Source: Streptomyces sp. R302
GTDB lineage: Bacteria > Actinomycetota > Actinomycetes > Streptomycetales > Streptomycetaceae
Assembly (NCBI RefSeq): GCF_012927245.1
Contig: NZ_JABBGE010000001.1
Coordinates: 959,513-1,023,512 of the forward strand
Direction: 5' to 3'
Length of the DNA: 64,000 nucleotides
Shown here: in pieces, positions 1 through 64,000 of the stretch
How positions within the stretch are numbered: position 1 is the first letter of the stretch
How the letters are laid out: each line of letters opens with the position of its first letter
The notes under the pieces: generated by a model
Database searches by the model: none
What the model was told of the DNA's origin: nothing
Seen by the model: only the letters and a program-made list of their open reading frames with translations
Program-made: the position numbers and the translations under genes

Positions 1-352
1 CGGCGCGGGGCTGGAGGGCGCCGCGCTCGCGGAGCACGTCCCGGAGGGTGCAGCCGGAGACGTACTCCATCGCCAGGTAGACGTACGCGCCCTCGGCGCC
101 CTGGTCGAAGACGGCGACCACGTTCGGGTGCGCGAGGCGGGCGACGGACTTCGCCTCGCGGATGAACCGCTCCACGAAGGCCGCGTCGGCCGCCAGGGCG
201 GGATGCATCACCTTGAGCGCGAGGACGCGGTCGAGGCGGGTGTCGACGGCCCGGTAGACCGTGGCCATCCCGCCGACGGCGATGCGCGCGTCGACGCGGT
301 AGCGGCCGTCGAGCAGCCGCCCGACGAGGGGGTCCTGAAGGGTCGTGTCCAC
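1..352 (-). CDS. Serine/threonine protein kinase, N-terminal part (cut by window edge)
   Basis: Only the first 117 codons are present; the gene continues off the left end. The GTG start is followed by LLDGRYRVDARIAVGGMATV, a kinase nucleotide-binding loop (residues about 15-32), then ALKVMHP with the ATP-contacting Lys, a helix with REAKSVARLAHPNVV containing the conserved Glu, and the hinge VYLAMEYVSG. This is the Hanks-type/PknB fold. Actinobacterial members phosphorylate Ser/Thr on division and wall proteins and often carry PASTA or membrane segments, but that half is outside the window. It lies downstream of thiG on the same strand with an 88-bp gap holding a 16-bp G/C palindrome (425-440), so it probably has its own promoter. 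Confidence 0.9.
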   Translation of the reverse strand, partial: MDTTLQDPLVGRLLDGRYRVDARIAVGGMATVYRAVDTRLDRVLALKVMHPALAADAAFVERFIREAKSVARLAHPNVVAVFDQGAEGAYVYLAMEYVSGCTLRDVLRERGALQPRA

Positions 353-440
353 GGCGTCGAGTCTACGAGCCGGTACGGACCCGCCTCGCCCTCCGGTGCC
401 GAACGCAGCAGGCTTGTGACCTACCCCGCCCCGGGGCGGG

Positions 441-2628
<2,188 letters not shown>

Positions 2629-2637
2629 GGGCGTTCC

Positions 2638-2740
2638 CGCCCCTCCCTTCGCCGGCATGACCCGGATCAGGTTCGTACGGTCGGAGGCCGGTCAGCCTCC
2701 CTCTCAGCCCGGTGCGTCCGGGCTCCCGCGAGTGGTGTGT
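2638..2740 (-). promoter_or_regulatory. TPP (THI-element) riboswitch
   Basis: On the minus strand, just upstream of thiO, the conserved TPP-aptamer blocks appear in order: GCGGGAGCCCGG, the CTGAGAGGGAGGC block, and ACCTGATCCGGGTCATGCCG followed by GCGAAGGGAGG. These are the pyrimidine-sensing and pyrophosphate-sensing halves of the THI box. The GGGAGGGG at the 3' end also serves as the thiO Shine-Dalgarno, so control is most likely translational: bound TPP closes the terminal helix and hides the site. Ends are approximate. Confidence 0.95.
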
Positions 2741-2787
2741 GCCCGCCACCCTAGCCCCCGTCGGCGGGGCTCCACAGAGGGCCTCCT

Positions 2788-2806
2788 ATCTGACGGACCG
2801 TCAGAT
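2788..2806. promoter_or_regulatory. Perfect palindrome, candidate operator
   Basis: ATCTGACGGACCGTCAGAT is a perfect inverted repeat (9-bp arms, one central base). It ends 15 nt before the GTG start of the flavoprotein gene, so it lies in the leader or overlaps the promoter. Arm length and spacing suit a TetR- or GntR-type dimer. The regulator is not identifiable from the sequence; the nearest DNA-binding gene is at 4115-4480. Confidence 0.6.
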
Positions 2807-2821
2807 GCGTATGGTGGGCGG

Positions 2822-4045
2822 GTGAGCGAGCAGAAGCAGACCCAGCGGCACGTGGTGATCGTCGGCGCGGGCATGGCGGGCGTACAGACCGCCGTCGCCC
2901 TGCGCGAACAGGGCTTCGAGGGCCCCGTCACCCTCATCGGCGCCGAACCCCACCAGCCCTACGACCGGCCCCCGCTCTCCAAGGCGGTCCTCCTCGGAAA
3001 GGCCGAGCACTCCGCCTTCGACGTCGACTTCGAGTCACTCGGCGTCGACCTCCGCCTCGGCCTCGACGTCACCGGCCTGCGCCCCGCCGACCGCGCACTC
3101 GACACCGAGGCCGGACCCGTCCCGTACGACGCCCTCGTCCTCGCCACCGGCGCCCAGCCGCTCACCCTCCCCGGCGCCGAGGGAGTCCCCGGCGTCCACC
3201 TGCTGCGCACCCTCGACGACGCCGTCCGGCTCGGCCCCGTCCTCGCCGCCCGCGGCTCCGTGGTCATGGTCGGCGCCGGCTGGATCGGCGCCGAGTTCGC
3301 CACCGCCGCCCGCGAGGCCGGCTGCGCCGTCACCGTCGTCGAGGCCGCCCCCCTCCCGCTCGCCGGCGCCCTGCCCGACGAGGTCACCACCGCCATGGCC
3401 GGCTGGTACGCCGAGAGCGGCGCCGAACTCCTCACCCACGCGCGCGTGGCCACCGTCCGCCCCGGCACCGTCGTCCTCGCCGACGGCCGCGAACTCCCCG
3501 CCGACGCCGTCGTCGTCGGCATCGGCGCCCGCCCCGCCACCGACTGGCTCGCGGGCTCCGGCATCGCCCTCGACGCCGGCGGCGCCGTCACCGCCGACGA
3601 ACGGCTGCGCACCTCCCTGCCCGACGTGTACGCGGTCGGCGACTGCGCCTCCTTCCCCTCCGCCCGCTACGGCGAGCGGCTCCTCGTCCACCACTGGGAC
3701 AACGCCCTCCAGGGCCCCCGCACCGTCGCCGCCGACCTCACCGGAGCCGACGGCGCCGCCCCGGAGCCGTACGACCCCGTCCCGTACTTCTGGTCCGAGC
3801 AGTTCGGCCGCTTCGTCCAGTACGCCGGCCACCACGCCGGCGCCGACACCCTCGTGCGGCGCGGGGACGCCTCCGGCGCCTCCTGGACGGTGCTCTGGCT
3901 GCGCGACGGCGTGCCGGTCGCCCTCCTCGCCGTCGGCCGCCCCCGCGACCTCGCCCAGGGCCGCAAGCTCATCGAGGCCGGCACCCCCGTCGACCCCGAA
4001 CGGGCCGCCGACCCGACCGTGCCGCTGAAGTCCGCCGTCCGCTGA
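2822..4045 (+). CDS. FAD/NAD(P)-dependent oxidoreductase, ferredoxin-reductase type
   Basis: 407 aa pyridine-nucleotide-disulfide oxidoreductase fold of the BphA4/putidaredoxin reductase group, which passes electrons from NAD(P)H through FAD to a ferredoxin. Visible motifs are VVIVGAGMAGV at about residue 10 (FAD), the YDRPPLSK segment, VVMVGAGWIGAEFA mid-protein (NAD(P)H) and VYAVGDCASF near residue 270 (FAD), followed by the reductase C-terminal domain. There is no CxxC redox pair. The GTG start fits the VSEQKQ N-terminus. The partner ferredoxin is not adjacent, so the electron acceptor (perhaps a P450 system) is unknown. The gene is divergent from thiO and probably controlled through the palindrome just upstream. 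Confidence 0.9.
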   Translation: MSEQKQTQRHVVIVGAGMAGVQTAVALREQGFEGPVTLIGAEPHQPYDRPPLSKAVLLGKAEHSAFDVDFESLGVDLRLGLDVTGLRPADRALDTEAGPVPYDALVLATGAQPLTLPGAEGVPGVHLLRTLDDAVRLGPVLAARGSVVMVGAGWIGAEFATAAREAGCAVTVVEAAPLPLAGALPDEVTTAMAGWYAESGAELLTHARVATVRPGTVVLADGRELPADAVVVGIGARPATDWLAGSGIALDAGGAVTADERLRTSLPDVYAVGDCASFPSARYGERLLVHHWDNALQGPRTVAADLTGADGAAPEPYDPVPYFWSEQFGRFVQYAGHHAGADTLVRRGDASGASWTVLWLRDGVPVALLAVGRPRDLAQGRKLIEAGTPVDPERAADPTVPLKSAVR

Positions 4046-4114
4046 CAACCCGGACGGCGGCGGCCGGGGAGGGCCCGACTACCGACTGTCGGTCCCGGAT
4101 GGCAGGCTTGTCCC

Positions 4115-4480
4115 GTGACCGAGATTGACGCAAACATCGATGCTCTCGTCCCCGCCTGGCTCTACCTCCCCGACATCGCGGAGATGCTCGACGTCGAGGT
4201 GACGCGGGTGCGGCAGCTGGTGAAGGAGGGCCAGCTGATCGCCGTGCGCCGCGGAGAGAACAACGCGCTCCAGGTGCCCGCCGCCTTCATCCAGGGCGAC
4301 AAGGTCGTCAAGGGCCTCGCCGGCACCCTGACGCTCCTGCGGGACGACGGCTTCTCCGACGAGGAGATGCTGGAGTGGCTCTTCACCGCGGACCCGACCC
4401 TGCCCGGCACCCCCGCGCAGGCCCTCGGCGAAAATCGCGGCACGGAGGTGAAGCGCCGCGCCCAGGCGCTCGCCGTCTGA
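4115..4480 (+). CDS. Rv2175c-type helix-turn-helix DNA-binding protein
   Basis: 121 aa. The N-terminal half (about residues 15-60) reads as a MerR/excisionase-like winged helix: [20 protein letters not shown] is the helix-turn-helix, followed by [14 protein letters not shown] and LQVPAAF. The C-terminal half ([20 protein letters not shown]...WLF) is characteristic of the actinobacterial Rv2175c family, whose mycobacterial member is a DNA-binding substrate of the kinase PknL. A Ser/Thr kinase gene also lies within 4 kb here. The GTG start follows the previous gene by 69 bp. The regulatory target is not known. Confidence 0.88.
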
Positions 4481-4514
4481 CCCACCGAAGTCCGAGACGC
4501 CCGAGTCCGTGACT

Positions 4515-4609
4515 CCGGGGCCCGGGACACCGGCGTCAGGAACGCCGGGTCCCAGACACCCCGGGGCCCGGGACACCGGGTCCGAGACACCCCGGGGCCC
4601 GGGACACCG
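4515..4609. repeat. Short imperfect GC-rich tandem repeats upstream of thiE
   Basis: The 18-nt core CCGGGGCCCGGGACACCG occurs exactly three times, starting at 4515, 4561 and 4592. Copies two and three are in a clean 31-bp tandem period (shared flank AGACACC). Between copies one and two lies a small hairpin, CGGCGT...ACGCCG. The array fills most of the 208-bp gap between the DNA-binding protein and thiE. It is not coding in any convincing frame. Confidence 0.75.
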
Positions 4610-4688
4610 CCTCCGGACACCGAACCACCACCGCCGGTGCCACGGCCCCACGCCGCGGCACCGGCACCACCCGACGGGGGGAACCACC

Positions 4689-5342
4689 ATGCCCACGCCT
4701 CGTGAGCGGCTCGCCGACGCCCGGCTCTACCTGTGCACCGACGCCCGGAAGCGCCAGGGAGACCTGCCCGCCTTCCTCGACGCCGTGCTCTCCTCCGGCG
4801 TCGACATCGTGCAGCTCCGCGACAAGGGCATGGAGGCCGGCGAGGAGCTGGAGCACCTCGCCGTCCTCGCCGACGCCTGCCGCCGCCACGGCAAGCTCCT
4901 CGCCGTGAACGACCGGGCCGACGTCGCCCACGCCATCGGCTCCGACGTCCTCCACCTCGGCCAGGGCGACCTGCCCGTGCCCGCCGCCCGCGCCATCCTC
5001 GGCGACCAGGTGCTGATCGGCCGCTCCTGCCACGCCGAATCGGAGGTCGCCGCGGCCGCCGCCGAACCCGGCGTCGACTACTTCTGCACCGGCCCCTGCT
5101 GGCCCACCCCCACCAAGCCCGGGCGGTACGCCCCCGGCCTCGACCTGGTGCGGTACGCCGCCGGGCTCGCCCAGGACCGCCCCTGGTTCGCCATCGGCGG
5201 CATCGACGAGACCAACCTCGACCAGGTCCTCGACGCCGGCGCCCGCCGCATCGTCGTGGTCCGCGCGCTCACCGAGGCCGACGACCCGGCCGCCGCCGCG
5301 GCCTCCCTCGCCAAGCGCGTCCGGGAGCGGGCCGGCGCCTGA
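4689..5342 (+). CDS. thiE: Thiamine-phosphate synthase ThiE
   Basis: 217 aa TIM-barrel enzyme joining hydroxymethylpyrimidine pyrophosphate and thiazole phosphate to give thiamine phosphate. Family motifs are VQLRDK at residues 41-46 (pyrophosphate/Mg site), [19 protein letters not shown], and the phosphate-binding loop WFAIGGID with [12 protein letters not shown] at the C-terminus. The ATG used has a GGGGGAA ribosome site 6-8 nt upstream; in-frame codons upstream run into the repeat array and are not part of the fold. It is separated from the thiO-S-G operon and lies on the opposite strand with no riboswitch of its own visible. Confidence 0.95.
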
Positions 5343-5453
5343 CCCGGACGTTCCGACAGCCCGCCGCGGCGGGCCTCGTACCGCTGTCCGAAACGGTGTC
5401 CATTCCTCGGACGCGGTTTCCGCGCTCACCTGGACCCCGTCTAACCTGCCCGT

Positions 5454-6368
5454 ATGGCCCTTGGAACCGCTTCCGTCCGTACGGACCGCGCCCGCACGGT
5501 CCGCGAGATCCTCGCCGCCGGGACGTCGTACTCCTTCGAGTTCTACGCGCCCCGGACGGCCAAGGGCGAGCAGGTCCTCTGGAACGCCATGCGCCGCGTC
5601 GAGGCCGTCGGCCCCAGCTTCGTCTCCGTGACCTACGGCGCCGGCGGCTCCACCCGCGGCGGCACCGTCAAGGCCACCCAGAAGATCGCCTCGGACACCA
5701 CCCTCACCCCGGTCGCCCACCTCACCGCCGTCGACCACTCCGTCGCCGAGCTGCGCAACGTCCTCGGGCAGTACGCCGACGCCGGCATCCGCAACATGCT
5801 GGCGCTCCGCGGCGACCCGCCCGGCGACCCGCTGGGCGACTGGGTCGAGCACCCCGAGGGCGTCCGGTACGCCGCCGACCTCGTCCGGCTCATCAAGGAG
5901 TCCGGCGACTTCTGCGTCGGCGTCGCCGCCTTCCCCGAGATGCACCCCCGGTCCGCGGACTGGGACACCGACATCCGCCACTTCGTCGACAAGTGCCGGG
6001 CCGGCGCCGACTACGCGGTCACCCAGATGTTCTTCGACCCCGAGAACTACCTGCGGCTGCGCGACAGCGTCGAGAAGGCCGGCTGCGAGACCCCGATCAT
6101 CCCCGAGGTCATGCCCGTCGTGAACGTGAAGACGCTCGACCGGCTGCCCCAGCTCAGCAACGCCGCCTTCCCCGCGGATGTGAAAGAACGGATCCTCGCG
6201 GTCAAGGACGACCCCGCCGCTGTACGCTCCATCGGTATCGAGTTCGCGACGGAGTTCTGCGCGCGCCTGCTGGCCGAGGGTGTCCCCGGACTGCACTTCA
6301 TCACGCTCAACAGCTCCACCGCGACGCTCGAGATCTACGAGAATCTCGGACTGCACCAGCAGTCCTGA
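5454..6368 (+). CDS. metF: 5,10-methylenetetrahydrofolate reductase MetF
   Basis: 304 aa flavoprotein of one-carbon metabolism that reduces methylenetetrahydrofolate to 5-methyl-THF for methionine synthesis. The barrel begins with [10 protein letters not shown] (the E is residue 29, equivalent to the catalytic Glu of the family), then [23 protein letters not shown], and [12 protein letters not shown]. Length matches bacterial MetF. There is a 111-bp spacer after thiE, so it probably has its own promoter. The C-terminal [13 protein letters not shown] is conserved in the family. Confidence 0.95.
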
Positions 6369-6422
6369 CCGGTCGTACCCGCCCCGACCCGCGGCGGAGG
6401 CCGTAGAGAGGGGCGGCGGGGC

Positions 6423-7238
6423 ATGGGGTGGACGGTCCTCTACATCGCGTTCGGCCTGGTGGCGCTCTGGCTGCTCGGCGAGGTGCTCCTCCAGTACAAG
6501 GCGCGGCTGCGATGGCGGCTCCTCGCCTTCTCCGGCTTCCTCGGCGTCGTCGTCGGCGTGCTGCTGCCCTCCGTGGCGGTCATCATCGCCGGCGCGGTCG
6601 CCTTCGCCGTCGGCCAGACCTTCGTGACCCTCTCCTTCCGCCGCGGCTTCTCCACCGGCTGGGCGGTCGGCGGCAACCCCGGCGCCAGCCGCCGCCGCAA
6701 GGCGGGCCCGGCCCCCGAGGCCGGCCCCACCCTGGAGGTCACCGGCCTCTCCTACGACGACCCCGACGCGGCCCACGCCCCCGGCCCCGACGCCGAGGGA
6801 CCGCTCGCGGCCGACGACCCCGCCCACGTCCACGAACCGCAGCCCCTGCCCGAGGACACCGGCCAGTACGGCGTCTACGACCCGCAGCCGACCGGCTACG
6901 AGCAGCAGCCCGGGTACGACACCACCGGCTACGCGTACGACCCCTACGCCGCCGGCTACGAGCAGCAGCAGCCCGCCTACGACTACGGCACCGCCGGCGC
7001 CCCGCAGCAGTACGCCGCCTACTCCGACCCGTACATCGGCCCCGGCACCGACGGCCAGCAGTACACCCAGTACTACGGCGACCCCTACGCCCCCTCGTAC
7101 GCCTACGACACGCCGCCCGGCGGCGTCTGGGTCCCGCAGCAGCGCGACACGGACCAGCCGCAGCCCCAGGCCTACGCGCCGGGGCAGTACGGCTACGAGC
7201 CACAGCCGCAGGACGAGCAGTCCCCGTACCGCTACTGA
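6423..7238 (+). CDS. Membrane protein with Tyr/Gln-rich low-complexity tail
   Basis: 271 aa, not recognised beyond resemblance to hypothetical Streptomyces membrane proteins. Two hydrophobic segments span about residues 3-22 and 36-66, then a basic stretch (SRRRKAGP) near residue 85. From about residue 150 to the end it is extremely rich in Tyr, Gln, Pro and Gly, with repeats such as GYEQQPGYD, GYEQQQPAYD, QYTQYYGDPY and QYGYEPQPQ. The tail is probably cytoplasmic and disordered. It starts 54 nt after metF and could be co-transcribed. No enzymatic motif is visible. Confidence 0.8.
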   Translation: MGWTVLYIAFGLVALWLLGEVLLQYKARLRWRLLAFSGFLGVVVGVLLPSVAVIIAGAVAFAVGQTFVTLSFRRGFSTGWAVGGNPGASRRRKAGPAPEAGPTLEVTGLSYDDPDAAHAPGPDAEGPLAADDPAHVHEPQPLPEDTGQYGVYDPQPTGYEQQPGYDTTGYAYDPYAAGYEQQQPAYDYGTAGAPQQYAAYSDPYIGPGTDGQQYTQYYGDPYAPSYAYDTPPGGVWVPQQRDTDQPQPQAYAPGQYGYEPQPQDEQSPYRY

Positions 7239-7272
7239 GCGGACGGGGAGGGGCGGGAGCGGGGGCGGCGGC

Positions 7273-8709
7273 TCACTGGGAGCCGCGGAACTCCGCGCCC
7301 TCCACGATCAGCCCGGCCACCAGCGCGCCCGACATGCCCGCGTGGGCGAGCCCGCCCCCCGGGTGCGACCAGCCGCCCGCGAGGTACAGGCCCGGGACGG
7401 GGGAGAGGTTCGCCGCCGGCAGCCAGGCCCCGCTGGCGTCCGCCAGCGCCGGGCCCGGGACCTCGGCGGCACCGGTGGCGGCCCGGACGTCCTCCGGCGT
7501 GCGGACGTGCTGCCACAGCAGCCGCTCCGCGAGCCCCGGCACCGCCCGCTCGGCCGCCTCGACCATCCGGTCAGGAAGAGCCGTCCCGGCCATCCGGTCG
7601 GCGAAGGGCTCCCCGTCCTGCCCGGGGGAGGTCCGCACGGTCGCCGTGACCGTCACCGACTCGTAGGCGCCGTCCGGACGCAGCGCCGGGTCGTCTGGCC
7701 GCAGCACGGTCACGGTCGGACGCCCGCCCTCCGCGTGCACGACGGTCCGGTGGACCGCCCCCGCCTCCCGGGAGCCGCGCAGGGCCAGACAGACCGTCAC
7801 CCGGCTCGTCCCGATCCCCTGCCGGCGCGGCGGCACCTGATCGAGGGGGAGCGCCGGCACCGGGGCCCCGGAGACCACGTGGTCGGCCTCGACGGTCTCG
7901 CCACCGGACAGCCGGACACCCACCGCCCGCCCGTCCTTCTCCAGGACCTCCTCCACGCGCGCGTCGAAGACGAACTCCACCCGCCGCTCCCGGCAGCGCT
8001 CGTACACCGCGTCCGCGAGCGCCCGGATCCCGCCCGCCACGTACCAGCTGCCGAAGGTCTGCTCCATGTACGGCAGGACGGCGGCGGACGCCGGGGCGGT
8101 CGCCGCCGGGAAGCCGTACGCCTCCGCGTACGAGTCCAGGAGCGCGACCAGCCGGGGGTTGCGCAGCTCCCGCTCGCCGACCTGGGCCAGCGTCCGCGTC
8201 GGACGGCGCAGCAGCCCGGCCTTGAGCGCCGGGTACGGCTCCCGGGCGAGCGCCTTCGGATCGGCGGGCTGCGGCTCCTCCAGGAGCGGACGGCGGGTCC
8301 GGTCCCACGCCTCGCGGGCCCGCACCAGGAAATCCCCCCAGCGCTCGCCCGCGCCCGCGCCGAGCGCCGCGTCCAGGGCGGCGACCGTGCCGGCCCGGGA
8401 GGCGTTCGGCAGGTCCACGCGCGTGCCGTCGGCGAAGACGTGCCGGGCGGCCGGATCGACCTGGCTCAGCCCGACGCACTCCTCCAGCGGCCGCTTCCCC
8501 GTCTTCACGAAGAGATCGCGGTAGACCGCCGGCAGGTGCAGAAGCCCGGGGCCGGTGTCGAACGCGAAGCCGTCGCGCTCGAAGCGGCCCACCGCCCCGC
8601 CGTACGTCGACGTCCGCTCGTACACCGTCACCGCGTGTCCGGCGACCGCGAGCCGGGCCGCCGCCGCCATGGCGCCGAGACCCGCGCCGATCACCACAAT
8701 CCGTCCCAT
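7273..8709 (-). CDS. Phytoene desaturase-family FAD oxidoreductase
   Basis: 478 aa. The N-terminus IVVIGAGLGAMAAAARLA is the FAD-binding Rossmann motif (GxGxxG), followed by VYERTSTYGG and FAFDTGPGLLHLP as in CrtI/CrtN desaturases and related carotenoid or polyisoprenoid oxidoreductases. The C-terminal GLYLAGGWSHPGGGLAHAGMSG closes the FAD site. No carotenoid genes such as phytoene synthase are nearby, so the substrate cannot be assigned; this is one of the stand-alone CrtI-like proteins common in actinomycetes. It converges with the Tyr/Gln-rich protein gene and is followed upstream, on the same strand and 10 bp away, by the DUF4126 gene, suggesting a two-gene operon. Confidence 0.88.
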   Translation of the reverse strand: MGRIVVIGAGLGAMAAAARLAVAGHAVTVYERTSTYGGAVGRFERDGFAFDTGPGLLHLPAVYRDLFVKTGKRPLEECVGLSQVDPAARHVFADGTRVDLPNASRAGTVAALDAALGAGAGERWGDFLVRAREAWDRTRRPLLEEPQPADPKALAREPYPALKAGLLRRPTRTLAQVGERELRNPRLVALLDSYAEAYGFPAATAPASAAVLPYMEQTFGSWYVAGGIRALADAVYERCRERRVEFVFDARVEEVLEKDGRAVGVRLSGGETVEADHVVSGAPVPALPLDQVPPRRQGIGTSRVTVCLALRGSREAGAVHRTVVHAEGGRPTVTVLRPDDPALRPDGAYESVTVTATVRTSPGQDGEPFADRMAGTALPDRMVEAAERAVPGLAERLLWQHVRTPEDVRAATGAAEVPGPALADASGAWLPAANLSPVPGLYLAGGWSHPGGGLAHAGMSGALVAGLIVEGAEFRGSQ

Positions 8710-8719
8710 GTCAGGGACC

Positions 8720-9364
8720 CTATCGGCCCCCGCCGACAGACCGGTCCGCAGGTGGGCCGCCCTCCGCCGCCGCCAGCCTGTGCTCCTCGCGGCGCTGCGC
8801 CCGGCGGCGCAGGAACCGCCGGATCCGGGACGCCAGGAAGACCAGCAGCCAGACGCCGAGCGCCAGCAGCACGGCGGCGATCACCGCCGCCGCCACCGGA
8901 TGGAATATCGCGAAGGTGATGACGCCGGCGACCGCGAGGTCCTCGCCCGTGCTGATCGCGATGTTGGAGAACGGCTCCGGGGAGGTGTTCACCGCCATCC
9001 GCGTCCCCGCCTTGACCAGATGACTCATCAGCGCCGTCGACCCGCCGATCGCCCCCGCCGCCAGCTCCGGCAGCGAGCCGCTCTCACCGGCCAGCAGGGC
9101 GGCCACCACGGCACCCGCGACCGGCCGGACCACCGTGTGGACCGAATCCCACACGTTGTCCACGTACGGCACCTTGTCCGCGACCGCCTCGATGAGGAAC
9201 AGCACGCCGGCCGCGATCAGGACGTCCGTGCGCTGCAGCGCCTCGGGCACCTCGTCGGTGAGCCCCGTCGCGCCGAAGACACCGAGCAGCAGGACCACCG
9301 CGTAGGCGTTGATCCCGCTCGCCCAGCCGCTCGTGAAGACCAGGGGGAGTACGGACATGCTCAT
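8720..9364 (-). CDS. DUF4126-family membrane protein
   Basis: 214 aa. Predicted membrane segments lie around residues 4-32, 48-65, 85-105 and 145-185. It contains GWASGINAYAVVLLLGVFG, a Gly-rich mid-section (GAIGGSTALMSHLVKAGTR) and the NTSPEPFSNI...EDLAV segment seen in DUF4126 proteins, then a highly basic tail (RIRRFLRRRAQRR). Function unknown. Two in-frame ATGs, 9364 and 9358, are equally possible; no strong ribosome site is visible for either. A longer open frame extends upstream but covers palindromic non-coding sequence. Confidence 0.82.
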   Translation of the reverse strand: MSMSVLPLVFTSGWASGINAYAVVLLLGVFGATGLTDEVPEALQRTDVLIAAGVLFLIEAVADKVPYVDNVWDSVHTVVRPVAGAVVAALLAGESGSLPELAAGAIGGSTALMSHLVKAGTRMAVNTSPEPFSNIAISTGEDLAVAGVITFAIFHPVAAAVIAAVLLALGVWLLVFLASRIRRFLRRRAQRREEHRLAAAEGGPPADRSVGGGR

Positions 9365-9579
9365 GATCGTAACGAGGCCGCGCCCGTCCGTCACGGGCGG
9401 CGACTGAGTATCCGTACCTAGGTGCCGAGATGAGTACCCGCGCGGATGGGACGGGAGCCGCCCGGAGGAGAGAGTGGAGCCCACGGAAGGGGCGCGGCTC
9501 CCGCACCGCCGACACGGGGCGGCGGAGCGGGGCCGCGCGCCTGCCGGTACGGGGGACGTGCACGGGGGTGGACGAAAGG

Positions 9580-9637
9580 AAGCGCCGGTCCGGCGTGGCT
9601 CGGGGGGATCGAGCCTCGCGCGGACCGGCGCTTTTCG
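9580..9637. terminator. Long stem-loop, bidirectional terminator candidate
   Basis: Arms AAGCGCCGGTCCG (9580-9592) and CGGACCGGCGCTT (9621-9633) pair perfectly, and an inner stem GGCTCG/CGAGCC encloses a loop containing six G (six C on the minus strand). The plus strand continues with CTTTTCGTTG, the minus strand with a C/T-rich run. It can end the minus-strand TetR operon and any plus-strand RNA from 9400. Confidence 0.75.
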
Positions 9638-9643
9638 TTGCGT

Positions 9644-9740
9644 GGATCCAATCTCCGGGATCCAATCTCCGGGATCCGGGATCCGGGAGATTGGATTCAA
9701 TGTCCCGGATCCCGGACGTTGGATATCGGATCCTGGATCC
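9644..9740. repeat. Cluster of direct and inverted GGATCC-based repeats
   Basis: GGATCCAATCTCCG is present twice in direct tandem (9644-9657 and 9658-9671), followed by two GGATCCG units, an inverted copy GGAGATTGGATTCA (9686-9699), and further GGATCC/TCCCGGATCC variants to 9740. The inverted copies can form a hairpin of about 15 bp. It lies immediately after the stop codon of the TetR gene. Confidence 0.8.
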
Positions 9741-9743
9741 GAT

Positions 9744-10355
9744 TCAGCGGCCTCCGCCCACGCGCCCGTGCAGCAGCAGGGACAGCGCCGCGTGGACGTC
9801 GTCCAGGGAGCGCTCGCTCTGGAAGGCCTTCCAGTCCAGGGCGGCGACGAGGACCATGCCGACCAGGGCCGCCGCCGTGAGCTGGACGTCGATCTCGTCG
9901 CTGAGTTCGCCCGCCTCGACACCGTCGCGCAGGACGCCCTCGACGACGGCGACCGCCTCCTGGCGGACGACCAGGAGGGTGGAGTTCCAGGCGCGGTTGG
10001 TACGCCAGAGCTCGGCCACGTACAGCTGGGTGAAGGCGGGGTAGCGGTCGATGAAGACGAGGCCGGCGCGGATCATCGCGTCCAGCGCGGCGACCCGGGT
10101 GCCGCCGCTCGCCGCCGTCTCCTCGGCCGCCGTCCGCAGGGAGGCGGTGAGGAGGGAGACGCCGTGGCGCAGCAGCTCCTCGAAGAGCTCGGTCTTGCTC
10201 TTGAAGTTGTAGTAGACCGTGCCCTTGGCCACCCCGGCCCGCTCGGCGATCTCGTCGACCGTCGTGGCCGAGAAGCCCTGCTCGGCGATGAGGGTGACGG
10301 CCGCCTCGTAGAGCTTGGCGCGGGTGGCCTGGCGGCGGGTGCTGCTGCTGTCCAT
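9744..10355 (-). CDS. TetR/AcrR-family transcriptional regulator
   Basis: 203 aa. The N-terminal TetR helix-turn-helix spans about residues 10-58: RAKLYEAAVTLIAEQGFSAT, then TVDEIAERAGVAKGTVYYNF and KSKTELFEELL. The C-terminal all-helical half is the ligand-binding/dimer domain. I take the ATG giving MDSSSTRRQ. It follows the YhgE/Pip gene by 29 bp on the same strand, so it is the last gene of ATPase-YhgE-TetR. A TetR-like palindrome upstream of the ATPase gene (13404-13429) is the obvious candidate target, implying autoregulation of the operon. Confidence 0.93.
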   Translation of the reverse strand: MDSSSTRRQATRAKLYEAAVTLIAEQGFSATTVDEIAERAGVAKGTVYYNFKSKTELFEELLRHGVSLLTASLRTAAEETAASGGTRVAALDAMIRAGLVFIDRYPAFTQLYVAELWRTNRAWNSTLLVVRQEAVAVVEGVLRDGVEAGELSDEIDVQLTAAALVGMVLVAALDWKAFQSERSLDDVHAALSLLLHGRVGGGR

Positions 10356-10384
10356 GGGGTCGATTCTCACAGAGGCCGGGCCGG

Positions 10385-12529
10385 TCACAGCGACAGCTCG
10401 GGGTGGAGCCGGTCCAGCGTCCACACCTGCTTGCGGCGCGCGGTGACCGCGGTCAGGGCGAGCGCGCCCAGGGTGAAGGCGGCGAGGACGGCGACGGCCT
10501 CCCAGACGGGGGCGAGCCCGCCGCCGGAGATGAGCCGGCGCAGCGCCTCGACCACGTGGGTCATCGGCAGGAAGGGGTGGACGGCGTTGAAGAAGCCCGG
10601 ACTGGTCTGCACCGGGTAGGTGCCGCCCGCCGAGGTCAGCTGGACCATGAGGAGGGCGAGGACCAGGATCCTTCCGGCCGCGCCGAAGCGGGCGTTGAGC
10701 CACTGGATGATCGCGGCGAAGCAGCAGGTCACGAGGGCGAGGAAGCCGATCGTGCCGGCCGCCCTGGCCATCTCCAGGCCGAGGCCCCAGTGCAGGACGG
10801 AGAGGAGCGCGCCGACCTGGAGGACGCCGATCGCCGCCACCGGGAACCAGCCGGCCAGCGCGATCCGCCAGGCGGAGGCGCCCGCGGCGAGGGCCCGCCG
10901 GTTCATCGGCTGGATGATCATGTAGGCGACCATCGCGCCGACCCAGAGGGAGAGCGGGATGAAGTACGGGGCGAAGCCCGTGCCGTAGTTCGGCGCCTTG
11001 TGGAGCGACTGGGAGGCCAGCTTGACCGGGTCGGCCATGACCTCCGTGCGCCGGTCGCGCTCCTCCTTGTCGTAGTCCGGGATCTGGTCGACGCCGTCCT
11101 TGAGGCCGGTGGCGAGCGAGCCGGAGCCGTCGGCGAGCTTGAACATGCCGCCGTCGAGGTCGCCGGCGCCCTTCTTCAGCTTGCCGACGCCGGTGTCCAG
11201 GCTGACCGAGCCCGCGCGGGCGCCGGAGACGCCGGTGTGCAGCTGCGCGGCGCCGTCGGCGACCTTCTTCGCGCCCTTGTTGAGCTCGTTGATCTCGCGG
11301 ATGGCGTCCGCGACGTCCTTGTCCAGGTGCGGGGCGCGGGCGGCCAGCTCGTCGGCCTGCTTCTTCAGCTTCTTCAGCCGCTCGTCGAGCGTCTTCAGGT
11401 CGCCGTTGTTGCCCTTGGTCAGCTCGTGCACGTCGTCCGCGACGGTCGCGACGTCCCCGGCGTTGGTCGACGCCTCCTTCAGGGCGGCGCAGAACTCCTT
11501 GTTGTCCGGGAGGGCGAACCCCTCGGGCAGGGTCACGCCCTCGGGCAGTTCGAACAGCGGGGTGGTGCCGGGCTTCGCACAGGACTCGCGGTGCAGCCGG
11601 GAGAACGTCTCGTCCGCCTTGTGGGCGGCGGTGCGCAGCTTCGGGGCGCGGCGGACCAGGTCCTCCAGGTCGTTGCGGGCGGCGGTGGCCGAGTCGGAGA
11701 CCAGCTTGGCGGTGTCGCGGATGGACGTGCCGTTGTTCGCCAGGTACGGGCGGACCTTGTCGGCGGTGCCGTTCACCTTGTCGGCGAGCGCCTGGGTGCC
11801 GTTCGCGACCTGCCGCGTACCGGTCTGGACGTCCTTGGATCCCTTGTCCAGTTTCTTCAGGCCGGCGGCGAGGTCGCCGCTGCCGGTCTTGGCGTCGGCG
11901 AGGCCGTCCGAGAGGTCCTTGGATCCCTTCTTGGCCTTGTCCACGCCCTTCTTCAGGTCGGCGGCGCCCTTGGCGGCCTCGGCGGTGGCCTCGTGGATGT
12001 CGGAGAAGGAGATGAAGATCTTGTCGAGGAAGGTCCGGGAGGACTTGGTGGAGGCGGCGGTGCGCACCTCGGAGAAGACCGTCCGCGAGATCTGGCCGAC
12101 GATGTAGTTGTTGGAGTCGTTCGTCCGGACCTTCAGGGCGCCGGTCTCGGGGGAGTCCCCGGAGCTCGACGCGATCCGCTCGCTGAAGTCGCCGGGCACG
12201 GTCAGGGACAGGTAGTACCGGCCGTCCTCGACGCCCTCGCGCGCCTCGGCGTCGCTCACCCGGTGCCACTCGAAGGTCCTGCTGTCGAGCAGTCCCTCGG
12301 TGATGTCCTCGCCGGCGGTGATCCGCTTGCCGTCGGCGGTGGCGCCCCGGTCCTCGTTGACCAGGGCGACGGGCAGCCGGTCGAGCCTGCTGTACGGGTC
12401 CCAGAACGAGTACAGGTACAGGGCGCCGTACAGCAGCGGCAGCAGCAGGACCGCGACGAGCGCGGCGCGCGGCAGCTTCCCCCTGCCGAAGCGCCTCAGC
12501 TCAAGCGCGGCCAGTTTCGGCGAGCGCAT
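10385..12529 (-). CDS. YhgE/Pip-family membrane protein
   Basis: 714 aa. One N-terminal membrane segment (about residues 20-42) precedes the diagnostic YhgE/Pip region (YSFWDPYSRLDRLPVALVNE). A long extracytoplasmic helical region (about 170-500) follows, rich in repeated Lys-Gly-(A/S)-x-x-L heptad-like units (KKGVDKAKKGSKDLSDGL and similar). Finally come about six membrane spans (about 515-705) of ABC-2 permease type. Family members include phage infection protein and type VII-secretion-linked or exporter-like proteins. The ATG used overlaps the upstream ATPase gene by 29 nt, indicating coupling. The ATPase partner is degenerate, so whether this is an ATP-driven exporter is unclear. Confidence 0.88.
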   Translation of the reverse strand: MRSPKLAALELRRFGRGKLPRAALVAVLLLPLLYGALYLYSFWDPYSRLDRLPVALVNEDRGATADGKRITAGEDITEGLLDSRTFEWHRVSDAEAREGVEDGRYYLSLTVPGDFSERIASSSGDSPETGALKVRTNDSNNYIVGQISRTVFSEVRTAASTKSSRTFLDKIFISFSDIHEATAEAAKGAADLKKGVDKAKKGSKDLSDGLADAKTGSGDLAAGLKKLDKGSKDVQTGTRQVANGTQALADKVNGTADKVRPYLANNGTSIRDTAKLVSDSATAARNDLEDLVRRAPKLRTAAHKADETFSRLHRESCAKPGTTPLFELPEGVTLPEGFALPDNKEFCAALKEASTNAGDVATVADDVHELTKGNNGDLKTLDERLKKLKKQADELAARAPHLDKDVADAIREINELNKGAKKVADGAAQLHTGVSGARAGSVSLDTGVGKLKKGAGDLDGGMFKLADGSGSLATGLKDGVDQIPDYDKEERDRRTEVMADPVKLASQSLHKAPNYGTGFAPYFIPLSLWVGAMVAYMIIQPMNRRALAAGASAWRIALAGWFPVAAIGVLQVGALLSVLHWGLGLEMARAAGTIGFLALVTCCFAAIIQWLNARFGAAGRILVLALLMVQLTSAGGTYPVQTSPGFFNAVHPFLPMTHVVEALRRLISGGGLAPVWEAVAVLAAFTLGALALTAVTARRKQVWTLDRLHPELSL

Positions 12530-13379
12530 CGTCCGCCCCCTCCTCGGTGGTGTCGTCGTCTTCGGCGGAGCCGCCGGCACCGTCTCCGGCGGTGTCGACG
12601 GCGGTGTCCTCCGCGCCGTCCTCGGCCGTGCTCTTCGCGTCCGGGTCCGCCGCGGCGGGCGCCGCGACCGTGGTGATCCGCAGGGCGCCGGCCGGGGCCT
12701 CGCTGCAGACGGCGAGGACGGTGGTGCCGGCGTCGGCCACCGTGCGCAGCAGCGCCCAGGCCTCGGCCCGGTCCGCGTCCGACAGCTTCAGGTCCGTGTC
12801 GTCCACGCCGAGCAGCCGGGGGCGGCCGATCAGGGCCAGCGCGATGGACAGCCGCAGCGCCTCCAGGCGCTCCAGGTCCCGTACGGAGGTCCGGTCGCCC
12901 TTCGGCAGGGCGGCGAGATCGAGCCCGGCGGCCGCGAGGGCCTCGTCGATCCGGGCCCGGGCCTCGGCGGCCCGGGTGCCGGGGCGGCGGAGCAGGGCGC
13001 GGACCGAGCCGTCGAACCGGTGCTGGAGCAGCGCCCGCTCACGCAGGTGCTCGGCGACCGTGAGCGACGGGTCGAGCTCGCTCACGCCGGGGACCTGGCC
13101 GAGCGCGGCGATCCGGCGCACTGCGGCCATCCGGCGCGGCAGCGGCAGCCCGCCGACCTCGGCGGTGCCCTCCTGGGTCTTCATCCGGCCGGCGAGCGCG
13201 AGCAGCAGGCAGGTGCGGCCGGTGCCGGACGGGCCTTCGAGCGCCACCAGGGACCCGGCCCCGGCGCGGAAGGACACGTCCCGGAAGACCCAGCCGCGGG
13301 GGCCCTTGAGCCCGAGCCCCTCGACGACGAGCTCGGCCCCCTCCGGAGACGGTCGTGTGGTCAGGTCGTCGGATCCCAT
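12501..13379 (-). CDS. Degenerate ABC-type ATP-binding protein
   Basis: 292 aa. The overall layout is an ABC nucleotide-binding domain: beta-strand LVVEGLGLKGPRGWVFRDVSF, P-loop region at residues 49-56, Q-loop-like GQVPGVSELDPSLTVAEHL, and a Walker B-like strand PRLLGVDD. Key residues differ. The P-loop is GPSGTGRT, with Arg55 in place of the nucleotide-binding Lys. The LSGGQ signature is replaced by DLERLEALRL (about 168-177), and Walker B ends in Asp-Asp (193-194) without the catalytic Glu. The last 50 residues are an acidic low-complexity tail. It precedes and overlaps the YhgE/Pip gene and probably binds it, but may not hydrolyse ATP. Confidence 0.82.
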   Translation of the reverse strand: MGSDDLTTRPSPEGAELVVEGLGLKGPRGWVFRDVSFRAGAGSLVALEGPSGTGRTCLLLALAGRMKTQEGTAEVGGLPLPRRMAAVRRIAALGQVPGVSELDPSLTVAEHLRERALLQHRFDGSVRALLRRPGTRAAEARARIDEALAAAGLDLAALPKGDRTSVRDLERLEALRLSIALALIGRPRLLGVDDTDLKLSDADRAEAWALLRTVADAGTTVLAVCSEAPAGALRITTVAAPAAADPDAKSTAEDGAEDTAVDTAGDGAGGSAEDDDTTEEGADDALAETGRA

Positions 13380-13403
13380 GGATCCACCCCCCGCTTCCCC
13401 ACT

Positions 13404-13429
13404 TTTTAGACTGACTGGTCAGTCCAAAA
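13404..13429. promoter_or_regulatory. TetR-like operator palindrome
   Basis: GACTGACTGGTCAGTC (13409-13424) has 7-bp perfect arms around TG, flanked by TTTT on the left and AAAA on the right. It sits 30 bp upstream of the ATPase start in the spacer between that minus-strand operon and the plus-strand HEPN gene. Spacing and sequence resemble TetR-family operators, and a TetR gene ends the operon. Confidence 0.7.
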
Positions 13430-13544
13430 GTTACCCGCGAGTTGCTCTGCTGGCAAAACCCCAGGTCAGGGTGATTGTCAGTGGGGGCCTGCACGATGGA
13501 CACAGACGGCGACAAGGCCGTCACCCGACGACAGGAGGCTCGTC

Positions 13545-14018
13545 ATGGCCAGTCCTTTCGCAGCAGCCGACGTCCACCCCGTGTCCCGCAGGACCGGGGC
13601 CCCGCCCGCCGCCCTCGACCTGCTCGCCAAGGCCCGCGCCGGAATCGACGAGGCCGCGGCCCTCGACCGCCCCCACGAGAGGTACGCCACCGCGCACCTC
13701 GCCGCCCTGCGCGCCGCGGCCGCCGTCCTCGCCGCCCGCGCCCGCCCCGTGCCCCGGACCCGTCGGCGCCAGGCCATAAGGAGCGCCTGGGAGCTGCTGC
13801 CGCAGCTCGCCCCCGAGCTCACCGAATGGAGCGCCCTCTTCGCCGCGGGCGCCCCGCGCCGGGCCCTCGCCGAGGCGGGCGTCGCCGCCGCCGCGAGCGC
13901 GCGCGAGGCCGACGACCTCGTCAGGGACGCCGCCCACTTCCTGCGCCTGGTCGAGCGGCTGCTCGTGCTCCAGCCGGTGCTGCCCCGACAGCCCCCGGCG
14001 GACGGCGCCGCCGGTTGA
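13545..14018 (+). CDS. SAV_6107-type HEPN-domain protein
   Basis: 157 aa, all-helical. The sequence ALDLLAKARAGIDEAA, HERYATAHLAALRAAAAVLA and SAWELLPQLAPELTEWSALF matches what I know of the Streptomyces SAV_6107 HEPN family. HEPN domains often act as RNases or nucleotide-binding scaffolds through an R-x4-6-H motif. Here RYATAH (R-x4-H, near residue 43) lies in the first half of the domain, and RDAAH in the last helix has only three residues between. Catalytic activity is therefore uncertain. The ATG has an ACAGGAGG ribosome site. A methyltransferase gene follows 66 bp downstream. Confidence 0.82.
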   Translation: MASPFAAADVHPVSRRTGAPPAALDLLAKARAGIDEAAALDRPHERYATAHLAALRAAAAVLAARARPVPRTRRRQAIRSAWELLPQLAPELTEWSALFAAGAPRRALAEAGVAAAASAREADDLVRDAAHFLRLVERLLVLQPVLPRQPPADGAAG

Positions 14019-14084
14019 TCCGTGCGGGAACGCCGAGGCCATAGGGTGGGGAGGTCCGACCCCGTCACCGAGGAGTCAAGAGCC

Positions 14085-14873
14085 GTGCCGGACCCTTCCG
14101 CTGTCTTCGGCCGTGAGGCGTCGTCGCGCCCGTCGCGCGCCTCCCTGCGCACCGCCGTCGTCCGGGACGTCCTGGAGGACGCCCTCGACCGCCGGGTCGC
14201 CGGCACCGGACGGGCCGTCCTGGACGTCCTGGACACCGGCGGCGGCTCCGGCAACTTCGCGGTGCCGCTGGCCCGCCTCGGCCACCGCGTCACCGTCGTC
14301 GACCCCAGCCCCAACGCGCTCTTCGCGCTGGAGCGCCGCGCCGCCGAGGCCGGGGTCGCCGAGCTGGTGACCGGCGTCCAGGGCGACGTCCGCGGGCTCT
14401 TCGACGTGGTCGAGCGCGGCGCCTACGACGCGGTCCTCTGCCACGGCGTCCTGGAGTACGTGGACGACCCGGCCGAAGGCGTACGGAACACGGCGACCGC
14501 GCTCCGTCCCGGCGGGGCGCTCAGCCTCCTCGGCGCCGGGCTCGGCGGCGCGGTCCTCGCCCGCGCCCTCGCCGGACACTTCACCGAGGCACGGACCGCG
14601 CTCGGCGACCCCGACGGGCGCTGGGGCGCCGGCGACCCCGTGCCCCGGCGGTTCACCGCCGAGCAGCTCACCGGCCTGGCCGAGGAGGCCGGCCTCTCCG
14701 TGAGCGCCGTCCACGGTGTGCGGATCTTCGCCGACCTGGTCCCCGGCGTCCTCGTCGACACCGAGCCCGGTGCCGCCGAGGCGCTGCTGAAGCTGGAGGC
14801 CGCGGCGGCCGAGCTGGCCGCCTTCCACGCCGTCGCCACCCAGCTCCACGTGCTCGCCGAGAAGCCCGCCTGA
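14085..14873 (+). CDS. SAM-dependent class I methyltransferase
   Basis: 262 aa from the preferred GTG (VPDPSAVFGRE), preceded by GAGGAG. A start 63 nt further upstream is in frame but has no ribosome site. Motif I is VLDTGGGSGNFAVPLA at about residue 49, motif II HRVTVVDPSP, and DAVLCHGVLEYVDDP is the motif IV/post region, so the SAM-binding Rossmann fold is intact. The C-terminal part (GVRIFADLVPGV...) resembles SmtA/CmoM-like tRNA or small-molecule methyltransferases, but the substrate cannot be read from the sequence. Confidence 0.86.
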   Translation: MPDPSAVFGREASSRPSRASLRTAVVRDVLEDALDRRVAGTGRAVLDVLDTGGGSGNFAVPLARLGHRVTVVDPSPNALFALERRAAEAGVAELVTGVQGDVRGLFDVVERGAYDAVLCHGVLEYVDDPAEGVRNTATALRPGGALSLLGAGLGGAVLARALAGHFTEARTALGDPDGRWGAGDPVPRRFTAEQLTGLAEEAGLSVSAVHGVRIFADLVPGVLVDTEPGAAEALLKLEAAAAELAAFHAVATQLHVLAEKPA

Positions 14874-14887
14874 TCGCGTGGAACTCA

Positions 14888-14921
14888 GGGGCCCCGTCAC
14901 CCGTTCGGAGGTGTGGGCCCC
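14888..14921. terminator. Stem-loop after methyltransferase gene
   Basis: GGGGCCC (from 14888) pairs with GGGCCCC (to 14921) around an 18-20 nt loop, 15 bp after the methyltransferase stop. There is no T-tract; many Streptomyces terminators lack one. Confidence 0.5.
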
Positions 14922-15146
14922 GCTCGGCCGCAGGCCGCCCCATATGCGGCTTCGCGCCGTATGATCGAGGGAAGCCATCCGGCATGACGGACGGGCGGCT
15001 GGGGAATCAACGCCTCACCAACCGAACCGCGTGGCGGCCCGGATGGGTTGATCGGCATTGAGGGCGGGTTTCACGGGGGCGATTCCCTGCCTATCCTGAA
15101 AGGGCCGCAACCGGTCGCCCCCGCGACCGACGACTAGGAGGACTCC

Positions 15147-15542
15147 GTGCCGCTCTCGGAGCACGAGCAGCGAATGCTCGAGCAGATGGAGCGAGCGCTG
15201 TACGCCGAAGACCCCAAGTTCGCGACAGCGCTCGAGGGAAGCGGGCTGCGCACGTACACCCGGCGACGGGTGTATCAGGCAGTCGCCGGCTTCCTGGTGG
15301 GTATCGCGCTCCTCATGGCCGGAATGGTCGCCCAGCAGATCTGGATCAGCGTGGTGGGATTCCTCGTCATGCTGGGCTGCGCGGTTCTGGCGGTCACCGG
15401 ATGGCGCAAGGCGCCGAAGCCGGGTGAGCAGGCGCAGCAGGCGGGCCGGGGCCGGCAGGGCCGGGCGCGACGCTCGATGATGGACCGGATCGAGGCGCGG
15501 TGGCAGCGGCGCCGTGACGAGCAGCAGGGCGGCGGCCACTGA
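15147..15542 (+). CDS. DUF3040-family membrane protein
   Basis: 131 aa small membrane protein. It begins with the DUF3040 signature PLSEHEQRMLEQMERALYAEDPKFA, followed by a paired hydrophobic region (about residues 44-88) predicted to form two membrane helices, and a basic Gln/Arg-rich cytoplasmic tail. The GTG start has CTAGGAGGA 8 nt upstream. Function unknown. The family is confined to actinobacteria and commonly sits beside the division cluster. A strong terminator follows 40 bp after the stop. Confidence 0.9.
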   Translation: MPLSEHEQRMLEQMERALYAEDPKFATALEGSGLRTYTRRRVYQAVAGFLVGIALLMAGMVAQQIWISVVGFLVMLGCAVLAVTGWRKAPKPGEQAQQAGRGRQGRARRSMMDRIEARWQRRRDEQQGGGH

Positions 15543-15580
15543 CGCGGCCCTGAGCGGAGACCCCGCACCCCCGTACCCGC

Positions 15581-15619
15581 GCCCCGCCGGCCCCGAGCCC
15601 CGGCGGGGCGCAGCTTTTT
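15581..15619 (+). terminator. Rho-independent terminator after DUF3040 gene
   Basis: GCCCCGCCGG (15581-15590) pairs with CCGGCGGGGC (15600-15609) around a 9-nt loop, followed by GCAGCTTTTTC. Confidence 0.85.
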
Positions 15620-15670
15620 CTCCAACCGGGGCGGTACCACTCCGTTGCGGGCGCACGTACCGCGCGGCGG

Positions 15671-15867
15671 CCGTTCCGTTGTGGGCATACGTTCCGCTGG
15701 GGCGGAACGGCACCTTCTGCGGGTGCCTCCGCATATGCGCCTGAACCCGCATCCGTACGGAGCCGTACATCGGGTGCGGGTTCAGGCGCTGGAGCCTGGG
15801 CGCGGCCGGGGGCGCCGTCCCGTGTGCCCACCCGTCCCGCCCTGCGGGACGCCTGCCCACACGGGGA
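15671..15867 (+). repeat. Composite dispersed repeat, copy 1
   Basis: About 200 bp of non-coding sequence with three parts: a GTTGTGGGCATACGTTCCGC half-hairpin, a strong stem (CGCCTGAACCCGCA / TGCGGGTTCAGGCG at 15736-15787) whose loop holds CCGTACGGAGCCGTAC, and a GTGTGCCCACCCGTCCCGCC hairpin. The same three parts recur in the opposite orientation at 39572-39827. It fills the spacer between the DUF3040 and transglutaminase genes (15543-15895), where I see no gene. Confidence 0.8.
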
Positions 15868-15895
15868 GGGCACCGTCCTAGTGGGACGTCCGCTC

Positions 15896-18247
15896 CTACG
15901 GGTTGCCGCGGAGGCGGGGGGTTCGGGACTTCAGGGTGGTCCATTTGGTGGAGGCGGACCAGTGGAGGCGGGCGGCTGAGCGGGGGGTCAGGAGGGCTCG
16001 GAGGCGTACGCCTCGGGTGGCGTTCGCGTGGAAGGCGTGGCGGACGCGGGTCGCGTCCTGTGCCAGGCCCTGCGTCGGGCGGGGAGACGGGGAGTAGAGG
16101 GTCTCCTCGACCGCGCCGGCCACGCGGTGGACGGACTCCGCCGCCGCACCCGTCAGGGAACCCGCCCGGACGATCCGTTCCGCCGTCCGCCGCGGCGTCT
16201 GCGCGTCGTCCGGTTCGAGCCCGTAGTCCCAGGCCGTGTCGCCGATCTCCCGCCACACCGCGAGCGGTCCTCCCGAGGGGGAGAGCCGGCGGGCCCGTAC
16301 CCGGGTCCGCCAGAGGAGCGGGGTGAGGGGGACGGCGAGGAGCAGCAGGATCGCCAGGGTCCAGGCGGCGAGCTTCAGGAAGTCCGTGCCGCCGCCGGAG
16401 GACGCGTCGTCCGCCGCCGTCACGGGCCGATCGCACTCGCCGAGCCGCCGCATCTGCGGCGGGCAGCTCTTCGAGGCCCTCGGCGTCGCCGAAGGCTGGG
16501 CCGAGGCCGCCTGCGAGGGCTGCGCCGGGCCGGTCGGACCGGTGGTGGGAGAGGTCTGCCGGGTGTACGCGGGGGTGAAGCCGCGGGACGGCGTCGGCTC
16601 GAAGCGGGTCCAGCCGGCGCCCTCGAAGTACAGCTCGGGCCAGGCGTGGGCGTCCCGGATGCCGACCGAGACCGAACCGTCGGACTGGTCGGTGCCGGGC
16701 ATGAAGCCGACCGCGACCCGCGCCGGGATGCCCAGCGTGCGGGCCATCGCCGCCATCGAGAACGAGAAGTGGATACAGAATCCCTTCTTGTCCTTCAGGA
16801 AGCGGGAGATCGCCTCCGTGCCCGTCCCGGACGTCACGGAGACGTCGTAGCGGAAGCCGCCGTCCTCCGAGAACCAGTCCTGGAGCCGGACCGCCCGCTC
16901 GTAGTCGTTGGCCGCGTCCTTGGTGACCTCCACAGCCGTCGACTTCACGTCGGCGGGCAGGCTCCCCGGCACCTTGGTGTACTCGCGGAGCAGCGCGTCC
17001 GGCGCCGGGCCCGCCTGGGCGAGCTGCTCGGCCGTGGGCTGCACGTCGAGGCTGGTCACCTGGTAGCGGACGCCCTTGGTGCTCTGCTTGTCGTCGCCGA
17101 CGAGCATCCGGCCGGCCGGCTCGAACCGCCAGCGCCCCTCGATGTCGACCCGGGCGGCCGGGAACGGCATCGGCAGCCACTTCTGGTCGTACCCCTCCGA
17201 GGCGACGAAGTTGCTGGTCACCTCGGCGGTGCGGACGGACTGCGCGAGGCCGTTCGGCCACGGCAGCGACTTCGGCACGGCCTCGATCGGGCGGACCGAG
17301 GACTTCCACGAGGTGCCGTCGAACTGGTCGAGGGCGACGAGCCGCAGATAGAGATCGCTGTTGTCCAGGGCGTTGGTGCGGTAGCGCAGGACCTCGAAGT
17401 CCTCCGGCTGCCGCAGGTTGTCCTGGAGCGAGACCAGCGGGTTCACCGCGGCGATGGTGCCGCCGCCCCTGCCGCCCCCGCCCGCGGCCCCTCCGCCGCC
17501 GGTGCCCAGGAGCCCGCCGGAGAAGCCCGGCAGGACCAGCGGCACCACCAGGGCCGTACCCATGGCGACGGCGCCGATCCGGCGGCCGGTGCGCACCGGC
17601 GCGAAGGACGTCCCGGTGCCCACGAGCGAGCCGGGCCGGCCGCTGCGCTGGGCGCCGCCGAAGACCCGGCCCCAGGCGGAGAGCCGGTCGCGGCCCTCGG
17701 CGAGGAGCAGCAGGAGGTAGCCGGCGGCGGCGAGCACGAACCAGAGCCGGCCCGCGCCGCCCCCGGAGAGCCCGGCGGCCACCGAGTACAGCGCGAGCAG
17801 CGGCAGACCGGCCGGGGCGGCGCGGCGGAAGGTGACCGCCAGGACGTCCACGAGCAGGCCGATCGCCATCACGCCGGCGACCAGCATCAGCCGGATGCCC
17901 TCGGTGTCCGGGGCGGGGATCGCGTAGGTGCCGACGTCCTCGGCGCCGAGCCGGAACAGCTCGGCCACGTGCTGGACCGCGAGCGGCCCCGGCAGGAAGC
18001 CGAGGAGCGCCTGCTCGCGGGCGAAGACCACGGTCAGCGCGAGCACGCCGACGAGGAGCTGGGCGCCGACCGTCAGCGGCCGGGCCAGCGGCACCCGCCG
18101 GCACAGCATGCCGGTGCCGCTCTGCAGGGCGAGCAGGAAGGCGGCGGTGAAGATCCAGGAGGCCGGCTTGACCAGCGGCAGCAGCGCCCCGGCGGCCATC
18201 AGGGAGGCCGCCCAGGCGGCCAGTGTCAGGCGGGTGAGCCCGCTCAT
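15896..18247 (-). CDS. TgpA-like membrane transglutaminase (DUF3488 domain)
   Basis: 783 aa. The N-terminal third has six or so membrane spans (DUF3488, about residues 5-230). The extracytoplasmic transglutaminase-like core follows, with Cys491 in KGFCIHF, His534 in DAHAWPE and an acidic third member Glu550 in RFEPTP, where Asp is usual. A last membrane span (about 610-635) and a DUF4129-like cytoplasmic tail (AERIVRAGSLTG...VEETLYS) end the protein. Such proteins accompany MoxR ATPases and DUF58 proteins; a wall or protein-processing role is inferred only. The ATG overlaps the DUF58 stop (ATGA) and has GGAGG at the right distance, favouring it over an ATG two codons upstream. Confidence 0.9.
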   Translation of the reverse strand: MSGLTRLTLAAWAASLMAAGALLPLVKPASWIFTAAFLLALQSGTGMLCRRVPLARPLTVGAQLLVGVLALTVVFAREQALLGFLPGPLAVQHVAELFRLGAEDVGTYAIPAPDTEGIRLMLVAGVMAIGLLVDVLAVTFRRAAPAGLPLLALYSVAAGLSGGGAGRLWFVLAAAGYLLLLLAEGRDRLSAWGRVFGGAQRSGRPGSLVGTGTSFAPVRTGRRIGAVAMGTALVVPLVLPGFSGGLLGTGGGGAAGGGGRGGGTIAAVNPLVSLQDNLRQPEDFEVLRYRTNALDNSDLYLRLVALDQFDGTSWKSSVRPIEAVPKSLPWPNGLAQSVRTAEVTSNFVASEGYDQKWLPMPFPAARVDIEGRWRFEPAGRMLVGDDKQSTKGVRYQVTSLDVQPTAEQLAQAGPAPDALLREYTKVPGSLPADVKSTAVEVTKDAANDYERAVRLQDWFSEDGGFRYDVSVTSGTGTEAISRFLKDKKGFCIHFSFSMAAMARTLGIPARVAVGFMPGTDQSDGSVSVGIRDAHAWPELYFEGAGWTRFEPTPSRGFTPAYTRQTSPTTGPTGPAQPSQAASAQPSATPRASKSCPPQMRRLGECDRPVTAADDASSGGGTDFLKLAAWTLAILLLLAVPLTPLLWRTRVRARRLSPSGGPLAVWREIGDTAWDYGLEPDDAQTPRRTAERIVRAGSLTGAAAESVHRVAGAVEETLYSPSPRPTQGLAQDATRVRHAFHANATRGVRLRALLTPRSAARLHWSASTKWTTLKSRTPRLRGNP

Positions 18248-19625
18248 GCCCATCCTCCGTAGCTGTCTGCGGCGGCGGTGTCCCGCAGCGCCCCGGCGGC
18301 CTGCTGCCAGAGGTCGGCCATCCGGCCGCCCGGCGGTACGGAGACCACGGTCCAGCCGGCCTCGCGCAGCTGCCGGATCCGGGCCTCGACGGCCCCGGTC
18401 ACGGCGCCGCCGGTGAGCCAGGAGCCGGAGTCCAGGACGAAGGCGACGGCCGCGCCGGCCCGGGCCCGCATCCGTCCGGCCCGCGCGGCCTGCTCCTCGT
18501 CGAGGTCGCCGAGGAAGGCGACGAGCAGCCCGTCGCCGCCGGCGCGCAGCACGTCGGAGGCGCGGGAGAGCCCGGCGCCGTCGGAGTGGTCGACGATCGC
18601 GAGGGTGTCCATCAGCAGCCCGGCGGTCTCCGCGGAGTCGCCGGAGGCCGTGCCGGCGTACCCGCCGTCGGAGCCCTCGCCGGGGACGGCGGTGCCGGTG
18701 TCGGTGAGCAGCCGGACCGCGTAGCCGCGCTCCAGCATGTGGGTGAGGACGGAGGCGGCGCCGGCGACGGCCCACTCGAAGGCGGAGTCGGGGCCCGAGC
18801 CCTGGTAGCCGACCCGGCGGGTGTCGAGGAGGACCGTGCAGTGGGAGCGCTGGGGCTGCTCCTCGCGGCGGACCATCAGCTCGCCGTACCGGGCGGTGGA
18901 GCGCCAGTGGACCCGGCGCAGGTCGTCGCCGTGCCGGTAGACGCGCGGGATGACGTCGTCGTCGCCGGCGAGGGCGAGGGCGCGCTGCCGGCCCTCCCCG
19001 TGCCCGGAGGCCTCGCCGCCGAGCCGGACCGCGGGCAGCGGGGTGGTGCGCGGGACGACGGTCAGGGTGTCGTACGCGTGGAACGAGCGGGTCAGCTCGC
19101 ACATCCCGAAGGGGTCGCTCAGCCGGAGCTGGAGCGGGCCGAGCGGGAAGCGGCCGCGCAGGTCGGAGCGGACCCGGTAGGAGACCTCGCGCCGGCCGGC
19201 GGCCTCGACCCGGTCGAGGACGAAGCGGGGGCGGGGGCCGAGCATGTACGGCACGTGGTCCTGGAGCATCAGCAGCCCGGTGGGGAGCTTGGAGACGTTC
19301 TCCATGCGGAGCTGGACCCGGGCCTCGGTGCCCGCCTCCACCCGCTGCGGGGTGAGCCGGCGGGAGGTGGCGACCCGGTAGCGGGTGCGGTGCAGGACGA
19401 AGGCGCAGATCAGCGGCAGGCTGGCGAGCAGCAGGCCGACCCGGAGCAGGTCGGCCTGGCCGAGCACGTAGGCGCAGACGGCGGCGGCCGCCCCGGCGGC
19501 CAGGAAGGACCGGCCGCGGGTGGTGAGCCCGCCGAGGGCGGCCCGCAGGCCGCCCCGGCCGTCCTCGGCCCGGGGGCCCTCACGGTCGTCGGCCCGCTGC
19601 CCCCGGGGTGCGGCGGGGGTCGACA

Positions 19626-19626
<1 letters not shown>
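18244..19626 (-). CDS. DUF58-domain membrane protein
   Basis: 460 aa. Two membrane spans lie at about residues 40-80, then a beta-rich stretch, and the DUF58 core with SDPFGMCELTRSF near 175 and VHWRSTARYGELMVRREE near 245, followed by a von Willebrand A-like half (VLLDTRRVG...) . It is the middle gene of MoxR-DUF58-transglutaminase, overlapping both neighbours by 1-4 nt. In characterised cases the MoxR ATPase acts on the VWA-like partner as a chaperone; the client here is unknown. Start is ATG directly overlapping the moxR stop (a GTG one codon earlier is possible). Confidence 0.9.
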
Positions 19627-20642
<1,016 letters not shown>

Positions 20643-20788
20643 CCCGGCCCTCCTCGGCCTTGCAGGAACACGGACACCTGCCCCCGCTGGGATGTACGGG
20701 GGGTGTCACCCGGGCATTCTGGTTGGGATGGCCGGGCCCTGTCACTCGCCTGTGGACAACCGCGGTCGGAATGCCGGGGTTTGTCGTC

Positions 20789-21364
20789 TTACGCGGCGGC
20801 GGAAGGTGTGCTCGGGCCGGAGCCGGAACCATTCTCCACAGGGCGGATCTCGCGCAGCAAGCCCGTCGCCACGTCGAAGACGAAGCCCCGGACGTCGTCC
20901 GTGTGCGGCAGGAACGGCGAGGTCCGGACCCGCTGCATCGACTGCCGCACGTCCTGGTCCACGTCCCGGAAGGCCTCGACCGCCCAGGCCGGCCGCTGGC
21001 CCACCTCGTCCTCCAGCTCGTGCCGGAAGTCCTCGGTGAGCTGCTCCAGGCCGCAGCCGGTGTGGTGCACCAGCATCACCGCGCGCGTGCCGAGCGCCCG
21101 CTGGCTGATGGTGAGGGAGCGGATCACGTCGTCGGTGACGACCCCGCCCGCGTTGCGGATGGTGTGGCAGTCGCCGAGTTCGAGACCGAGCGCGGCGTGC
21201 AGGTCGAGCCGGGCGTCCATGCAGGCCACGACGGCGACGCGGAGCACCGGTCGCGCGTCCATGCCCGGGTCGGTGAAGTCGGCGGCGTACCGCGCGTTCG
21301 CCTCGACGAGCCGCTCGGTGACCGAGTCACCGGCGTCGGGGGAGGGGTGTGCGGAGGTCGTCAT
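20789..21364 (-). CDS. Beta-class carbonic anhydrase
   Basis: 191 aa zinc enzyme interconverting CO2 and bicarbonate. Zinc ligands are visible as Cys48 in VACMDARLD (with the catalytic Asp50/Arg52 dyad) and His101/Cys104 in VHHTGCG. It resembles the short actinobacterial Rv1284-type enzymes. I use the ATG giving MTTSAHPSP; a longer frame upstream lacks a ribosome site and conserved residues. The gene lies between the moxR operon and the dcw promoter, transcribed away from rsmH. Confidence 0.93.
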   Translation of the reverse strand: MTTSAHPSPDAGDSVTERLVEANARYAADFTDPGMDARPVLRVAVVACMDARLDLHAALGLELGDCHTIRNAGGVVTDDVIRSLTISQRALGTRAVMLVHHTGCGLEQLTEDFRHELEDEVGQRPAWAVEAFRDVDQDVRQSMQRVRTSPFLPHTDDVRGFVFDVATGLLREIRPVENGSGSGPSTPSAAA

Positions 21365-21538
21365 GGCTCGACCGTAATGGGCACCACCCTCGCGGGCCCG
21401 CTGTGAGAAGAGGACAAAGAACGCCAATGAACCCGCGTGTGAGCTAACCCACAGCGGCCGCCGCGTGCCGCCGATCGAGTGAACCGTCCGGAATGTCCGC
21501 CACCGTGCCTGGCGCCGCGCGGCGCGCCAGCCGGTTGA

Positions 21539-21566
21539 TTGACCGGCCCCCTCCGTGGACTAGAGT
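21539..21566 (+). promoter_or_regulatory. Likely promoter of the dcw cluster
   Basis: TTGACC (21539-21544), a 16-bp spacer and TAGAGT (21561-21566) match the principal sigma factor (HrdB) consensus well. Transcription would begin near 21573 and give a leader of about 110 nt before the TTG start of rsmH. The leader contains a small GTGC...GCAC hairpin. Confidence 0.65.
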
Positions 21567-21682
21567 GACGCGGAGTTCCTGGAGACAATCGAGCGATTTG
21601 AAGCGGTTTCTCCCCCGTGTGCGCGGCGGCACCCACGGCTCGGCCTCCATCCCGCTCGCCGTGCCCGTTCTGAGAGGGTGCG

Positions 21683-22639
21683 TTGAGCAACGACCGACAC
21701 GTCCCGGTGATGCTCCAGCGATGCCTGGACATGTTGGCCCCTGCCCTCCAGCGCCCGGGAGCCGTCGTCGTCGACTGCACCCTGGGGCTCGGCGGACACA
21801 GCGAGGCCCTGCTGCGCGCCTTCCCCGAGGCCCGGCTCGTCGCCCTCGACCGCGACAAGGAGGCCCTGCGCCTCTCCGGCGAGCGGCTCGCCCCCTACGG
21901 GGACCGCGCCACCCTCGTCCACGCGGTCTACGACGAACTGCCCGAGGTCCTCGACCGGCTCGGCATCGACAAGGTCGACGGCGTCCTCTTCGACCTCGGC
22001 GTCTCCTCCATGCAGCTGGACGAGGCCGACCGCGGCTTCGCCTACGCGCAGGACGCCCCGCTCGACATGCGCATGGACCAGACGGCCGGCATGAGCGCCG
22101 CCGAGGTCCTCAACACCTACCCGGCCGGCGAGCTCGTCCGCATCCTGCGCGCCTACGGCGAGGAGAAGCAGGCCAAGCGGATCGTCTCCGCCATCGTCCG
22201 CGAGCGCGAGAAGGAGCCGTTCAGCAACAGTGCCCGGCTCGTCGAGCTCATCCGCGACGCCCTCCCGCAGGCCGCCAAGCGCACCGGCGGCAACCCCGCC
22301 AAGCGCACCTTCCAGGCCCTGCGCATCGAGGTCAACGGCGAGCTGAGCGTCCTGGAGCGGGCCATCCCCGCCGCCGTGAAGGCCCTCGCCGTCGGCGGCC
22401 GGGTCGCCGTCCTCTCGTACCACTCCCTGGAGGACCGCCTGGTCAAGCAGGTCTTCGCGGCGGGCGCGGCCACCACCGCCCCGCCCGGCCTCCCGGTCGT
22501 CCCCGAGCAGTACCAGCCCCGCCTCAAGCTCCTCACCCGCGGCGCCGAACTCCCCACCGAGGAGGAGGTGGCCGAGAACCGCCGGGCCGCCCCCGCCCGC
22601 CTCCGGGGCGTCGAGCGCATCCGGGAGGACGTGCTGTGA
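21683..22639 (+). CDS. rsmH: 16S rRNA m4C1402 methyltransferase RsmH (MraW)
   Basis: 318 aa. Methylates N4 of C1402 in 16S rRNA. The N-terminus has HVPVML, then the SAM motif [56 protein letters not shown] and [13 protein letters not shown], all hallmark RsmH segments. The start is TTG with GAGGG 4-8 nt upstream; a TGA stop 12 nt upstream in frame excludes any earlier start, and later starts would remove the conserved HVPV. It is the first gene of the division cluster. No mraZ precedes it. Confidence 0.94.
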
Positions 22640-23211
22640 GCACGGCGAGGGGGCCGCTCAAAGGCCGGGCCGCGCGGCTCGGACGGCTGATGCCGTCCGG
22701 TCCCAGCACGGCCGCCCGCACCCCCTTCGTCCTGCTCGTCGTCCTCCTCCTCGGCGGCGGGCTCATCACCCTGCTGCTGCTCAACTCCGCCCTCAACCAG
22801 GGCTCCTTCAAGCTGCGCGAGCTCAAGGACCGCACCACCGAGCTCACCGACGAGGAGCAGGCGCTCCAGCGCGACGTCGACGCCGACGCCGCCCCCGACG
22901 CCCTGGAGCGCCGCGCCCGCGAGCTCGGCATGGTCCCCGGCGGCAGTCCCGCCTTCCTCGGCCCCGACGGCAAGGTCCTCGGCGAGCCCACCGTCGCCGC
23001 CTCCCCGAAGCCGTCCCCCAAGCCCTCGTCGAAGCCCTCCCGCACGCCGAGCGAACCGGACCGCACCGGGGACCCGGACCGCACCGGTGACCCGGACCAG
23101 GCCCGTACGCGGGAGACGGGCGCCACCCCGAAGCCGAGCGTGACCTCGGCAGCGACCTCGGCCGCGACTCCGGCAGCGCCCACGACCGCCCCCACGACCT
23201 CCGGCAGGTGA
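22636..23211 (+). CDS. ftsL: Cell division protein FtsL
   Basis: 191 aa bitopic membrane protein of the FtsQLB complex. A cytoplasmic N-terminus (about 30 residues) is followed by one membrane span ([19 protein letters not shown]), then an extracytoplasmic coiled coil ([23 protein letters not shown]) and [11 protein letters not shown], as in FtsL. The last 70 residues are a Pro/Ser/Lys/Thr-rich tail with tandem DRTGDP units. The GTG start overlaps the rsmH stop (GTGA). Assignment rests on topology and position, because the family is poorly conserved. Confidence 0.88.
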
Positions 23212-23218
23212 CCGAGCA

Positions 23219-25216
23219 GTGCCCTCCAAGGAGCCCCCGCGCCGCCGCGTCCCCGGCCCCGCACGCCCGGCCGCCCGCCCCCGGCCCGCCGCCCGGAACG
23301 GCGCCCGGAACGGCGCGCGTACCCCCCGCCCCGCCGAGCGCCCGCCCGCCCGCCGGCCCGCGCCCCGCCCGCCGGTCCGCAGGCCGCGCACCATCAAGCT
23401 CGGCAGCCCCCGGCCCCGGCTGCGCCTGATCTCCGTGGGCCTCACCCTCGTCATGCTGGCCTTCGTGGTGCGGCTGCTCCAGGTCCAGGCCGTCGACGCC
23501 AGCGCGTACGCGGCCAAGGCCGACCGGTACCGCTACCAGGAGTACACGCTCTCCGCCGAGCGCGGCGAGATCACCGACCGCAACGGCATCGCCCTCGCCA
23601 CCAGTGTCGACGCCTACGACATCACCGCCGACCCGAAGCTCTTCACCCCCGAGGAGTCCAAGGTCCGCGACGCGCCCGAACAGGCCGCCGCGCTCCTCGC
23701 CCCGGTCCTCGGCAGGGAACCGGCCGAGCTGGCCAAGAAGCTCCGCACCCCCAAGTCCCGCTACACCCTGCTCGCCCGCAAGCAGACCCCGCAGGTCTGG
23801 AACCAGATCAAGGACCTCAAGAAGGTCTACGCGCAGAAGGCCCAGGCCCCCGGCGGCACCGGCGTCAACCTGCTCGGCGGCGTCCTCAGCGAGCCCAGCA
23901 CCAAGCGGGTCTACCCCAACGGGGACCTCGGCGCCGGGATACTGGGCTTCGTCAACGCCGAGGGCCGGGGCGCGGGCGGCATCGAGTCCCTGCTCGACCC
24001 CGAACTCGCGGGCAAGGACGGCAAGATCCGCTTCACCGCCTCCGGCGGCCGGCAGGTCCCCACCGCCGGCTCCCAGGGCACCCCCGCCGTCCCCGGCTCC
24101 GACGTCGAGCTCACCATCGACCGGGACATCCAGTGGGCCGCCCAGCAGGCCATCAGCGAGCAGGTCCGCAAGTCGAAGGCCGACCGCGGTTACGTCATCG
24201 TCCAGGACACCCGCACCGGCGAGGTCCTCGCCATGGCCAACGCCCCCGGCTTCGACCCCAACGACCTCTCCGCCGCCAACGCCGCCGCCATGGGCAACGC
24301 CGCCCTCCAGGACGCCTACGAGCCCGGCTCCACCAGCAAGGTCATGTCCATGGCCGCCGTCCTGGAGGAGGGCAAGGCCGCCGCGGACACCCACGTCACC
24401 GTCCCCAACCGGCTCCACCGCGGCGACCGGCTCTTCAAGGACGACATCGACCACCCGACCTGGTACCTGACGCTCAACGGCGTCCTCGCCAAGTCCAGCA
24501 ACATCGGCACCATCCTCGCCACCGGCCAGCTCGGCAAGGACCAGGCCGAGTCCAACCGGATCCTCGACGGCTACCTCCGCCGCTTCGGCATCGGCAGCCC
24601 CACCGGCCTCGGGTTCCCCGGCGAGACCGCCGGCATCCTCGCCAAGCCCGAGGACTGGTCCACCTCGCAGCAGTACACGATCCCCTTCGGCCAGGGCCTC
24701 TCCGTCAACGCCCTCCAGGCCGCCTCCGTCTACTCGACCATCGCCAACGGAGGCGTACGCATCGAACCCACCCTGGTCCGCGGCACCAAGGGCCCCGACG
24801 GGCGCTTCACCCCCGCCGAGAAGCCCACCGAGAACCGCGTGGTCGGCGAGCAGACCGCCAAGACCCTCGCCCAGATGCTGGAATCAGTCGTCGACGACCG
24901 CGAGGGCACCGGCACCAAGGCCGCCATCCCCGGCTACCGCGTCGCAGGAAAGACCGGCACCGCCAACCGGGTCGACCCCGAACTCGGCCGCTACAAGGGC
25001 TACACCGCCTCCTTCGCCGGCTTCGCCCCCGCCGACCAGCCCCGGGTCACCGTCTACTGCGCCATCCAGAACCCCACCAAGGGCAGCTACTTCGGCGGCC
25101 AGATCTGCGGCCCCATCTACAAGAAGGTCATGGAGTTCGCGCTCAAGACCCTCCACGTGGCCCCCACCGGCAGCGCGCCCCCGCGTCTGCCGGTCACCTT
25201 CGAACCCACCCCGTGA
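23219..25216 (+). CDS. ftsI: Division-specific penicillin-binding protein FtsI (PBP3)
   Basis: 665 aa class B transpeptidase that cross-links septal peptidoglycan. A basic, Pro/Arg-rich cytoplasmic N-terminus (about 65 residues) precedes one membrane span (VGLTLVMLAFVVRLLQVQAV). The dimerisation domain with ERGEITDRNG follows, and then the transpeptidase with Ser371 in STSK (371-374), SSN (426-428) and KTGTAN (Lys578). All three active-site motifs are intact. GTG start 7 nt after ftsL. It works with FtsW; neither is essential for vegetative growth in Streptomyces, where septation is mainly for sporulation. Confidence 0.96.
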   Translation: MPSKEPPRRRVPGPARPAARPRPAARNGARNGARTPRPAERPPARRPAPRPPVRRPRTIKLGSPRPRLRLISVGLTLVMLAFVVRLLQVQAVDASAYAAKADRYRYQEYTLSAERGEITDRNGIALATSVDAYDITADPKLFTPEESKVRDAPEQAAALLAPVLGREPAELAKKLRTPKSRYTLLARKQTPQVWNQIKDLKKVYAQKAQAPGGTGVNLLGGVLSEPSTKRVYPNGDLGAGILGFVNAEGRGAGGIESLLDPELAGKDGKIRFTASGGRQVPTAGSQGTPAVPGSDVELTIDRDIQWAAQQAISEQVRKSKADRGYVIVQDTRTGEVLAMANAPGFDPNDLSAANAAAMGNAALQDAYEPGSTSKVMSMAAVLEEGKAAADTHVTVPNRLHRGDRLFKDDIDHPTWYLTLNGVLAKSSNIGTILATGQLGKDQAESNRILDGYLRRFGIGSPTGLGFPGETAGILAKPEDWSTSQQYTIPFGQGLSVNALQAASVYSTIANGGVRIEPTLVRGTKGPDGRFTPAEKPTENRVVGEQTAKTLAQMLESVVDDREGTGTKAAIPGYRVAGKTGTANRVDPELGRYKGYTASFAGFAPADQPRVTVYCAIQNPTKGSYFGGQICGPIYKKVMEFALKTLHVAPTGSAPPRLPVTFEPTP

Positions 25217-25234
25217 CCCCCGGGAGCACCACCA

Positions 25235-26905
25235 GTGACGACGATCACCCCCCACTCCGGGAACCGGAAATCGAACTCCGGCGACGCCCCCGGCTCGTTT
25301 GGTCCCCCGCAGGGTGCGCCCGGTACGCTCACCGCCGTGCCACACGCTGATCAGTCCCGAACCACCCCGCCCCGCCCGGAGCAGGCCCGCCCGACACCCC
25401 TGGGCGAGCTCGCGGCACGGTTGGGCACCGAGCTCCCCGACGCCGCACACGGCGTCCCCGTCTCGGGCATCACCCACGACTCCCGGGCCGTGCGCCCCGG
25501 GGACGTGTACGCGGCCCTGCCCGGCGCCCGCCTGCACGGCGCCGACTTCGTCGCCCAGGCCGCCGGCCTCGGCGCCGCCGCGGTCCTCACCGACCCGACC
25601 GGAGCCGACCGCGCCGCCGCCACCGGCCTGCCCGTCCTCGTCGTGGGGGACCCGCGCGGCCGGATGGGCGAACTCGCCGCCGAGATCTACGGCCGCCCCG
25701 GCGAGGGCCTCCTGCAGATCGGCATCACCGGCACCTCCGGCAAGACCACCACCGCCTACCTCGTCGAGGGCGGACTGCGCGGCGCCGGGAAGCCCACCGG
25801 GCTCGTCGGCACCGTCGAGATGCGGATCGGCGACGAGCGCATCAAGTCGGAGCGCACCACCCCCGAGGCCACCGACCTCCAGGCCCTCTTCGCCGTCATG
25901 CGCGAGCGGGGCGTCGAGGCCGTCGCCATGGAGGTCTCCAGCCACGCCCTCGTGCTCGGCCGGGTCGACGGCTGCGTCTTCGACGTCGCCGTCTTCAACA
26001 ACCTCAGCCCGGAGCACATGGAGTTCCACTCCGACATGGAGGACTACTTCCGGGCCAAGGCGACCCTCTTCACCCCCGAGCGCAGCCGGCTCGGCGTCGT
26101 GAACGCCGACGACGAGTACGGCCGCCGGCTCGCCAAGGAGGCGACCGTCCCGGTCGTCACCTTCTCCGCCGAGGGCCGCGCCGACGCCGACTGGCGCGCC
26201 GAGGACGTCGTCCTGGGCGCCGCCGACTCCACCTTCACGGCCGTCGGCCCCGAGGGCGAGCGGATCCCCGCCACCGCCCCGCTGCCCGGCCCCTTCAACG
26301 TCGCCAACACCCTCGCCGCCATCGCGACCCTCGCGACCGCCGGGCTCGACCCGCGGACCGCCGCCGACGGCGTCGCCGCCGTCCCCGGCGTCCCCGGCCG
26401 CCTGGAGCGCGTCGACGCCGGCCAGCCGTACCTCGCCGTCGTCGACTACGCGCACAAGACCGACGCCGTCGAATCGGTGCTGCGCTCGCTCCGCGAGGTC
26501 ACCGAGGGCCGGCTGCACGTGGTCATCGGCTGCGGCGGCGACCGGGACACCACCAAGCGCGGCCCGATGGGCGCCGCCACGGCCCGGCTCGCCGACACCG
26601 CCGTACTGACCTCCGACAACCCCCGCTCCGAGGACCCGCTCGCGATCCTCACCGCGATGCTCGCGGGCGCCGCCGAGGTGCCCGCCGCCGAGCGCGGCGC
26701 CGTCCTGGTCGAACCCGACCGGGCCGCCGCCATCGCCGCCGCCGTCGCCCGCGCCCGGCCGGGCGACACCGTCCTGGTCGCCGGCAAGGGCCACGAGCAG
26801 GGCCAGGAGATCGCCGGGCAGGTCCGTCCCTTCGACGACCGCCAGGTCCTCCGCGCCGCGATCGAAGCAGCGAACGAACACCGTCACCAGAACAGTCAGG
26901 GATGA
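25235..26905 (+). CDS. murE: UDP-MurNAc-tripeptide synthetase MurE
   Basis: 556 aa cytosolic ligase adding the third amino acid (diaminopimelate) to UDP-MurNAc-dipeptide. The ATP loop is GITGTSGKTTT (Lys170). NNLSPEHMEFHSDMEDYF carries the conserved His, and DNPR (461-464) marks a diaminopimelate-specific enzyme, in keeping with LL-DAP in Streptomyces walls. About 35 N-terminal residues before VPHADQ are low-complexity. The GTG used has GGGAG upstream; a GTG at 25337 is an alternative start. It lies 18 nt after ftsI. Confidence 0.95.
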   Translation: MTTITPHSGNRKSNSGDAPGSFGPPQGAPGTLTAVPHADQSRTTPPRPEQARPTPLGELAARLGTELPDAAHGVPVSGITHDSRAVRPGDVYAALPGARLHGADFVAQAAGLGAAAVLTDPTGADRAAATGLPVLVVGDPRGRMGELAAEIYGRPGEGLLQIGITGTSGKTTTAYLVEGGLRGAGKPTGLVGTVEMRIGDERIKSERTTPEATDLQALFAVMRERGVEAVAMEVSSHALVLGRVDGCVFDVAVFNNLSPEHMEFHSDMEDYFRAKATLFTPERSRLGVVNADDEYGRRLAKEATVPVVTFSAEGRADADWRAEDVVLGAADSTFTAVGPEGERIPATAPLPGPFNVANTLAAIATLATAGLDPRTAADGVAAVPGVPGRLERVDAGQPYLAVVDYAHKTDAVESVLRSLREVTEGRLHVVIGCGGDRDTTKRGPMGAATARLADTAVLTSDNPRSEDPLAILTAMLAGAAEVPAAERGAVLVEPDRAAAIAAAVARARPGDTVLVAGKGHEQGQEIAGQVRPFDDRQVLRAAIEAANEHRHQNSQG

Positions 26906-26909
26906 AGCA

Positions 26910-28334
26910 GTGATCGCCCTCTCCCTCGCCGAGATCGCCGAAATCGTCGGCGGGCAGGCGCACGACATACCGGATCCGGGCGCCCGGATCACCGGGCCCG
27001 TCGTCATCGACTCCCGTGAGGTGAAGCCCGGCAGCCTGTTCGCCGCCTTCGCCGGCGAGCGCGTCGACGGCCACGACTACGCGGAGCGCGCCGTCGCGGC
27101 GGGCGCGGCGGCGGTGCTCGCCGCCCGCCCCGTCGGCGTCCCCGCGATCGTCGTGGACGACGTGCAGGGCGCCCTCGGCGCCCTCGCCCGCCTGGTCGTC
27201 GAGCGGCTCGGCACCGATGTCGTCGCCCTCACCGGCTCGGCAGGAAAGACCTCCACCAAGGACCTGATCGCCCAGGTCCTCGACCGCCACGCGCCCACCG
27301 TCTGGACGCCCGGCTCCCTCAACAACGAGATCGGCCTGCCGCTCACCGCGCTGAAGGCCACCGGGGAGACCCGGCACCTCGTCCTGGAGATGGGCGCCCG
27401 CGGCATCGGTCACATCCGCTACCTGACCGGGCTCACCCCGCCCCGGATCGGGCTCGTCCTCAACGTGGGCACCGCCCACATCGGCGAGTTCGGCGGACGC
27501 GAGCAGATCGCCGAGGCCAAGGGCGAGCTCGTCGAGTCCCTGCCGTCCGCCGAGGACGGCGGAGTGGCGGTCCTCAACGCCGACGACCCCCTCGTCCGCG
27601 CGATGGCGAGCCGCACCAAGGCCCGCGTGATCCTCTTCGGCGAAGCGGACGAAGCGGCCGTACGTGCCGAGAACGTCCGTCTCACAGAGTCCGGACAGCC
27701 TTCTTTCACGCTCCACACACCCACCGGGTGCAGCGACGTGACCTTGCGCCTGTACGGTGAGCACCACGTGTCGAACGCGCTCGCAGCGGCCGCCGTCGCG
27801 CACGAGCTGGGCATGCCTGTCGAGGAGATCGCCACCGCGCTCTCCGAGGCCGGCTCCCTTTCGCGCTGGCGCATGGAGGTCACCGAGCGTCCGGACGGCG
27901 TGACGATCGTCAACGACGCCTACAACGCGAACCCCGAGTCCATGCGAGCCGCCCTGCGCGCGCTCGCGGCCATGGGCAGGGCCGGACAGGTCCGAGGGGC
28001 CCGCACGTGGGCGGTGCTCGGCAGGATGGCCGAGCTCGGTGACGCGTCGCTCGCCGAGCACGACGCGGTCGGACGGCTCGCCGTCCGGCTCAACGTCAGC
28101 AAGCTCGTCGCGGTCGGGGACAGGGAAGCGTCCTGGCTGCAACTGGGCGCCTATAACGAGGGTTCGTGGGGTGAGGAGTCGGTGCACGTGTCCGACGCGC
28201 AGGCGGCTGTCGACCTGTTGCGCAGGGAACTGCGCCCGGGGGACGTGGTCCTGGTGAAGGCCTCCCGGTCGGTCGGTCTCGAGCAGGTCGCGCTCGCGCT
28301 GCTCGACGCTGAGGGCGAGGTATCGGGCCGATGA
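26910..28334 (+). CDS. murF: UDP-MurNAc-tripeptide:D-Ala-D-Ala ligase MurF
   Basis: 474 aa. Adds D-Ala-D-Ala to the UDP-MurNAc-tripeptide. Visible are the N-terminal substrate domain ([20 protein letters not shown]), the ATP loop GSAGKTSTK (Lys113), [11 protein letters not shown]-type segment ([11 protein letters not shown]), [13 protein letters not shown] and [11 protein letters not shown]. Starts with GTG 4 nt after murE and its stop overlaps the mraY start (ATGA). Codon use softens (more T and A third bases) after about 27650 but the frame stays open and conserved. Confidence 0.96.
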
Positions 28335-29401
28335 GGCAGATCCTCTTCGCGGGGGCCATCGGCCTCTTCCTGACCCTGGTCGGCACCCCGCTGCTCATCA
28401 AGCTCCTCGCCCGCAAGGGATACGGGCAGTTCATCCGCGACGACGGCCCGCGCGGCCACGCAGGGAAGAAGGGCACGCCCACCATGGGCGGCATCTCCTT
28501 CATCCTGGCCACGCTCATCGCGTACGCCCTGGCCAAGGTCATCACCGGCGAGGACCCGACGTACTCGGGCGTCCTCGTGCTGTTCCTGATGGCCGGCATG
28601 GGCCTGGTCGGCTTCCTCGACGACTACATCAAGATCGTCAAGCAGCGTTCGCTGGGCCTGCGGGCCAAGGCGAAGATGGCCGGCCAGCTCATCGTCGGCA
28701 TCGCCTTCGCGGTGCTCTCGCTCCAGTTCGCGGACGCGCGCGGGCTCACCCCGGCCTCCGAGAAGCTCTCCTTCATCACCGACTTCGGCTGGACGATCGG
28801 CCCCGTCCTCTTCGTGGTCTGGGCGCTCTTCATGATCCTGGCCATGTCCAACGGCGTGAACCTGACGGACGGTCTGGACGGCCTGGCCACCGGCGCCTCC
28901 GTGATGGTCTTCGGCGCCTACACCTTCATCGGCCTGTGGCAGTTCCAGGAGTCCTGCGCCAACGCGCTGACCCTCACCAACCCGAACGCCTGCTTCGAGG
29001 TCCGCGACCCGCTCGACCTCGCGGTCGTGGCCTCCGCGCTCATGGGCGCCTGCTTCGGCTTCCTGTGGTGGAACACCTCGCCCGCCAAGATCTTCATGGG
29101 CGACACCGGCTCCCTCGCGCTCGGCGGCGCGCTGGCCGGTCTCGCCATCTGCTCCCGTACGGAGCTGCTGCTCGCGCTGCTCGGCGGCCTGTTCGTGCTG
29201 ATCACCCTCTCCGTGATCATCCAGGTCGGCTCGTTCAAGATGACCGGCAAGCGCGTCTTCCGGATGGCCCCCCTCCAGCACCACTTCGAACTCAAGGGGT
29301 GGTCCGAGGTCCTGGTCGTCGTCCGGTTCTGGATCATCCAGGGCATGTGCGTCATCGTGGGCCTGGGCCTCTTCTACGCGGGATGGGCAGCCGACAAGTG
29401 A
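28331..29401 (+). CDS. mraY: Phospho-MurNAc-pentapeptide translocase MraY
   Basis: 356 aa polytopic membrane enzyme that transfers phospho-MurNAc-pentapeptide to undecaprenyl phosphate, making lipid I. About ten spans; cytoplasmic loops carry [25 protein letters not shown] (the catalytic Asp-Asp) and [22 protein letters not shown] and [12 protein letters not shown], all diagnostic of MraY. ATG start overlapping the murF stop. Confidence 0.97.
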
Positions 29402-30822
29402 GCGAAGAGCTGGACTGGCGGGGCAAGCACGTCACGGTCGCGGGTCTCGGGGTGTCCGGGATCCCGGCCGCCCGGGCCCTGGCCGCCCGGGGCGCCGTGG
29501 TGACCGTCGTCAACGACGGCGACGACGAGCGCTCCCGGGCGCAGGCCGCCGCGCTGGAGGCGGAGGGGATCACCGCCCGCCTCGGCGACGGGGCGACCCT
29601 GCCGGCCGGCACCGAACTGGTCGTCACCACCCCCGGCTGGCAGCCGGACAAGCCGCTCTTCACGGCCGCCGCCGAGGCGGGCGTGGAGATCTGGGGCGAC
29701 GTCGAGCTGGCCTGGCGGCTGCGGGGCCCCGGAGCGGCCCCCTGGCTGGCGATCACCGGCACCAACGGCAAGACCACCACGACCCGGATGCTCGCCTCCA
29801 TCCTGGAGGCGGCCGGGCTGCGGACCGCCGCCGTCGGCAACATCGGCGTCTCCCTCCTCGACGCCGTCCTCGGCGACGAGGAGTACGACGTGCTCGCCGT
29901 CGAGCTCTCCAGCTACCAGCTGCACTGGGCGCCCTCCGTGCGCGCCCACTCGGCCGCCGTGCTCAACCTCGCGCCCGACCACCTCGACTGGCACGGCTCC
30001 ATGGAGGCGTACGCCGCCGACAAGGGCCGTATCTACGAGGGCAACCAGGTCGCCTGCGTGTACAACGTGGCCGACCGGGCGACCGAGGACCTGGTCCGCG
30101 AGGCCGACGTCGAGGAGGGCTGCCGCGCCATCGGCTTCACCCTCGGCACCCCCGGCCCCTCCCAGCTCGGCGTCGTCGAGGGCATCCTCGTCGACCGGGC
30201 CTTCGTCGAGAACCGGCAGAAGAACGCCCAGGAGCTCGCCGAGGTCGCCGACGTACAGCCGCCGGCCCCCCACAACATCGCCAACGCGCTCGCCGCCGCC
30301 GCCCTCGCCCGCGCCTTCGGCGTCGACGCCAAGGCCGTACGCGACGGGCTGCGGGCCTTCCGTCCCGACCCGCACCGGATCGAACTGGTCGAGGAGGTCG
30401 AGGGCGTGACGTACGTCGACGACTCCAAGGCCACCAACACCCACGCCGCCGAAGCCTCGTTGGCCGCCTACGACCCGATCGTCTGGATCGCCGGCGGCCT
30501 CGCCAAGGGCGCGACCTTCGACGAGCTGGTGAAGAACTCGGCGAAGCGGCTGCGCGGGGCCGTGCTGATCGGCGCGGACCGCGCGCTGATCCGCGAAGCC
30601 CTGGCGCGACACGCCCCGGAGGTCCCGGTGGTGGACCTCGACCGGACCGACACTGGGGCGATGTCCGAGGCGGTCCGCGAGGCGGCCCGGCTCGCCCGCC
30701 CGGGGGACACCGTCCTGCTGGCCCCGGCCTGCGCCTCGATGGACATGTTCACCAACTACAACAAGCGGGGCGAGGCGTTCGCGGACGCGGTCCGCGCCCT
30801 CGCCGCCACCGGGGACGCCTGA
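29383..30822 (+). CDS. murD: UDP-MurNAc-L-Ala:D-Glu ligase MurD
   Basis: 479 aa. Adds D-Glu to UDP-MurNAc-L-Ala. The Rossmann-like N-terminus [18 protein letters not shown] binds the uracil nucleotide; the ATP loop is [11 protein letters not shown] (Lys130); [14 protein letters not shown] and [16 protein letters not shown] are conserved MurD segments. The ATG giving MGSRQ overlaps mraY by 19 nt; a GTG five codons on (29398) overlaps the mraY stop as GTGA and is an equally good start. Despite its position it acts before MurE in the pathway. Confidence 0.94.
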
Positions 30823-30877
30823 CCCGACCACTGCGAGGGTCCGGCCTACCGGGCCTGACCGGAGGGGGCAGCGAACC

Positions 30878-32218
30878 ATGCCGAGCAAGATCGCCGGGAC
30901 GCGCCGGCCCTCCGCCCGACCGGGCGGAGGGCCGGCGCCGGCGACCCCGCGGGGGGCGCGCGGCGGAGGCGTACGCGGCCTCTACCGGCGGGCGCAGCGG
31001 GCCTGGGACCGGCCGCTCACGGCGTATTACGTGATCATCGGCGCGGGGCTGCTCATCACCACGCTCGGCCTGGTGATGGTCTACTCGGCCTCGATGATCA
31101 CGGCGCTCCGCTACGAGCTGGTGCCGTCCTACTTCTTCCGCAAGCAGTTCTTCGCGGCCCTGCTCGGCACCGGACTGCTGCTCGTCGCCTCGCGGATCCC
31201 GGTGAAGCTGCACCGGGCGCTGGCCTACCCGATCCTGGTCGGCGCGATCTTCCTCATGGTGCTCGTGCAGATCCCGGGGATAGGGCACTCCGTCGGCGGC
31301 AACCAGAACTGGATCTCCCTGGGCGGCCCCTTCATGCTGCAGCCCAGCGAGTTCGGCAAGCTGGGCCTGATCCTGTGGGGCGCCGACCTGCTCGCCCGCA
31401 AGCAGGACATGAAGCTCCTCGCCCAGTGGAAGCACATGCTCGTGCCGCTGGTCCCCGGTGCCTTCATGCTGCTCGGGCTGATCATGCTCGGCGGCGACAT
31501 GGGCACCGCGATCATCCTCACCGCGATCCTCTTCGGCCTGCTGTGGACGGCCGGCGCCCCCACCCGCCTCTTCGTCGGGGTGCTCGTGGTGGCCACGTCG
31601 ATCGGCGTGCTGCTGATCAAGACCAACCCCAACCGGATGCGGCGCTTCGAGTGCATCGGCGCCACCGATCCGGGTGGCGAGGGGGCCCCGTGCCTCCAGG
31701 CCGCGCACGGAATCTATGCTCTGGCGTCGGGCGGATGGTTCGGTTCCGGGCTCGGTGCGAGTGTGGAAAAATGGGGCCAACTACCCGAAGCGCACACCGA
31801 CTTCATCTTCGCGGTCACCGGTGAGGAACTGGGCCTCGCGGGGACGCTGTCGGTCGTCGCCCTGTTCGCGGCCCTAGGCTATGCGGGTATCCGCGTGGCC
31901 GGACGCACGGAGGACCCCTTCGTTCGATTCGCCGCGGGAGGCGTGACCACCTGGATCACGGCCCAGGCCGTGGTCAACATCGGTGCGGTGCTCGGTCTGC
32001 TGCCGATCGCCGGCGTCCCGCTCCCGCTGTTCTCGTACGGGGGGTCGGCCCTGCTGCCGACCATGTTCGCCGTCGGGCTCCTGATCGCCTTCGCGCGACA
32101 GGAACCCGCCGCGAAAGCGGCCCTGGCCATGCGCCGCCCCGGCTGGGGCAAGCGGGCCGGGGTGAGATGGAAGTCGATGCGACGGCGCGTCAAGAAGCGC
32201 CCGTCCGGAGAGCGGTGA
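30878..32218 (+). CDS. ftsW: SEDS peptidoglycan glycosyltransferase FtsW
   Basis: 446 aa, about ten membrane spans after a 45-residue basic N-terminus. SEDS proteins polymerise lipid II at the septum together with FtsI. Diagnostic segments are MVYSASM, NWISLGGPFMLQPSEFGKLGL, the large extracytoplasmic loop with GIYALASGGWFGSGLG and EAHTDFIFAVTGEELGL (containing the catalytic-site acidic residues), and PLPLFSYGGSALL. The ATG has GGAGGGGG upstream, and a 55-bp gap separates it from murD. The C-terminus is very basic. Confidence 0.95.
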   Translation: MPSKIAGTRRPSARPGGGPAPATPRGARGGGVRGLYRRAQRAWDRPLTAYYVIIGAGLLITTLGLVMVYSASMITALRYELVPSYFFRKQFFAALLGTGLLLVASRIPVKLHRALAYPILVGAIFLMVLVQIPGIGHSVGGNQNWISLGGPFMLQPSEFGKLGLILWGADLLARKQDMKLLAQWKHMLVPLVPGAFMLLGLIMLGGDMGTAIILTAILFGLLWTAGAPTRLFVGVLVVATSIGVLLIKTNPNRMRRFECIGATDPGGEGAPCLQAAHGIYALASGGWFGSGLGASVEKWGQLPEAHTDFIFAVTGEELGLAGTLSVVALFAALGYAGIRVAGRTEDPFVRFAAGGVTTWITAQAVVNIGAVLGLLPIAGVPLPLFSYGGSALLPTMFAVGLLIAFARQEPAAKAALAMRRPGWGKRAGVRWKSMRRRVKKRPSGER

Positions 32219-32224
32219 ATTTCG

Positions 32225-33319
32225 GTGCATGTCGTACTCGCCGGCGGGGGGACCGCCGGTCACATCGAGCCGGCGCTCGCCCTCGCGGACGCCCTGCGCA
32301 GGCAGGACCCGAGCGTGGGCATCACGGCGCTGGGCACGGAGAAGGGCCTGGAGACCCGGCTCGTGCCCGAGCGGGGCTACGAGCTGGCGCTCATCCCCGC
32401 CGTACCGCTGCCCCGCAAGCCCACCCCCGAGCTGATCACCGTCCCGGGGCGGCTGCGCGGCACCATCAAGGCCGCCGAGCAGGTCCTGGAGCGGACCAAG
32501 GCGGACTGCGTGGTCGGCTTCGGCGGTTACGTGGCGCTGCCCGGCTACCTCGCCGCCAAGCGCCTCGGCGTGCCGATCGTGGTCCACGAGGCCAACGCCC
32601 GGCCCGGCCTCGCCAACAAGATCGGCTCCCGGTACGCCGCCGGGGTCGGCGTCGCCACCCCGGACTCCAAGCTCCGCAACGCCCGTTACATCGGCATCCC
32701 GCTGCGGCACACCATCGCCACCCTCGACCGGGCCAGGGTCCGGCCCGAGGCGCGCGCCGCCTTCGGCCTCGACCCCAACCTGCCGACGCTGCTCGTGTCC
32801 GGCGGCTCCCAGGGCGCCCGCCGGCTCAACGAGGTCATCCAGCAGATCGCCCCGGTGCTCCAGCGCTCCGGCATCCAGATCCTGCACGCGGTCGGCCCGA
32901 AGAACGAGGTGCCGCGCGTCGACAACATGCCCGGAATGCCGCCGTACGTGCCGGTACCGTACGTGGACCGGATGGATCTCGCGTACGCCGCCGCCGACAT
33001 GATGCTCTGCCGCGCCGGCGCCATGACCGTCGCCGAGCTCTCCGCCGTCGGACTGCCCGCCGCCTACGTCCCGCTGCCCATCGGCAACGGCGAACAGCGG
33101 CTCAACGCGCAGCCGGTGGTCAAGGCCGGCGGCGGACTCCTCGTCGACGACGCGGAGCTGTCGCCGCAGTGGGTGCAGGCCAACGTCCTGCCCGTACTGG
33201 CCGATCCGCACCGGCTGTACGAGATGTCCCGCGCCGCCTCCGAGTTCGGCCGCCGGGACGCCGACGACCTGCTCGTCGGCATGGTGTACGAGGCGATCGC
33301 CGCCCGCCGACAGGCGTAG
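32225..33319 (+). CDS. murG: UDP-GlcNAc:lipid I GlcNAc transferase MurG
   Basis: 364 aa GT-B glycosyltransferase at the inner face of the membrane, converting lipid I to lipid II. The N-terminal glycine loop is VVLAGGGTAGHIEPALALAD; GFGGYVALPGYLAA and VVHEANARPGLAN follow; the C-terminal donor site has LLVSGGSQGARRLNE, CRAGAMTVAEL and PIGNGEQRLNAQPV. GTG start 6 nt after ftsW. No murC follows, unlike the mycobacterial cluster. Confidence 0.96.
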   Translation: MHVVLAGGGTAGHIEPALALADALRRQDPSVGITALGTEKGLETRLVPERGYELALIPAVPLPRKPTPELITVPGRLRGTIKAAEQVLERTKADCVVGFGGYVALPGYLAAKRLGVPIVVHEANARPGLANKIGSRYAAGVGVATPDSKLRNARYIGIPLRHTIATLDRARVRPEARAAFGLDPNLPTLLVSGGSQGARRLNEVIQQIAPVLQRSGIQILHAVGPKNEVPRVDNMPGMPPYVPVPYVDRMDLAYAAADMMLCRAGAMTVAELSAVGLPAAYVPLPIGNGEQRLNAQPVVKAGGGLLVDDAELSPQWVQANVLPVLADPHRLYEMSRAASEFGRRDADDLLVGMVYEAIAARRQA

Positions 33320-33344
33320 CGGGGGACCGAGGGAAGAGGCGCGC

Positions 33345-34148
33345 GTGGCAGCCGGACCGACGACCGCGGAGAAGAGCGGCACCAGTAAGCCCAAAGGATC
33401 GTCGGACCGGCAGCCCCGGCCGGAAGGCACAGGCGGTCGCTTCCGTCCGACCGGACTGAAGCTCGCCCTGGCCGCCGTCGGCCTGCTCCTGCTCGCCGGC
33501 GGCACGGTCTGGGCGCTCTACGGCTCCACCTGGTTCCGTGTGGAAGGTGTGAAGACTTCGGGCACGGCGGTGCTCACCCGGGCCCAGGTCGAGGCCGTCG
33601 CCGCCGTCCCGGTCGGCGCCCCGCTGGCCACCGTCGACACCGACGCCATCGCCGCCCGGCTCCGGGAGGAACTCCCGCGCATCGCCTCGGTCGACGTGAT
33701 CCGGTCCTGGCCGCACGGAATCAGGATCGAAGTGACCGAACGGAAACCCGTGCTCCTTCTGGAAAAACGCGGATCCTTCACCGAAGTGGACGGCGACGCC
33801 GTTCCGTTCGCGACCGTCACCACCCCGCCCCGCGGCGTCCCCCGGCTGGTCCTCGACGTGGCGGCTTCGCCCAGCCTGCGGCGGTTCGACGCGGACCGGC
33901 TCCTCGCCGAGGCGGTGCGCGTACGGAGTGAACTCCCGGACGCGATCGCGAAGAACACCCGTGTCGTACGCCTGTCCTCGTACGACTCCGTCACTCTGGA
34001 GCTCACCCGTGGTCGCACCGTCCTCTGGGGCAGCGCCGAACACGGGCCCGCCAAGGCCCGGGTGCTGGCCGCCCTCATGAAGGCGACCCCCAAAGCGGGG
34101 CACTTCGATGTAAGTGCTCCCAGCGCACCCGCCTCGTCGGGGAGTTGA
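33345..34148 (+). CDS. ftsQ: Cell division protein FtsQ
   Basis: 267 aa bitopic membrane protein. A basic cytoplasmic N-terminus of about 35 residues, one membrane span (LKLALAAVGLLLLAGGTVWAL), then the POTRA domain (WFRVEGVKTSGTAVLTRAQV) and the FtsQ beta domain (IRIEVTERKPVLLLEKRGSF). It connects early and late divisome parts through FtsL and a DivIC/FtsB homologue encoded elsewhere. GTG start 25 nt after murG; ftsZ follows after a 279-bp regulatory spacer. Confidence 0.92.
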   Translation: MAAGPTTAEKSGTSKPKGSSDRQPRPEGTGGRFRPTGLKLALAAVGLLLLAGGTVWALYGSTWFRVEGVKTSGTAVLTRAQVEAVAAVPVGAPLATVDTDAIAARLREELPRIASVDVIRSWPHGIRIEVTERKPVLLLEKRGSFTEVDGDAVPFATVTTPPRGVPRLVLDVAASPSLRRFDADRLLAEAVRVRSELPDAIAKNTRVVRLSSYDSVTLELTRGRTVLWGSAEHGPAKARVLAALMKATPKAGHFDVSAPSAPASSGS

Positions 34149-34238
34149 CGCGCATCCGCGCTGGCCAGCACCCTGGTTGGCCAGCGCTACGGGTGATCAC
34201 ATAGGGTGAAAAGAAAAACGGGAGGTTCGGCGTGTTCG

Positions 34239-34268
34239 TTGAACGCGCGCACCTCGTCGACTTAGTGT
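34239..34268 (+). promoter_or_regulatory. Candidate ftsZ promoter
   Basis: TTGAAC (34239-34244), an 18-bp spacer and TAGTGT (34263-34268) lie 160 bp upstream of the ftsZ start. A second weaker candidate has TAGGGT at 34202-34207. Several ftsZ promoters, one sporulation-linked, are known in S. coelicolor; which one this corresponds to cannot be told here. Confidence 0.45.
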
Positions 34269-34304
34269 CCTGTTCGGAAGAGTCCAGCGGGCAGGGACAC
34301 TGGT

Positions 34305-34329
34305 AACCCTAAACTTCAACGTTAGGGTT
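34305..34329. promoter_or_regulatory. Inverted repeat in the ftsZ leader
   Basis: AACCCTAA (34305-34312) and TTAGGGTT (34322-34329) form a perfect 8-bp inverted repeat with a 9-nt centre, about 100 bp before the ftsZ start. GACAC, the reported WhiA core motif, occurs right beside it at 34296-34300 and again at 34397-34401. It may be a binding site or a leader hairpin; it lacks terminator features. Confidence 0.55.
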
Positions 34330-34427
34330 GGGGTCGGCGCAACGGACCACCCCATCGGCATCCGTCGTCGCGGCGCGCAAACCACCGCGCAATGACGACA
34401 CGTAACTCGAGGCGAGAGGCCTTCGAC

Positions 34428-35642
34428 GTGGCAGCACCGCAGAACTACCTCGCAGTCATCAAGGTCATCGGTGTCGGCGGCGGTGGTGTCAATGCCATCA
34501 ACCGAATGATCGAGGTCGGTCTCAAGGGCGTCGAGTTCATCGCCATCAACACCGACGCACAGGCACTGTTGATGAGCGACGCCGACGTCAAGCTCGACGT
34601 CGGCCGTGAACTGACCCGCGGCCTCGGGGCCGGGGCGAACCCCGCCGTCGGCCGCAAGGCCGCCGAGGACCACCGCGAGGAGATCGAGGAGGTCCTCAAG
34701 GGGGCCGACATGGTCTTCGTCACCGCCGGCGAGGGCGGCGGCACCGGCACCGGCGGCGCGCCCGTCGTCGCCAACATCGCGCGCTCGCTCGGCGCGCTCA
34801 CCATCGGCGTGGTCACCCGCCCCTTCACCTTCGAGGGCCGGCGCCGCGCCAACCAGGCGGAGGACGGCATCGCCGAGCTCCGCGAAGAGGTCGACACCCT
34901 CATCGTCATCCCGAACGACCGGCTGCTGTCCATCTCGGACCGCCAGGTGTCGGTCCTCGACGCCTTCAAGTCGGCCGACCAGGTCCTGCTCAGCGGTGTC
35001 CAGGGCATCACCGACCTCATCACCACCCCGGGTCTGATCAACCTCGACTTCGCCGACGTCAAGTCGGTCATGTCCGAGGCCGGTTCCGCCCTCATGGGCA
35101 TCGGCTCCGCCCGCGGCGACGACCGCGCGGTCGCCGCCGCCGAGATGGCGATCTCCTCGCCGCTCCTGGAGGCGTCCATCGACGGCGCCCGCGGTGTGCT
35201 GCTCTCCATCTCCGGCGGCAGCGATCTCGGCCTCTTCGAGATCAACGAGGCCGCCCAGCTGGTCAGCGAGGCCGCCCACCCGGAGGCCAACATCATCTTC
35301 GGCGCCGTCATCGACGACGCCCTCGGCGACGAGGTCCGGGTCACCGTCATCGCGGCCGGCTTCGACGGCGGCCAGCCGCCGGCCCGCCGGGACAACATCA
35401 TCGGCTCGGTCTCCGCCAAGCGCGAGGAGCCCGCCCCGGTCTCCCGCACCACCGAGAACCCCCGCCCGCTCGGCGGCCTCGGCACGGTGACCCCGCGCGA
35501 GGAGCCCGCGGCCGCACCGGTCGAGCCGGCCCCGGTCGTCAACGAGGCCCCGCTGCCGCCCGCCCCGCCGGTGGTCCCGCCGGCCCGTCCGTACACGGAC
35601 AGCCCCGCCGAGGAGCTGGACGTGCCGGACTTCCTGAAGTGA
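34428..35642 (+). CDS. ftsZ: Tubulin-like division GTPase FtsZ
   Basis: 404 aa. Polymerises into the Z ring. N-terminus [23 protein letters not shown]-binding signature GGGTGTGG at residues 103-110, the T7 loop [15 protein letters not shown], and the C-terminal DVPDFLK tail that binds SepF. A variable Pro/Ala-rich linker (about 325-390) separates core and tail. The GTG chosen (VAAPQNY) matches the known Streptomyces N-terminus and has GAGGCGAGAGG upstream; an in-frame ATG 12 codons earlier is less likely. The stop overlaps the next gene (GTGA). Confidence 0.97.
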
Positions 35643-36373
35643 TAGGGCACCGCCACACGACGAACGGCGCGCACTTCGCCTTCACCGACAGGTGGGGCGG
35701 GGTGAGCGCCGTTCCGTACGAGGAGCTCAACCTCGGCGGCGCCGTCGGCGACGACCCGGAGGCCGTACGGACCAACCGGGCCCGCGCCGCCGCAGGCCTC
35801 GGCCTCGACCCGGACCTCGTCGTCTGGATGAACCAGGTCCACGGCGCCGACGTCGCCGTGGTCGACGGCCCCTGGGAACACGGCGAGGCCGTCCCCGCCG
35901 TCGACGCGGTCGTCACCACCCGCCGCGGACTCGGCCTCGCCGTCCTCACCGCGGACTGCGTCCCCGTCCTCCTCGCCGACCCGGTAGCCGGGGTCGCCGC
36001 CGCCGCCCACGCCGGGCGGCCCGGCATGATCGCCGGAGTCGTCCCCGCCGCCGTCGAGGCCATGGTGGAACTGGGCGCCGAGCCCGCCCGGATCACCGCC
36101 CGCACCGGCCCCGCCGTCTGCGGACGCTGCTACGAGGTCCCCGAGACGATGCGCGCCGAGGTCGCGGCCGTCGAACCCGACGCGTACGCGGAGACCTCCT
36201 GGGGCACCCCCGCCGTCGACGTCGCCGCCGGGGTCCGGGCCCAGCTCGCCCGGCTCGGCGTGACCGACGTCGAGGACACCGGGGTCTGCACCCTGGAGTC
36301 CGGCGACCACTACTCGTACCGCCGCGACCGCACCACCGGGCGACTCGCGGGATATGTCTGGTTGGGCAGGTAA
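35639..36373 (+). CDS. pgeF: Peptidoglycan editing factor PgeF / YlmD (laccase-domain, DUF152)
   Basis: 244 aa. The family has a multicopper-oxidase-like name but is a zinc enzyme; E. coli YfiH prevents L-Ser misincorporation in the stem peptide and homologues act on purine nucleosides. Visible are [10 protein letters not shown] (metal His), [11 protein letters not shown] (Cys), [12 protein letters not shown] (His; the usual motif is AHAGWRG, so the Trp is missing here) and [15 protein letters not shown] start overlaps the ftsZ stop, so it is coupled to ftsZ, as ylmD is in many Gram-positives. Confidence 0.9.
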
Positions 36374-36378
36374 GAGGA

Positions 36379-37098
36379 ATGACGGACCGTAAGGCCGAAC
36401 TCGCGGAGAACCTGGCACGGGTGGAGGAGCGGATCGCCGCCGCCTGCGCCGCCGCCGGGCGACCCCGCGAGGAGGTCACCCTGATCGTCGTCACCAAGAC
36501 CTACCCCGCGAGCGATGTGCGGATCCTGCACGGACTCGGGGTGCGCCACGTGGCGGAGAACCGCGACCAGGACGCCGCGCCCAAGGCGGCCGCCTGCGCC
36601 GATCTCGATCTCAGCTGGCACTTCGTCGGTCAGTTGCAGACCAACAAGGTCAGATCCGTGGTGGGTTATGCCGATGTGGTGCAGTCCGTCGACCGGCTCC
36701 GACTCGTCTCCTCGCTCTCCGCGGCGGCCGGGAAGGCCGGGCGGGAGCTCGGCTGCCTGATCCAGGTCGCCCTCGACGCCGAGGCCGGCGGGCGGGGCGA
36801 CCGCGGCGGTGTCGCGCCCGACGGGATCGAGGAGTTGGCCGCCGCCCTCGACGAGGCCCCCGGGCTGAGGCTCGCCGGGCTCATGACCGTCGCCCCGCTC
36901 GTCGGGGAGTACGCCGGGCGGCAACGGGCCGCGTTCGACCGGCTGATGGATTTGTCGACTGCCCTGCGCGCGACCCGTCCGGCTGCGAACATGGTGTCAG
37001 CGGGAATGAGTGCGGACCTCGAGGACGCCATCGCCGCCGGGGCGACACACGTACGCGTCGGTACGGCGGTACTCGGAGACCGCCCGAAGCTCGGGTAA
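36379..37098 (+). CDS. ylmE: YggS/YlmE-family PLP-binding protein
   Basis: 239 aa PLP homeostasis protein. The cofactor lysine lies in LIVVTKTYPASDVR near residue 38. GVRHVAENRDQDA, WHFVGQLQTNKV and MSAGMSADLEDAIAAGATHVRVGTAVLG bind the PLP phosphate as in ProBs/YggS. It is a single-domain alanine racemase-like barrel without racemase activity. ATG with AAGAGG 5 nt before it, 5 nt after pgeF. Deletion in S. coelicolor or S. venezuelae relatives has been linked to sporulation defects, as I recall, but that is not visible here. Confidence 0.93.
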   Translation: MTDRKAELAENLARVEERIAAACAAAGRPREEVTLIVVTKTYPASDVRILHGLGVRHVAENRDQDAAPKAAACADLDLSWHFVGQLQTNKVRSVVGYADVVQSVDRLRLVSSLSAAAGKAGRELGCLIQVALDAEAGGRGDRGGVAPDGIEELAAALDEAPGLRLAGLMTVAPLVGEYAGRQRAAFDRLMDLSTALRATRPAANMVSAGMSADLEDAIAAGATHVRVGTAVLGDRPKLG

Positions 37099-37220
37099 CG
37101 TCGCGAAGCAGGTCGGACCACAGCAGAAAATATGGTCATTCCGCGAACGGCGGGGTGACCACGTGGATCGCGGGCACTTGGTGACGAGGCCGATCCACCA
37201 CAGAGCGGAGGAATCGGAGC

Positions 37221-37841
37221 ATGGCCGGCGCGATGCGCAAGATGGCGGTCTACCTCGGTCTCGTGGAGGACGATGGGTACGACGGCCGGGGCTTCGACCC
37301 CGACGACGACTTCGAACCCGAGCTGGAGCCGGAGCCCGAGAGGGAGCGGCGCCACACCCCCCCGCGCCAGATCGAGCGTGAGGAGCCCGTGCGTGTGGTG
37401 GCCCCGCCGGCCCCCCGGGAACCGGTCGCCCACTCTGCCCCGGTACTCGCCGAAAGTGGACGTCCGGCCCGAATTGCCCCCGTGGCATCCATCACACCCG
37501 AACGCCCGAGCCTGGAGAAGAACGCACCGGTGATCATGCCCAAGGTCGTGTCCGAGCGGGAGCCGTACCGCATCACCACGCTCCACCCCCGGACCTACAA
37601 CGAGGCCCGTACCATCGGGGAACACTTCCGTGAGGGTACCCCGGTGATCATGAACCTCACGGAGATGGACGACACGGACGCGAAGCGACTTGTCGACTTT
37701 GCCGCCGGACTCGTCTTCGGGCTCCATGGCAGCATTGAGCGCGTGACGCAGAAGGTGTTCCTGTTGTCGCCTGCTAACGTCGATGTCACGGCGGAGGACA
37801 AGGCCCGGATCGCAGAGGGCGGATTCTTCAACCAGAGCTGA
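37221..37841 (+). CDS. sepF: Division protein SepF
   Basis: 206 aa. Membrane anchor of FtsZ in actinobacteria, which lack FtsA. The N-terminal amphipathic helix [20 protein letters not shown] is followed by an acidic, Pro-rich linker (about 25-110) and the globular SepF domain ([71 protein letters not shown]). ATG with CGGAGGAAT upstream, after a 122-bp spacer that probably holds its own promoter. Confidence 0.95.
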
Positions 37842-37923
37842 GAACGAAACCGGACGGACCGGCTGCGGGGAAGCGGCCGGAGCAAGCTGAGCACACGAGA
37901 GCCAGGGGAGAGGGAACAGCGGG

Positions 37924-38214
37924 ATGGGCGTCGCACTACAGGTGGTCTACATCGCGCTGATGTGCTTCCTCGTCTTCCTGATCTTCCGGCTGGTCATGGA
38001 CTACGTCTTCCAGTTCGCCCGTTCATGGCAACCCGGTAAGGCGATGGTGGTCGTTCTGGAGGCCACCTACACTGTCACCGATCCACCGCTCAAGCTCCTG
38101 CGGCGGCTCATCCCGCCGCTTCGTCTCGGGGGCGTGGCACTCGACCTGTCCTTCTTCGTTCTGATGATCATCGTCTACATCCTCATCTCCGTCGTGAACT
38201 CCCTCGCGAGGTGA
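37924..38214 (+). CDS. ylmG: YggT-family membrane protein YlmG
   Basis: 96 aa with two membrane spans (about residues 5-28 and 68-92) joined by a cytoplasmic loop [19 protein letters not shown], the classic YggT motif. The family is implicated in nucleoid or septum organisation in bacteria and plastids; function is not settled. It sits between sepF and divIVA, as in other Gram-positives. The ATG is preceded by GGGGAGAGGGAA. Confidence 0.92.
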
Positions 38215-38269
38215 GCGTGGACGATACGGTCCTGCCGACTGCCGACGACTACGTAGAGGTGAAGAAGAG

Positions 38270-39343
38270 ATGCCGCTGACCCCTGAGGACGTGCGGAACA
38301 AGCAGTTCACGACCGTCCGACTGCGAGAAGGCTATGACGAGGACGAGGTCGACGCCTTTCTCGACGAGGTCGAGGCCGAGCTGACCCGCCTGCTCCGCGA
38401 GAACGAGGACCTGCGCGCCAAGCTGGCCGCGGCCACGCGTGCCGCCGCGCAGAACCAGCAGCAGGCCATGCGCAAGCCCCCGGAGCCGCAGGACCGTCCC
38501 GTCGGACCCGGCGCCCCGGTGCCCGCCGCCATATCCGGTCCGCCGGTCCAGCAGCAGCCGCCGCAGATGGGCCCGCCGCAGCTGCCTTCCGGTGCTCCTC
38601 AGCTTCCCGCCGGCCCCATGCAGGGCGGACCCATGGGTCCCGGCCCGATGCAGGGCGGTCCGATGGGTCCCGGCCCGATGCAGGGCGGCCCCATGGGCCA
38701 CCCGCAGCAGCAGCAGATGCAGCAGCAGCAGCCTCCGCAGCAGCCCGGTGGCGACAGCGCCGCGCGTGTCCTCTCGCTGGCCCAGCAGACCGCCGACCAG
38801 GCGATCGCCGAGGCCCGCTCCGAGGCAAACAAGATCGTCGGCGAGGCGCGCTCGCGCGCCGAGGGCCTGGAGCGGGACGCCCGCGCCAAGGCGGACGCTC
38901 TGGAGCGGGACGCGCAGGAGAAGCACCGCGTCGCGATGGGCTCCCTGGAGTCCGCCCGCGCCACGCTGGAGCGCAAGGTCGAGGACCTGCGGGGCTTCGA
39001 GCGCGAGTACCGGACCCGTCTGAAGTCCTACCTGGAGTCCCAGCTGCGTCAGCTGGAGACCCAGGCGGACGACTCGCTGGCTCCGCCGCGGACCCCGGCG
39101 ACGGCCTCGCTGCCGCCGGCCCCGTCCATGGCGTCGGCCGGTGCGGGTGCGCCGTCCTACGGTGGCAACGGTCCGATGGGCGGCGGTCCGTCCATGGGCG
39201 GTGCCCCGTCCTACGGCGGCCAGCAGCAGATGTCCCCGGCGATGACCCAGCCGATGGCTCCGGTCCGTCCGCAGGCGCCGCAGCCGATGCAGCAGGCGCC
39301 GGCGCCGATGCGGGGCTTTCTGATCGACGAGGACGACAACTGA
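38270..39343 (+). CDS. divIVA: Polar growth determinant DivIVA
   Basis: 357 aa coiled-coil protein that marks hyphal tips and drives apical growth in Streptomyces. The N-terminal membrane-binding domain reads [20 protein letters not shown] followed by [21 protein letters not shown] Gln/Pro/Met-Gly linker (about 60-160) includes three tandem 10-residue [10 protein letters not shown] units. The main coiled coil ([19 protein letters not shown] onward, about 165-265) and a Gly/Met-Pro-rich C-terminus ending in [10 protein letters not shown] follow. ATG with GAGGTGAAGAAG upstream; 55 bp after ylmG. Confidence 0.96.
38618..38707 (+). repeat. Three 30-bp tandem units inside divIVA
   Basis: Units begin at ATG 38618, 38648 and 38678, each encoding MQGGPMG(P/H)(G/P)P with silent differences. 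In frame; length variation would not break the protein. Confidence 0.85.
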
Positions 39344-39386
39344 GGCGGCGCCTGAGCGTGCGTTGAGCACGTAGCCGTCGGCAGCC

Positions 39387-39428
39387 GAAGGGCCAGGACC
39401 TGGATCACCTCCAGGCACCTGGCCCTTC
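39387..39428 (+). terminator. Terminator after divIVA
   Basis: GAAGGGCCAGG (39387-39397) pairs with CCTGGCCCTTC (39418-39428); an inner CCTGG/CCAGG stem extends it. It lies 44 bp after the divIVA stop and should end the dcw transcript. No T-tract. Confidence 0.75.
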
Positions 39429-39436
39429 GCCGTCCC

Positions 39437-39615
39437 TGCGGGCATACGTCCCGCCAGGGCGGTGCCCACCCGCAGGCCCCGGCGCGGGGCCTGGCCCCGG
39501 TGCGGTCTGCGCGCCCGTCGCCCCTGTGGGCATACGTCCCGCCAGGGCGGTGCCCACCCTGCGCCCGGCGTCCCTGTGGGCATACGTCCCGCTAGGGCGG
39601 GACGGGTGGGCACAG
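39437..39615 (+). repeat. Three GTGGGCATACGTCCCGC hairpin units
   Basis: Units at about 39437-39470, 39525-39558 and 39574-39615 share GGGCATACGTCCCGC(C/T)AG, GGCGG and GTGCCCAC or GTGGGCAC ends and can fold. Related sequence occurs at 15671-15700 and 15820-15867. The remainder of 39344-39897 is composite repeat and terminators; no gene seen. Confidence 0.75.
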
Positions 39616-39827
39616 GGACGGCGCCCTCTGCCGCGCCTCGGCTTCCTGCGCCTGGACCCGCACCACGATGTACGGCTCCGTACCGGTGCAGGTCCAGGCG
39701 CAGAAGCGGAAGCACCCGCAAAGGGTGCCGTTCCGTTGTGCCCACCCTCCCCCAAGCTCTCGGCTTCGCTCGAGCAGGGGGGACCCCCATCGCCCTAGCG
39801 GAACGCCTGCCCACAACGGAACGGCGG
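39572..39827 (-). repeat. Composite dispersed repeat, copy 2, with nested insertion
   Basis: Read on the minus strand it follows copy 1 (15671-15867): CCGTTCCGTTGTGGGCA, GGAACGGCACC, a stem-loop with TACGGAGCCGTAC in the loop, GGCGCCGTCCC, GTGCCCACCCGTCCCGCC. It differs by an insert of about 45-60 bp in the first arm (39747-39791), itself a separate repeat. Confidence 0.75.
39747..39791. repeat. Dispersed CCCAAGCTCTCGGCTTCG-type repeat
   Basis: The unit runs from CTCCCCCAAGCTCTCGGC through TTCGCTCGAGCAGGGGGG to ACCCCCATC and can form a hairpin (CCCCC...GGGGG; CGAG/CTCG). From memory this is a very common short intergenic repeat of Streptomyces genomes. Here it interrupts the larger composite repeat. 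Confidence 0.7.
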
Positions 39828-39856
39828 TGCCGGAACCGGGTGGGGTGGGGATACGG

Positions 39857-39888
39857 AAGGGCCCCGCACCTTTGGGTGCGGGGCCCTT
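39857..39888 (-). terminator. Terminator after ileS
   Basis: AAGGGCCCCGCACC (39857-39870) pairs with GGTGCGGGGCCCTT (39875-39888) around a 4-nt loop; the minus strand continues TTCCGT. It lies 10 bp beyond the ileS stop. Confidence 0.85.
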
Positions 39889-39897
39889 GCGGTGGGG

Positions 39898-42800
39898 TTA
39901 CGCCTTGTGGAGGTGGAAGGTGAGGGCGAGGGGTTCGTCGGTGAAGGGGGGGCCGTAGGAGTCCGTGGGGGCGCCTTCGGCGTAGTCCGTCGCCAGGACC
40001 TCGTCCGCGATGAGGGTCGCGTGGGCCGTCAGCGCCTCCGCCGTCTCCGGCGACGTGGTCGTCCAGCGGAGCGCGATGCGGTCCGCGACGTCGAGGCCGC
40101 TGTTCTTGCGGGCCTCCTGGATGAGGCGGATCGCGTCGCGCGCGAGGCCGGCGCGCCGCAGCTCGGGGGTGATCTCCAGGTCCAGGGCGACCGTCGCGCC
40201 GGAGTCGGAGGCGACCGACCAGCCCTCGCGCGGGGTCTCCGTGATGATGATCTCCTCCGGGGTGACGGTGATCGTCTCGCCGTTCACCGTCAGCGGCGCC
40301 TCGCCGTCCCGCAGCGCCAGCGCCAGCGCCGCCGCGTCGGTCGCGGCGACCGCCTTCGCCACGTCCTGGACGCCCTTGCCGAAGCGCTTGCCGAGGGCGC
40401 GGAAGTTCGCCTTGGCCGTGGTGTCGACCAGCGAGCCGCCGACCTCGGAGAGGGAGGCCAGGGAGGAGACGTTCAACTCCTCCGTGATCTGGGCCTGGAG
40501 CTCGGGGGAGAGCGCCGCGAAGCCGTTCGCCGCCACCAGCGCGCGGGAGAGCGGCTGGCGGGTCTTCACGCCGGACTCGGCACGCGTGGCACGGCCCAGC
40601 TCGACGAGGCGGCGGACGAGGAGCATCTGCTCGGAGAGCGTGCCGTCGATGAGCGCCGCGTCGGCCTCCGGCCAGGTCGCGAGGTGGACCGACTCGGGGG
40701 CGTCCGGCGTCACCGGGACGACGAGGTCCTGCCAGACCCGCTCCGTGATGAAGGGGGTCAGCGGGGCCATCAGGCGGGTGACGGTCTCGACGACGTCGTG
40801 CAGGGTCCGCAGGGCCGCCTTGTCGCCCTGCCAGAAGCGGCGGCGGGAGCGGCGCACGTACCAGTTGGACAGGTCGTCGACGAAGGCCGAGACCAGCTTG
40901 CCGGTGCGCTGGGTGTCGTACGCCTCCATCGCCTCGGTCGTCTCGGCGACCAGCGTGTTCAGCTCGGAGAGCAGCCAGCGGTCGAGGACCGGGCGGTCGG
41001 CCGGCGCCGGGTCGGCCGCGGACGGCGCCCAGCCGGACGTACGGGCGTAGAGGGCCTGGAAGGCGACCGTGTTCCAGTAGGTGAGGAGCGTCTTGCGGAC
41101 GACCTCCTGGATGGTGCCGTGGCCGACCCGGCGGGCCGCCCAGGGGGAGCCGCCGGCGGCCATGAACCAGCGCACGGCGTCGGCGCCGTGCTGGTCCATC
41201 AGCGGGATCGGCTGGAGGATGTTGCCGAGGTGCTTGGACATCTTGCGGCCGTCCTCGGCGAGGATGTGGCCGAGGCAGACCACGTTCTCGTAGGACGACT
41301 TGTCGAAGACGAGGGTGCCGACCGCCATCAGGGTGTAGAACCAGCCGCGGGTCTGGTCGATGGCCTCGGAGATGAACTGCGCCGGGTAGCGGGACTCGAA
41401 CAGTTCCTTGTTCTTGTACGGGTAGCCGTACTGCGCGAACGGCATGGAGCCCGAGTCGTACCAGGCGTCGATGACCTCGGGCACGCGCGTGGCGGTCTTC
41501 GCGCAGCTGGGGCACGGGAAGGTGACCGCGTCGATGAACGGGCGGTGCGGGTCGAGCTCCGACTGGTCGGTGCCGGTCAGCTCGGTGAGCTCCGCGCGCG
41601 AGCCGACGCAGGTCAGGTGGCCGTCCTCGCAGCGCCAGATGGGCAGCGGGGTGCCCCAGTAGCGGTTGCGGGAGAGGGCCCAGTCGACGTTGTTGGTGAG
41701 CCAGTCGCCGAAGCGGCCGCGCTTGACGGAGTCCGGGAACCAGTTGGTCTTCTCGTTCTCCTCCAGGAGCCGGTCCTTGACGGCGGTCGTACGGATGTAC
41801 CAGGACGGCTGCGCGTAGTAGAGCAGGGCCGTGTGGCAGCGCCAGCAGTGCGGGTAGCTGTGCTCGTACGGGATGTGCCGGTAGAGCAGGCCGCGGGCTT
41901 CGAGATCGGCGGTGAGCGCCTCGTCGGCCTTCTTGAAGAAGACGCCGCCGACCAGCGGCACGTCCTCCTCGAAGGTGCCGTCGGGGCGGACCGGGTTCAC
42001 GACCGGCAGGCCGTACGCCTTGCAGACCTTGAGGTCGTCCTCGCCGAAGGCGGGGGACTGGTGGACGAGACCGGTGCCGTCCTCGGTGGTGACGTACTCG
42101 GCGTTGACCACGTAGTGGGCCGGGGCGTCGAAGGGGACCAGCTCGAAGGGGCGCTGGTAGGTCCAGCGCTCCATCTCGGCGCCGGTGAAGGACTCGCCGG
42201 TGGTGACCCAGCCCTCGCCGAGGGCCTTGTCGAGCAGCGGCTCGGCCACGACGATCTTCTCGTCGCCGTCCGTGGCGACCACGTAGGTGACCTCGGGGTG
42301 GGCGGCGACGGCCGTGTTGGAGACCAGCGTCCAGGGGGTCGTCGTCCAGACGAGGAGCGCGGCCTGCCCGGCGAGCGGGCCGGACGTCAGCGGGAAGCGG
42401 ACGTAGACCGAGGGGTCGACGACGGTCTCGTAGCCCTGGGCCAGCTCGTGGTCGGAGAGGCCGGTGCCGCAGCGGGGGCACCAGGGGGCGACGCGGTGGT
42501 CCTGGACGAGCAGGTCCTTGTCGAAGATCTGCTTGAGCGACCACCAGACCGACTCGATGTACGAGGGGTCCATGGTGCGGTAGGCGTCGTCGAGGTCGAC
42601 CCAGTAGCCCATCCGGGTCGTGAGCTCGGCGAAGGCGTCGGTGTGGCGGGTCACCGACTCGCGGCACTTCGCGTTGAACTCCGCGATGCCGTACTCCTCG
42701 ATGTCCTTCTTGCCGGAGAAGCCGAGTTCCTTCTCGACGGCGAGCTCGACCGGGAGGCCGTGGCAGTCCCAGCCGGCCTTGCGGGCCACGTGGTAGCCGC

Positions 42801-43035
42801 GCATGGTGCGGAAGCGCGGGAAGACGTCCTTGAAGACGCGGGCCTCGATGTGGTGGGCGCCCGGCATGCCGTTGGCGGTCGGCGGGCCCTCGTAGAACAC
42901 CCACTCGGGGCGGCCCTCGGACTGCTCCAGGGTCTTCGCGAAGACCTTGTTCTCCTGCCAGAAGTCGAGCACGGCGTGCTCGAGCGCGGACAGGTCGACC
43001 TGGGCGGGCACCTGGCGGTACTGCGGCGTGGTCAT
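39898..43035 (-). CDS. ileS: Isoleucyl-tRNA synthetase IleS
   Basis: 1045 aa class I synthetase. The HIGH-type motif is GMPGAHH (about residues 56-62) in the form seen in eukaryote-like (type 2) IleRS; the KMSKS motif is KMSKH at 598-602. The editing domain is present (VSNTAVAAHPEVTYV onward). The region ESRYPAQFISEAIDQTRGWFY and CPRCGTGLSDHELAQ are IleRS-specific. Type 2 enzymes are often less sensitive to mupirocin; whether this one is cannot be said. I use the ATG giving MTTPQYRQV, because upstream codons belong to the T-box leader. Confidence 0.96.
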   Translation of the reverse strand: MTTPQYRQVPAQVDLSALEHAVLDFWQENKVFAKTLEQSEGRPEWVFYEGPPTANGMPGAHHIEARVFKDVFPRFRTMRGYHVARKAGWDCHGLPVELAVEKELGFSGKKDIEEYGIAEFNAKCRESVTRHTDAFAELTTRMGYWVDLDDAYRTMDPSYIESVWWSLKQIFDKDLLVQDHRVAPWCPRCGTGLSDHELAQGYETVVDPSVYVRFPLTSGPLAGQAALLVWTTTPWTLVSNTAVAAHPEVTYVVATDGDEKIVVAEPLLDKALGEGWVTTGESFTGAEMERWTYQRPFELVPFDAPAHYVVNAEYVTTEDGTGLVHQSPAFGEDDLKVCKAYGLPVVNPVRPDGTFEEDVPLVGGVFFKKADEALTADLEARGLLYRHIPYEHSYPHCWRCHTALLYYAQPSWYIRTTAVKDRLLEENEKTNWFPDSVKRGRFGDWLTNNVDWALSRNRYWGTPLPIWRCEDGHLTCVGSRAELTELTGTDQSELDPHRPFIDAVTFPCPSCAKTATRVPEVIDAWYDSGSMPFAQYGYPYKNKELFESRYPAQFISEAIDQTRGWFYTLMAVGTLVFDKSSYENVVCLGHILAEDGRKMSKHLGNILQPIPLMDQHGADAVRWFMAAGGSPWAARRVGHGTIQEVVRKTLLTYWNTVAFQALYARTSGWAPSAADPAPADRPVLDRWLLSELNTLVAETTEAMEAYDTQRTGKLVSAFVDDLSNWYVRRSRRRFWQGDKAALRTLHDVVETVTRLMAPLTPFITERVWQDLVVPVTPDAPESVHLATWPEADAALIDGTLSEQMLLVRRLVELGRATRAESGVKTRQPLSRALVAANGFAALSPELQAQITEELNVSSLASLSEVGGSLVDTTAKANFRALGKRFGKGVQDVAKAVAATDAAALALALRDGEAPLTVNGETITVTPEEIIITETPREGWSVASDSGATVALDLEITPELRRAGLARDAIRLIQEARKNSGLDVADRIALRWTTTSPETAEALTAHATLIADEVLATDYAEGAPTDSYGPPFTDEPLALTFHLHKA

Positions 43036-43043
43036 GCGGCGGA

Positions 43044-43320
43044 CTCTCCTCCGGACGGACGTTGCGTGCTTCCGTCGGAGGGACGAGAGCAGCGCTCCCG
43101 CGGTACCACCCTCCTTGGCCCCGGGCGTGTCCGCCCTGAGCCCCCTCATTGGGGTCGCGACACCGGGTCTAGTCACCGCGCTTCGTGGTGCGTGTCCACG
43201 CGGCTTTCTTCCGGCAGCTCCGGGGTGATGCTTCGCATCGGGCTCGCCCCCGGGCTCTCACCGTCCCCGGGTCGCTCATGGCTCGCGTACGACGCTACTG
43301 GTCCCCATCGATGCCTCTCG
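43044..43320 (-). promoter_or_regulatory. ileS T-box leader (translational type)
   Basis: On the minus strand the T-box sequence AGGGTGGTACCGCGGGAGC is at 43094-43112, with a long structured stem I region upstream (about 43180-43320, containing ATGGGGACCAGTAGC). Directly after the T-box, CTCTCGTCCCTCC (43077-43089) can pair with the ileS ribosome site GGAGGAGAG (43044-43052). This layout is the actinobacterial translational T-box: uncharged tRNA-Ile frees the ribosome site. An ATC in GAAGCATCACC is a possible Ile specifier. Confidence 0.9.
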
Positions 43321-43595
43321 CTGAGGCCAGTGTACGGGGCGCGGGGGCGCCGGGCCGACCGGTTTACCGGTGACCCGAATGGCACAGGGGGCGGTCCGGG
43401 GTTCCCGGGGGCCGTGTGGGGGAGCGGCCGGGCGGATATCCCGGCGGGGAGTTGGGCACCTGTTCCGACGGGTGTGCGCCGAGGGCCGCGGGGCGGGCGG
43501 AATGGGCGGCGTGCCCCGTTGCCGCGCGCCTTGGGCCGATTTATCGTCCCAGCACGATGCGCGAGCAAGATCACAAAATGTGAAGGGGCCGCGAC
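43321..43595. other. Divergent promoter spacer between ileS and the DksA-like gene
   Basis: No gene seen. It must hold the ileS promoter and that of the DksA-like gene. The one clear feature is the palindrome ACCGGTTTACCGGT (43358-43371). Toward the right end, TTTATCG and an A-rich stretch (TCACAAAATG) break the GC run just before the AAGGGG ribosome site. Confidence 0.5.
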
Positions 43596-44537
43596 ATGGT
43601 GGCGAAGAAGACCGCCGCGAAGCAGTCCCCGGCCGCCGCCGGGGACCCCGGGGCCACCGGTTCCCCGGGCGACCCCGAGGCCCCGGACGGCGCCCCGGCG
43701 AAGGCCTCCGTCCGGAAGCGGGCGGCCGGCAAGGCCGCCACCAAGGCGGCCCCGTCCCGCGCGCCCGCGGCGGAGACCGCCGCAGAGGCGGAGGCGGAGG
43801 CCCCCGCGGGGAAGGACCCGAAGGCCGCGAAGACCTCGAAGAGCCCCGCGAAGAAGGCGACCGCGGCCGAGAAGACCGCGAAGAAGGCCACGGCGGAGAA
43901 GCCCGCGGCCCGGAAGGCCGCGAAGAAGGCGGCCGTCGGGGAGACCGCCGCCGGCGGGGCGGCGGCCCCGGGAGCGAACCACTCCGCGGCGGAGTCCGTG
44001 GAGAAGACCGTGAAGAAGGCCTCGGGCCGCAAGGCCGCGGGCACGAAGAAGCAGACAGGAGCCAGGACGGTGGCAGCGAAGAAGACCGCGGGTGGCGTCA
44101 CGACCGCCGAGGACGAGGCGGCCGTGCCCCCGGCGCGTACGGGTGAGCTCGCGGTGCGGCCCGGCGAGGACCCGTGGACGCCGGACGAGGTCGCCGAGGC
44201 CCGCAGCGAGCTCCAGGCCGAGGTGCTGCGGCTGCGCAGCGAGCTGGCCCACTCCCAGGAGGAGCTGACCGGTCTGATGCGGGACTCCGGCGACGGCGCC
44301 GGCCAGGACGAGGCCGACACCGGCACCAAGAACATCACGCGCGAGCACGAGCTGGCCCTGGCGGCGAACGCCCGGGAGATGCTGGAGCAGACCGAGCACG
44401 CCCTGGAGCGGCTCGACGCGGGCACGTACGGCCTCTGCGAGGTCTGCGGCAAGCCCATCGGCAAGGCCAGGATGCAGGCCTTCCCCCGCGCCACCCTCTG
44501 CGTGGAGGACAAGCAGAAGCAGGAGCGGCGCGGCTAG
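43596..44537 (+). CDS. TraR/DksA-type zinc-finger protein with Lys/Ala-rich H1-like N-terminus
   Basis: 313 aa. The first 175 residues are low-complexity Lys/Ala/Pro with repeated KKA, AAKK and PAKKATA units like histone H1 or HupS tails, and are probably DNA-binding and disordered. A coiled coil ([20 protein letters not shown]) and [19 protein letters not shown] lead to the TraR/DksA finger: Cys281 and Cys284 in CEVCGKPIG, Cys302, and Asp305 (CVED) where the fourth Cys normally lies. DksA proteins enter the RNA polymerase secondary channel; here the acidic tip residues are not obvious. A GTG one codon after the ATG is an alternative start. Confidence 0.88.
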
Positions 44538-44640
44538 GCACCGGCTTCGGCGGGACCGGCGGCTCGGACTGCCGGTCTCGTACGTCTGTGCCGTACCCTC
44601 GGGGCACGGTCAGGCAACGAGGTACGAGGGACTCACTCAC

Positions 44641-45201
44641 GTGGCAGAGACGGAGAGCGTCATCGGTACGCCGGATTCAGCACCGGATGCGGCGGAGGCC
44701 GAGGAGCGGCCCAAGGGGAGGCGGCGGATCGTCGCCCTCTTCGTGGTGGCCGTGCTCGCCTATCTGATCGACCTCGGCAGCAAGATCGTCGTGGTGGAGA
44801 AGCTGGAGGGCCGCGAGCCGATCAAGGTGATCGGCGACCTGCTCCGCTTCGAGGCGATCCGGAACCCGGGCGCGGCCTTCGGCATGGGCGAGGCGTTCAC
44901 CATCGTCTTCACCTGCATCGCGGCGGCCGTCATCGTGGTGATCGTCCGGCTGGCCCGGAAGCTCTACAGCCTGCCCTGGGCGATCGCGCTCGGGCTGCTG
45001 CTCGGCGGCGCGCTGGGCAACCTCACCGACCGGCTGTTCCGTTCGCCGGGCGTCTTCGAGGGCGCGGTCGTGGACTTCATCGCCCCGGCGCACTTCGCCG
45101 TCTTCAACCTCGCCGACTCGGCGATCGTCTGCGGCGGCATTCTGATCGTCATCCTGTCCTTCCGGGGCCTGGACCCGGACGGCACCGTCCACAAGGACTG
45201 A
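44641..45201 (+). CDS. lspA: Lipoprotein signal peptidase LspA
   Basis: 186 aa, four membrane spans. Cleaves prolipoproteins before the lipidated Cys. An acidic N-terminal extension of about 28 residues precedes span one. Family motifs are [18 protein letters not shown], and the aspartyl catalytic pair Asp130 in GNLTDRL and Asp159 in [11 protein letters not shown] start, 103 bp after the DksA-like gene; the RluD-type gene follows 43 bp downstream, an order conserved in many bacteria. Confidence 0.95.
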
Positions 45202-45244
45202 GCACGCAGGACCGAGCACTCCCGGCACAAGGCATACTCGACGG

Positions 45245-46186
45245 GTGAGCACGAGTCCCGAGATCCGCACCCTGCCCGTTCCCGATGGCCTGGAGGGCGA
45301 GCGCGTCGACGCCGCCATCGCCCGAATGTTCGGGTTCTCCCGTACGAAGGCGGCCGAGCTCGCCGCGGCGGGGAAGGTCCAGGTCGACGGCTCCGTCGTC
45401 GGCAAGTCCGAGCGGGTCAGCGGCGGTGCGTGGCTGGAGGTCGAGATGCCCGGCGCCCCGGCGCCCGTGCAGATCGTCGCCGAGCCCGTCGAGGGCATGG
45501 AGATCGTCCACGACGACGACGACATCGTCGTCATCATGAAGCCGGTCGGGGTGGCGGCCCATCCGAGCCCCGGCTGGACCGGCACCACCGTCATCGGCGG
45601 CCTCGCCGCCGCCGGCTACCGGATCTCCACCTCCGGCGCCGCCGAACGCCAGGGCATCGTGCACCGCCTCGACGTCGGCACCTCCGGCCTGATGGTGGTC
45701 GCCAAGTCGGAGTACGCGTACACCTCGCTCAAGCGCCAGTTCAAGGAGCGCGTGGTCGACAAGCGCTACCACGCGCTGGTGCAGGGCCACCCGGACCCGC
45801 TGAGCGGCACCATCGACGCGCCGATCGGCCGGCACCCGAACCACGACTACAAGTGGGCCGTGACCGCCGACGGCAAGCCGTCCGTCACCCACTACGACCT
45901 CATCGAGGCGTACCGGGCGGCCTCGCTGCTCGACATCAAGCTGGAGACCGGCCGCACCCACCAGATCCGGGTGCACATGTCGGCCCACCGGCACCCCTGC
46001 GTCGGCGACCTCACCTACGGCGCCGACCCGACCATGGCCAAGCGCCTCGGGCTGACCCGCCAGTGGCTGCACGCGGTCCGGCTGGGCTTCGAGCACCCCG
46101 GCGACGGACAGTGGGTCGAGTTCTCCTCCACCTATCCGGCCGACCTCCGAACCGCGCTCGACCGCATCGAGGCGGAGAGCCGGTGA
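45245..46186 (+). CDS. RluA/RluD-family pseudouridine synthase
   Basis: 313 aa. An N-terminal S4 RNA-binding domain (about residues 18-65, [20 protein letters not shown]) is followed by the synthase domain with the catalytic Asp143 in [16 protein letters not shown], and [20 protein letters not shown] with the RTHQIRVH motif. It probably modifies 23S rRNA helix 69 like RluD, but RluC or tRNA specificity cannot be excluded. GTG start; its stop overlaps the GNAT gene (GTGA). Confidence 0.93.
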
Positions 46187-46650
46187 GCGGGGCGTACACG
46201 GTCCGCGAGGCCGTCGCCGACGAGGACCGGGAGGCGTGCTTCGCGGTGCGCCGTGAGGTCTTCGTCGAGGAGCAGGGCGTCCCGGCGGAGATCGAGTACG
46301 ACACGTACGACGCCACCGCCGTGCACGTCCTCGCGGTCCGCGCGGACGGCGTGCCGCTGGGCACCGGGCGGCTGCTGCACGGCGCCGACGCGACCGGCAA
46401 GACCGGAGGGGACGCCTCCGTCGGCTCGCTCGGCCGGCTCGCGGTCGCCGGTGCGGCGCGCGGTCTCGGCGTCGGCGCGGCGCTGGTCCGGGCCATCGAG
46501 GACGCTGCCCGCGAGCGCGGTCTCACCGCCGTCGACCTGCACGCGCAGACCCACGCCCTCGGCTTCTACGAGCGGCTGGGCTACGTGGCGTACGGCGGCG
46601 AGTTCCCGGACGCGGGCATCCCGCACCGGGCGATGCGCCGGGTGCTCTGA
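46183..46650 (+). CDS. GNAT-family N-acetyltransferase (ElaA-like)
   Basis: 155 aa. The GNAT fold is visible as [17 protein letters not shown] at the N-terminus, [25 protein letters not shown] (acetyl-CoA pyrophosphate loop, R/Q-x-x-G-x-G/A) near residue 85, and [28 protein letters not shown], the C-terminal pattern of the ElaA/YjcF subgroup. The substrate is unknown. GTG start overlapping the pseudouridine synthase stop, so the two are coupled. Confidence 0.9.
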
Positions 46651-46667
46651 CGGCTCCCGGACGCGAC

Positions 46668-46699
46668 AGGGGCCCGGTCCGGTGGGACGCGGGCCCTCG
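46668..46699. terminator. Stem-loop between GNAT gene and secreted peptide gene
   Basis: GGGCCCG (from 46670) pairs with CGGGCCC (to 46696) with a 13-nt loop, between two convergent genes. It could serve both strands. No T-tract. Confidence 0.5.
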
Positions 46700-46753
46700 G
46701 GGCTGCCCGGGACGGCGTTCGCGGCGCGTCCGGGCACGGCGTTTCGGCGTCGG

Positions 46754-46942
46754 CTACTTCCAGGTGTGGCAGCCGTGCGGCCGTTCGGCGACGGGGCCGG
46801 TGCACTGACCGCTCTGGCCTCCGCCGTTTCCGCCGTTGGTGGGCGGGTGGGGTGACGCCAGCGCGGCCGAGCCGGCGCCGAGCACACCGGCGACGGCGAG
46901 CACCAGGGCCGCCGCGCGACGCCCGATGGTCTGCTTCAGCAT
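46754..46942 (-). CDS. Small secreted Cys-containing protein
   Basis: 62 aa. A Sec signal peptide is evident: basic MLKQTIGRRA, hydrophobic ALVLAVAGVLGAGSAA, then ALA-SP as the likely cleavage site near residue 29-30. The mature part of about 33 residues is Gly/Asn/Pro-rich with two Cys (QCTGP...GCHTW) that could form a disulfide. The ATG has an excellent GAGGAGGG ribosome site, supporting translation. No family recognised. It is transcribed divergently from the antiporter gene. Confidence 0.75.
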   Translation of the reverse strand: MLKQTIGRRAAALVLAVAGVLGAGSAALASPHPPTNGGNGGGQSGQCTGPVAERPHGCHTWK

Positions 46943-47018
46943 GACACCCTCCTCACGACTGGTCGGAATGTCCTCTTTATGATATTCCTTCGATCTTGGA
47001 CCGGCTCAAGGGGACACC

Positions 47019-48605
47019 GTGGACCAGCTCGCCCTGCTGTTCTTGCTGTTGCTCGGGGCGGTGCTCACCGTCCCCCTGGGTGACCGGCTGGGGCTGCCCG
47101 CGCCCGTCCTGATGACGCTCCTCGGGATCGTGCTGGCCTTCCTGCCCTTCGTGCCCAACGTCGACATCCCGCCCGAGCTCATCCTTCCGCTGGTGCTGCC
47201 GCCGCTGCTGTACGCCTCGGTGCAGCGGACCTCCTGGCGGCAGTTCGCGGCGAACCGGCGGCCGATCTTCCTGCTGGCGGTGGCCCTGGTCTTCGTGACC
47301 ACGGCCGCCGTCGGCGCGGTCGCGAACGCGCTGGTGCCGGGCATTCCGCTCGCCGCCGCGCTGGCGCTCGGCGCCCTCGTCGCCCCGCCCGACCCGGTCG
47401 CGGCGACCGCCGTGGCCGGCTCGCTCGAGCTGCCCCGGCGGCTGGTGTCGATCCTGGAGGGCGAGGGGCTCTTCAACGACGTGACCGCGATCGTGCTGTA
47501 CCACGTGGCGATCGCCGCCGTGGTGAGCGGCGAGTTCTCCTGGCCCGAGGCGCTGGGGGAGTTCGCCCTCTCGGCGGTGGTGGCGATCGTGGTCGGCCTC
47601 GCCCTCGGCTGGGTCGCGAACAAGCTCATGGGCTTCCTCGGCGACGCCACCCTGCAGACCGGGCTCACCCTCCTCGTGCCCTTCGTCTCCTACGTCCTCG
47701 CCGAGGAGCTGTACGGCTCCGGTGTCCTCGCGGTCCTGGTCACCGCGCTCTTCCTCGCCGAGTACGCGGTCGACGCCGACGACGTGATGGGGCGGCTCGC
47801 CGGGCAGACCTTCTGGGAGATCGTCGACACCCTGGTCACCGGCATCGCCTTCGGTCTCATCGGCCTGGAGCTCATCCACGTCCTCGGCGTCGCCGAGGGG
47901 CACGTGGGCGAGATGCTCGGCTGGGGCGCGGCGGTCGTCGGCGTGGTCGTCGGGGTCCGGCTGCTGTGGCTGCTGCCGGCCGGCTGGCTGGCGCAGAAGC
48001 TGCACGACCGGCGGGACGTCGACGAGGAGATCCCGACGAGCTGGCGGGAGACCGTCGTCATGTGGTGGTCGGGGATGCGCGGGGTGGCCTCGGTCGCGCT
48101 GGCCCTCGCCATCCCCCTCACCACCGACGACGGTTCGCCCTTCCCCGGCAGGGACGAGCTGATCTTCCTCGCCTTCTGCGTGATCCTCGCCACCCTGGTG
48201 GTGCAGGGGCTCACCCTGCCGTGGCTGGTCCGCAGACTCGGGGTGAAGGCCGACGCCGACGCCGAGCGGGCCTTCGAGCGGGAGCTGGCGCTGCGGGCCG
48301 CCAAGGCCGCCAAGCGGCGCCTGAAGGAGATCGAGGAGGTCGAGGAGCTGCCCGAGGAGGTCGCCGAGCGGCTCCAGCGCGGGGCCTTCGACATCGGGGC
48401 GCGGATCAGCCCGGACATGGTGGACGAGGAGCGGCGGGCCGCGTTCACCGAGCGGGTCGAGCGGGTGAAGCGGCTCCAGGCGATCCAGCGGGAGATGATG
48501 TCCGCCGCGCGGCACGCGGTGCTCTCGGCGCGCAGCGAGCCGGGCGCCGACCCGGAGGTGGTCGACCGGGTGCTGCGCCACCTGGACGTCCGCTCGCTGC
48601 GCTGA
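47019..48605 (+). CDS. CPA1-family Na+/H+ antiporter
   Basis: 528 aa, about twelve membrane spans over residues 1-410. The family signatures are APPDPVAATAV (Asp125-Pro126) and EGEGLFNDVTAIVLYH with the ion-binding Asn153-Asp154, plus WWSGMRGVASVALALAIPL. The C-terminal 110 residues form a charged cytoplasmic coiled coil (RLKEIEEVEELPEEVAERLQ). It exchanges Na+ (or K+) for H+ across the cytoplasmic membrane. GTG start; divergent from the small secreted protein gene. Confidence 0.92.
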   Translation: MDQLALLFLLLLGAVLTVPLGDRLGLPAPVLMTLLGIVLAFLPFVPNVDIPPELILPLVLPPLLYASVQRTSWRQFAANRRPIFLLAVALVFVTTAAVGAVANALVPGIPLAAALALGALVAPPDPVAATAVAGSLELPRRLVSILEGEGLFNDVTAIVLYHVAIAAVVSGEFSWPEALGEFALSAVVAIVVGLALGWVANKLMGFLGDATLQTGLTLLVPFVSYVLAEELYGSGVLAVLVTALFLAEYAVDADDVMGRLAGQTFWEIVDTLVTGIAFGLIGLELIHVLGVAEGHVGEMLGWGAAVVGVVVGVRLLWLLPAGWLAQKLHDRRDVDEEIPTSWRETVVMWWSGMRGVASVALALAIPLTTDDGSPFPGRDELIFLAFCVILATLVVQGLTLPWLVRRLGVKADADAERAFERELALRAAKAAKRRLKEIEEVEELPEEVAERLQRGAFDIGARISPDMVDEERRAAFTERVERVKRLQAIQREMMSAARHAVLSARSEPGADPEVVDRVLRHLDVRSLR

Positions 48606-48652
48606 CCTGGGGGTTCCCGCGGCCTGTCGGGGGCGGGTGGCAGGATGGCGGG

Positions 48653-49234
48653 ATGGACATCATGCTTTTCCACTCGGTGTACGGGAAGCGCCCGGCCGTG
48701 GAGGCCGCCGCCGACCGGCTGCGGGCCGCCGGCCACCAGGTGTGGGTGCCGGACCTCTTCGACGGCTGGACCACCGACTCGGTGGAGGAGGGCATGGCGA
48801 AGAAGGACGAGATCGGCTCGGACGAGCTGCTGAAGCGCGCGGTCCTGGCCGCCGCCCCCTACTCGGAGCGCGGTCTGGTCTACGCGGGCTTCTCCTTCGG
48901 CGCCTCGGTCGCGCAGACCCTGGCGCTCGGCGACGAGAAGGCGCGCGGGCTGCTGCTGCTCCACGGCACCTCGGACCTGGCGCCGAACGCCTCGGTGGAC
49001 GAGCTCCCCGTCCAGCTGCACGTGGCCGAGCCCGACCCGTTCGAGACGGACGACTGGCTGTCGTCCTGGTACCTCCAGATGGGCAGGGCGGGGGCCGACG
49101 TGGAGGTCTACCGCTACCGGGGGGCCGGGCACGTGTACACGGACCCGGAGCTGCCGGACTGGGACTCCGAGGCGGCGGAGCGGACCTGGGCGATCGCCCT
49201 CGACTTCCTCGACGGGCTCGGCGGGGAGGAGTGA
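48653..49234 (+). CDS. Dienelactone hydrolase-family protein
   Basis: 193 aa alpha/beta hydrolase. The nucleophile elbow is GFSFGAS, with Ser81 (classical dienelactone hydrolase has Cys here); an acidic residue follows in VAEPDPFETDDW, and the catalytic His is in RGAGHVYTDPELPDWDSEAA. The YGKRPAVEAAADRLRAAGHQVWVPDLFDG start is typical of the DLH branch. Substrate unknown. It is 47 bp after the antiporter and followed by a perfect terminator. Confidence 0.88.
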   Translation: MDIMLFHSVYGKRPAVEAAADRLRAAGHQVWVPDLFDGWTTDSVEEGMAKKDEIGSDELLKRAVLAAAPYSERGLVYAGFSFGASVAQTLALGDEKARGLLLLHGTSDLAPNASVDELPVQLHVAEPDPFETDDWLSSWYLQMGRAGADVEVYRYRGAGHVYTDPELPDWDSEAAERTWAIALDFLDGLGGEE

Positions 49235-49239
49235 CGGGG

Positions 49240-49270
49240 ACGGCCCCCGGGGGATTCCCCCGGGGGCCGT
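49240..49270. terminator. Perfect stem-loop terminator between convergent genes
   Basis: ACGGCCCCCGGGGG (49240-49253) and CCCCCGGGGGCCGT (49257-49270) pair without mismatch around ATT. It lies 5 bp after the hydrolase stop and 22 bp beyond the metalloprotease stop on the other strand, so it should serve both. Confidence 0.9.
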
Positions 49271-49291
49271 TCACTGTGCGCGGACGGGCCG

Positions 49292-50290
49292 TCAGGCGCG
49301 GTACGCGGTCCAGTGGTCGTTCATGCGGGTCACCTGGCCGGTGGTGAACTGGTACATGCAGGCGTCGTACGTGTAGTCCATGAAGTTGTGGATCGGGTCC
49401 GCGCCGGACTTGCGGGCGCAGGAGTCACGGCCGGTCGGGCACTCGTAGGCCGGGGACTTCTCGGCCGGGGTGTCGTCGACGTAGTCGCCGTTGCCGTTGC
49501 AGCCGCCCTGGAAGGTGTGGTAGAGGCCCATCCAGTGGCCGACCTCGTGGGTGGCGGTGTCGCCCTCGTCGTAGTTGGCCGCCGAGCCGCCCGGGAGGGA
49601 GGCGTCGAGCAGGACCACGCCGTCCATGGACGGGTTGGAGTTGTACGAGGACGGGAAGGTCGCCCAGCCGAGCAGGCCGCCGCTGAGGTTGGCGGTGTAG
49701 ATGTTCAGCGCGTTCGCGCCGCCCTGGCGGAGGGACTGCTTCATGTCCTTCTCGGCGGTGGAGCCGGAGGCCAGGTTGTACCAGGAGGCGTTGTCCGTGT
49801 AGGTGGTGCCGGCGAGCGAGAACTGGAAGCCGGTGTTCACGTTGCCGGTGCCCTGGCCGCCGAAGGCCGCGTTGAGCACGTTCATCTGGTTGTTGATGTC
49901 CGTGGAGCTCAGCTTGCCGGTCGTGCCGCTGTGGACGACGTGGAAGTAGACCGGGATGGTCCCGCCGGCGGTGGCGGCCGCGGCGGAGAGCCGGCCGCTC
50001 GACTTCAGGGCCGAGAGCTTCTTGCTCAGGTCGGCGTCCATGGCCTTGGCCTGGGAGGCGGAGACCTCGTTCGGCTCGTTGGCGTGGGTGTCGGCGCCCT
50101 TCTCCTTGCGGGCGCCGGACAGGGTGGCCGTGTCGTCGGCGCACTCCTCGGCGGAGGCGCCGGCCAGGGTCGGGGAGGCCTGGGCGACGACGGGGGCGGA
50201 GAAGGGCGCCAGGGCCAGGGTTCCGGCCAGGACGGCAGTGCCGAGTACACGACGTGAGGTACGCGGCGATATACGGACAAGAGCACGCAC
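49292..50290 (-). CDS. Secreted M43-type zinc metalloprotease
   Basis: 332 aa. The GTG start ([11 protein letters not shown]) has GAGGAG upstream and gives a clear signal peptide ([23 protein letters not shown]). The zinc site is [11 protein letters not shown] (248-258, HExxHxxGxxH), followed by the [15 protein letters not shown] Met-turn region, both typical of pappalysin/cytophagalysin (M43) metzincins. A pro-region rich in Ala/Lys lies between signal and catalytic domain. Four or more Cys suggest disulfides. Substrates are not known; roles in extracellular protein use are inferred. Confidence 0.92.
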
Positions 50291-50478
50291 AGGTGACTCC
50301 TCGCGGGGGGTTGTGGGGAGGTACTTCCTCGCCACGGCGGGGAGATTACGCGTCCATGTCATGTCCCGTTGAGCGGTGATCAGGCCCAATCAATCGGAGG
50401 ACAATTGGGGTCATCCGGAAGAAAATTTCTTGCGGCCCCCGGAGTTTGAGACACCGACGTAACGAAACCCGCGCCGGA

Positions 50479-50524
50479 GGCGGGTGGTGTGTCCGGATTC
50501 GCGTGTCCGGATCCACCACCCGCC
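50479..50524 (-). terminator. Stem-loop after phoD-like gene
   Basis: GGCGGGTGGTG (50479-50489) pairs with CACCACCCGCC (50514-50524); within the loop TGTCCGGA is directly repeated. It lies 53 bp beyond the stop of the PhoD-like gene on the minus strand. The remainder of 50291-50576 holds an AT-rich near-palindrome AAGAAAATTTCTT (50419-50431) and no gene. Confidence 0.7.
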
Positions 50525-50576
50525 GTAGCCATGTGATCTCCCGTTAACAGAAGGGATCATGGCTGAAAATAGTCGC

Positions 50577-52226
50577 TCAGACGACCGGCTGGTACACCCG
50601 CTCGACGCGCTGCGTTCCGCTGAGCGTCCGATAGGAGCGCGCCCAGGAGGCCGTCGCGGCCGGATCGCGCTTGTCGGAGACCGTGTAGTAGTCCATCTGC
50701 GAGCGGGCCGCGGTCACGTCCAGGACGCCGTACCCGTGGTGGTCCATGTCCACCCACTTCACGTGCCGGTTGGCCGCCCTCACCGCGCCGGCCGCCACCA
50801 CCGAGAGGGTGCCCGGGGCCACGTTCAGCAGGTCGTCCAGGTTGTCCGAGGTCACCGAGGTGACCACGAACTCGGTCGCCACCGAGGCCGAGAGCGGGTA
50901 CGTGGCCGCCTTGGCCGGCACGTCGTTGGCCCACGCCATGTGGATGTCGCCGGTCAGGAAGACGGTGTTCCGGATCGCCCGCGAACTCAGGTGCCCGAGC
51001 AGCTCCTTGCGGTCGTCGGTGTAGCCGTCCCACTGGTCGACGTTGACCGCGATCCCCTCGACCGGCAGCCCCATCAGCTCGGCCAGCGGCTCCAGGAGGT
51101 ACGCGGGCAGCGCGCCGAAGGCGACCGGCGAGATCATCACCGAGGTGCCGACCAGCTGCCAGGCGGCGTCCGAACCGGCCAGGCCGGACTTCAGCCAGTC
51201 GAGCTGCGCGCGGCCGGTGACCGTGCGCTCCGGGTCGTCGACCGAGCCGGAGCCCGTCTTCGCCTGGGCCGAGCGGAAGGAGCGCAGGTCGAGCAGATGC
51301 AGATCGGCCAGCTTGCCGAAGCGGAGGCGGCGGAAGACCGTGCCCTCCGTGGAGGTGCGGACCGGCATCCACTCGAAGTAGGCCCGCTTGGCGGCGGCGA
51401 CCCGGGCGGCCCAGTCGCCCTCGGCGCCGGGGGTGTGGTTCTCGGCCCCTCCGGTCCAGGCGTCGTTGGCGAACTCGTGGTCGTCCCAGATCGCCACCAC
51501 CGGGTGGACCGCGTGCAGCGCCTGGAGGTCCGGGTCCGTCTTGTACCGGCCGTGCCGGGTGCGGTAATCGGCCAGCGAGACGATCTCGTGGCGCGGCTCG
51601 TGGGTCCGGACGGTGTCCTTCGCCTCCGGGTAGACCCCGCTCGCGTACTCGTAGATGTAGTCGCCGAGGTGGAGGATCGCGTCCAGGTCGCCCCGGGCGG
51701 CGAGGTGGCGGTACGCGGAGAAGTGGCCGGCCTCGTAGTTGGCGCAGGACACCACGCCGAAGCGGACGCCCGGGGCCGCGGAGTCGGCGGCCGGGGCGGT
51801 GCGGGTCCGGCCCGTGGCCGAGACGGTGCCGCCGGCGGTGAAGCGGAAGAAGTAGGCGGTGGCCGGGCGCAGTCCGCGGACGTCCGCCTTGACGGTGTGG
51901 TCGGCGGCGGCGGACGCGGTGGCCGCACCGGAGGCGACGACCCGGGCGAAGGAGCGGTCCTCGGCCACCTCCCAGTCGACGCGGACGTCCGCGCCGAGCC
52001 CGGAGCCGGGCACGGCCTCGGGGGAGGGGGTGACGCGCGTCCACAGCAGGACGCCGTCGGGCAGCGGGTCGCCCGAGGCGACGCCGTGGAGGAAGGCGGG
52101 CGCCGGGGCGTCCGCGAGGGCCGGCGCGGCCGTGCCGAGGAGCACGGGCGCGGTGGCGGCGGTGACGGCGGCGGCCTTGACGACCGTGCGCCGCGTGGGG
52201 GCAGGAGATATGGAGTGACTGGTCAC
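50577..52226 (-). CDS. phoD: PhoD-type alkaline phosphatase, Tat-exported
   Basis: 549 aa secreted phosphodiesterase/phosphomonoesterase. A twin-arginine signal ([11 protein letters not shown], Arg12-Arg13, then [15 protein letters not shown]) precedes an N-terminal FnIII-like PhoD_N domain ([20 protein letters not shown]). The metallophosphatase core follows: [38 protein letters not shown] and LTGDIHMAW, binding Fe/Ca. It releases phosphate from extracellular organic phosphorus. Such genes are usually under PhoP control, but I see only a weak PHO-box-like sequence upstream. GTG start overlapping a TGACTGG/CCAGTCA inverted repeat (52216-52235). Confidence 0.94.
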
Positions 52227-52367
52227 GGCCAGTCAGATTACTGACGGGTATGAAAGGTTGACAGGCGGAAGCGGAAAGTTCTCCGGAGTTTCGCCCGCCG
52301 CTCACGACGATCTCCCGGCGGCCCCTCGCTCCCCGGCCCGCGCGGACCGGGAAGCGGAGGAGAGGAG

Positions 52368-53183
52368 TCAGCCGCCGAGGACCGGGGTGAGCGCGGCGTT
52401 GAACTGCTCGACGGTCAGCGGCGGGTTCTGCGAGCCCGCCGCCGTGAGGGTCTTGCCGTCCATCTTCAGCGTCGGGGTGCCGGTCACACCGCTCTCGTCG
52501 AAGGTCTTCGACATCTTCATCGCCCAGGCGTCGAAGGTGCCCTCCTCCACGTTCTTCTTGAAGGCGGCGTTGGCCTTCAGGGCCGGGACCGTGTCCGCGA
52601 CCTCCAGGAGGTAGGAGTCCTTCGCGAACTTGTCCTCGCTCTCCTCCGGGTGCCACTTCGCCGAGTAGAGCGCCGCCTTGTAGTCGAGGAAGGCCTCCGG
52701 GCTCACGTCGAGCGCCGCGCCGAGCGCCGACAGGGCGTTCTTCGAGCCCTCGCCCTGGTCCATGTTGTCGATGAAGGTGGCGCCGACGTACTTGACCTTG
52801 TACTTGCCGGCCTCGACGTCCTTCTCGACGGTGGCGCCGACCGACTGCTCGAAGGTCGCGCAGACCGGGCAGCGCGAGTCCTCGTACAGCTCCAGGGTCT
52901 TCTTCGCGGAGGCCTTGCCGACGACGACCGTGGTGCCGTTCTCGCCCTCGGTGTTCTTCGGGGCCGTGACCGACTTCGCGTCGGCGGCGGCCTCCCACGC
53001 GGTGGGCTGGTTGGCCTGGACGACGGCGTAGCCGATGCCGCCGGCGACGGCGAGCACGGCCACCGCCGAGACGCCGACGACCAGCTGCCGGCGGGCCCGG
53101 TCCTTCTTGGCCTGCGCCTCGCGCTCCGCGCGCAGACGCTCGCGGGCGGCAGCCTTGTTGGCCTGGTTGTTGCGTGCACTCAT
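52368..53183 (-). CDS. DsbA-like thioredoxin-domain protein, membrane anchored
   Basis: 271 aa. A charged helical N-terminus (about 33 residues) and one membrane span (LVVGVSAVAVLAVAGGIGYAVV) place the C-terminal domain outside the cell. That domain is a DsbA/thioredoxin_4 fold with the redox pair CPVC (Cys105, Cys108) and cis-Pro loop GVTGTPTLKMDG. It likely handles disulfides in secreted proteins. ATG start with GGAGA upstream; the membrane protein gene 50 bp upstream on the same strand is probably co-transcribed. Confidence 0.92.
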   Translation of the reverse strand: MSARNNQANKAAARERLRAEREAQAKKDRARRQLVVGVSAVAVLAVAGGIGYAVVQANQPTAWEAAADAKSVTAPKNTEGENGTTVVVGKASAKKTLELYEDSRCPVCATFEQSVGATVEKDVEAGKYKVKYVGATFIDNMDQGEGSKNALSALGAALDVSPEAFLDYKAALYSAKWHPEESEDKFAKDSYLLEVADTVPALKANAAFKKNVEEGTFDAWAMKMSKTFDESGVTGTPTLKMDGKTLTAAGSQNPPLTVEQFNAALTPVLGG

Positions 53184-53233
53184 GATCGTGAATCTCCGGG
53201 AGAAAAAGACGGGGAAGGTCGGGGAGCGGGCGC

Positions 53234-53914
53234 TCAGACGAGAGCGAGCGCCGCCCGCGGCGGTCCCCGCCGCCCCACGGAGTGCACCAGGAGACGCGTA
53301 CGGGACGGGCGCGGCCGGGGCTCGGGGCGCGCCGGGCCCGGCGCCGCCGGACGGTCCGCGCCCACCAGGGCCGCGAGCAGCTCCAGGGGCCGGAAGGCCG
53401 AGGCCGCCGCCGCACCGAGCAGCCGCACGAGGGCCCGCTCCCCGCCGCGCAGCCAGCCGGCCGCCGCGAGGCCGACCAGCACATGGGCGGCGAGCAGCAG
53501 CCACGGCAGCGCCGGGTCGGGGGAGGAGAGGACGGTCGCGGCGGCCGAGGGCGCCGCGACCCCGGGCAGCGGGGCGCCGACGGCCCCGCCGCACAGCACC
53601 TCCACCCCGAACGACCGCAGCGCGCCGGCGACCGGCCCGCCGGCGGGGCCGTAACAGACGGCCTGGCCGGAGGTGAAGAGGGTGTCGGCGGCCAGCTCCA
53701 GCGGGACGAGCAGCCCCGCGATCGGGCCGAAGCCGCGCTCCCGGCCGGCCAGCGCGTACGCCACGGCGAAGACGCCGGCGGCGACCGGGGCGACCGTGCC
53801 GAGCGGCAGCGGCACCCCGGAGAGCAGCACATGGGAAGCCACGGACAGCGTCACGACCAGTGCCGTGAAGACCGCCGCCCGCAGCGCCCTCAGCCGCGTC
53901 CCTGCCATGTCCAT
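53234..53914 (-). CDS. Hypothetical polytopic membrane protein
   Basis: 226 aa, four or five predicted membrane segments (about residues 9-32, 36-58, 65-80, 138-158, 170-185) and a basic Pro/Arg-rich C-terminal tail. Two Cys occur in or near outer-face loops (GQAVCYGPAG, EVLCGGAVG). Not recognised as a known family, though high-GC low-complexity makes weak similarity hard to see. It precedes the DsbA-like gene and may serve the same process, which is inference only. Two ATGs (53914, 53908) are possible. Confidence 0.7.
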   Translation of the reverse strand: MDMAGTRLRALRAAVFTALVVTLSVASHVLLSGVPLPLGTVAPVAAGVFAVAYALAGRERGFGPIAGLLVPLELAADTLFTSGQAVCYGPAGGPVAGALRSFGVEVLCGGAVGAPLPGVAAPSAAATVLSSPDPALPWLLLAAHVLVGLAAAGWLRGGERALVRLLGAAAASAFRPLELLAALVGADRPAAPGPARPEPRPRPSRTRLLVHSVGRRGPPRAALALV

Positions 53915-53995
53915 TGTTGGACGAGTGTGCCATGGCGGCCCGTAAGGGGTCCCTAAGAAGGACCTGTGCGACTTCTTACAGCCCCGGTATCCGGC

Positions 53996-54193
53996 TCACC
54001 GCCCCGGAATCCGGCCGGTGCGGAAGAGGTCCACGAGGATCTGGTGGTCGGCACGCGCGCGTGCGCCGTACGAAGCCTCCGCGTCGGCCGCCGTCGCCCG
54101 GTCCCGGCGGGGGCGGGCCGGGGGGCAGGCATCGCAGGTGCCCCCGGTGCGGGACTGGTCATGACAAATGAGGACAGGTGTTCCCTGACTCAC
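53996..54193 (-). CDS. Possible small hypothetical protein upstream of dnaE
   Basis: 65 aa. From CHDQSRTGGTCDACPPARP to the C-terminal DHQILVDLFRTGRIPGR the frame has about 90% G/C third positions and a plausible composition (two Cys in a C-x2-C, a helical end). That suggests real coding, although the start (GTG at 54193 or 54196) has no ribosome site. It fills most of the otherwise gene-free 53915-54291 and is divergent from dnaE. No family recognised; could be spurious. Confidence 0.4.
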   Translation of the reverse strand: MSQGTPVLICHDQSRTGGTCDACPPARPRRDRATAADAEASYGARARADHQILVDLFRTGRIPGR

Positions 54194-54291
54194 CACGCGT
54201 GACGGCACCGCCCGGTGCCCGACTCCTGTCACTCGTGCGACGTAGACTTCGACGCTGTCCCCCCAGAAGTTCATCGTCGGAGGCACCCCCC

Positions 54292-57200
54292 GTGACCAAG
54301 CCGCCCTTCACGCACCTCCACGTCCACACCCAGTACTCCCTGCTGGACGGTGCCGCGCGGCTGAAGGACATGTTCAACGCGTGCAACGAGATGGGCATGA
54401 CGCACATCGCCATGTCCGACCACGGCAACCTGCACGGCGCGTACGACTTCTTCCACAGCGCCAAGAAGGCCGGCGTGACGCCGATCATCGGCATCGAGGC
54501 GTACGTGGCCCCCGAGTCCCGGCGCAACAAGCGGAAGATCCAGTGGGGCCAGCCGCACCAGAAGCGGGACGACGTCTCCGGCTCCGGCGGTTACACCCAC
54601 AAGACGATCTGGGCGGCGAACGCCACCGGACTGCACAACCTCTTCAAGCTCTCCTCCGACGCCTACGCCGAGGGCTGGCTCCAGAAGTGGCCCCGGATGG
54701 ACAAGGAGACCATCTCCCAGTGGTCCGAGGGCCTGATCGCCTCCACCGGCTGCCCCTCCGGCGAGCTCCAGACCCGGCTGCGCCTCGGCCAGTTCGACGA
54801 GGCCCTGAAGTCGGCCTCCGAGTACCAGGACATCTTCGGCAAGGACCGCTACTTCCTGGAGCTGATGGACCACGGCATCGAGATCGAGCGCCGGGTCCGC
54901 GACGGCCTCCTGGAGATCGGCAAGAAGCTCGGCATCCCGCCGCTGGTCACCAACGACTCGCACTACACCTACGCGCACGAGGCGACCGCCCACGACGCCC
55001 TGCTGTGCATCCAGACCGGCAAGAACCTCTCCGACCCGGACCGCTTCAAGTTCGACGGCACCGGCTACTACCTGAAGTCCACGGACGAGATGTACGCCGT
55101 CGACTCCTCGGACGCCTGGCAGGAGGGGTGCGCCAACACCCTCCTGGTCGCCGAGCAGATCGACACCACCGGCATGTTCGAGGCCAAGAACCTCATGCCG
55201 AAGTTCGACATCCCCGAGGGCTACACCGAGGTCACCTGGTTCCGCGCGGAGACCATGAAGGGCATGCACCGGCGGTTCCCGAACGGGATCCCCGAGGACC
55301 GCATGAAGCAGGTCGAGTACGAGATGGACACCATCATCTCGATGGGCTTCCCCGGCTACTTCCTCGTCGTCGCCGACTTCATCATGTGGGCGAAGAGCCA
55401 GGGCATCGCCGTGGGCCCCGGCCGAGGCTCCGCGGCCGGCTCGATCGTCGCGTACGCCATGGGCATCACCGACCTCGACCCCATCCCGCACGGCCTGATC
55501 TTCGAGCGCTTCCTCAACCCCGAGCGCATCTCCATGCCCGATGTCGACATCGACTTCGACGAGCGCAGGCGCGTCGAGGTGATCCGGTACGTGACCGAGA
55601 AGTACGGCGCCGACAAGGTCGCCATGATCGGCACCTACGGCAAGATCAAGGCCAAGAACGCGATCAAGGACTCCGCCCGCGTCCTCGGCTACCCCTACGC
55701 CATGGGTGACCGGCTCACCAAGGCCATGCCCGCCGACGTCCTCGGCAAGGGCATCGACCTCGACGGCATCACCAACCCGACCCACCCGCGCTACGGCGAG
55801 GCGGGCGAGATCCGGGCGATGTACGAGAACGAGCCGGACGTGAAGAAGGTCATCGACACCGCCAAGGGCGTCGAGGGCCTGGTCCGCCAGATGGGCGTGC
55901 ACGCCGCCGGCGTGATCATGTCCAGCGAGCCGATCGTCGACCACGCCCCGATCTGGGTGCGGCACACCGACGGCGTCACCATCACGCAGTGGGACTACCC
56001 GCAGTGCGAGTCGCTCGGCCTGCTGAAGATGGACTTCCTCGGCCTGCGCAACCTCACGATCATGGACGACGCCGTCAAGATGGTGAAGGCCAACAAGGGG
56101 ATCGACCTCGACCTCCTGGCCCTGCCGCTCGACGACCCCAAGACCTTCGAACTGCTCCAGCGCGGCGACACCCTCGGCGTCTTCCAGTTCGACGGCGGCC
56201 CCATGCGCTCCCTGCTGCGCCTGATGAAGCCCGACAACTTCGAAGACATCTCCGCCGTGTCCGCGCTCTACCGCCCGGGCCCGATGGGCATGAACTCGCA
56301 CACGAACTACGCCCTGCGCAAGAACGGGCAGCAGGAGATCACCCCGATCCACCCCGAGCTGGAGAAGCCGCTCGAAGAGGTGCTCGCGGTCACCTACGGC
56401 CTCATCGTCTACCAGGAGCAGGTCCAGAAGGCCGCCCAGATCATCGCCGGCTACTCGCTCGGCGAGGCCGACATCCTCCGCCGCGTCATGGGCAAGAAGA
56501 AGCCCGACGAGCTGGCCAAGAACTTCACCATCTTCCAGGCCGGCGCCCAGAAGAACGGCTACAGCGACGAGGCCATCCAGGCCCTCTGGGACGTCCTGGT
56601 CCCCTTCGCCGGCTACGCCTTCAACAAGGCGCACTCCGCCGCGTACGGCCTGGTCTCCTACTGGACCGCCTACCTGAAGGCGAACTACCCCGCCGAGTAC
56701 ATGGCGGGCCTGCTGACCTCGGTCAAGGACGACAAGGACAAGTCCGCGGTCTACCTCAACGAGTGCCGCCGCATGGGCATCAAGGTCCTCCCGCCGAACG
56801 TGAACGAGTCGGAGTCGAACTTCGCCGCCCAGGGCGACGACGTCATCCTCTTCGGCCTCACCGCCGTCCGGAACGTCGGCGCCAACGTCGTCGAGTCGAT
56901 CATCAAGAGCCGCAAGGCCAAGGGGAAGTACGCCACCTTCCCCGACTTCCTCGACAAGGTCGAGGCCGTGGTCTGCAACAAGCGGACCATCGAGTCGCTG
57001 ATCAAGGCCGGCGCCTTCGACACCATGGGCCACACCCGCAAGGGCCTCGTCGCCCAGCACGAGCCCATGATCGACAACGTGGTGGCGGTCAAGCGCAAGG
57101 AGGCCGAGGGACAGTTCGACCTCTTCGGCGGCATGGGCGACGAGACGAGCGACGAGCCCGGCTTCGGTCTCGACGTCACCTTCACCGAGGACGAGTGGGA

Positions 57201-57831
57201 CAAGACCTACCTGCTCGCGCAGGAGCGCGAGATGCTCGGTCTGTACGTCTCCGACCACCCGCTCTTCGGCCTGGAGCACGTCCTCTCCGACAAGACCGAC
57301 GCCGGCATCTCCCAGCTCACCGGCGGCGAGCACTCCGACGGCGCGGTCGTCACCATCGGCGGCATCATCTCCGGCCTCCAGCGGAAGATGACCAAGCAGG
57401 GCAACGCCTGGGCGATCGCCACCGTCGAGGACCTCGCCGGCTCCATCGAGTGCATGTTCTTCCCGGCCACCTACCAGCTGGTCTCCACCCAGCTCGTCGA
57501 GGACGCCGTCGTCTTCGTCAAGGGCCGGCTCGACAAGCGGGAGGACGTCCCCCGTCTCGTCGCCATGGAGCTGATGGTCCCCGACCTCTCCAACGCCGGG
57601 ACCAACGCCCCCGTGATCCTCACCATCCCGGCCCTCAAGGTCACTCCGCCGATGGTGAGCCGACTGGACGAGATCCTCCGCCACCACAAGGGCAACACCG
57701 AGGTGCGGATCAAGCTCCAGGGCCCCCGCTCCACCACCGTGCTCCGCCTCGACCGGCACCGGGTGACGGCCGACCCCGCCCTCTTCGGCGACCTGAAGGT
57801 GCTGCTCGGCCCGTCCTGTCTGGCCGGATAG
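54292..57831 (+). CDS. dnaE: DNA polymerase III alpha subunit DnaE1
   Basis: 1179 aa replicative polymerase. The N-terminal PHP domain starts FTHLHVHTQYSLLDG (His8, His10, His12); the palm has GPGRGSAAGSIVAYAMGITD and PDVDIDFD (416-423) with the catalytic Asp triad; the finger/tau region contains FNKAHSAAYGLVSYWTAYLK; a helix-hairpin-helix and an OB fold (VTIGGIISGLQRKMTKQGNAWAI) follow. Length and motifs match the essential actinobacterial DnaE1. GTG start with TCGGAGG upstream; a longer frame upstream lacks conservation. A strong terminator follows. Confidence 0.97.
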   Translation: MTKPPFTHLHVHTQYSLLDGAARLKDMFNACNEMGMTHIAMSDHGNLHGAYDFFHSAKKAGVTPIIGIEAYVAPESRRNKRKIQWGQPHQKRDDVSGSGGYTHKTIWAANATGLHNLFKLSSDAYAEGWLQKWPRMDKETISQWSEGLIASTGCPSGELQTRLRLGQFDEALKSASEYQDIFGKDRYFLELMDHGIEIERRVRDGLLEIGKKLGIPPLVTNDSHYTYAHEATAHDALLCIQTGKNLSDPDRFKFDGTGYYLKSTDEMYAVDSSDAWQEGCANTLLVAEQIDTTGMFEAKNLMPKFDIPEGYTEVTWFRAETMKGMHRRFPNGIPEDRMKQVEYEMDTIISMGFPGYFLVVADFIMWAKSQGIAVGPGRGSAAGSIVAYAMGITDLDPIPHGLIFERFLNPERISMPDVDIDFDERRRVEVIRYVTEKYGADKVAMIGTYGKIKAKNAIKDSARVLGYPYAMGDRLTKAMPADVLGKGIDLDGITNPTHPRYGEAGEIRAMYENEPDVKKVIDTAKGVEGLVRQMGVHAAGVIMSSEPIVDHAPIWVRHTDGVTITQWDYPQCESLGLLKMDFLGLRNLTIMDDAVKMVKANKGIDLDLLALPLDDPKTFELLQRGDTLGVFQFDGGPMRSLLRLMKPDNFEDISAVSALYRPGPMGMNSHTNYALRKNGQQEITPIHPELEKPLEEVLAVTYGLIVYQEQVQKAAQIIAGYSLGEADILRRVMGKKKPDELAKNFTIFQAGAQKNGYSDEAIQALWDVLVPFAGYAFNKAHSAAYGLVSYWTAYLKANYPAEYMAGLLTSVKDDKDKSAVYLNECRRMGIKVLPPNVNESESNFAAQGDDVILFGLTAVRNVGANVVESIIKSRKAKGKYATFPDFLDKVEAVVCNKRTIESLIKAGAFDTMGHTRKGLVAQHEPMIDNVVAVKRKEAEGQFDLFGGMGDETSDEPGFGLDVTFTEDEWDKTYLLAQEREMLGLYVSDHPLFGLEHVLSDKTDAGISQLTGGEHSDGAVVTIGGIISGLQRKMTKQGNAWAIATVEDLAGSIECMFFPATYQLVSTQLVEDAVVFVKGRLDKREDVPRLVAMELMVPDLSNAGTNAPVILTIPALKVTPPMVSRLDEILRHHKGNTEVRIKLQGPRSTTVLRLDRHRVTADPALFGDLKVLLGPSCLAG

Positions 57832-57858
57832 ATCCCGACACTCCCGTGTGAGACGCGC

Positions 57859-57893
57859 AAGGGGCGCGCCCGTCGTCACGGGCGCGCCCCTTT
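57859..57893 (+). terminator. Rho-independent terminator after dnaE
   Basis: AAGGGGCGCGCCCG (57859-57872) pairs with CGGGCGCGCCCCTT (57879-57892) around TCGTCA, with TTTG after. It also sits 15 bp after the stop of the convergent small gene and could end both transcripts. Confidence 0.9.
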
Positions 57894-57908
57894 GCCGTCG
57901 TACGGGCG

Positions 57909-58082
57909 TCAGTTGTGGCCGAAGCGCTTCTGACGGCCCTTCCGCGCCATGTCACCGGGGGTGACCTGGGAGGCGCGGCTCTCGGCCTGGGATTCCATCG
58001 ACGACTGCTGCGCCTGCTGGGTGCCACGCTCGGCCGGCGACTGCTGCTGCTTCTGACGGTTCTGATTGCGGTTCTTGGCCAT
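57909..58082 (-). CDS. Small Gln-rich basic protein
   Basis: 57 aa, hydrophilic and without membrane or signal sequence. It begins MAKNRNQNRQKQQQS, has a Gln/Ser/Ala-rich middle (QQAQQSSMESQAESRAS) and ends in RKGRQKRFGHN. The ATG has GAGGAGG 9-15 nt upstream, favouring it over a longer frame. It resembles small conserved Streptomyces hypothetical proteins and, loosely, small acid-soluble spore proteins in composition, but no motif proves that. Confidence 0.72.
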   Translation of the reverse strand: MAKNRNQNRQKQQQSPAERGTQQAQQSSMESQAESRASQVTPGDMARKGRQKRFGHN

Positions 58083-58323
58083 GGGGATGATGCCTCCTCG
58101 AAGGGATCTAGGGGCCAGGGCCGCTGTCAGACTCACATACGGGAGAAACCGCCGCATGTTGGATCATTACGGTGCGTGAGGACGCTCCCCGCGGAGGCGG
58201 ATTGCGGCTCCGCCACGCCGATGATCCAGTTCCGGCCGTCAACCCCCGGCCCGTCGGGCAGACTCGAAGGACCCGGAACACCTGAGATCCCGACAGGGCC
58301 GAGATCGAAAGAAGGTGGAGCAC

Positions 58324-59634
58324 GTGGACCGATGCGTCGTCCTGGTGGACGCCGGCTATCTGCTGGGGGCCGCCGCCAGCCTGCTCGCCGGAGAACCGGC
58401 CCGCTCCCGCATCACCGTGGACCACGCGGGCCTCATCCGGCAGCTCAGGGAACGGGCCGAGAACGAGACCGGCCTCCCGCTGCTGCGGATCTACTGGTTC
58501 GACGGCGCCCCCGACCGGGTGCCCCAGCCCGAACACCGCAGGCTGCGCGTGATGCCCCGGGTCACCGTCCGGCTCGGCGCCCTGACCCGCAGCGACGGCC
58601 GCTGGGCGCAGAAGGGCGTCGACGCGGCCATGCACACCGAACTCACCGAGCTGGCCCGCAACCGCGCCTGCACCGACATCGTCCTCGTCACCGGCGACGG
58701 CGACCTGCTGCCCGGCCTCATGTCCGCCAAGGAGCACGGCGTCGCCGTCCACCTCTGGGCCGTCCAGGCCGCCGACGGCGACTACAACCAGTCCGAGGAC
58801 CTGGTCGCCGAGGCCGACGAGCGCCGCGTCCTCGACCGGAGCTGGATCACCCGGGCCGTCCGCGCCAAGGACCTCACCGGTCTCTGCGCCCCGCCGCCGG
58901 TGCCCCGCCCCGAGATCGCCGCCATCCTCTCCGCGCCGCTGCCCGAGGCCGCCCTCGCCTCCGCCGAACGCGCCGCCGAGGCCGCGGCCGCGCGGAACGG
59001 CGTCCCGGCCCCCGACGAGGCACCCGCCCCCTCCACCGGCGGCCACGAACAGGCCCACGGGCACGCCCACGAGCACGGCCACGGGTCCGCCGCCGTCCCG
59101 CCGCCCGCCGCCGGGAAGGCCGTCCCCACCCCCAAGGACCTCGCCGGGCTGCGCCCCGCCGCCGCCCCGCACCCCGCCGCGCCCCAGCCGGCGAGCGCGC
59201 TGCGCTGGTCCTCCGACCGGGGCTGGGTCGAGCGGCCCCCGACCGCCCTCGGCGAGCCCGCCGAGACCGCCTCGCTGCCCACCCTCGCCCACCTCACCAG
59301 CGCCGAGCAGCGCTGGGCCGACCGCGAGGAGGACATCACCACCGTCGGCGGCGACCCCTTCGAGGTCGGACAGGTGTTCGCCCGCCGGTGGCTGGAAAGG
59401 CTCCCCGAGCAGTCCCACGTCCAGCGGCTCTCCGGCCTCTACCCCCGCATCCCGCACCGCATCGACGGCGAACTGCTCCGCTACGCCGCCCGGTTCGGCC
59501 TCCTCGCCCACAAGGACGACCAGATCGACGAGCACGACCGCTACGCCATCCGCGCCGGCTTCTGGCGCGAGATCGACGTCCGCGCCGCCGCCGAAACCGC
59601 CCCCGCGCCCGCCCCGGGACCGGCGACCCCGTAG
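58324..59634 (+). CDS. NYN-domain (PIN-like) ribonuclease-type protein
   Basis: 436 aa. The N-terminal NYN domain has the expected acidic residues: Asp9 in VVLVDAGYLLG, Asp60 in YWFDGAP, Asp100 in KGVDAAMHTEL, and Asp125/Asp127 in LVTGDGDLLPG. This suggests metal-dependent RNA cleavage. A linker (about 190-330) is Ala/Pro-rich with a run of His (residues about 240-252). A conserved C-terminal helical region (about 345-425: FEVGQVFARRWLERLPEQSH...YAIRAGFWREIDVR) may bind RNA. The GTG used follows AAGGTGGAG; a GTG 9 nt upstream is possible. Nothing nearby reveals the target RNA. Confidence 0.87.
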   Translation: MDRCVVLVDAGYLLGAAASLLAGEPARSRITVDHAGLIRQLRERAENETGLPLLRIYWFDGAPDRVPQPEHRRLRVMPRVTVRLGALTRSDGRWAQKGVDAAMHTELTELARNRACTDIVLVTGDGDLLPGLMSAKEHGVAVHLWAVQAADGDYNQSEDLVAEADERRVLDRSWITRAVRAKDLTGLCAPPPVPRPEIAAILSAPLPEAALASAERAAEAAAARNGVPAPDEAPAPSTGGHEQAHGHAHEHGHGSAAVPPPAAGKAVPTPKDLAGLRPAAAPHPAAPQPASALRWSSDRGWVERPPTALGEPAETASLPTLAHLTSAEQRWADREEDITTVGGDPFEVGQVFARRWLERLPEQSHVQRLSGLYPRIPHRIDGELLRYAARFGLLAHKDDQIDEHDRYAIRAGFWREIDVRAAAETAPAPAPGPATP

Positions 59635-59645
59635 GCTCTCCCCCC

Positions 59646-60629
59646 GTGAGTACGGTGTGCGTGGTGCGGGATCTGGTCAAGACGTACCCCGCCACGCGCG
59701 GCAGGCGCGGCGCGCCCGCGAGTCCCGAGGTGCGCGCCACCGACGGGATCAGCCTCGACGTGCGCGGTGGCGAGATCTTCGGGCTGCTGGGGCCCAACGG
59801 GGCGGGCAAGTCCACCCTCGTCCGGCAGCTGACCGGGCTGATGCGCCCCGACTCCGGCTCCGTCACGCTCCTCGGCCACGACCTCGTCCGCCACCCCGAG
59901 CGCGCCGCCCGACTCCTCGCCCACCTCGGCCAGGAGTCCACCGCCCTCGACGAGCTGACCGTCTCCCTCGCTGCCGAGACCACCGGCCGGCTCCGCGGCC
60001 TGAGCGCCGCCGACGCCCGCGCCGGACGGGACGCCGTCCTCGACGAGCTGGGCCTCGGCGAACTCGCCGACCGGCCGCTGAGGAAGCTCTCCGGCGGCCA
60101 GCGCCGGCTCGCCTGCTTCGCCACCGCCCTGGTCGGGCCGCGGCCCGTCCTCGTCCTCGACGAGCCCACCACCGGCATGGACCCGGTCGCCCGCCGCGCC
60201 GTCTGGGCCGCCGTCGACCGCCGCCGCGCCGAGGACGGCACCACCGTCCTCCTCGTCACCCACAACGTCATCGAGGCCGAGACCGTCCTCGACCGGGTCG
60301 CCGTCCTCGACCGCGGCCGGGTGATCGCCTGCGACACCCCCGCCGGCCTGAAGGAACGCGTCGCCGACGAGGTCCGCGTCGAGCTCCTGTGGCGCGAGTC
60401 CGCCCCGCTCCACCTCCCCGAGGTCGCCGCCCTGCGCGCGCTCGCCCAGGAGTCCGGCCGCCGCTGGGTCCTCCGCCTCGCCCCCGATGCCGCCCGCGCC
60501 GCCGTCGCCACCGTCACCGGCGGCGCCGCCTTCGCGGCCCTCGACGACTTCACCCTCGCCACGCCCAGCCTGGAGGACGTCTACCTCGCCCTCGGCGGCG
60601 CCGCCCGCGAAGGACTGGTGAAGGCATGA
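59646..60629 (+). CDS. ABC transporter ATP-binding protein
   Basis: 327 aa. Intact ATPase: Walker A GPNGAGKST (49-57), signature LSGGQ (148-152), Walker B VLVLDEPTTGMDP (168-180) and the switch His in LVTHNVIEAE. The C-terminal extension (about 230-327) is the DrrA/NodI-type domain of exporters with ABC-2 permeases. The family exports drugs or lipids; the substrate is unknown. GTG start 11 bp after the NYN gene; the stop overlaps a short ORF leading to the permease gene. Confidence 0.93.
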   Translation: MSTVCVVRDLVKTYPATRGRRGAPASPEVRATDGISLDVRGGEIFGLLGPNGAGKSTLVRQLTGLMRPDSGSVTLLGHDLVRHPERAARLLAHLGQESTALDELTVSLAAETTGRLRGLSAADARAGRDAVLDELGLGELADRPLRKLSGGQRRLACFATALVGPRPVLVLDEPTTGMDPVARRAVWAAVDRRRAEDGTTVLLVTHNVIEAETVLDRVAVLDRGRVIACDTPAGLKERVADEVRVELLWRESAPLHLPEVAALRALAQESGRRWVLRLAPDAARAAVATVTGGAAFAALDDFTLATPSLEDVYLALGGAAREGLVKA

Positions 60630-60736
60630 GCACCCGCGCGAGCACCAGCGTGAGCACCCGCACGGTCGCCACCCCTCCCACCCCCGGCGCGACCCCCCAC
60701 CTGCCGCACGTCACCCCCAGGAGCTGTCCGCGTTGA
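60626..60736 (+). CDS. Short coupled ORF between ABC genes (leader peptide or frameshifted N-terminus)
   Basis: 36 codons, starting at an ATG overlapping the ATPase stop (ATGA) and ending in a TGA that overlaps the TTG start of the permease (TTGA). The peptide is Ser/Thr/Pro-rich (MSTRASTSVSTRTV...) with high third-position GC. It may couple translation of the two genes, or it may be the original N-terminus of the permease displaced by a one-base shift. Confidence 0.4.
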   Translation: MSTRASTSVSTRTVATPPTPGATPHLPHVTPRSCPR

Positions 60737-61557
60737 GCACCCTGCCCGCCGAGGCCCTGCCGGCCGGCGTGAAGGCCGCCCGGGTCCAGGGCGCCGAGGA
60801 GGCCGCGCCCCTCGCCCCGCCCGCCCGGCTGCTGCCCTCCCTCGCCGCCGTCTACCGGGCGCAGCTCAGCCGCGCCCGGGTGGCCCGCATCCCGCTGCTC
60901 TTCGTCGCCACCTTCCAGTCCATCGGCATCATGATCATGATGCGGGGGGTCGTCGACGGCGGCTCGGAGGCCCGCGCCGTCGTGGCCGGCTCCACCGTCC
61001 TCGTCGTCGCCTTCGTCGCCCTCAACCTGCTCGCCCAGTACTTCGGGCGGCTCCGCGCCGACGGCGGCCTCGACCACTACGCCACCCTGCCCGTGCCGCC
61101 CGCCGCCGTGGTGCTCGGCGCCGCCGGCGCGTACGCCTCCTTCACCGTCCCCGGCACGCTCGTCACCGCCGTCACCGGCGCCGTCCTCTTCGGCCTGCCG
61201 CTCGGCCACCTGTGGCTGCTCGCCGCCGTCGTGCCGCTCTCCGGCGCCGCCCTCTCCGGTCTCGGCGCCGCCCTCGGGCTGCTCGCCCCCCGCCAGGAAC
61301 TGGCCACCCTCCTCGGCCAGCTCGGCATGTCCGCCGCCCTCCTCCTCGGGGTGCTGCCGGCCGAGCGGATGCCGGAGCCGATCGCCTGGGCGCGGGACCT
61401 GCTGCCGTCCACCTACGGCGTCGAGGCCCTGGCCCGTGCCTTCGACCCGCGCCCGGACTGGGCCGCCGTCGCCCTCGACCTCGCCGTCTGCGGGGTCGTC
61501 GGCGTGCTGTCGCTGGCCCTCGCGACCTGGGCGTACCGCAGGGCCGCGGTCCGCTGA
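60733..61557 (+). CDS. ABC-2-type transporter permease
   Basis: 274 aa with six predicted membrane segments: about residues 55-72, 85-102, 125-150, 155-180, 185-205 and 245-268. The sequence FQSIGIMIMMRGVV, RADGGLDHYATLPV and the PSTYGVEALARAFDP segment are typical of ABC-2 permeases paired with DrrA-type ATPases. The only usable start in frame is TTG, with AGGAG 9 nt upstream, overlapping the stop of the short ORF. It exports an unknown compound together with the preceding ATPase. Confidence 0.87.
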   Translation: MSTLPAEALPAGVKAARVQGAEEAAPLAPPARLLPSLAAVYRAQLSRARVARIPLLFVATFQSIGIMIMMRGVVDGGSEARAVVAGSTVLVVAFVALNLLAQYFGRLRADGGLDHYATLPVPPAAVVLGAAGAYASFTVPGTLVTAVTGAVLFGLPLGHLWLLAAVVPLSGAALSGLGAALGLLAPRQELATLLGQLGMSAALLLGVLPAERMPEPIAWARDLLPSTYGVEALARAFDPRPDWAAVALDLAVCGVVGVLSLALATWAYRRAAVR

Positions 61558-61591
61558 GGCGGCCCGCGGGGACACCTGGCACCATGGCGGG

Positions 61592-62203
61592 GTGACCGCA
61601 CCCCTGACGCCCTCCCAGCAGCCGCCGCACGATTCCGGGTGGCCTCCGCCCCCGCCGCACGAGGGGCCGGCCGGTGACCCGATCACGGCGGCCGAGGTCG
61701 TCCAGGGACTGGTGGTGACGGCCGCCTCCGCGGTCGCCGGAGCGGTGCTCGGCGCGCTCTGGGTCTGGCTGGCCCCCACCGTGCGGCTGATCTCCGACGG
61801 GGAGGGCGTCTATCTGCGGAACTCCGAGGGGGAGGCCGCGATCGGCGCCGACGGCACCTTCGTCCTCCTCGCGCTCGCCTTCGGCGCGCTCGCCGGGCTC
61901 GTCGTCTTCCTGGTCCGCCGCAAGGGCGGGGTGCCGCTCGTCCTCGGCCTGGCGGTCGGCGGCGTCCTCGGTTCGCTGCTCGCCTGGTGGCTGGGGACGA
62001 AGCTGGGGCCGACCGCCGACGTCATCGCGCACGCCAAGGCCGTCGGTCCGAACGTGGTCTTCGACGCCCCGCTGAAGCTCCAGATGGGCGCCGCGGCGAT
62101 GCTGGCCTGGCCGCTCGCCGCGACGGTCGTCCACCTGCTCCTGACCGGGGTCTTCGGCCCCCGCGACCCGGAACAGGGCCCCTGGGACGCGTACCGGCAC
62201 TGA
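61592..62203 (+). CDS. Hypothetical membrane protein (DUF2567-like)
   Basis: 203 aa. A Pro-rich cytoplasmic N-terminus (about 30 residues) is followed by four membrane spans (about 35-60, 85-105, 110-132, 165-185). The extracytoplasmic loop between spans 1 and 2 has the pattern WLAPTVRLISDGEGVYLRNSE with several acidic residues, resembling actinobacterial DUF2567 proteins. Function unknown. GTG start, 34 bp after the permease gene, so probably in the same transcript. Confidence 0.78.
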   Translation: MTAPLTPSQQPPHDSGWPPPPPHEGPAGDPITAAEVVQGLVVTAASAVAGAVLGALWVWLAPTVRLISDGEGVYLRNSEGEAAIGADGTFVLLALAFGALAGLVVFLVRRKGGVPLVLGLAVGGVLGSLLAWWLGTKLGPTADVIAHAKAVGPNVVFDAPLKLQMGAAAMLAWPLAATVVHLLLTGVFGPRDPEQGPWDAYRH

Positions 62204-62217
62204 CCGGGGGTCAGCCG

Positions 62218-62715
62218 TCAGCCGCGGCCGATCGGGGCGAGCACCGCAGAGGTGAGCGCGGCCAGGTCGGCGGGGGAGAGCTCGACCTCCAGGCCCCGCC
62301 GGCCGGCCGAGACGCAGATCGTCGCGTGGCCCGACGCCGAGGAGTCGAGCACCGTACGCAGCCGCTTGCGCTGCCCGAGCGGGGAGATCCCGCCGCGGAC
62401 GTAGCCGGTGGTCCGCTCGGCCGCCGCCGGGTCGGCCATCGCCGCCCGCTTGCCGCCGACCGCCGTCGCGAGGGCCTTCAGGTCCAGCTGGCCGGCGACC
62501 GGCACCACCGCCACCGTCAGCTCCCCGTCGACGTCCGCCACCAGCGTCTTGAAGACCCGGTCGGGCGTGACGCCGAGGGCCTCCGCCGCCTCCTCGCCGT
62601 ACGAGGGGGTCGCCGGGTCGTGCTCGTAGGCGTGCAGGGTGTACGCCGTCCCGGCTGCGGCCAGTGCCACCGTCGCCGGGGTGCCTCCGGCGTTCTTCTG
62701 CTTCTTCTTCGCCAC
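62218..62715 (-). CDS. ybaK: YbaK/EbsC-type aminoacyl-tRNA deacylase
   Basis: 165 aa. YbaK hydrolyses Cys-tRNA(Pro) and similar mischarged tRNAs. Characteristic segments are ALGVTPDRVFKTLVADVDGE (with the conserved Lys near residue 56), VVPVAGQLDLKALA, and TGYVRGGISPLGQRKRL, including the GGxSPxG motif. GTG start with GAGGA upstream. Convergent with the membrane protein gene; a CTGACC/GGTCAG hairpin separates them. Confidence 0.92.
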   Translation of the reverse strand: MAKKKQKNAGGTPATVALAAAGTAYTLHAYEHDPATPSYGEEAAEALGVTPDRVFKTLVADVDGELTVAVVPVAGQLDLKALATAVGGKRAAMADPAAAERTTGYVRGGISPLGQRKRLRTVLDSSASGHATICVSAGRRGLEVELSPADLAALTSAVLAPIGRG

Positions 62716-62736
62716 GGGGCGTCCTCGGTTCCTCGG

Positions 62737-62770
62737 TCCGTCAGTTCGGGTGGTCCGTCAGTTCGGGTGG
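62737..62770. repeat. 17-bp tandem duplication across the LON-domain gene stop
   Basis: TCCGTCAGTTCGGGTGG occurs twice in exact tandem (62737-62753, 62754-62770). On the minus strand the first-read copy ends the protein (HPN-stop) and the second repeats that codon set downstream. Confidence 0.85.
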
Positions 62771-63495
62771 GTCGGCGCCTGCGTCAGCTCCACCGCCGGC
62801 AGCGACGGCAGGTGGCGCAGCACCGCTGTCTCCGCCCGCAGCAGCGCCAGCTCCTCGCGCAGCCGGACCGTGGTGTCCGGCGCCTCCAGGAGCCGCTGCT
62901 TCGTCGGCACGTCCACCATGGCCGCCGCTGCGACCAGATAGGACACCACCGAGGGGTCGTCGGGCAGCTCCATGGTCGTCAGCGACCGCTCCCGCGCCCC
63001 CGCCAGCCGCTTCTGGTAGGAGCGGAAGGCCCGCAGCACGCCCTCGGCCAGCGCCTCCGCCTCCTTGCCGGGGTCCTCCGGCAGTTCCTCGGTCTCGGCC
63101 GTCAGGAAGGGGCCGCTCGCGTCCACCGAGCGCAGCCGCACCCGGGTGGTGCCGGTGACCATCACCTCGTACGAGCCGTCCCCGCGCTGCCGGATGCTCG
63201 CCGCGTCCGCGACGCACCCCACCGGGTGGAAGCTCTTGATCGGGTCCGGTCCGAAGCCGGCCGCCGGGCCCTTCTCGGGCAGGGCCGTCGGGTCCGGCAT
63301 CCCGGGCGCGGTCCTCGCGACCTCGGACCCGTCCCGGATCGCCACCACGGCGAACCGGCGCGGCTCGGAGTCGTCGATCTCCAGGAGCGTGCGCATCATG
63401 GCGCGATATCGCTCCTCGAAGACGTTGAGAGGCAGCACGAGGCCCGGGAACAGCACCGCGTTGAGCGGGAAGAGGGGCAGGCGAGCGGAGGTCAC
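62758..63495 (-). CDS. LON substrate-binding (N-terminal) domain protein
   Basis: 245 aa. Matches the stand-alone Lon N-domain family: LPLFPLNAVLFPGLVLPLNVFEERYRAMM at the start, FAVVAIRDGSEV, and the beta-rich middle GTTRVRLRSVD. A helical C-terminus (VVSYLVAAAAMVDVPTKQRLLEAPDT) resembles the domain that precedes the Lon ATPase, but no ATPase or protease domain follows. It may recognise unfolded proteins or act as an adaptor; function is not established. GTG start; the next gene upstream on this strand ends 11 bp away. Confidence 0.9.
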   Translation of the reverse strand: MTSARLPLFPLNAVLFPGLVLPLNVFEERYRAMMRTLLEIDDSEPRRFAVVAIRDGSEVARTAPGMPDPTALPEKGPAAGFGPDPIKSFHPVGCVADAASIRQRGDGSYEVMVTGTTRVRLRSVDASGPFLTAETEELPEDPGKEAEALAEGVLRAFRSYQKRLAGARERSLTTMELPDDPSVVSYLVAAAAMVDVPTKQRLLEAPDTTVRLREELALLRAETAVLRHLPSLPAVELTQAPTHPN

Positions 63496-63506
63496 AGCGG
63501 CCAAGC

Positions 63507-64000
63507 CTAATGGCCGCGCGGACCGCTCCGTCCGGGGATTGTGCGAGCCCGTCCCCACAGCGGCGTCCGGCGCGCCAGCTCCGCCCGCGTCCGGTCCCGG
63601 GTGGCGAGGAACCGCCGCAGCGGATCGTGCCCGCCGACCGCCCACGGGAAGGAGGTGGCGTACGCCCCCGTGCGGCCGAACTCGGCCAGCGCCTCCTCCC
63701 ACCGCTCCCGCTCCACCAGCACGTACGCCAGCAGGTTCCGCCCCTGCGCGGGCCACGGGTCGCCCGCGTCGAAGGCGGCCGACAGCGCCAGGCCCCGGTC
63801 CGCGGCCCGGTCGATCCGCGCGAGGTCCGCACCCGTGCCCGCCGGTGCCGGTCCCGCCGGTGCGGTGCCCGGCCTCGTCGACCGGTCCCGGTACGGGCCC
63901 GGCAGCGGGCGCAGCGCCTCGTAGGCGGCGCGCACCGGCAGCGCCCCTACCAGCGAGCCGGGGGCCGCGTCGTCGGCGGCCTGCTCCGCGAAGTCGAAGG
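63507..64000 (-). CDS. Hypothetical protein, C-terminal part (cut by window edge)
   Basis: The reading frame is open from the window edge (FDFAEQAADDAAPGSLVGAL...) to a TAG, giving at least 164 codons; the start is outside. The visible part is helical with tetratricopeptide-like spacing (AAFDAGDPWPAQGRNLLAYVL, ERERWEEALAEFGRTGAYAT) and a Trp/Pro segment (SFPWAVGGHDPLRRFL). No family recognised. It ends 11 bp before the LON-domain gene and is likely in the same operon. Confidence 0.75.
   Translation of the reverse strand, partial: FDFAEQAADDAAPGSLVGALPVRAAYEALRPLPGPYRDRSTRPGTAPAGPAPAGTGADLARIDRAADRGLALSAAFDAGDPWPAQGRNLLAYVLVERERWEEALAEFGRTGAYATSFPWAVGGHDPLRRFLATRDRTRAELARRTPLWGRARTIPGRSGPRGH

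Follow-up and report, generated by a model that had tools for sequence, protein, structure and literature searches.

Organisation of the operon

The window, a 64,000-nt stretch of Streptomyces sp. R302 (GCF_012927245.1, NZ_JABBGE010000001.1, 959,513-1,023,512), carries three minus-strand genes in the order cassette, yhgE and TetR behind a single palindrome at 13404-13429, as read from the ORF list and the sequence. A first-pass annotation of the same letters had named an ATPase-like ORF, a YhgE/Pip gene, a TetR gene and a palindrome, and all four were recovered in place.

13404..13429, no strand: operator-like palindrome, 24 nt upstream of the initial ATG, with core GACTGACTGGTCAGTC at 13409-13424
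12501..13379, minus: ABC-cassette-like pseudo-ATPase gene, 292 aa, ATG start (ORF; Pfam ABC_tran; fold matches)
13212..13235, minus: Walker A GPSGTGRT, with the Arg55 codon (13215-13217) replacing Lys (Arg at 87/87 loci)
13086..13088, minus: Q-loop position, Gly98 replacing Gln (Gly 81, Pro 5, His 1 among 87 loci)
12861..12875, minus: signature position (residues 169-173), LERLE replacing LSGGQ (alignment)
12798..12803, minus: Walker B, Asp193 kept (87/87), Asp194 replacing the catalytic Glu (VDD for DE)
12702..12704, minus: switch position, Ser226 replacing His (His at 0/87 loci)
12536..12543, minus: probable ribosome site GGAGGGGG of yhgE, within the first gene (read from sequence)
10385..12529, minus: YhgE/Pip ABC-2-type membrane protein gene, 714 aa (TIGR03061, TIGR03062, ABC2_membrane_3)
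9744..10355, minus: TetR-family repressor gene, 203 aa (TetR_N)

The cassette and yhgE genes overlap by 29 nt in the window, in agreement with the overlap noted earlier, and across the 49 Streptomycetaceae loci measured the overlap is 29 nt in 30 and 14 nt in eight. The acidic tail of the cassette, to which the first-pass annotation had also pointed, is present (median 24% D/E) but deserves little weight, as its length ranges from 9 to 139 residues across loci and residues 240-292 have pLDDT values below 50 in the predicted structure. In our reading, its conserved end (EEGxxDAxAExGRA) probably reflects the yhgE ribosome site and the gene overlap translated in another frame.

A cassette with conserved motif losses

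The first gene product matches Pfam ABC_tran (48.6 bits, cut-off 25), and its predicted structure matches an ABC fold (VIA Z 17.5 to 1f3o, rmsd 3.3 over 206 residues). The structural matches are ABC systems with close scores, among which no nearest family is named, and the P-loop portion is the weaker half of the model. We compared the protein with its relatives at 87 Streptomycetaceae loci, comprising the window and others; a few same-genome loci were fetched twice, giving 82 distinct coding sequences, and the set is only part of the genome-search matches for the cassette. The tblastn matches were aligned only if their best segment reached at least 65 bits, L002, L003 and L014 were put aside as paralogues, and the partial L013 was excluded from codon counts (88 to 87).

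The three changes reported by the first-pass annotation, Lys to Arg in Walker A and loss of both LSGGQ and the Walker B Glu, are borne out by this alignment. The Walker A Lys is Arg at all 87 loci, LSGGQ is intact at none, and position 194 is Asp in 83, Ala in three and Ser in one. Two further losses, those of the Q-loop Gln (Gly98) and the switch His (Ser226), were missing from that list; neither residue occurs at any of the 87 loci. In the same profile alignment, canonical cassettes carry the Walker A Lys and a Walker B DEP, their signature can be recognised where they cover that region, and most have the switch His (Gln in two), so the odd residues of the cassette are not a product of misalignment. 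Gly49, Arg55, Thr56 and Asp193 are invariant across the Streptomycetaceae loci read and belong to just 14 invariant positions among the first 240. As a pseudo-ATPase, the encoded ABC nucleotide-binding domain retains its fold, the P-loop Gly and Thr and the Walker B Asp, with Arg standing where Walker A normally has Lys. Given the loss of the Q-loop Gln, LSGGQ, the catalytic Glu and the switch His, the ATP-sandwich power stroke should not run.

Canonical orthologues, which would have marked the window copy as a decaying gene, were not found among the 87 loci, and simple decay is rejected for Streptomycetaceae on account of these shared motif changes. A related proposal, that the gene is a decaying remnant kept only for the yhgE start in its 3′ end (translational coupling), appears highly improbable. 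It would account for the 29-nt overlap and embedded ribosome site, for the erosion of the P-loop in several lineages, and for a dN/dS that is only moderately low (Nei-Gojobori script; median 0.40, 0.11 to 1.53 over 3315 pairs), although these values are saturated and carry little weight. However, conservation sits in the cassette core, distant from the overlap, the gene is present in 163 of 199 genomes, and the same domain is fused to MmpL (see below).

It is also unlikely that the operon encodes a slow but genuine ATP-driven ABC-2 exporter, in which the cassette hydrolyses ATP with Arg for Lys and Asp for Glu and drives YhgE. The invariant P-loop Gly, Arg and Thr and Walker B Asp, the ABC-2-type membrane partner, and the frequency of Glu-to-Asp degenerate sites among ABC proteins (excerpt of PMC7756269) would be compatible with such an exporter. 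The Walker A Lys is moreover kept in a few members (L160, L171, L199 and L216-L219), and ATP binding or turnover may be normal in some of them. Against this stand the joint loss of the signature, Q-loop Gln and switch His at 87/87 loci, and the persistence of the gene beside yhgE in several other lineages without any P-loop.

A precedent for a degenerate site with the Walker A Lys changed to Arg and the signature altered is ABCG5/G8, whose non-hydrolysing site is kept by selection (excerpt of PMC7756269), and the cassette shares these changes, with a predicted loss of hydrolysis. By analogy, the cassette could pair with a canonical cassette to make an asymmetric ABC transporter, the partner coming from elsewhere in the genome, where 31 further cassette matches are found (E<=0.001). 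We consider this quite improbable. Unlike ABCG5/G8, in which the canonical site of the same dimer works (same excerpt), no canonical cassette was found in or adjoining the operon in the window (ORF list, domain scans), nor was one flagged on the same strand and operon at the loci of the class. The window cassette has lost five motifs in one domain, this single protein lacks key residues of both half-sites, and P-loop-less versions persist.

The YhgE/Pip protein and its pairing with the cassette

Most described YhgE/Pip members are single proteins, whereas a dead cassette accompanies the window protein. The latter is a full member of the family, exceeding the cut-offs of both curated models (TIGR03061, 190.3 bits against 96.15; TIGR03062, 237.4 against 102.2). 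Its C-terminal membrane domain matches ABC2_membrane_3 (97.4 bits, cut-off 31.6), and ABC-2 superfamily homologues have been claimed for the PIP family, TC 9.B.74 (PMC3924187, excerpt). Its predicted structure is of poor quality, with a mean pLDDT of 59.3, a pTM of 0.30 and values under 50 for most of the membrane part, and a PDB sequence search returned eight weak matches (best E 0.16), coiled-coil and designed proteins among them.

Cassette and YhgE occur together in 163 of 199 same-genus genomes, both are missing in 35, and YhgE stands alone in one (E<=1e-25), counts that rest on related genomes. In the single exception (G010), a more decayed cassette lies upstream of yhgE. Across other loci of the class, the cassette adjoins long YhgE in 41 of 42 cases and short YhgE in none of nine. 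In other classes it adjoins YhgE at 8 of 20 loci and was not found at the remaining 12, including L220-L222, which are single YhgE-TetR-operator loci. No cassette was found at L162 or at any of the five YhgE loci examined outside the phylum, so YhgE does not always need it. YhgE is encoded on plasmids in 82 records, and a plasmid search with the cassette gave no match at E<=1e-15. The YhgE matches G426:C1:2876112 (over the cut-off) and the weaker G398:C1 and G014 were not fetched.

A first tree omitted L016, L018 and rows shorter than 110 residues. In a second tree, omitting L016, L018, rows under 105 residues and six near relatives (L135, L140, L141, L157, L168 and L169), the YhgE-linked cassettes group together, separate from 12 canonical cassettes (100/99). 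This second tree places Lys at three separate positions and leaves the deep forks open; it holds four of nine cassettes fused to MmpL, two of them on long branches.

The preference for long YhgE also fits a scenario in which YhgE serves chiefly to span the envelope as a structural fibre or anchor, in the manner of EsaA or YueB, with the cassette as a cytoplasmic cap and no role in transport. YhgE has a long heptad-repeat region (TIGR03057) and N-terminal similarity to EsaA that stays below the cut-off (55.6 bits against 122), and it is presumably linked to the phage receptor YueB. We nevertheless judge this scenario very unlikely, since the membrane domain at the C-terminus gives an ABC-2 transporter profile match, and in nine genomes the cassette is fused to a member of a pump family that retains both Asp-Tyr pairs.

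Fusion to MmpL pumps

In these nine genomes, from two other families, an MmpL pump encoded directly before YhgE carries the cassette as its C-terminal domain, and the MmpL part retains both Asp-Tyr pairs at all nine loci. Streptomyces differs in that the cassette is neither fused to MmpL nor near it: a model search found no MmpL in the window, none lies near the operon, and the MmpL matches of the genome are elsewhere. A literature search for the MmpL-cassette fusion gave no match. In M. avium, a YhgE gene is described upstream of Mce genes (PMC12584985, excerpt), and PMC9782250 is another literature match for MmpL with YhgE. Both the lineage-wide family and the MmpL fusions lie beyond the view of the first-pass annotation, which covered one sequence.

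Fusion to a proton-driven pump in relatives suggests that the cassette acts as a coupling or sensing part, not as an engine. We also consider, as less likely than not, a hybrid machine in which a motorless YhgE of ABC-2 fold would be worked by a proton-driven RND pump (MmpL) through a dead-cassette docking adaptor. The adaptor would be fused in two families and free in Streptomyces, where YhgE might dock to an MmpL encoded elsewhere under the control of a lipid-sensing TetR; the leading MmpL candidate is G000:C3:58973-63441.

Repressor and operator

The last gene encodes a TetR-family protein (TetR_N, 71.6 bits, cut-off 24) whose best NCBIfam match is the model for FadR-type regulators, known from Bacillus and Thermus (NF053878), at 70.4 bits, far under the cut-off of 200 for FadR. 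The inverted repeat at the operon head (13404-13415/13418-13429) has 12-nt arms that are 92% complementary. Taken simply as a 16-mer with no more than three mismatches, such a palindrome should turn up 1.2 times per window through chance alone, and its meaning rests on its perfect form and its conservation. Within Streptomycetaceae, 79 of the 87 loci conserve the core, and the operator accompanies this TetR at all 41 loci where the gene is in view. Among further loci, with the operator scored anywhere in the stretch, it occurs in 14/14 with the TetR versus 4/65 without, and operator and TetR recur together in other families and another class. This linkage substantiates the earlier proposal of a module with its own TetR and operator. 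The TTG...CAA flanks recall the Thermus FadR site TTRNACYNRGTNYAA (PMC5597230, excerpt), although the window operator is longer, is spaced differently and has one exact site in the genome. A literature search for the operator plus TetR gave no match.

Proposed function

We consider it likely that the conserved pseudo-ATPase is the cytoplasmic coupling or sensing subunit of YhgE, encoded in a repressor-controlled operon. The operon would specify a membrane assembly together with its own repressor, with the cassette as a dedicated subunit co-translated with YhgE/Pip through the conserved gene overlap. The first-pass annotation had suggested a nucleotide sensor or structural partner rather than a motor; partnership with YhgE is backed by co-occurrence and adjacency, whereas we infer nucleotide binding. 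The phosphate- and metal-contact positions are invariant in Streptomycetaceae, where the cassette probably still binds nucleotide as a static or sensing ligand, and versions lacking the P-loop still lie beside YhgE elsewhere. Its lasting role across lineages may be structural: it would pair with YhgE or gate it, and would dock it to a further component. The nine-genome fusions suggest that this component can be a proton-gradient-driven MmpL (RND) pump. The FadR-like TetR would bind the palindrome at the operon head and be released by an effector that is probably some amphiphile, such as an acyl molecule, and the YhgE cargo may likewise be a lipid or amphiphile.

Implications for the YhgE/Pip family

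YhgE/Pip proteins occur across Gram-positive bacteria, and the literature consulted names neither their cargo nor their power source. A lineage-wide, dedicated dead cassette would imply that YhgE proteins derive from, or joined, an ABC transporter that has given up its ATP motor, and the MmpL fusions name a candidate replacement motor. The conserved operator and TetR would offer a handle on the inducer, and hence on the cargo. An 'ABC transporter ATP-binding protein' annotation next to YhgE need not denote an ATPase; in WP_192841599.1 from an Arthrobacter plasmid, for example, the P-loop is not recognisable.

Operon layout and cassette motifs

The window lies on contig C1 of the strain's own 7.95 Mb genome (G000:C1:959513-1023512), and the minus-strand operon within it consists of the following features.

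13404-13429: palindrome TTTTAGACTGAC-TG-GTCAGTCCAAAA, 24 nt ahead of the cassette start codon
13379-12501, minus strand: ABC-cassette-like gene (Pfam ABC_tran 48.6 bits, cut-off 25)
Within the cassette gene: ribosome-site-like GGAGGGGG for yhgE
12529-10385, minus strand: YhgE/Pip gene with both curated YhgE/Pip halves (NCBIfam) and ABC2_membrane_3 (Pfam)
10355-9744, minus strand: TetR gene (Pfam TetR_N)

The cassette and YhgE genes overlap by 29 nt in the window. Across loci this length recurs in 30/49, with 14 nt in 8/49 and 4-5 nt, small gaps or partial-match values in the remaining 11; the values of L072, L076 and L079 stem from partial matches and carry little meaning. The flanks (7273-9361 and 13545-15539) are partly conserved, with genes for HEPN_SAV_6107 (33), a methyltransferase (32), DUF3040 (30), an FAD oxidoreductase (29) and DUF4126 (23) counted in 50 Streptomycetaceae loci whose flanks are of unequal length. 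Directly downstream of the TetR gene (9641-9740), GGATCC/GGGATCC-rich direct and inverted repeats were seen by eye, perhaps a terminator or repeat element.

Judged by its sequence, the cassette is probably dead, since five functional positions are altered: Walker A Lys to Arg55, Q-loop Gln to Gly98, LSGGQ to LERLE (residues 169-173), catalytic Glu to Asp194 and switch His to Ser226. This comparison is fair because, wherever the same profile alignment covers these positions, canonical cassettes have the Walker A Lys, DEP and a recognisable signature; the switch His is found in most of them and Gln in two. The AlphaFold2 model of the cassette is moderate (mean pLDDT 65.9, pTM 0.65), being good in the helical part, weaker around the P-loop and below pLDDT 50 for residues 240-292. 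The best 50 Foldseek rows were all chains of ABC systems, and a VIA structural match to 1f3o gave Z 17.5 over 206 residues.

Conservation and phylogeny of the cassette

The cassette was detected in 163/199 same-genus genomes (E<=1e-25) and in 55/101 family genomes spanning 16/17 genera (E<=1e-20), and at least 10 named loci, all Streptomyces, carry clear orthologues among the matches listed in a pattern-limited scan. Motifs were read in the alignment of 87 loci, the window included, representing 82 distinct coding sequences. Arg55 is kept in all 87 (codons CGC 59, CGG 20, CGT 8), as is Asp193, and the catalytic place is Asp in 83, Ala in three and Ser in one; neither the Q-loop Gln nor the switch His occurs in any of the 87. 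The first-pass annotation was therefore right in reading the motifs as degenerate, and the alignment of orthologues at P-loop, signature and Walker B that it called for found the altered residues conserved, not canonical. In Streptomycetaceae the cassette is conserved rather than decaying. Fourteen of the first 240 residues are invariant, including G49, R55, T56 and D193, and since phosphate and metal contacts are among these best-kept points, the cassette may still hold a ligand, as their retention suggests. The acidic tail is between 9 and 139 residues long.

Many rows from outside Streptomycetaceae carry Arg at the Walker A position, which is Lys in L160, L171, L199 and L216-L219, His in L147, L154, L156 and L161, Gln in L134, L135, L137 and L200, and unrecognisable in the rest. 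LSGGQ and the catalytic Glu are absent from every covering row there, and His stands at or beside the switch position in two (L147 and L233). A careful tree of 65 rows, built with P-loop columns removed, split 53 YhgE-linked cassettes from a small canonical set of 12 (support 100/99, 100% of 200 bootstrap trees), a support that covers this split and not the deep order among YhgE-linked rows; a quick tree of 69 rows gave the same separation.

Association with YhgE

YhgE was found at E<=1e-25 in 164/199 genomes, namely the 163 with a cassette and G010, and 35 have neither gene; because these genomes are related, this co-occurrence is not a set of independent tests. Upstream of YhgE, G010 encodes a degenerate cassette whose aligned part shows no recognisable P-loop. 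When 14 cassette-less genomes were searched more loosely, YhgE N-terminal domains were detected in four, G010 and three with short or weak matches (G014, G035 and G045); inspection of the G035 and G045 loci found no cassette beside them. Some same-genus genomes have four to six YhgE matches, and five of them (G036, G048, G137, G175 and G194) have two cassette matches as well; these may be extra copies or split matches.

In a class-wide sample, 58/197 genomes have YhgE N-terminal domains. A cassette ORF adjoins YhgE in 41 of 42 long-YhgE loci fetched from 8 other families, its end lying anywhere from 3 nt inside the YhgE profile match to 122 nt ahead of it. For three of these cassettes (L146, L151 and L198) recognition took a second profile, made from six divergent members; the one locus without a cassette, L162, carries a tandem pair of YhgE genes. 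YhgE-linked cassettes occur in 0/9 loci with short YhgE/DUF3533-type proteins, one of which (L173) has a canonical cassette ~3 kb away on the opposite strand. Two named plasmids show the same pairing, each with a cassette that has no recognisable P-loop; it is annotated as 'hypothetical protein' in Tsukamurella tyrosinosolvens and as ABC transporter ATP-binding protein in Arthrobacter sp. ERGS1:01.

The bond is not absolute: no cassette neighbours YhgE in five loci outside the phylum (Deinococcus, Allomeiothermus, Leuconostoc, Roseburia and Parageobacillus), and among 20 loci from other classes of the phylum eight have a cassette, seven carry two YhgE genes in tandem and no cassette, and five, one of them at a contig end, carry a single YhgE and no cassette. 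The tandem pairs (L225-L230, L234 and L162) look as if a YhgE heterodimer took over from the single-YhgE-plus-cassette layout. Separately, L149 (3901-11080) carries a tandem duplication, cassette-YhgE-TetR-cassette-YhgE, with Walker A Arg in both cassettes. Within this lineage, the conserved pseudo-ATPase appears to be a dedicated partner of YhgE. The cautious proposal of a nucleotide sensor or structural partner rather than a motor is thus mostly borne out as regards partnership (163/199 genomes, 41/42 loci), and its nucleotide binding is something we infer from the kept residues.

Fusion to MmpL pumps

In nine loci (L160, L191-L197 and L199), from 9 genomes of 2 families, the cassette forms the C-terminal part of an MmpL-fronted ORF, 936-1286 codons long between stops, and YhgE comes directly after it. 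Pfam MMPL matched four fused ORFs (258-304 bits, cut-off 20.5), and a profile made from those four recognised the MmpL part of the other five. Of these four ORFs, L160 alone is scored by Pfam ABC_tran (56.9 bits), and the cassettes of the other fusions were found by the family profile alone (L199 E 6e-49, the rest 4e-15 to 5e-8). Asp-Tyr pairs relay protons in MmpL3, and both pairs of the transmembrane centre are kept in 9/9 fused pumps. The P-loop carries Lys in L160 and L199 and has disappeared from the remaining fusions. A proton motor would thus be retained where the ATP motor is gone. No MmpL/RND match lies near the window's operon, and several occur elsewhere in its genome; set against four of the fused pumps, the nearest of these is L211 (43-49% identical), which ends in the kind of stretch (WWLPKWLDRALPNVDVEGE) that precedes the cassette in fused forms. 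As to what might power YhgE, the fusion gives the strongest hint; it is a comparative one, and such a coupling may or may not extend to Streptomyces.

TetR and its putative operator

In 79/87 Streptomycetaceae loci the operator departs from the 14 fixed bases of GACTGACNNGTCAGTC at no more than 2 positions; L074-L081, the eight exceptions, depart at 4 to 6, and a search with P0003 found no relative in them. It is present in 41/41 Streptomycetaceae loci with this TetR in view, and other families, as well as another class, have it too. Among 79 further loci, it occurs (<=1 mismatch) in 14/14 with a TetR homologue (E<=1e-30) and 4/65 without (Fisher p 2.5e-12, kinship not corrected for). These four comprise L168, cut at a contig end; L216, whose TetR just missed the threshold at 1.2e-30; L141, a distant, single-mismatch match; and L201, with no such TetR in the stretch. 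The last, an Arthrobacter plasmid locus (3800-4887), has the exact operator core ahead of cassette and YhgE, and its regulator may be located elsewhere. L220-L222 carry YhgE-TetR with the same operator (<=1 mismatch) but show no recognisable cassette; YhgE thus keeps its tie to the switch where the cassette is missing.

Exact ACTGACNNGTCAGT occurs once in the window's genome, at the operon, and with one mismatch at 2 places versus 5 for a reversed control, so the second site is no more than chance. The TetR looks like a locally acting autoregulator, and the TetR-palindrome pairing behind the self-contained switch proposed at first pass is seen in the 41/41 and 14/14 loci. Among curated families the TetR comes closest to Bacillus FadR, though it scores under that model's cut-off, and Thermus FadR is described as binding a somewhat similar palindrome (PMC5597230); an acyl-type effector is therefore a first guess, by analogy.

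Implications

Homologues of ABC-2 type are reported for the PIP family (PMC3924187), and when Enterococcus faecalis was put under selection with ginkgolic acid or licochalcone A, the mutations in the isolates included changes in YhgE genes (PMC8754111, PMC9634178). The degenerate site of ABCG5/G8 is described with Lys to Arg and signature changes (PMC7756269). The open-licence PMC literature covered here yielded no description of the cassette-YhgE pairing or the MmpL-cassette fusion, which may be in print elsewhere. What appears new is a lineage-wide cassette family showing graded P-loop loss, a deep TetR-operator link and a natural fusion of the cassette to MmpL pumps. We propose, from sequence comparison, that the operon encodes a system of ABC-2 type whose ATP motor has been retired.
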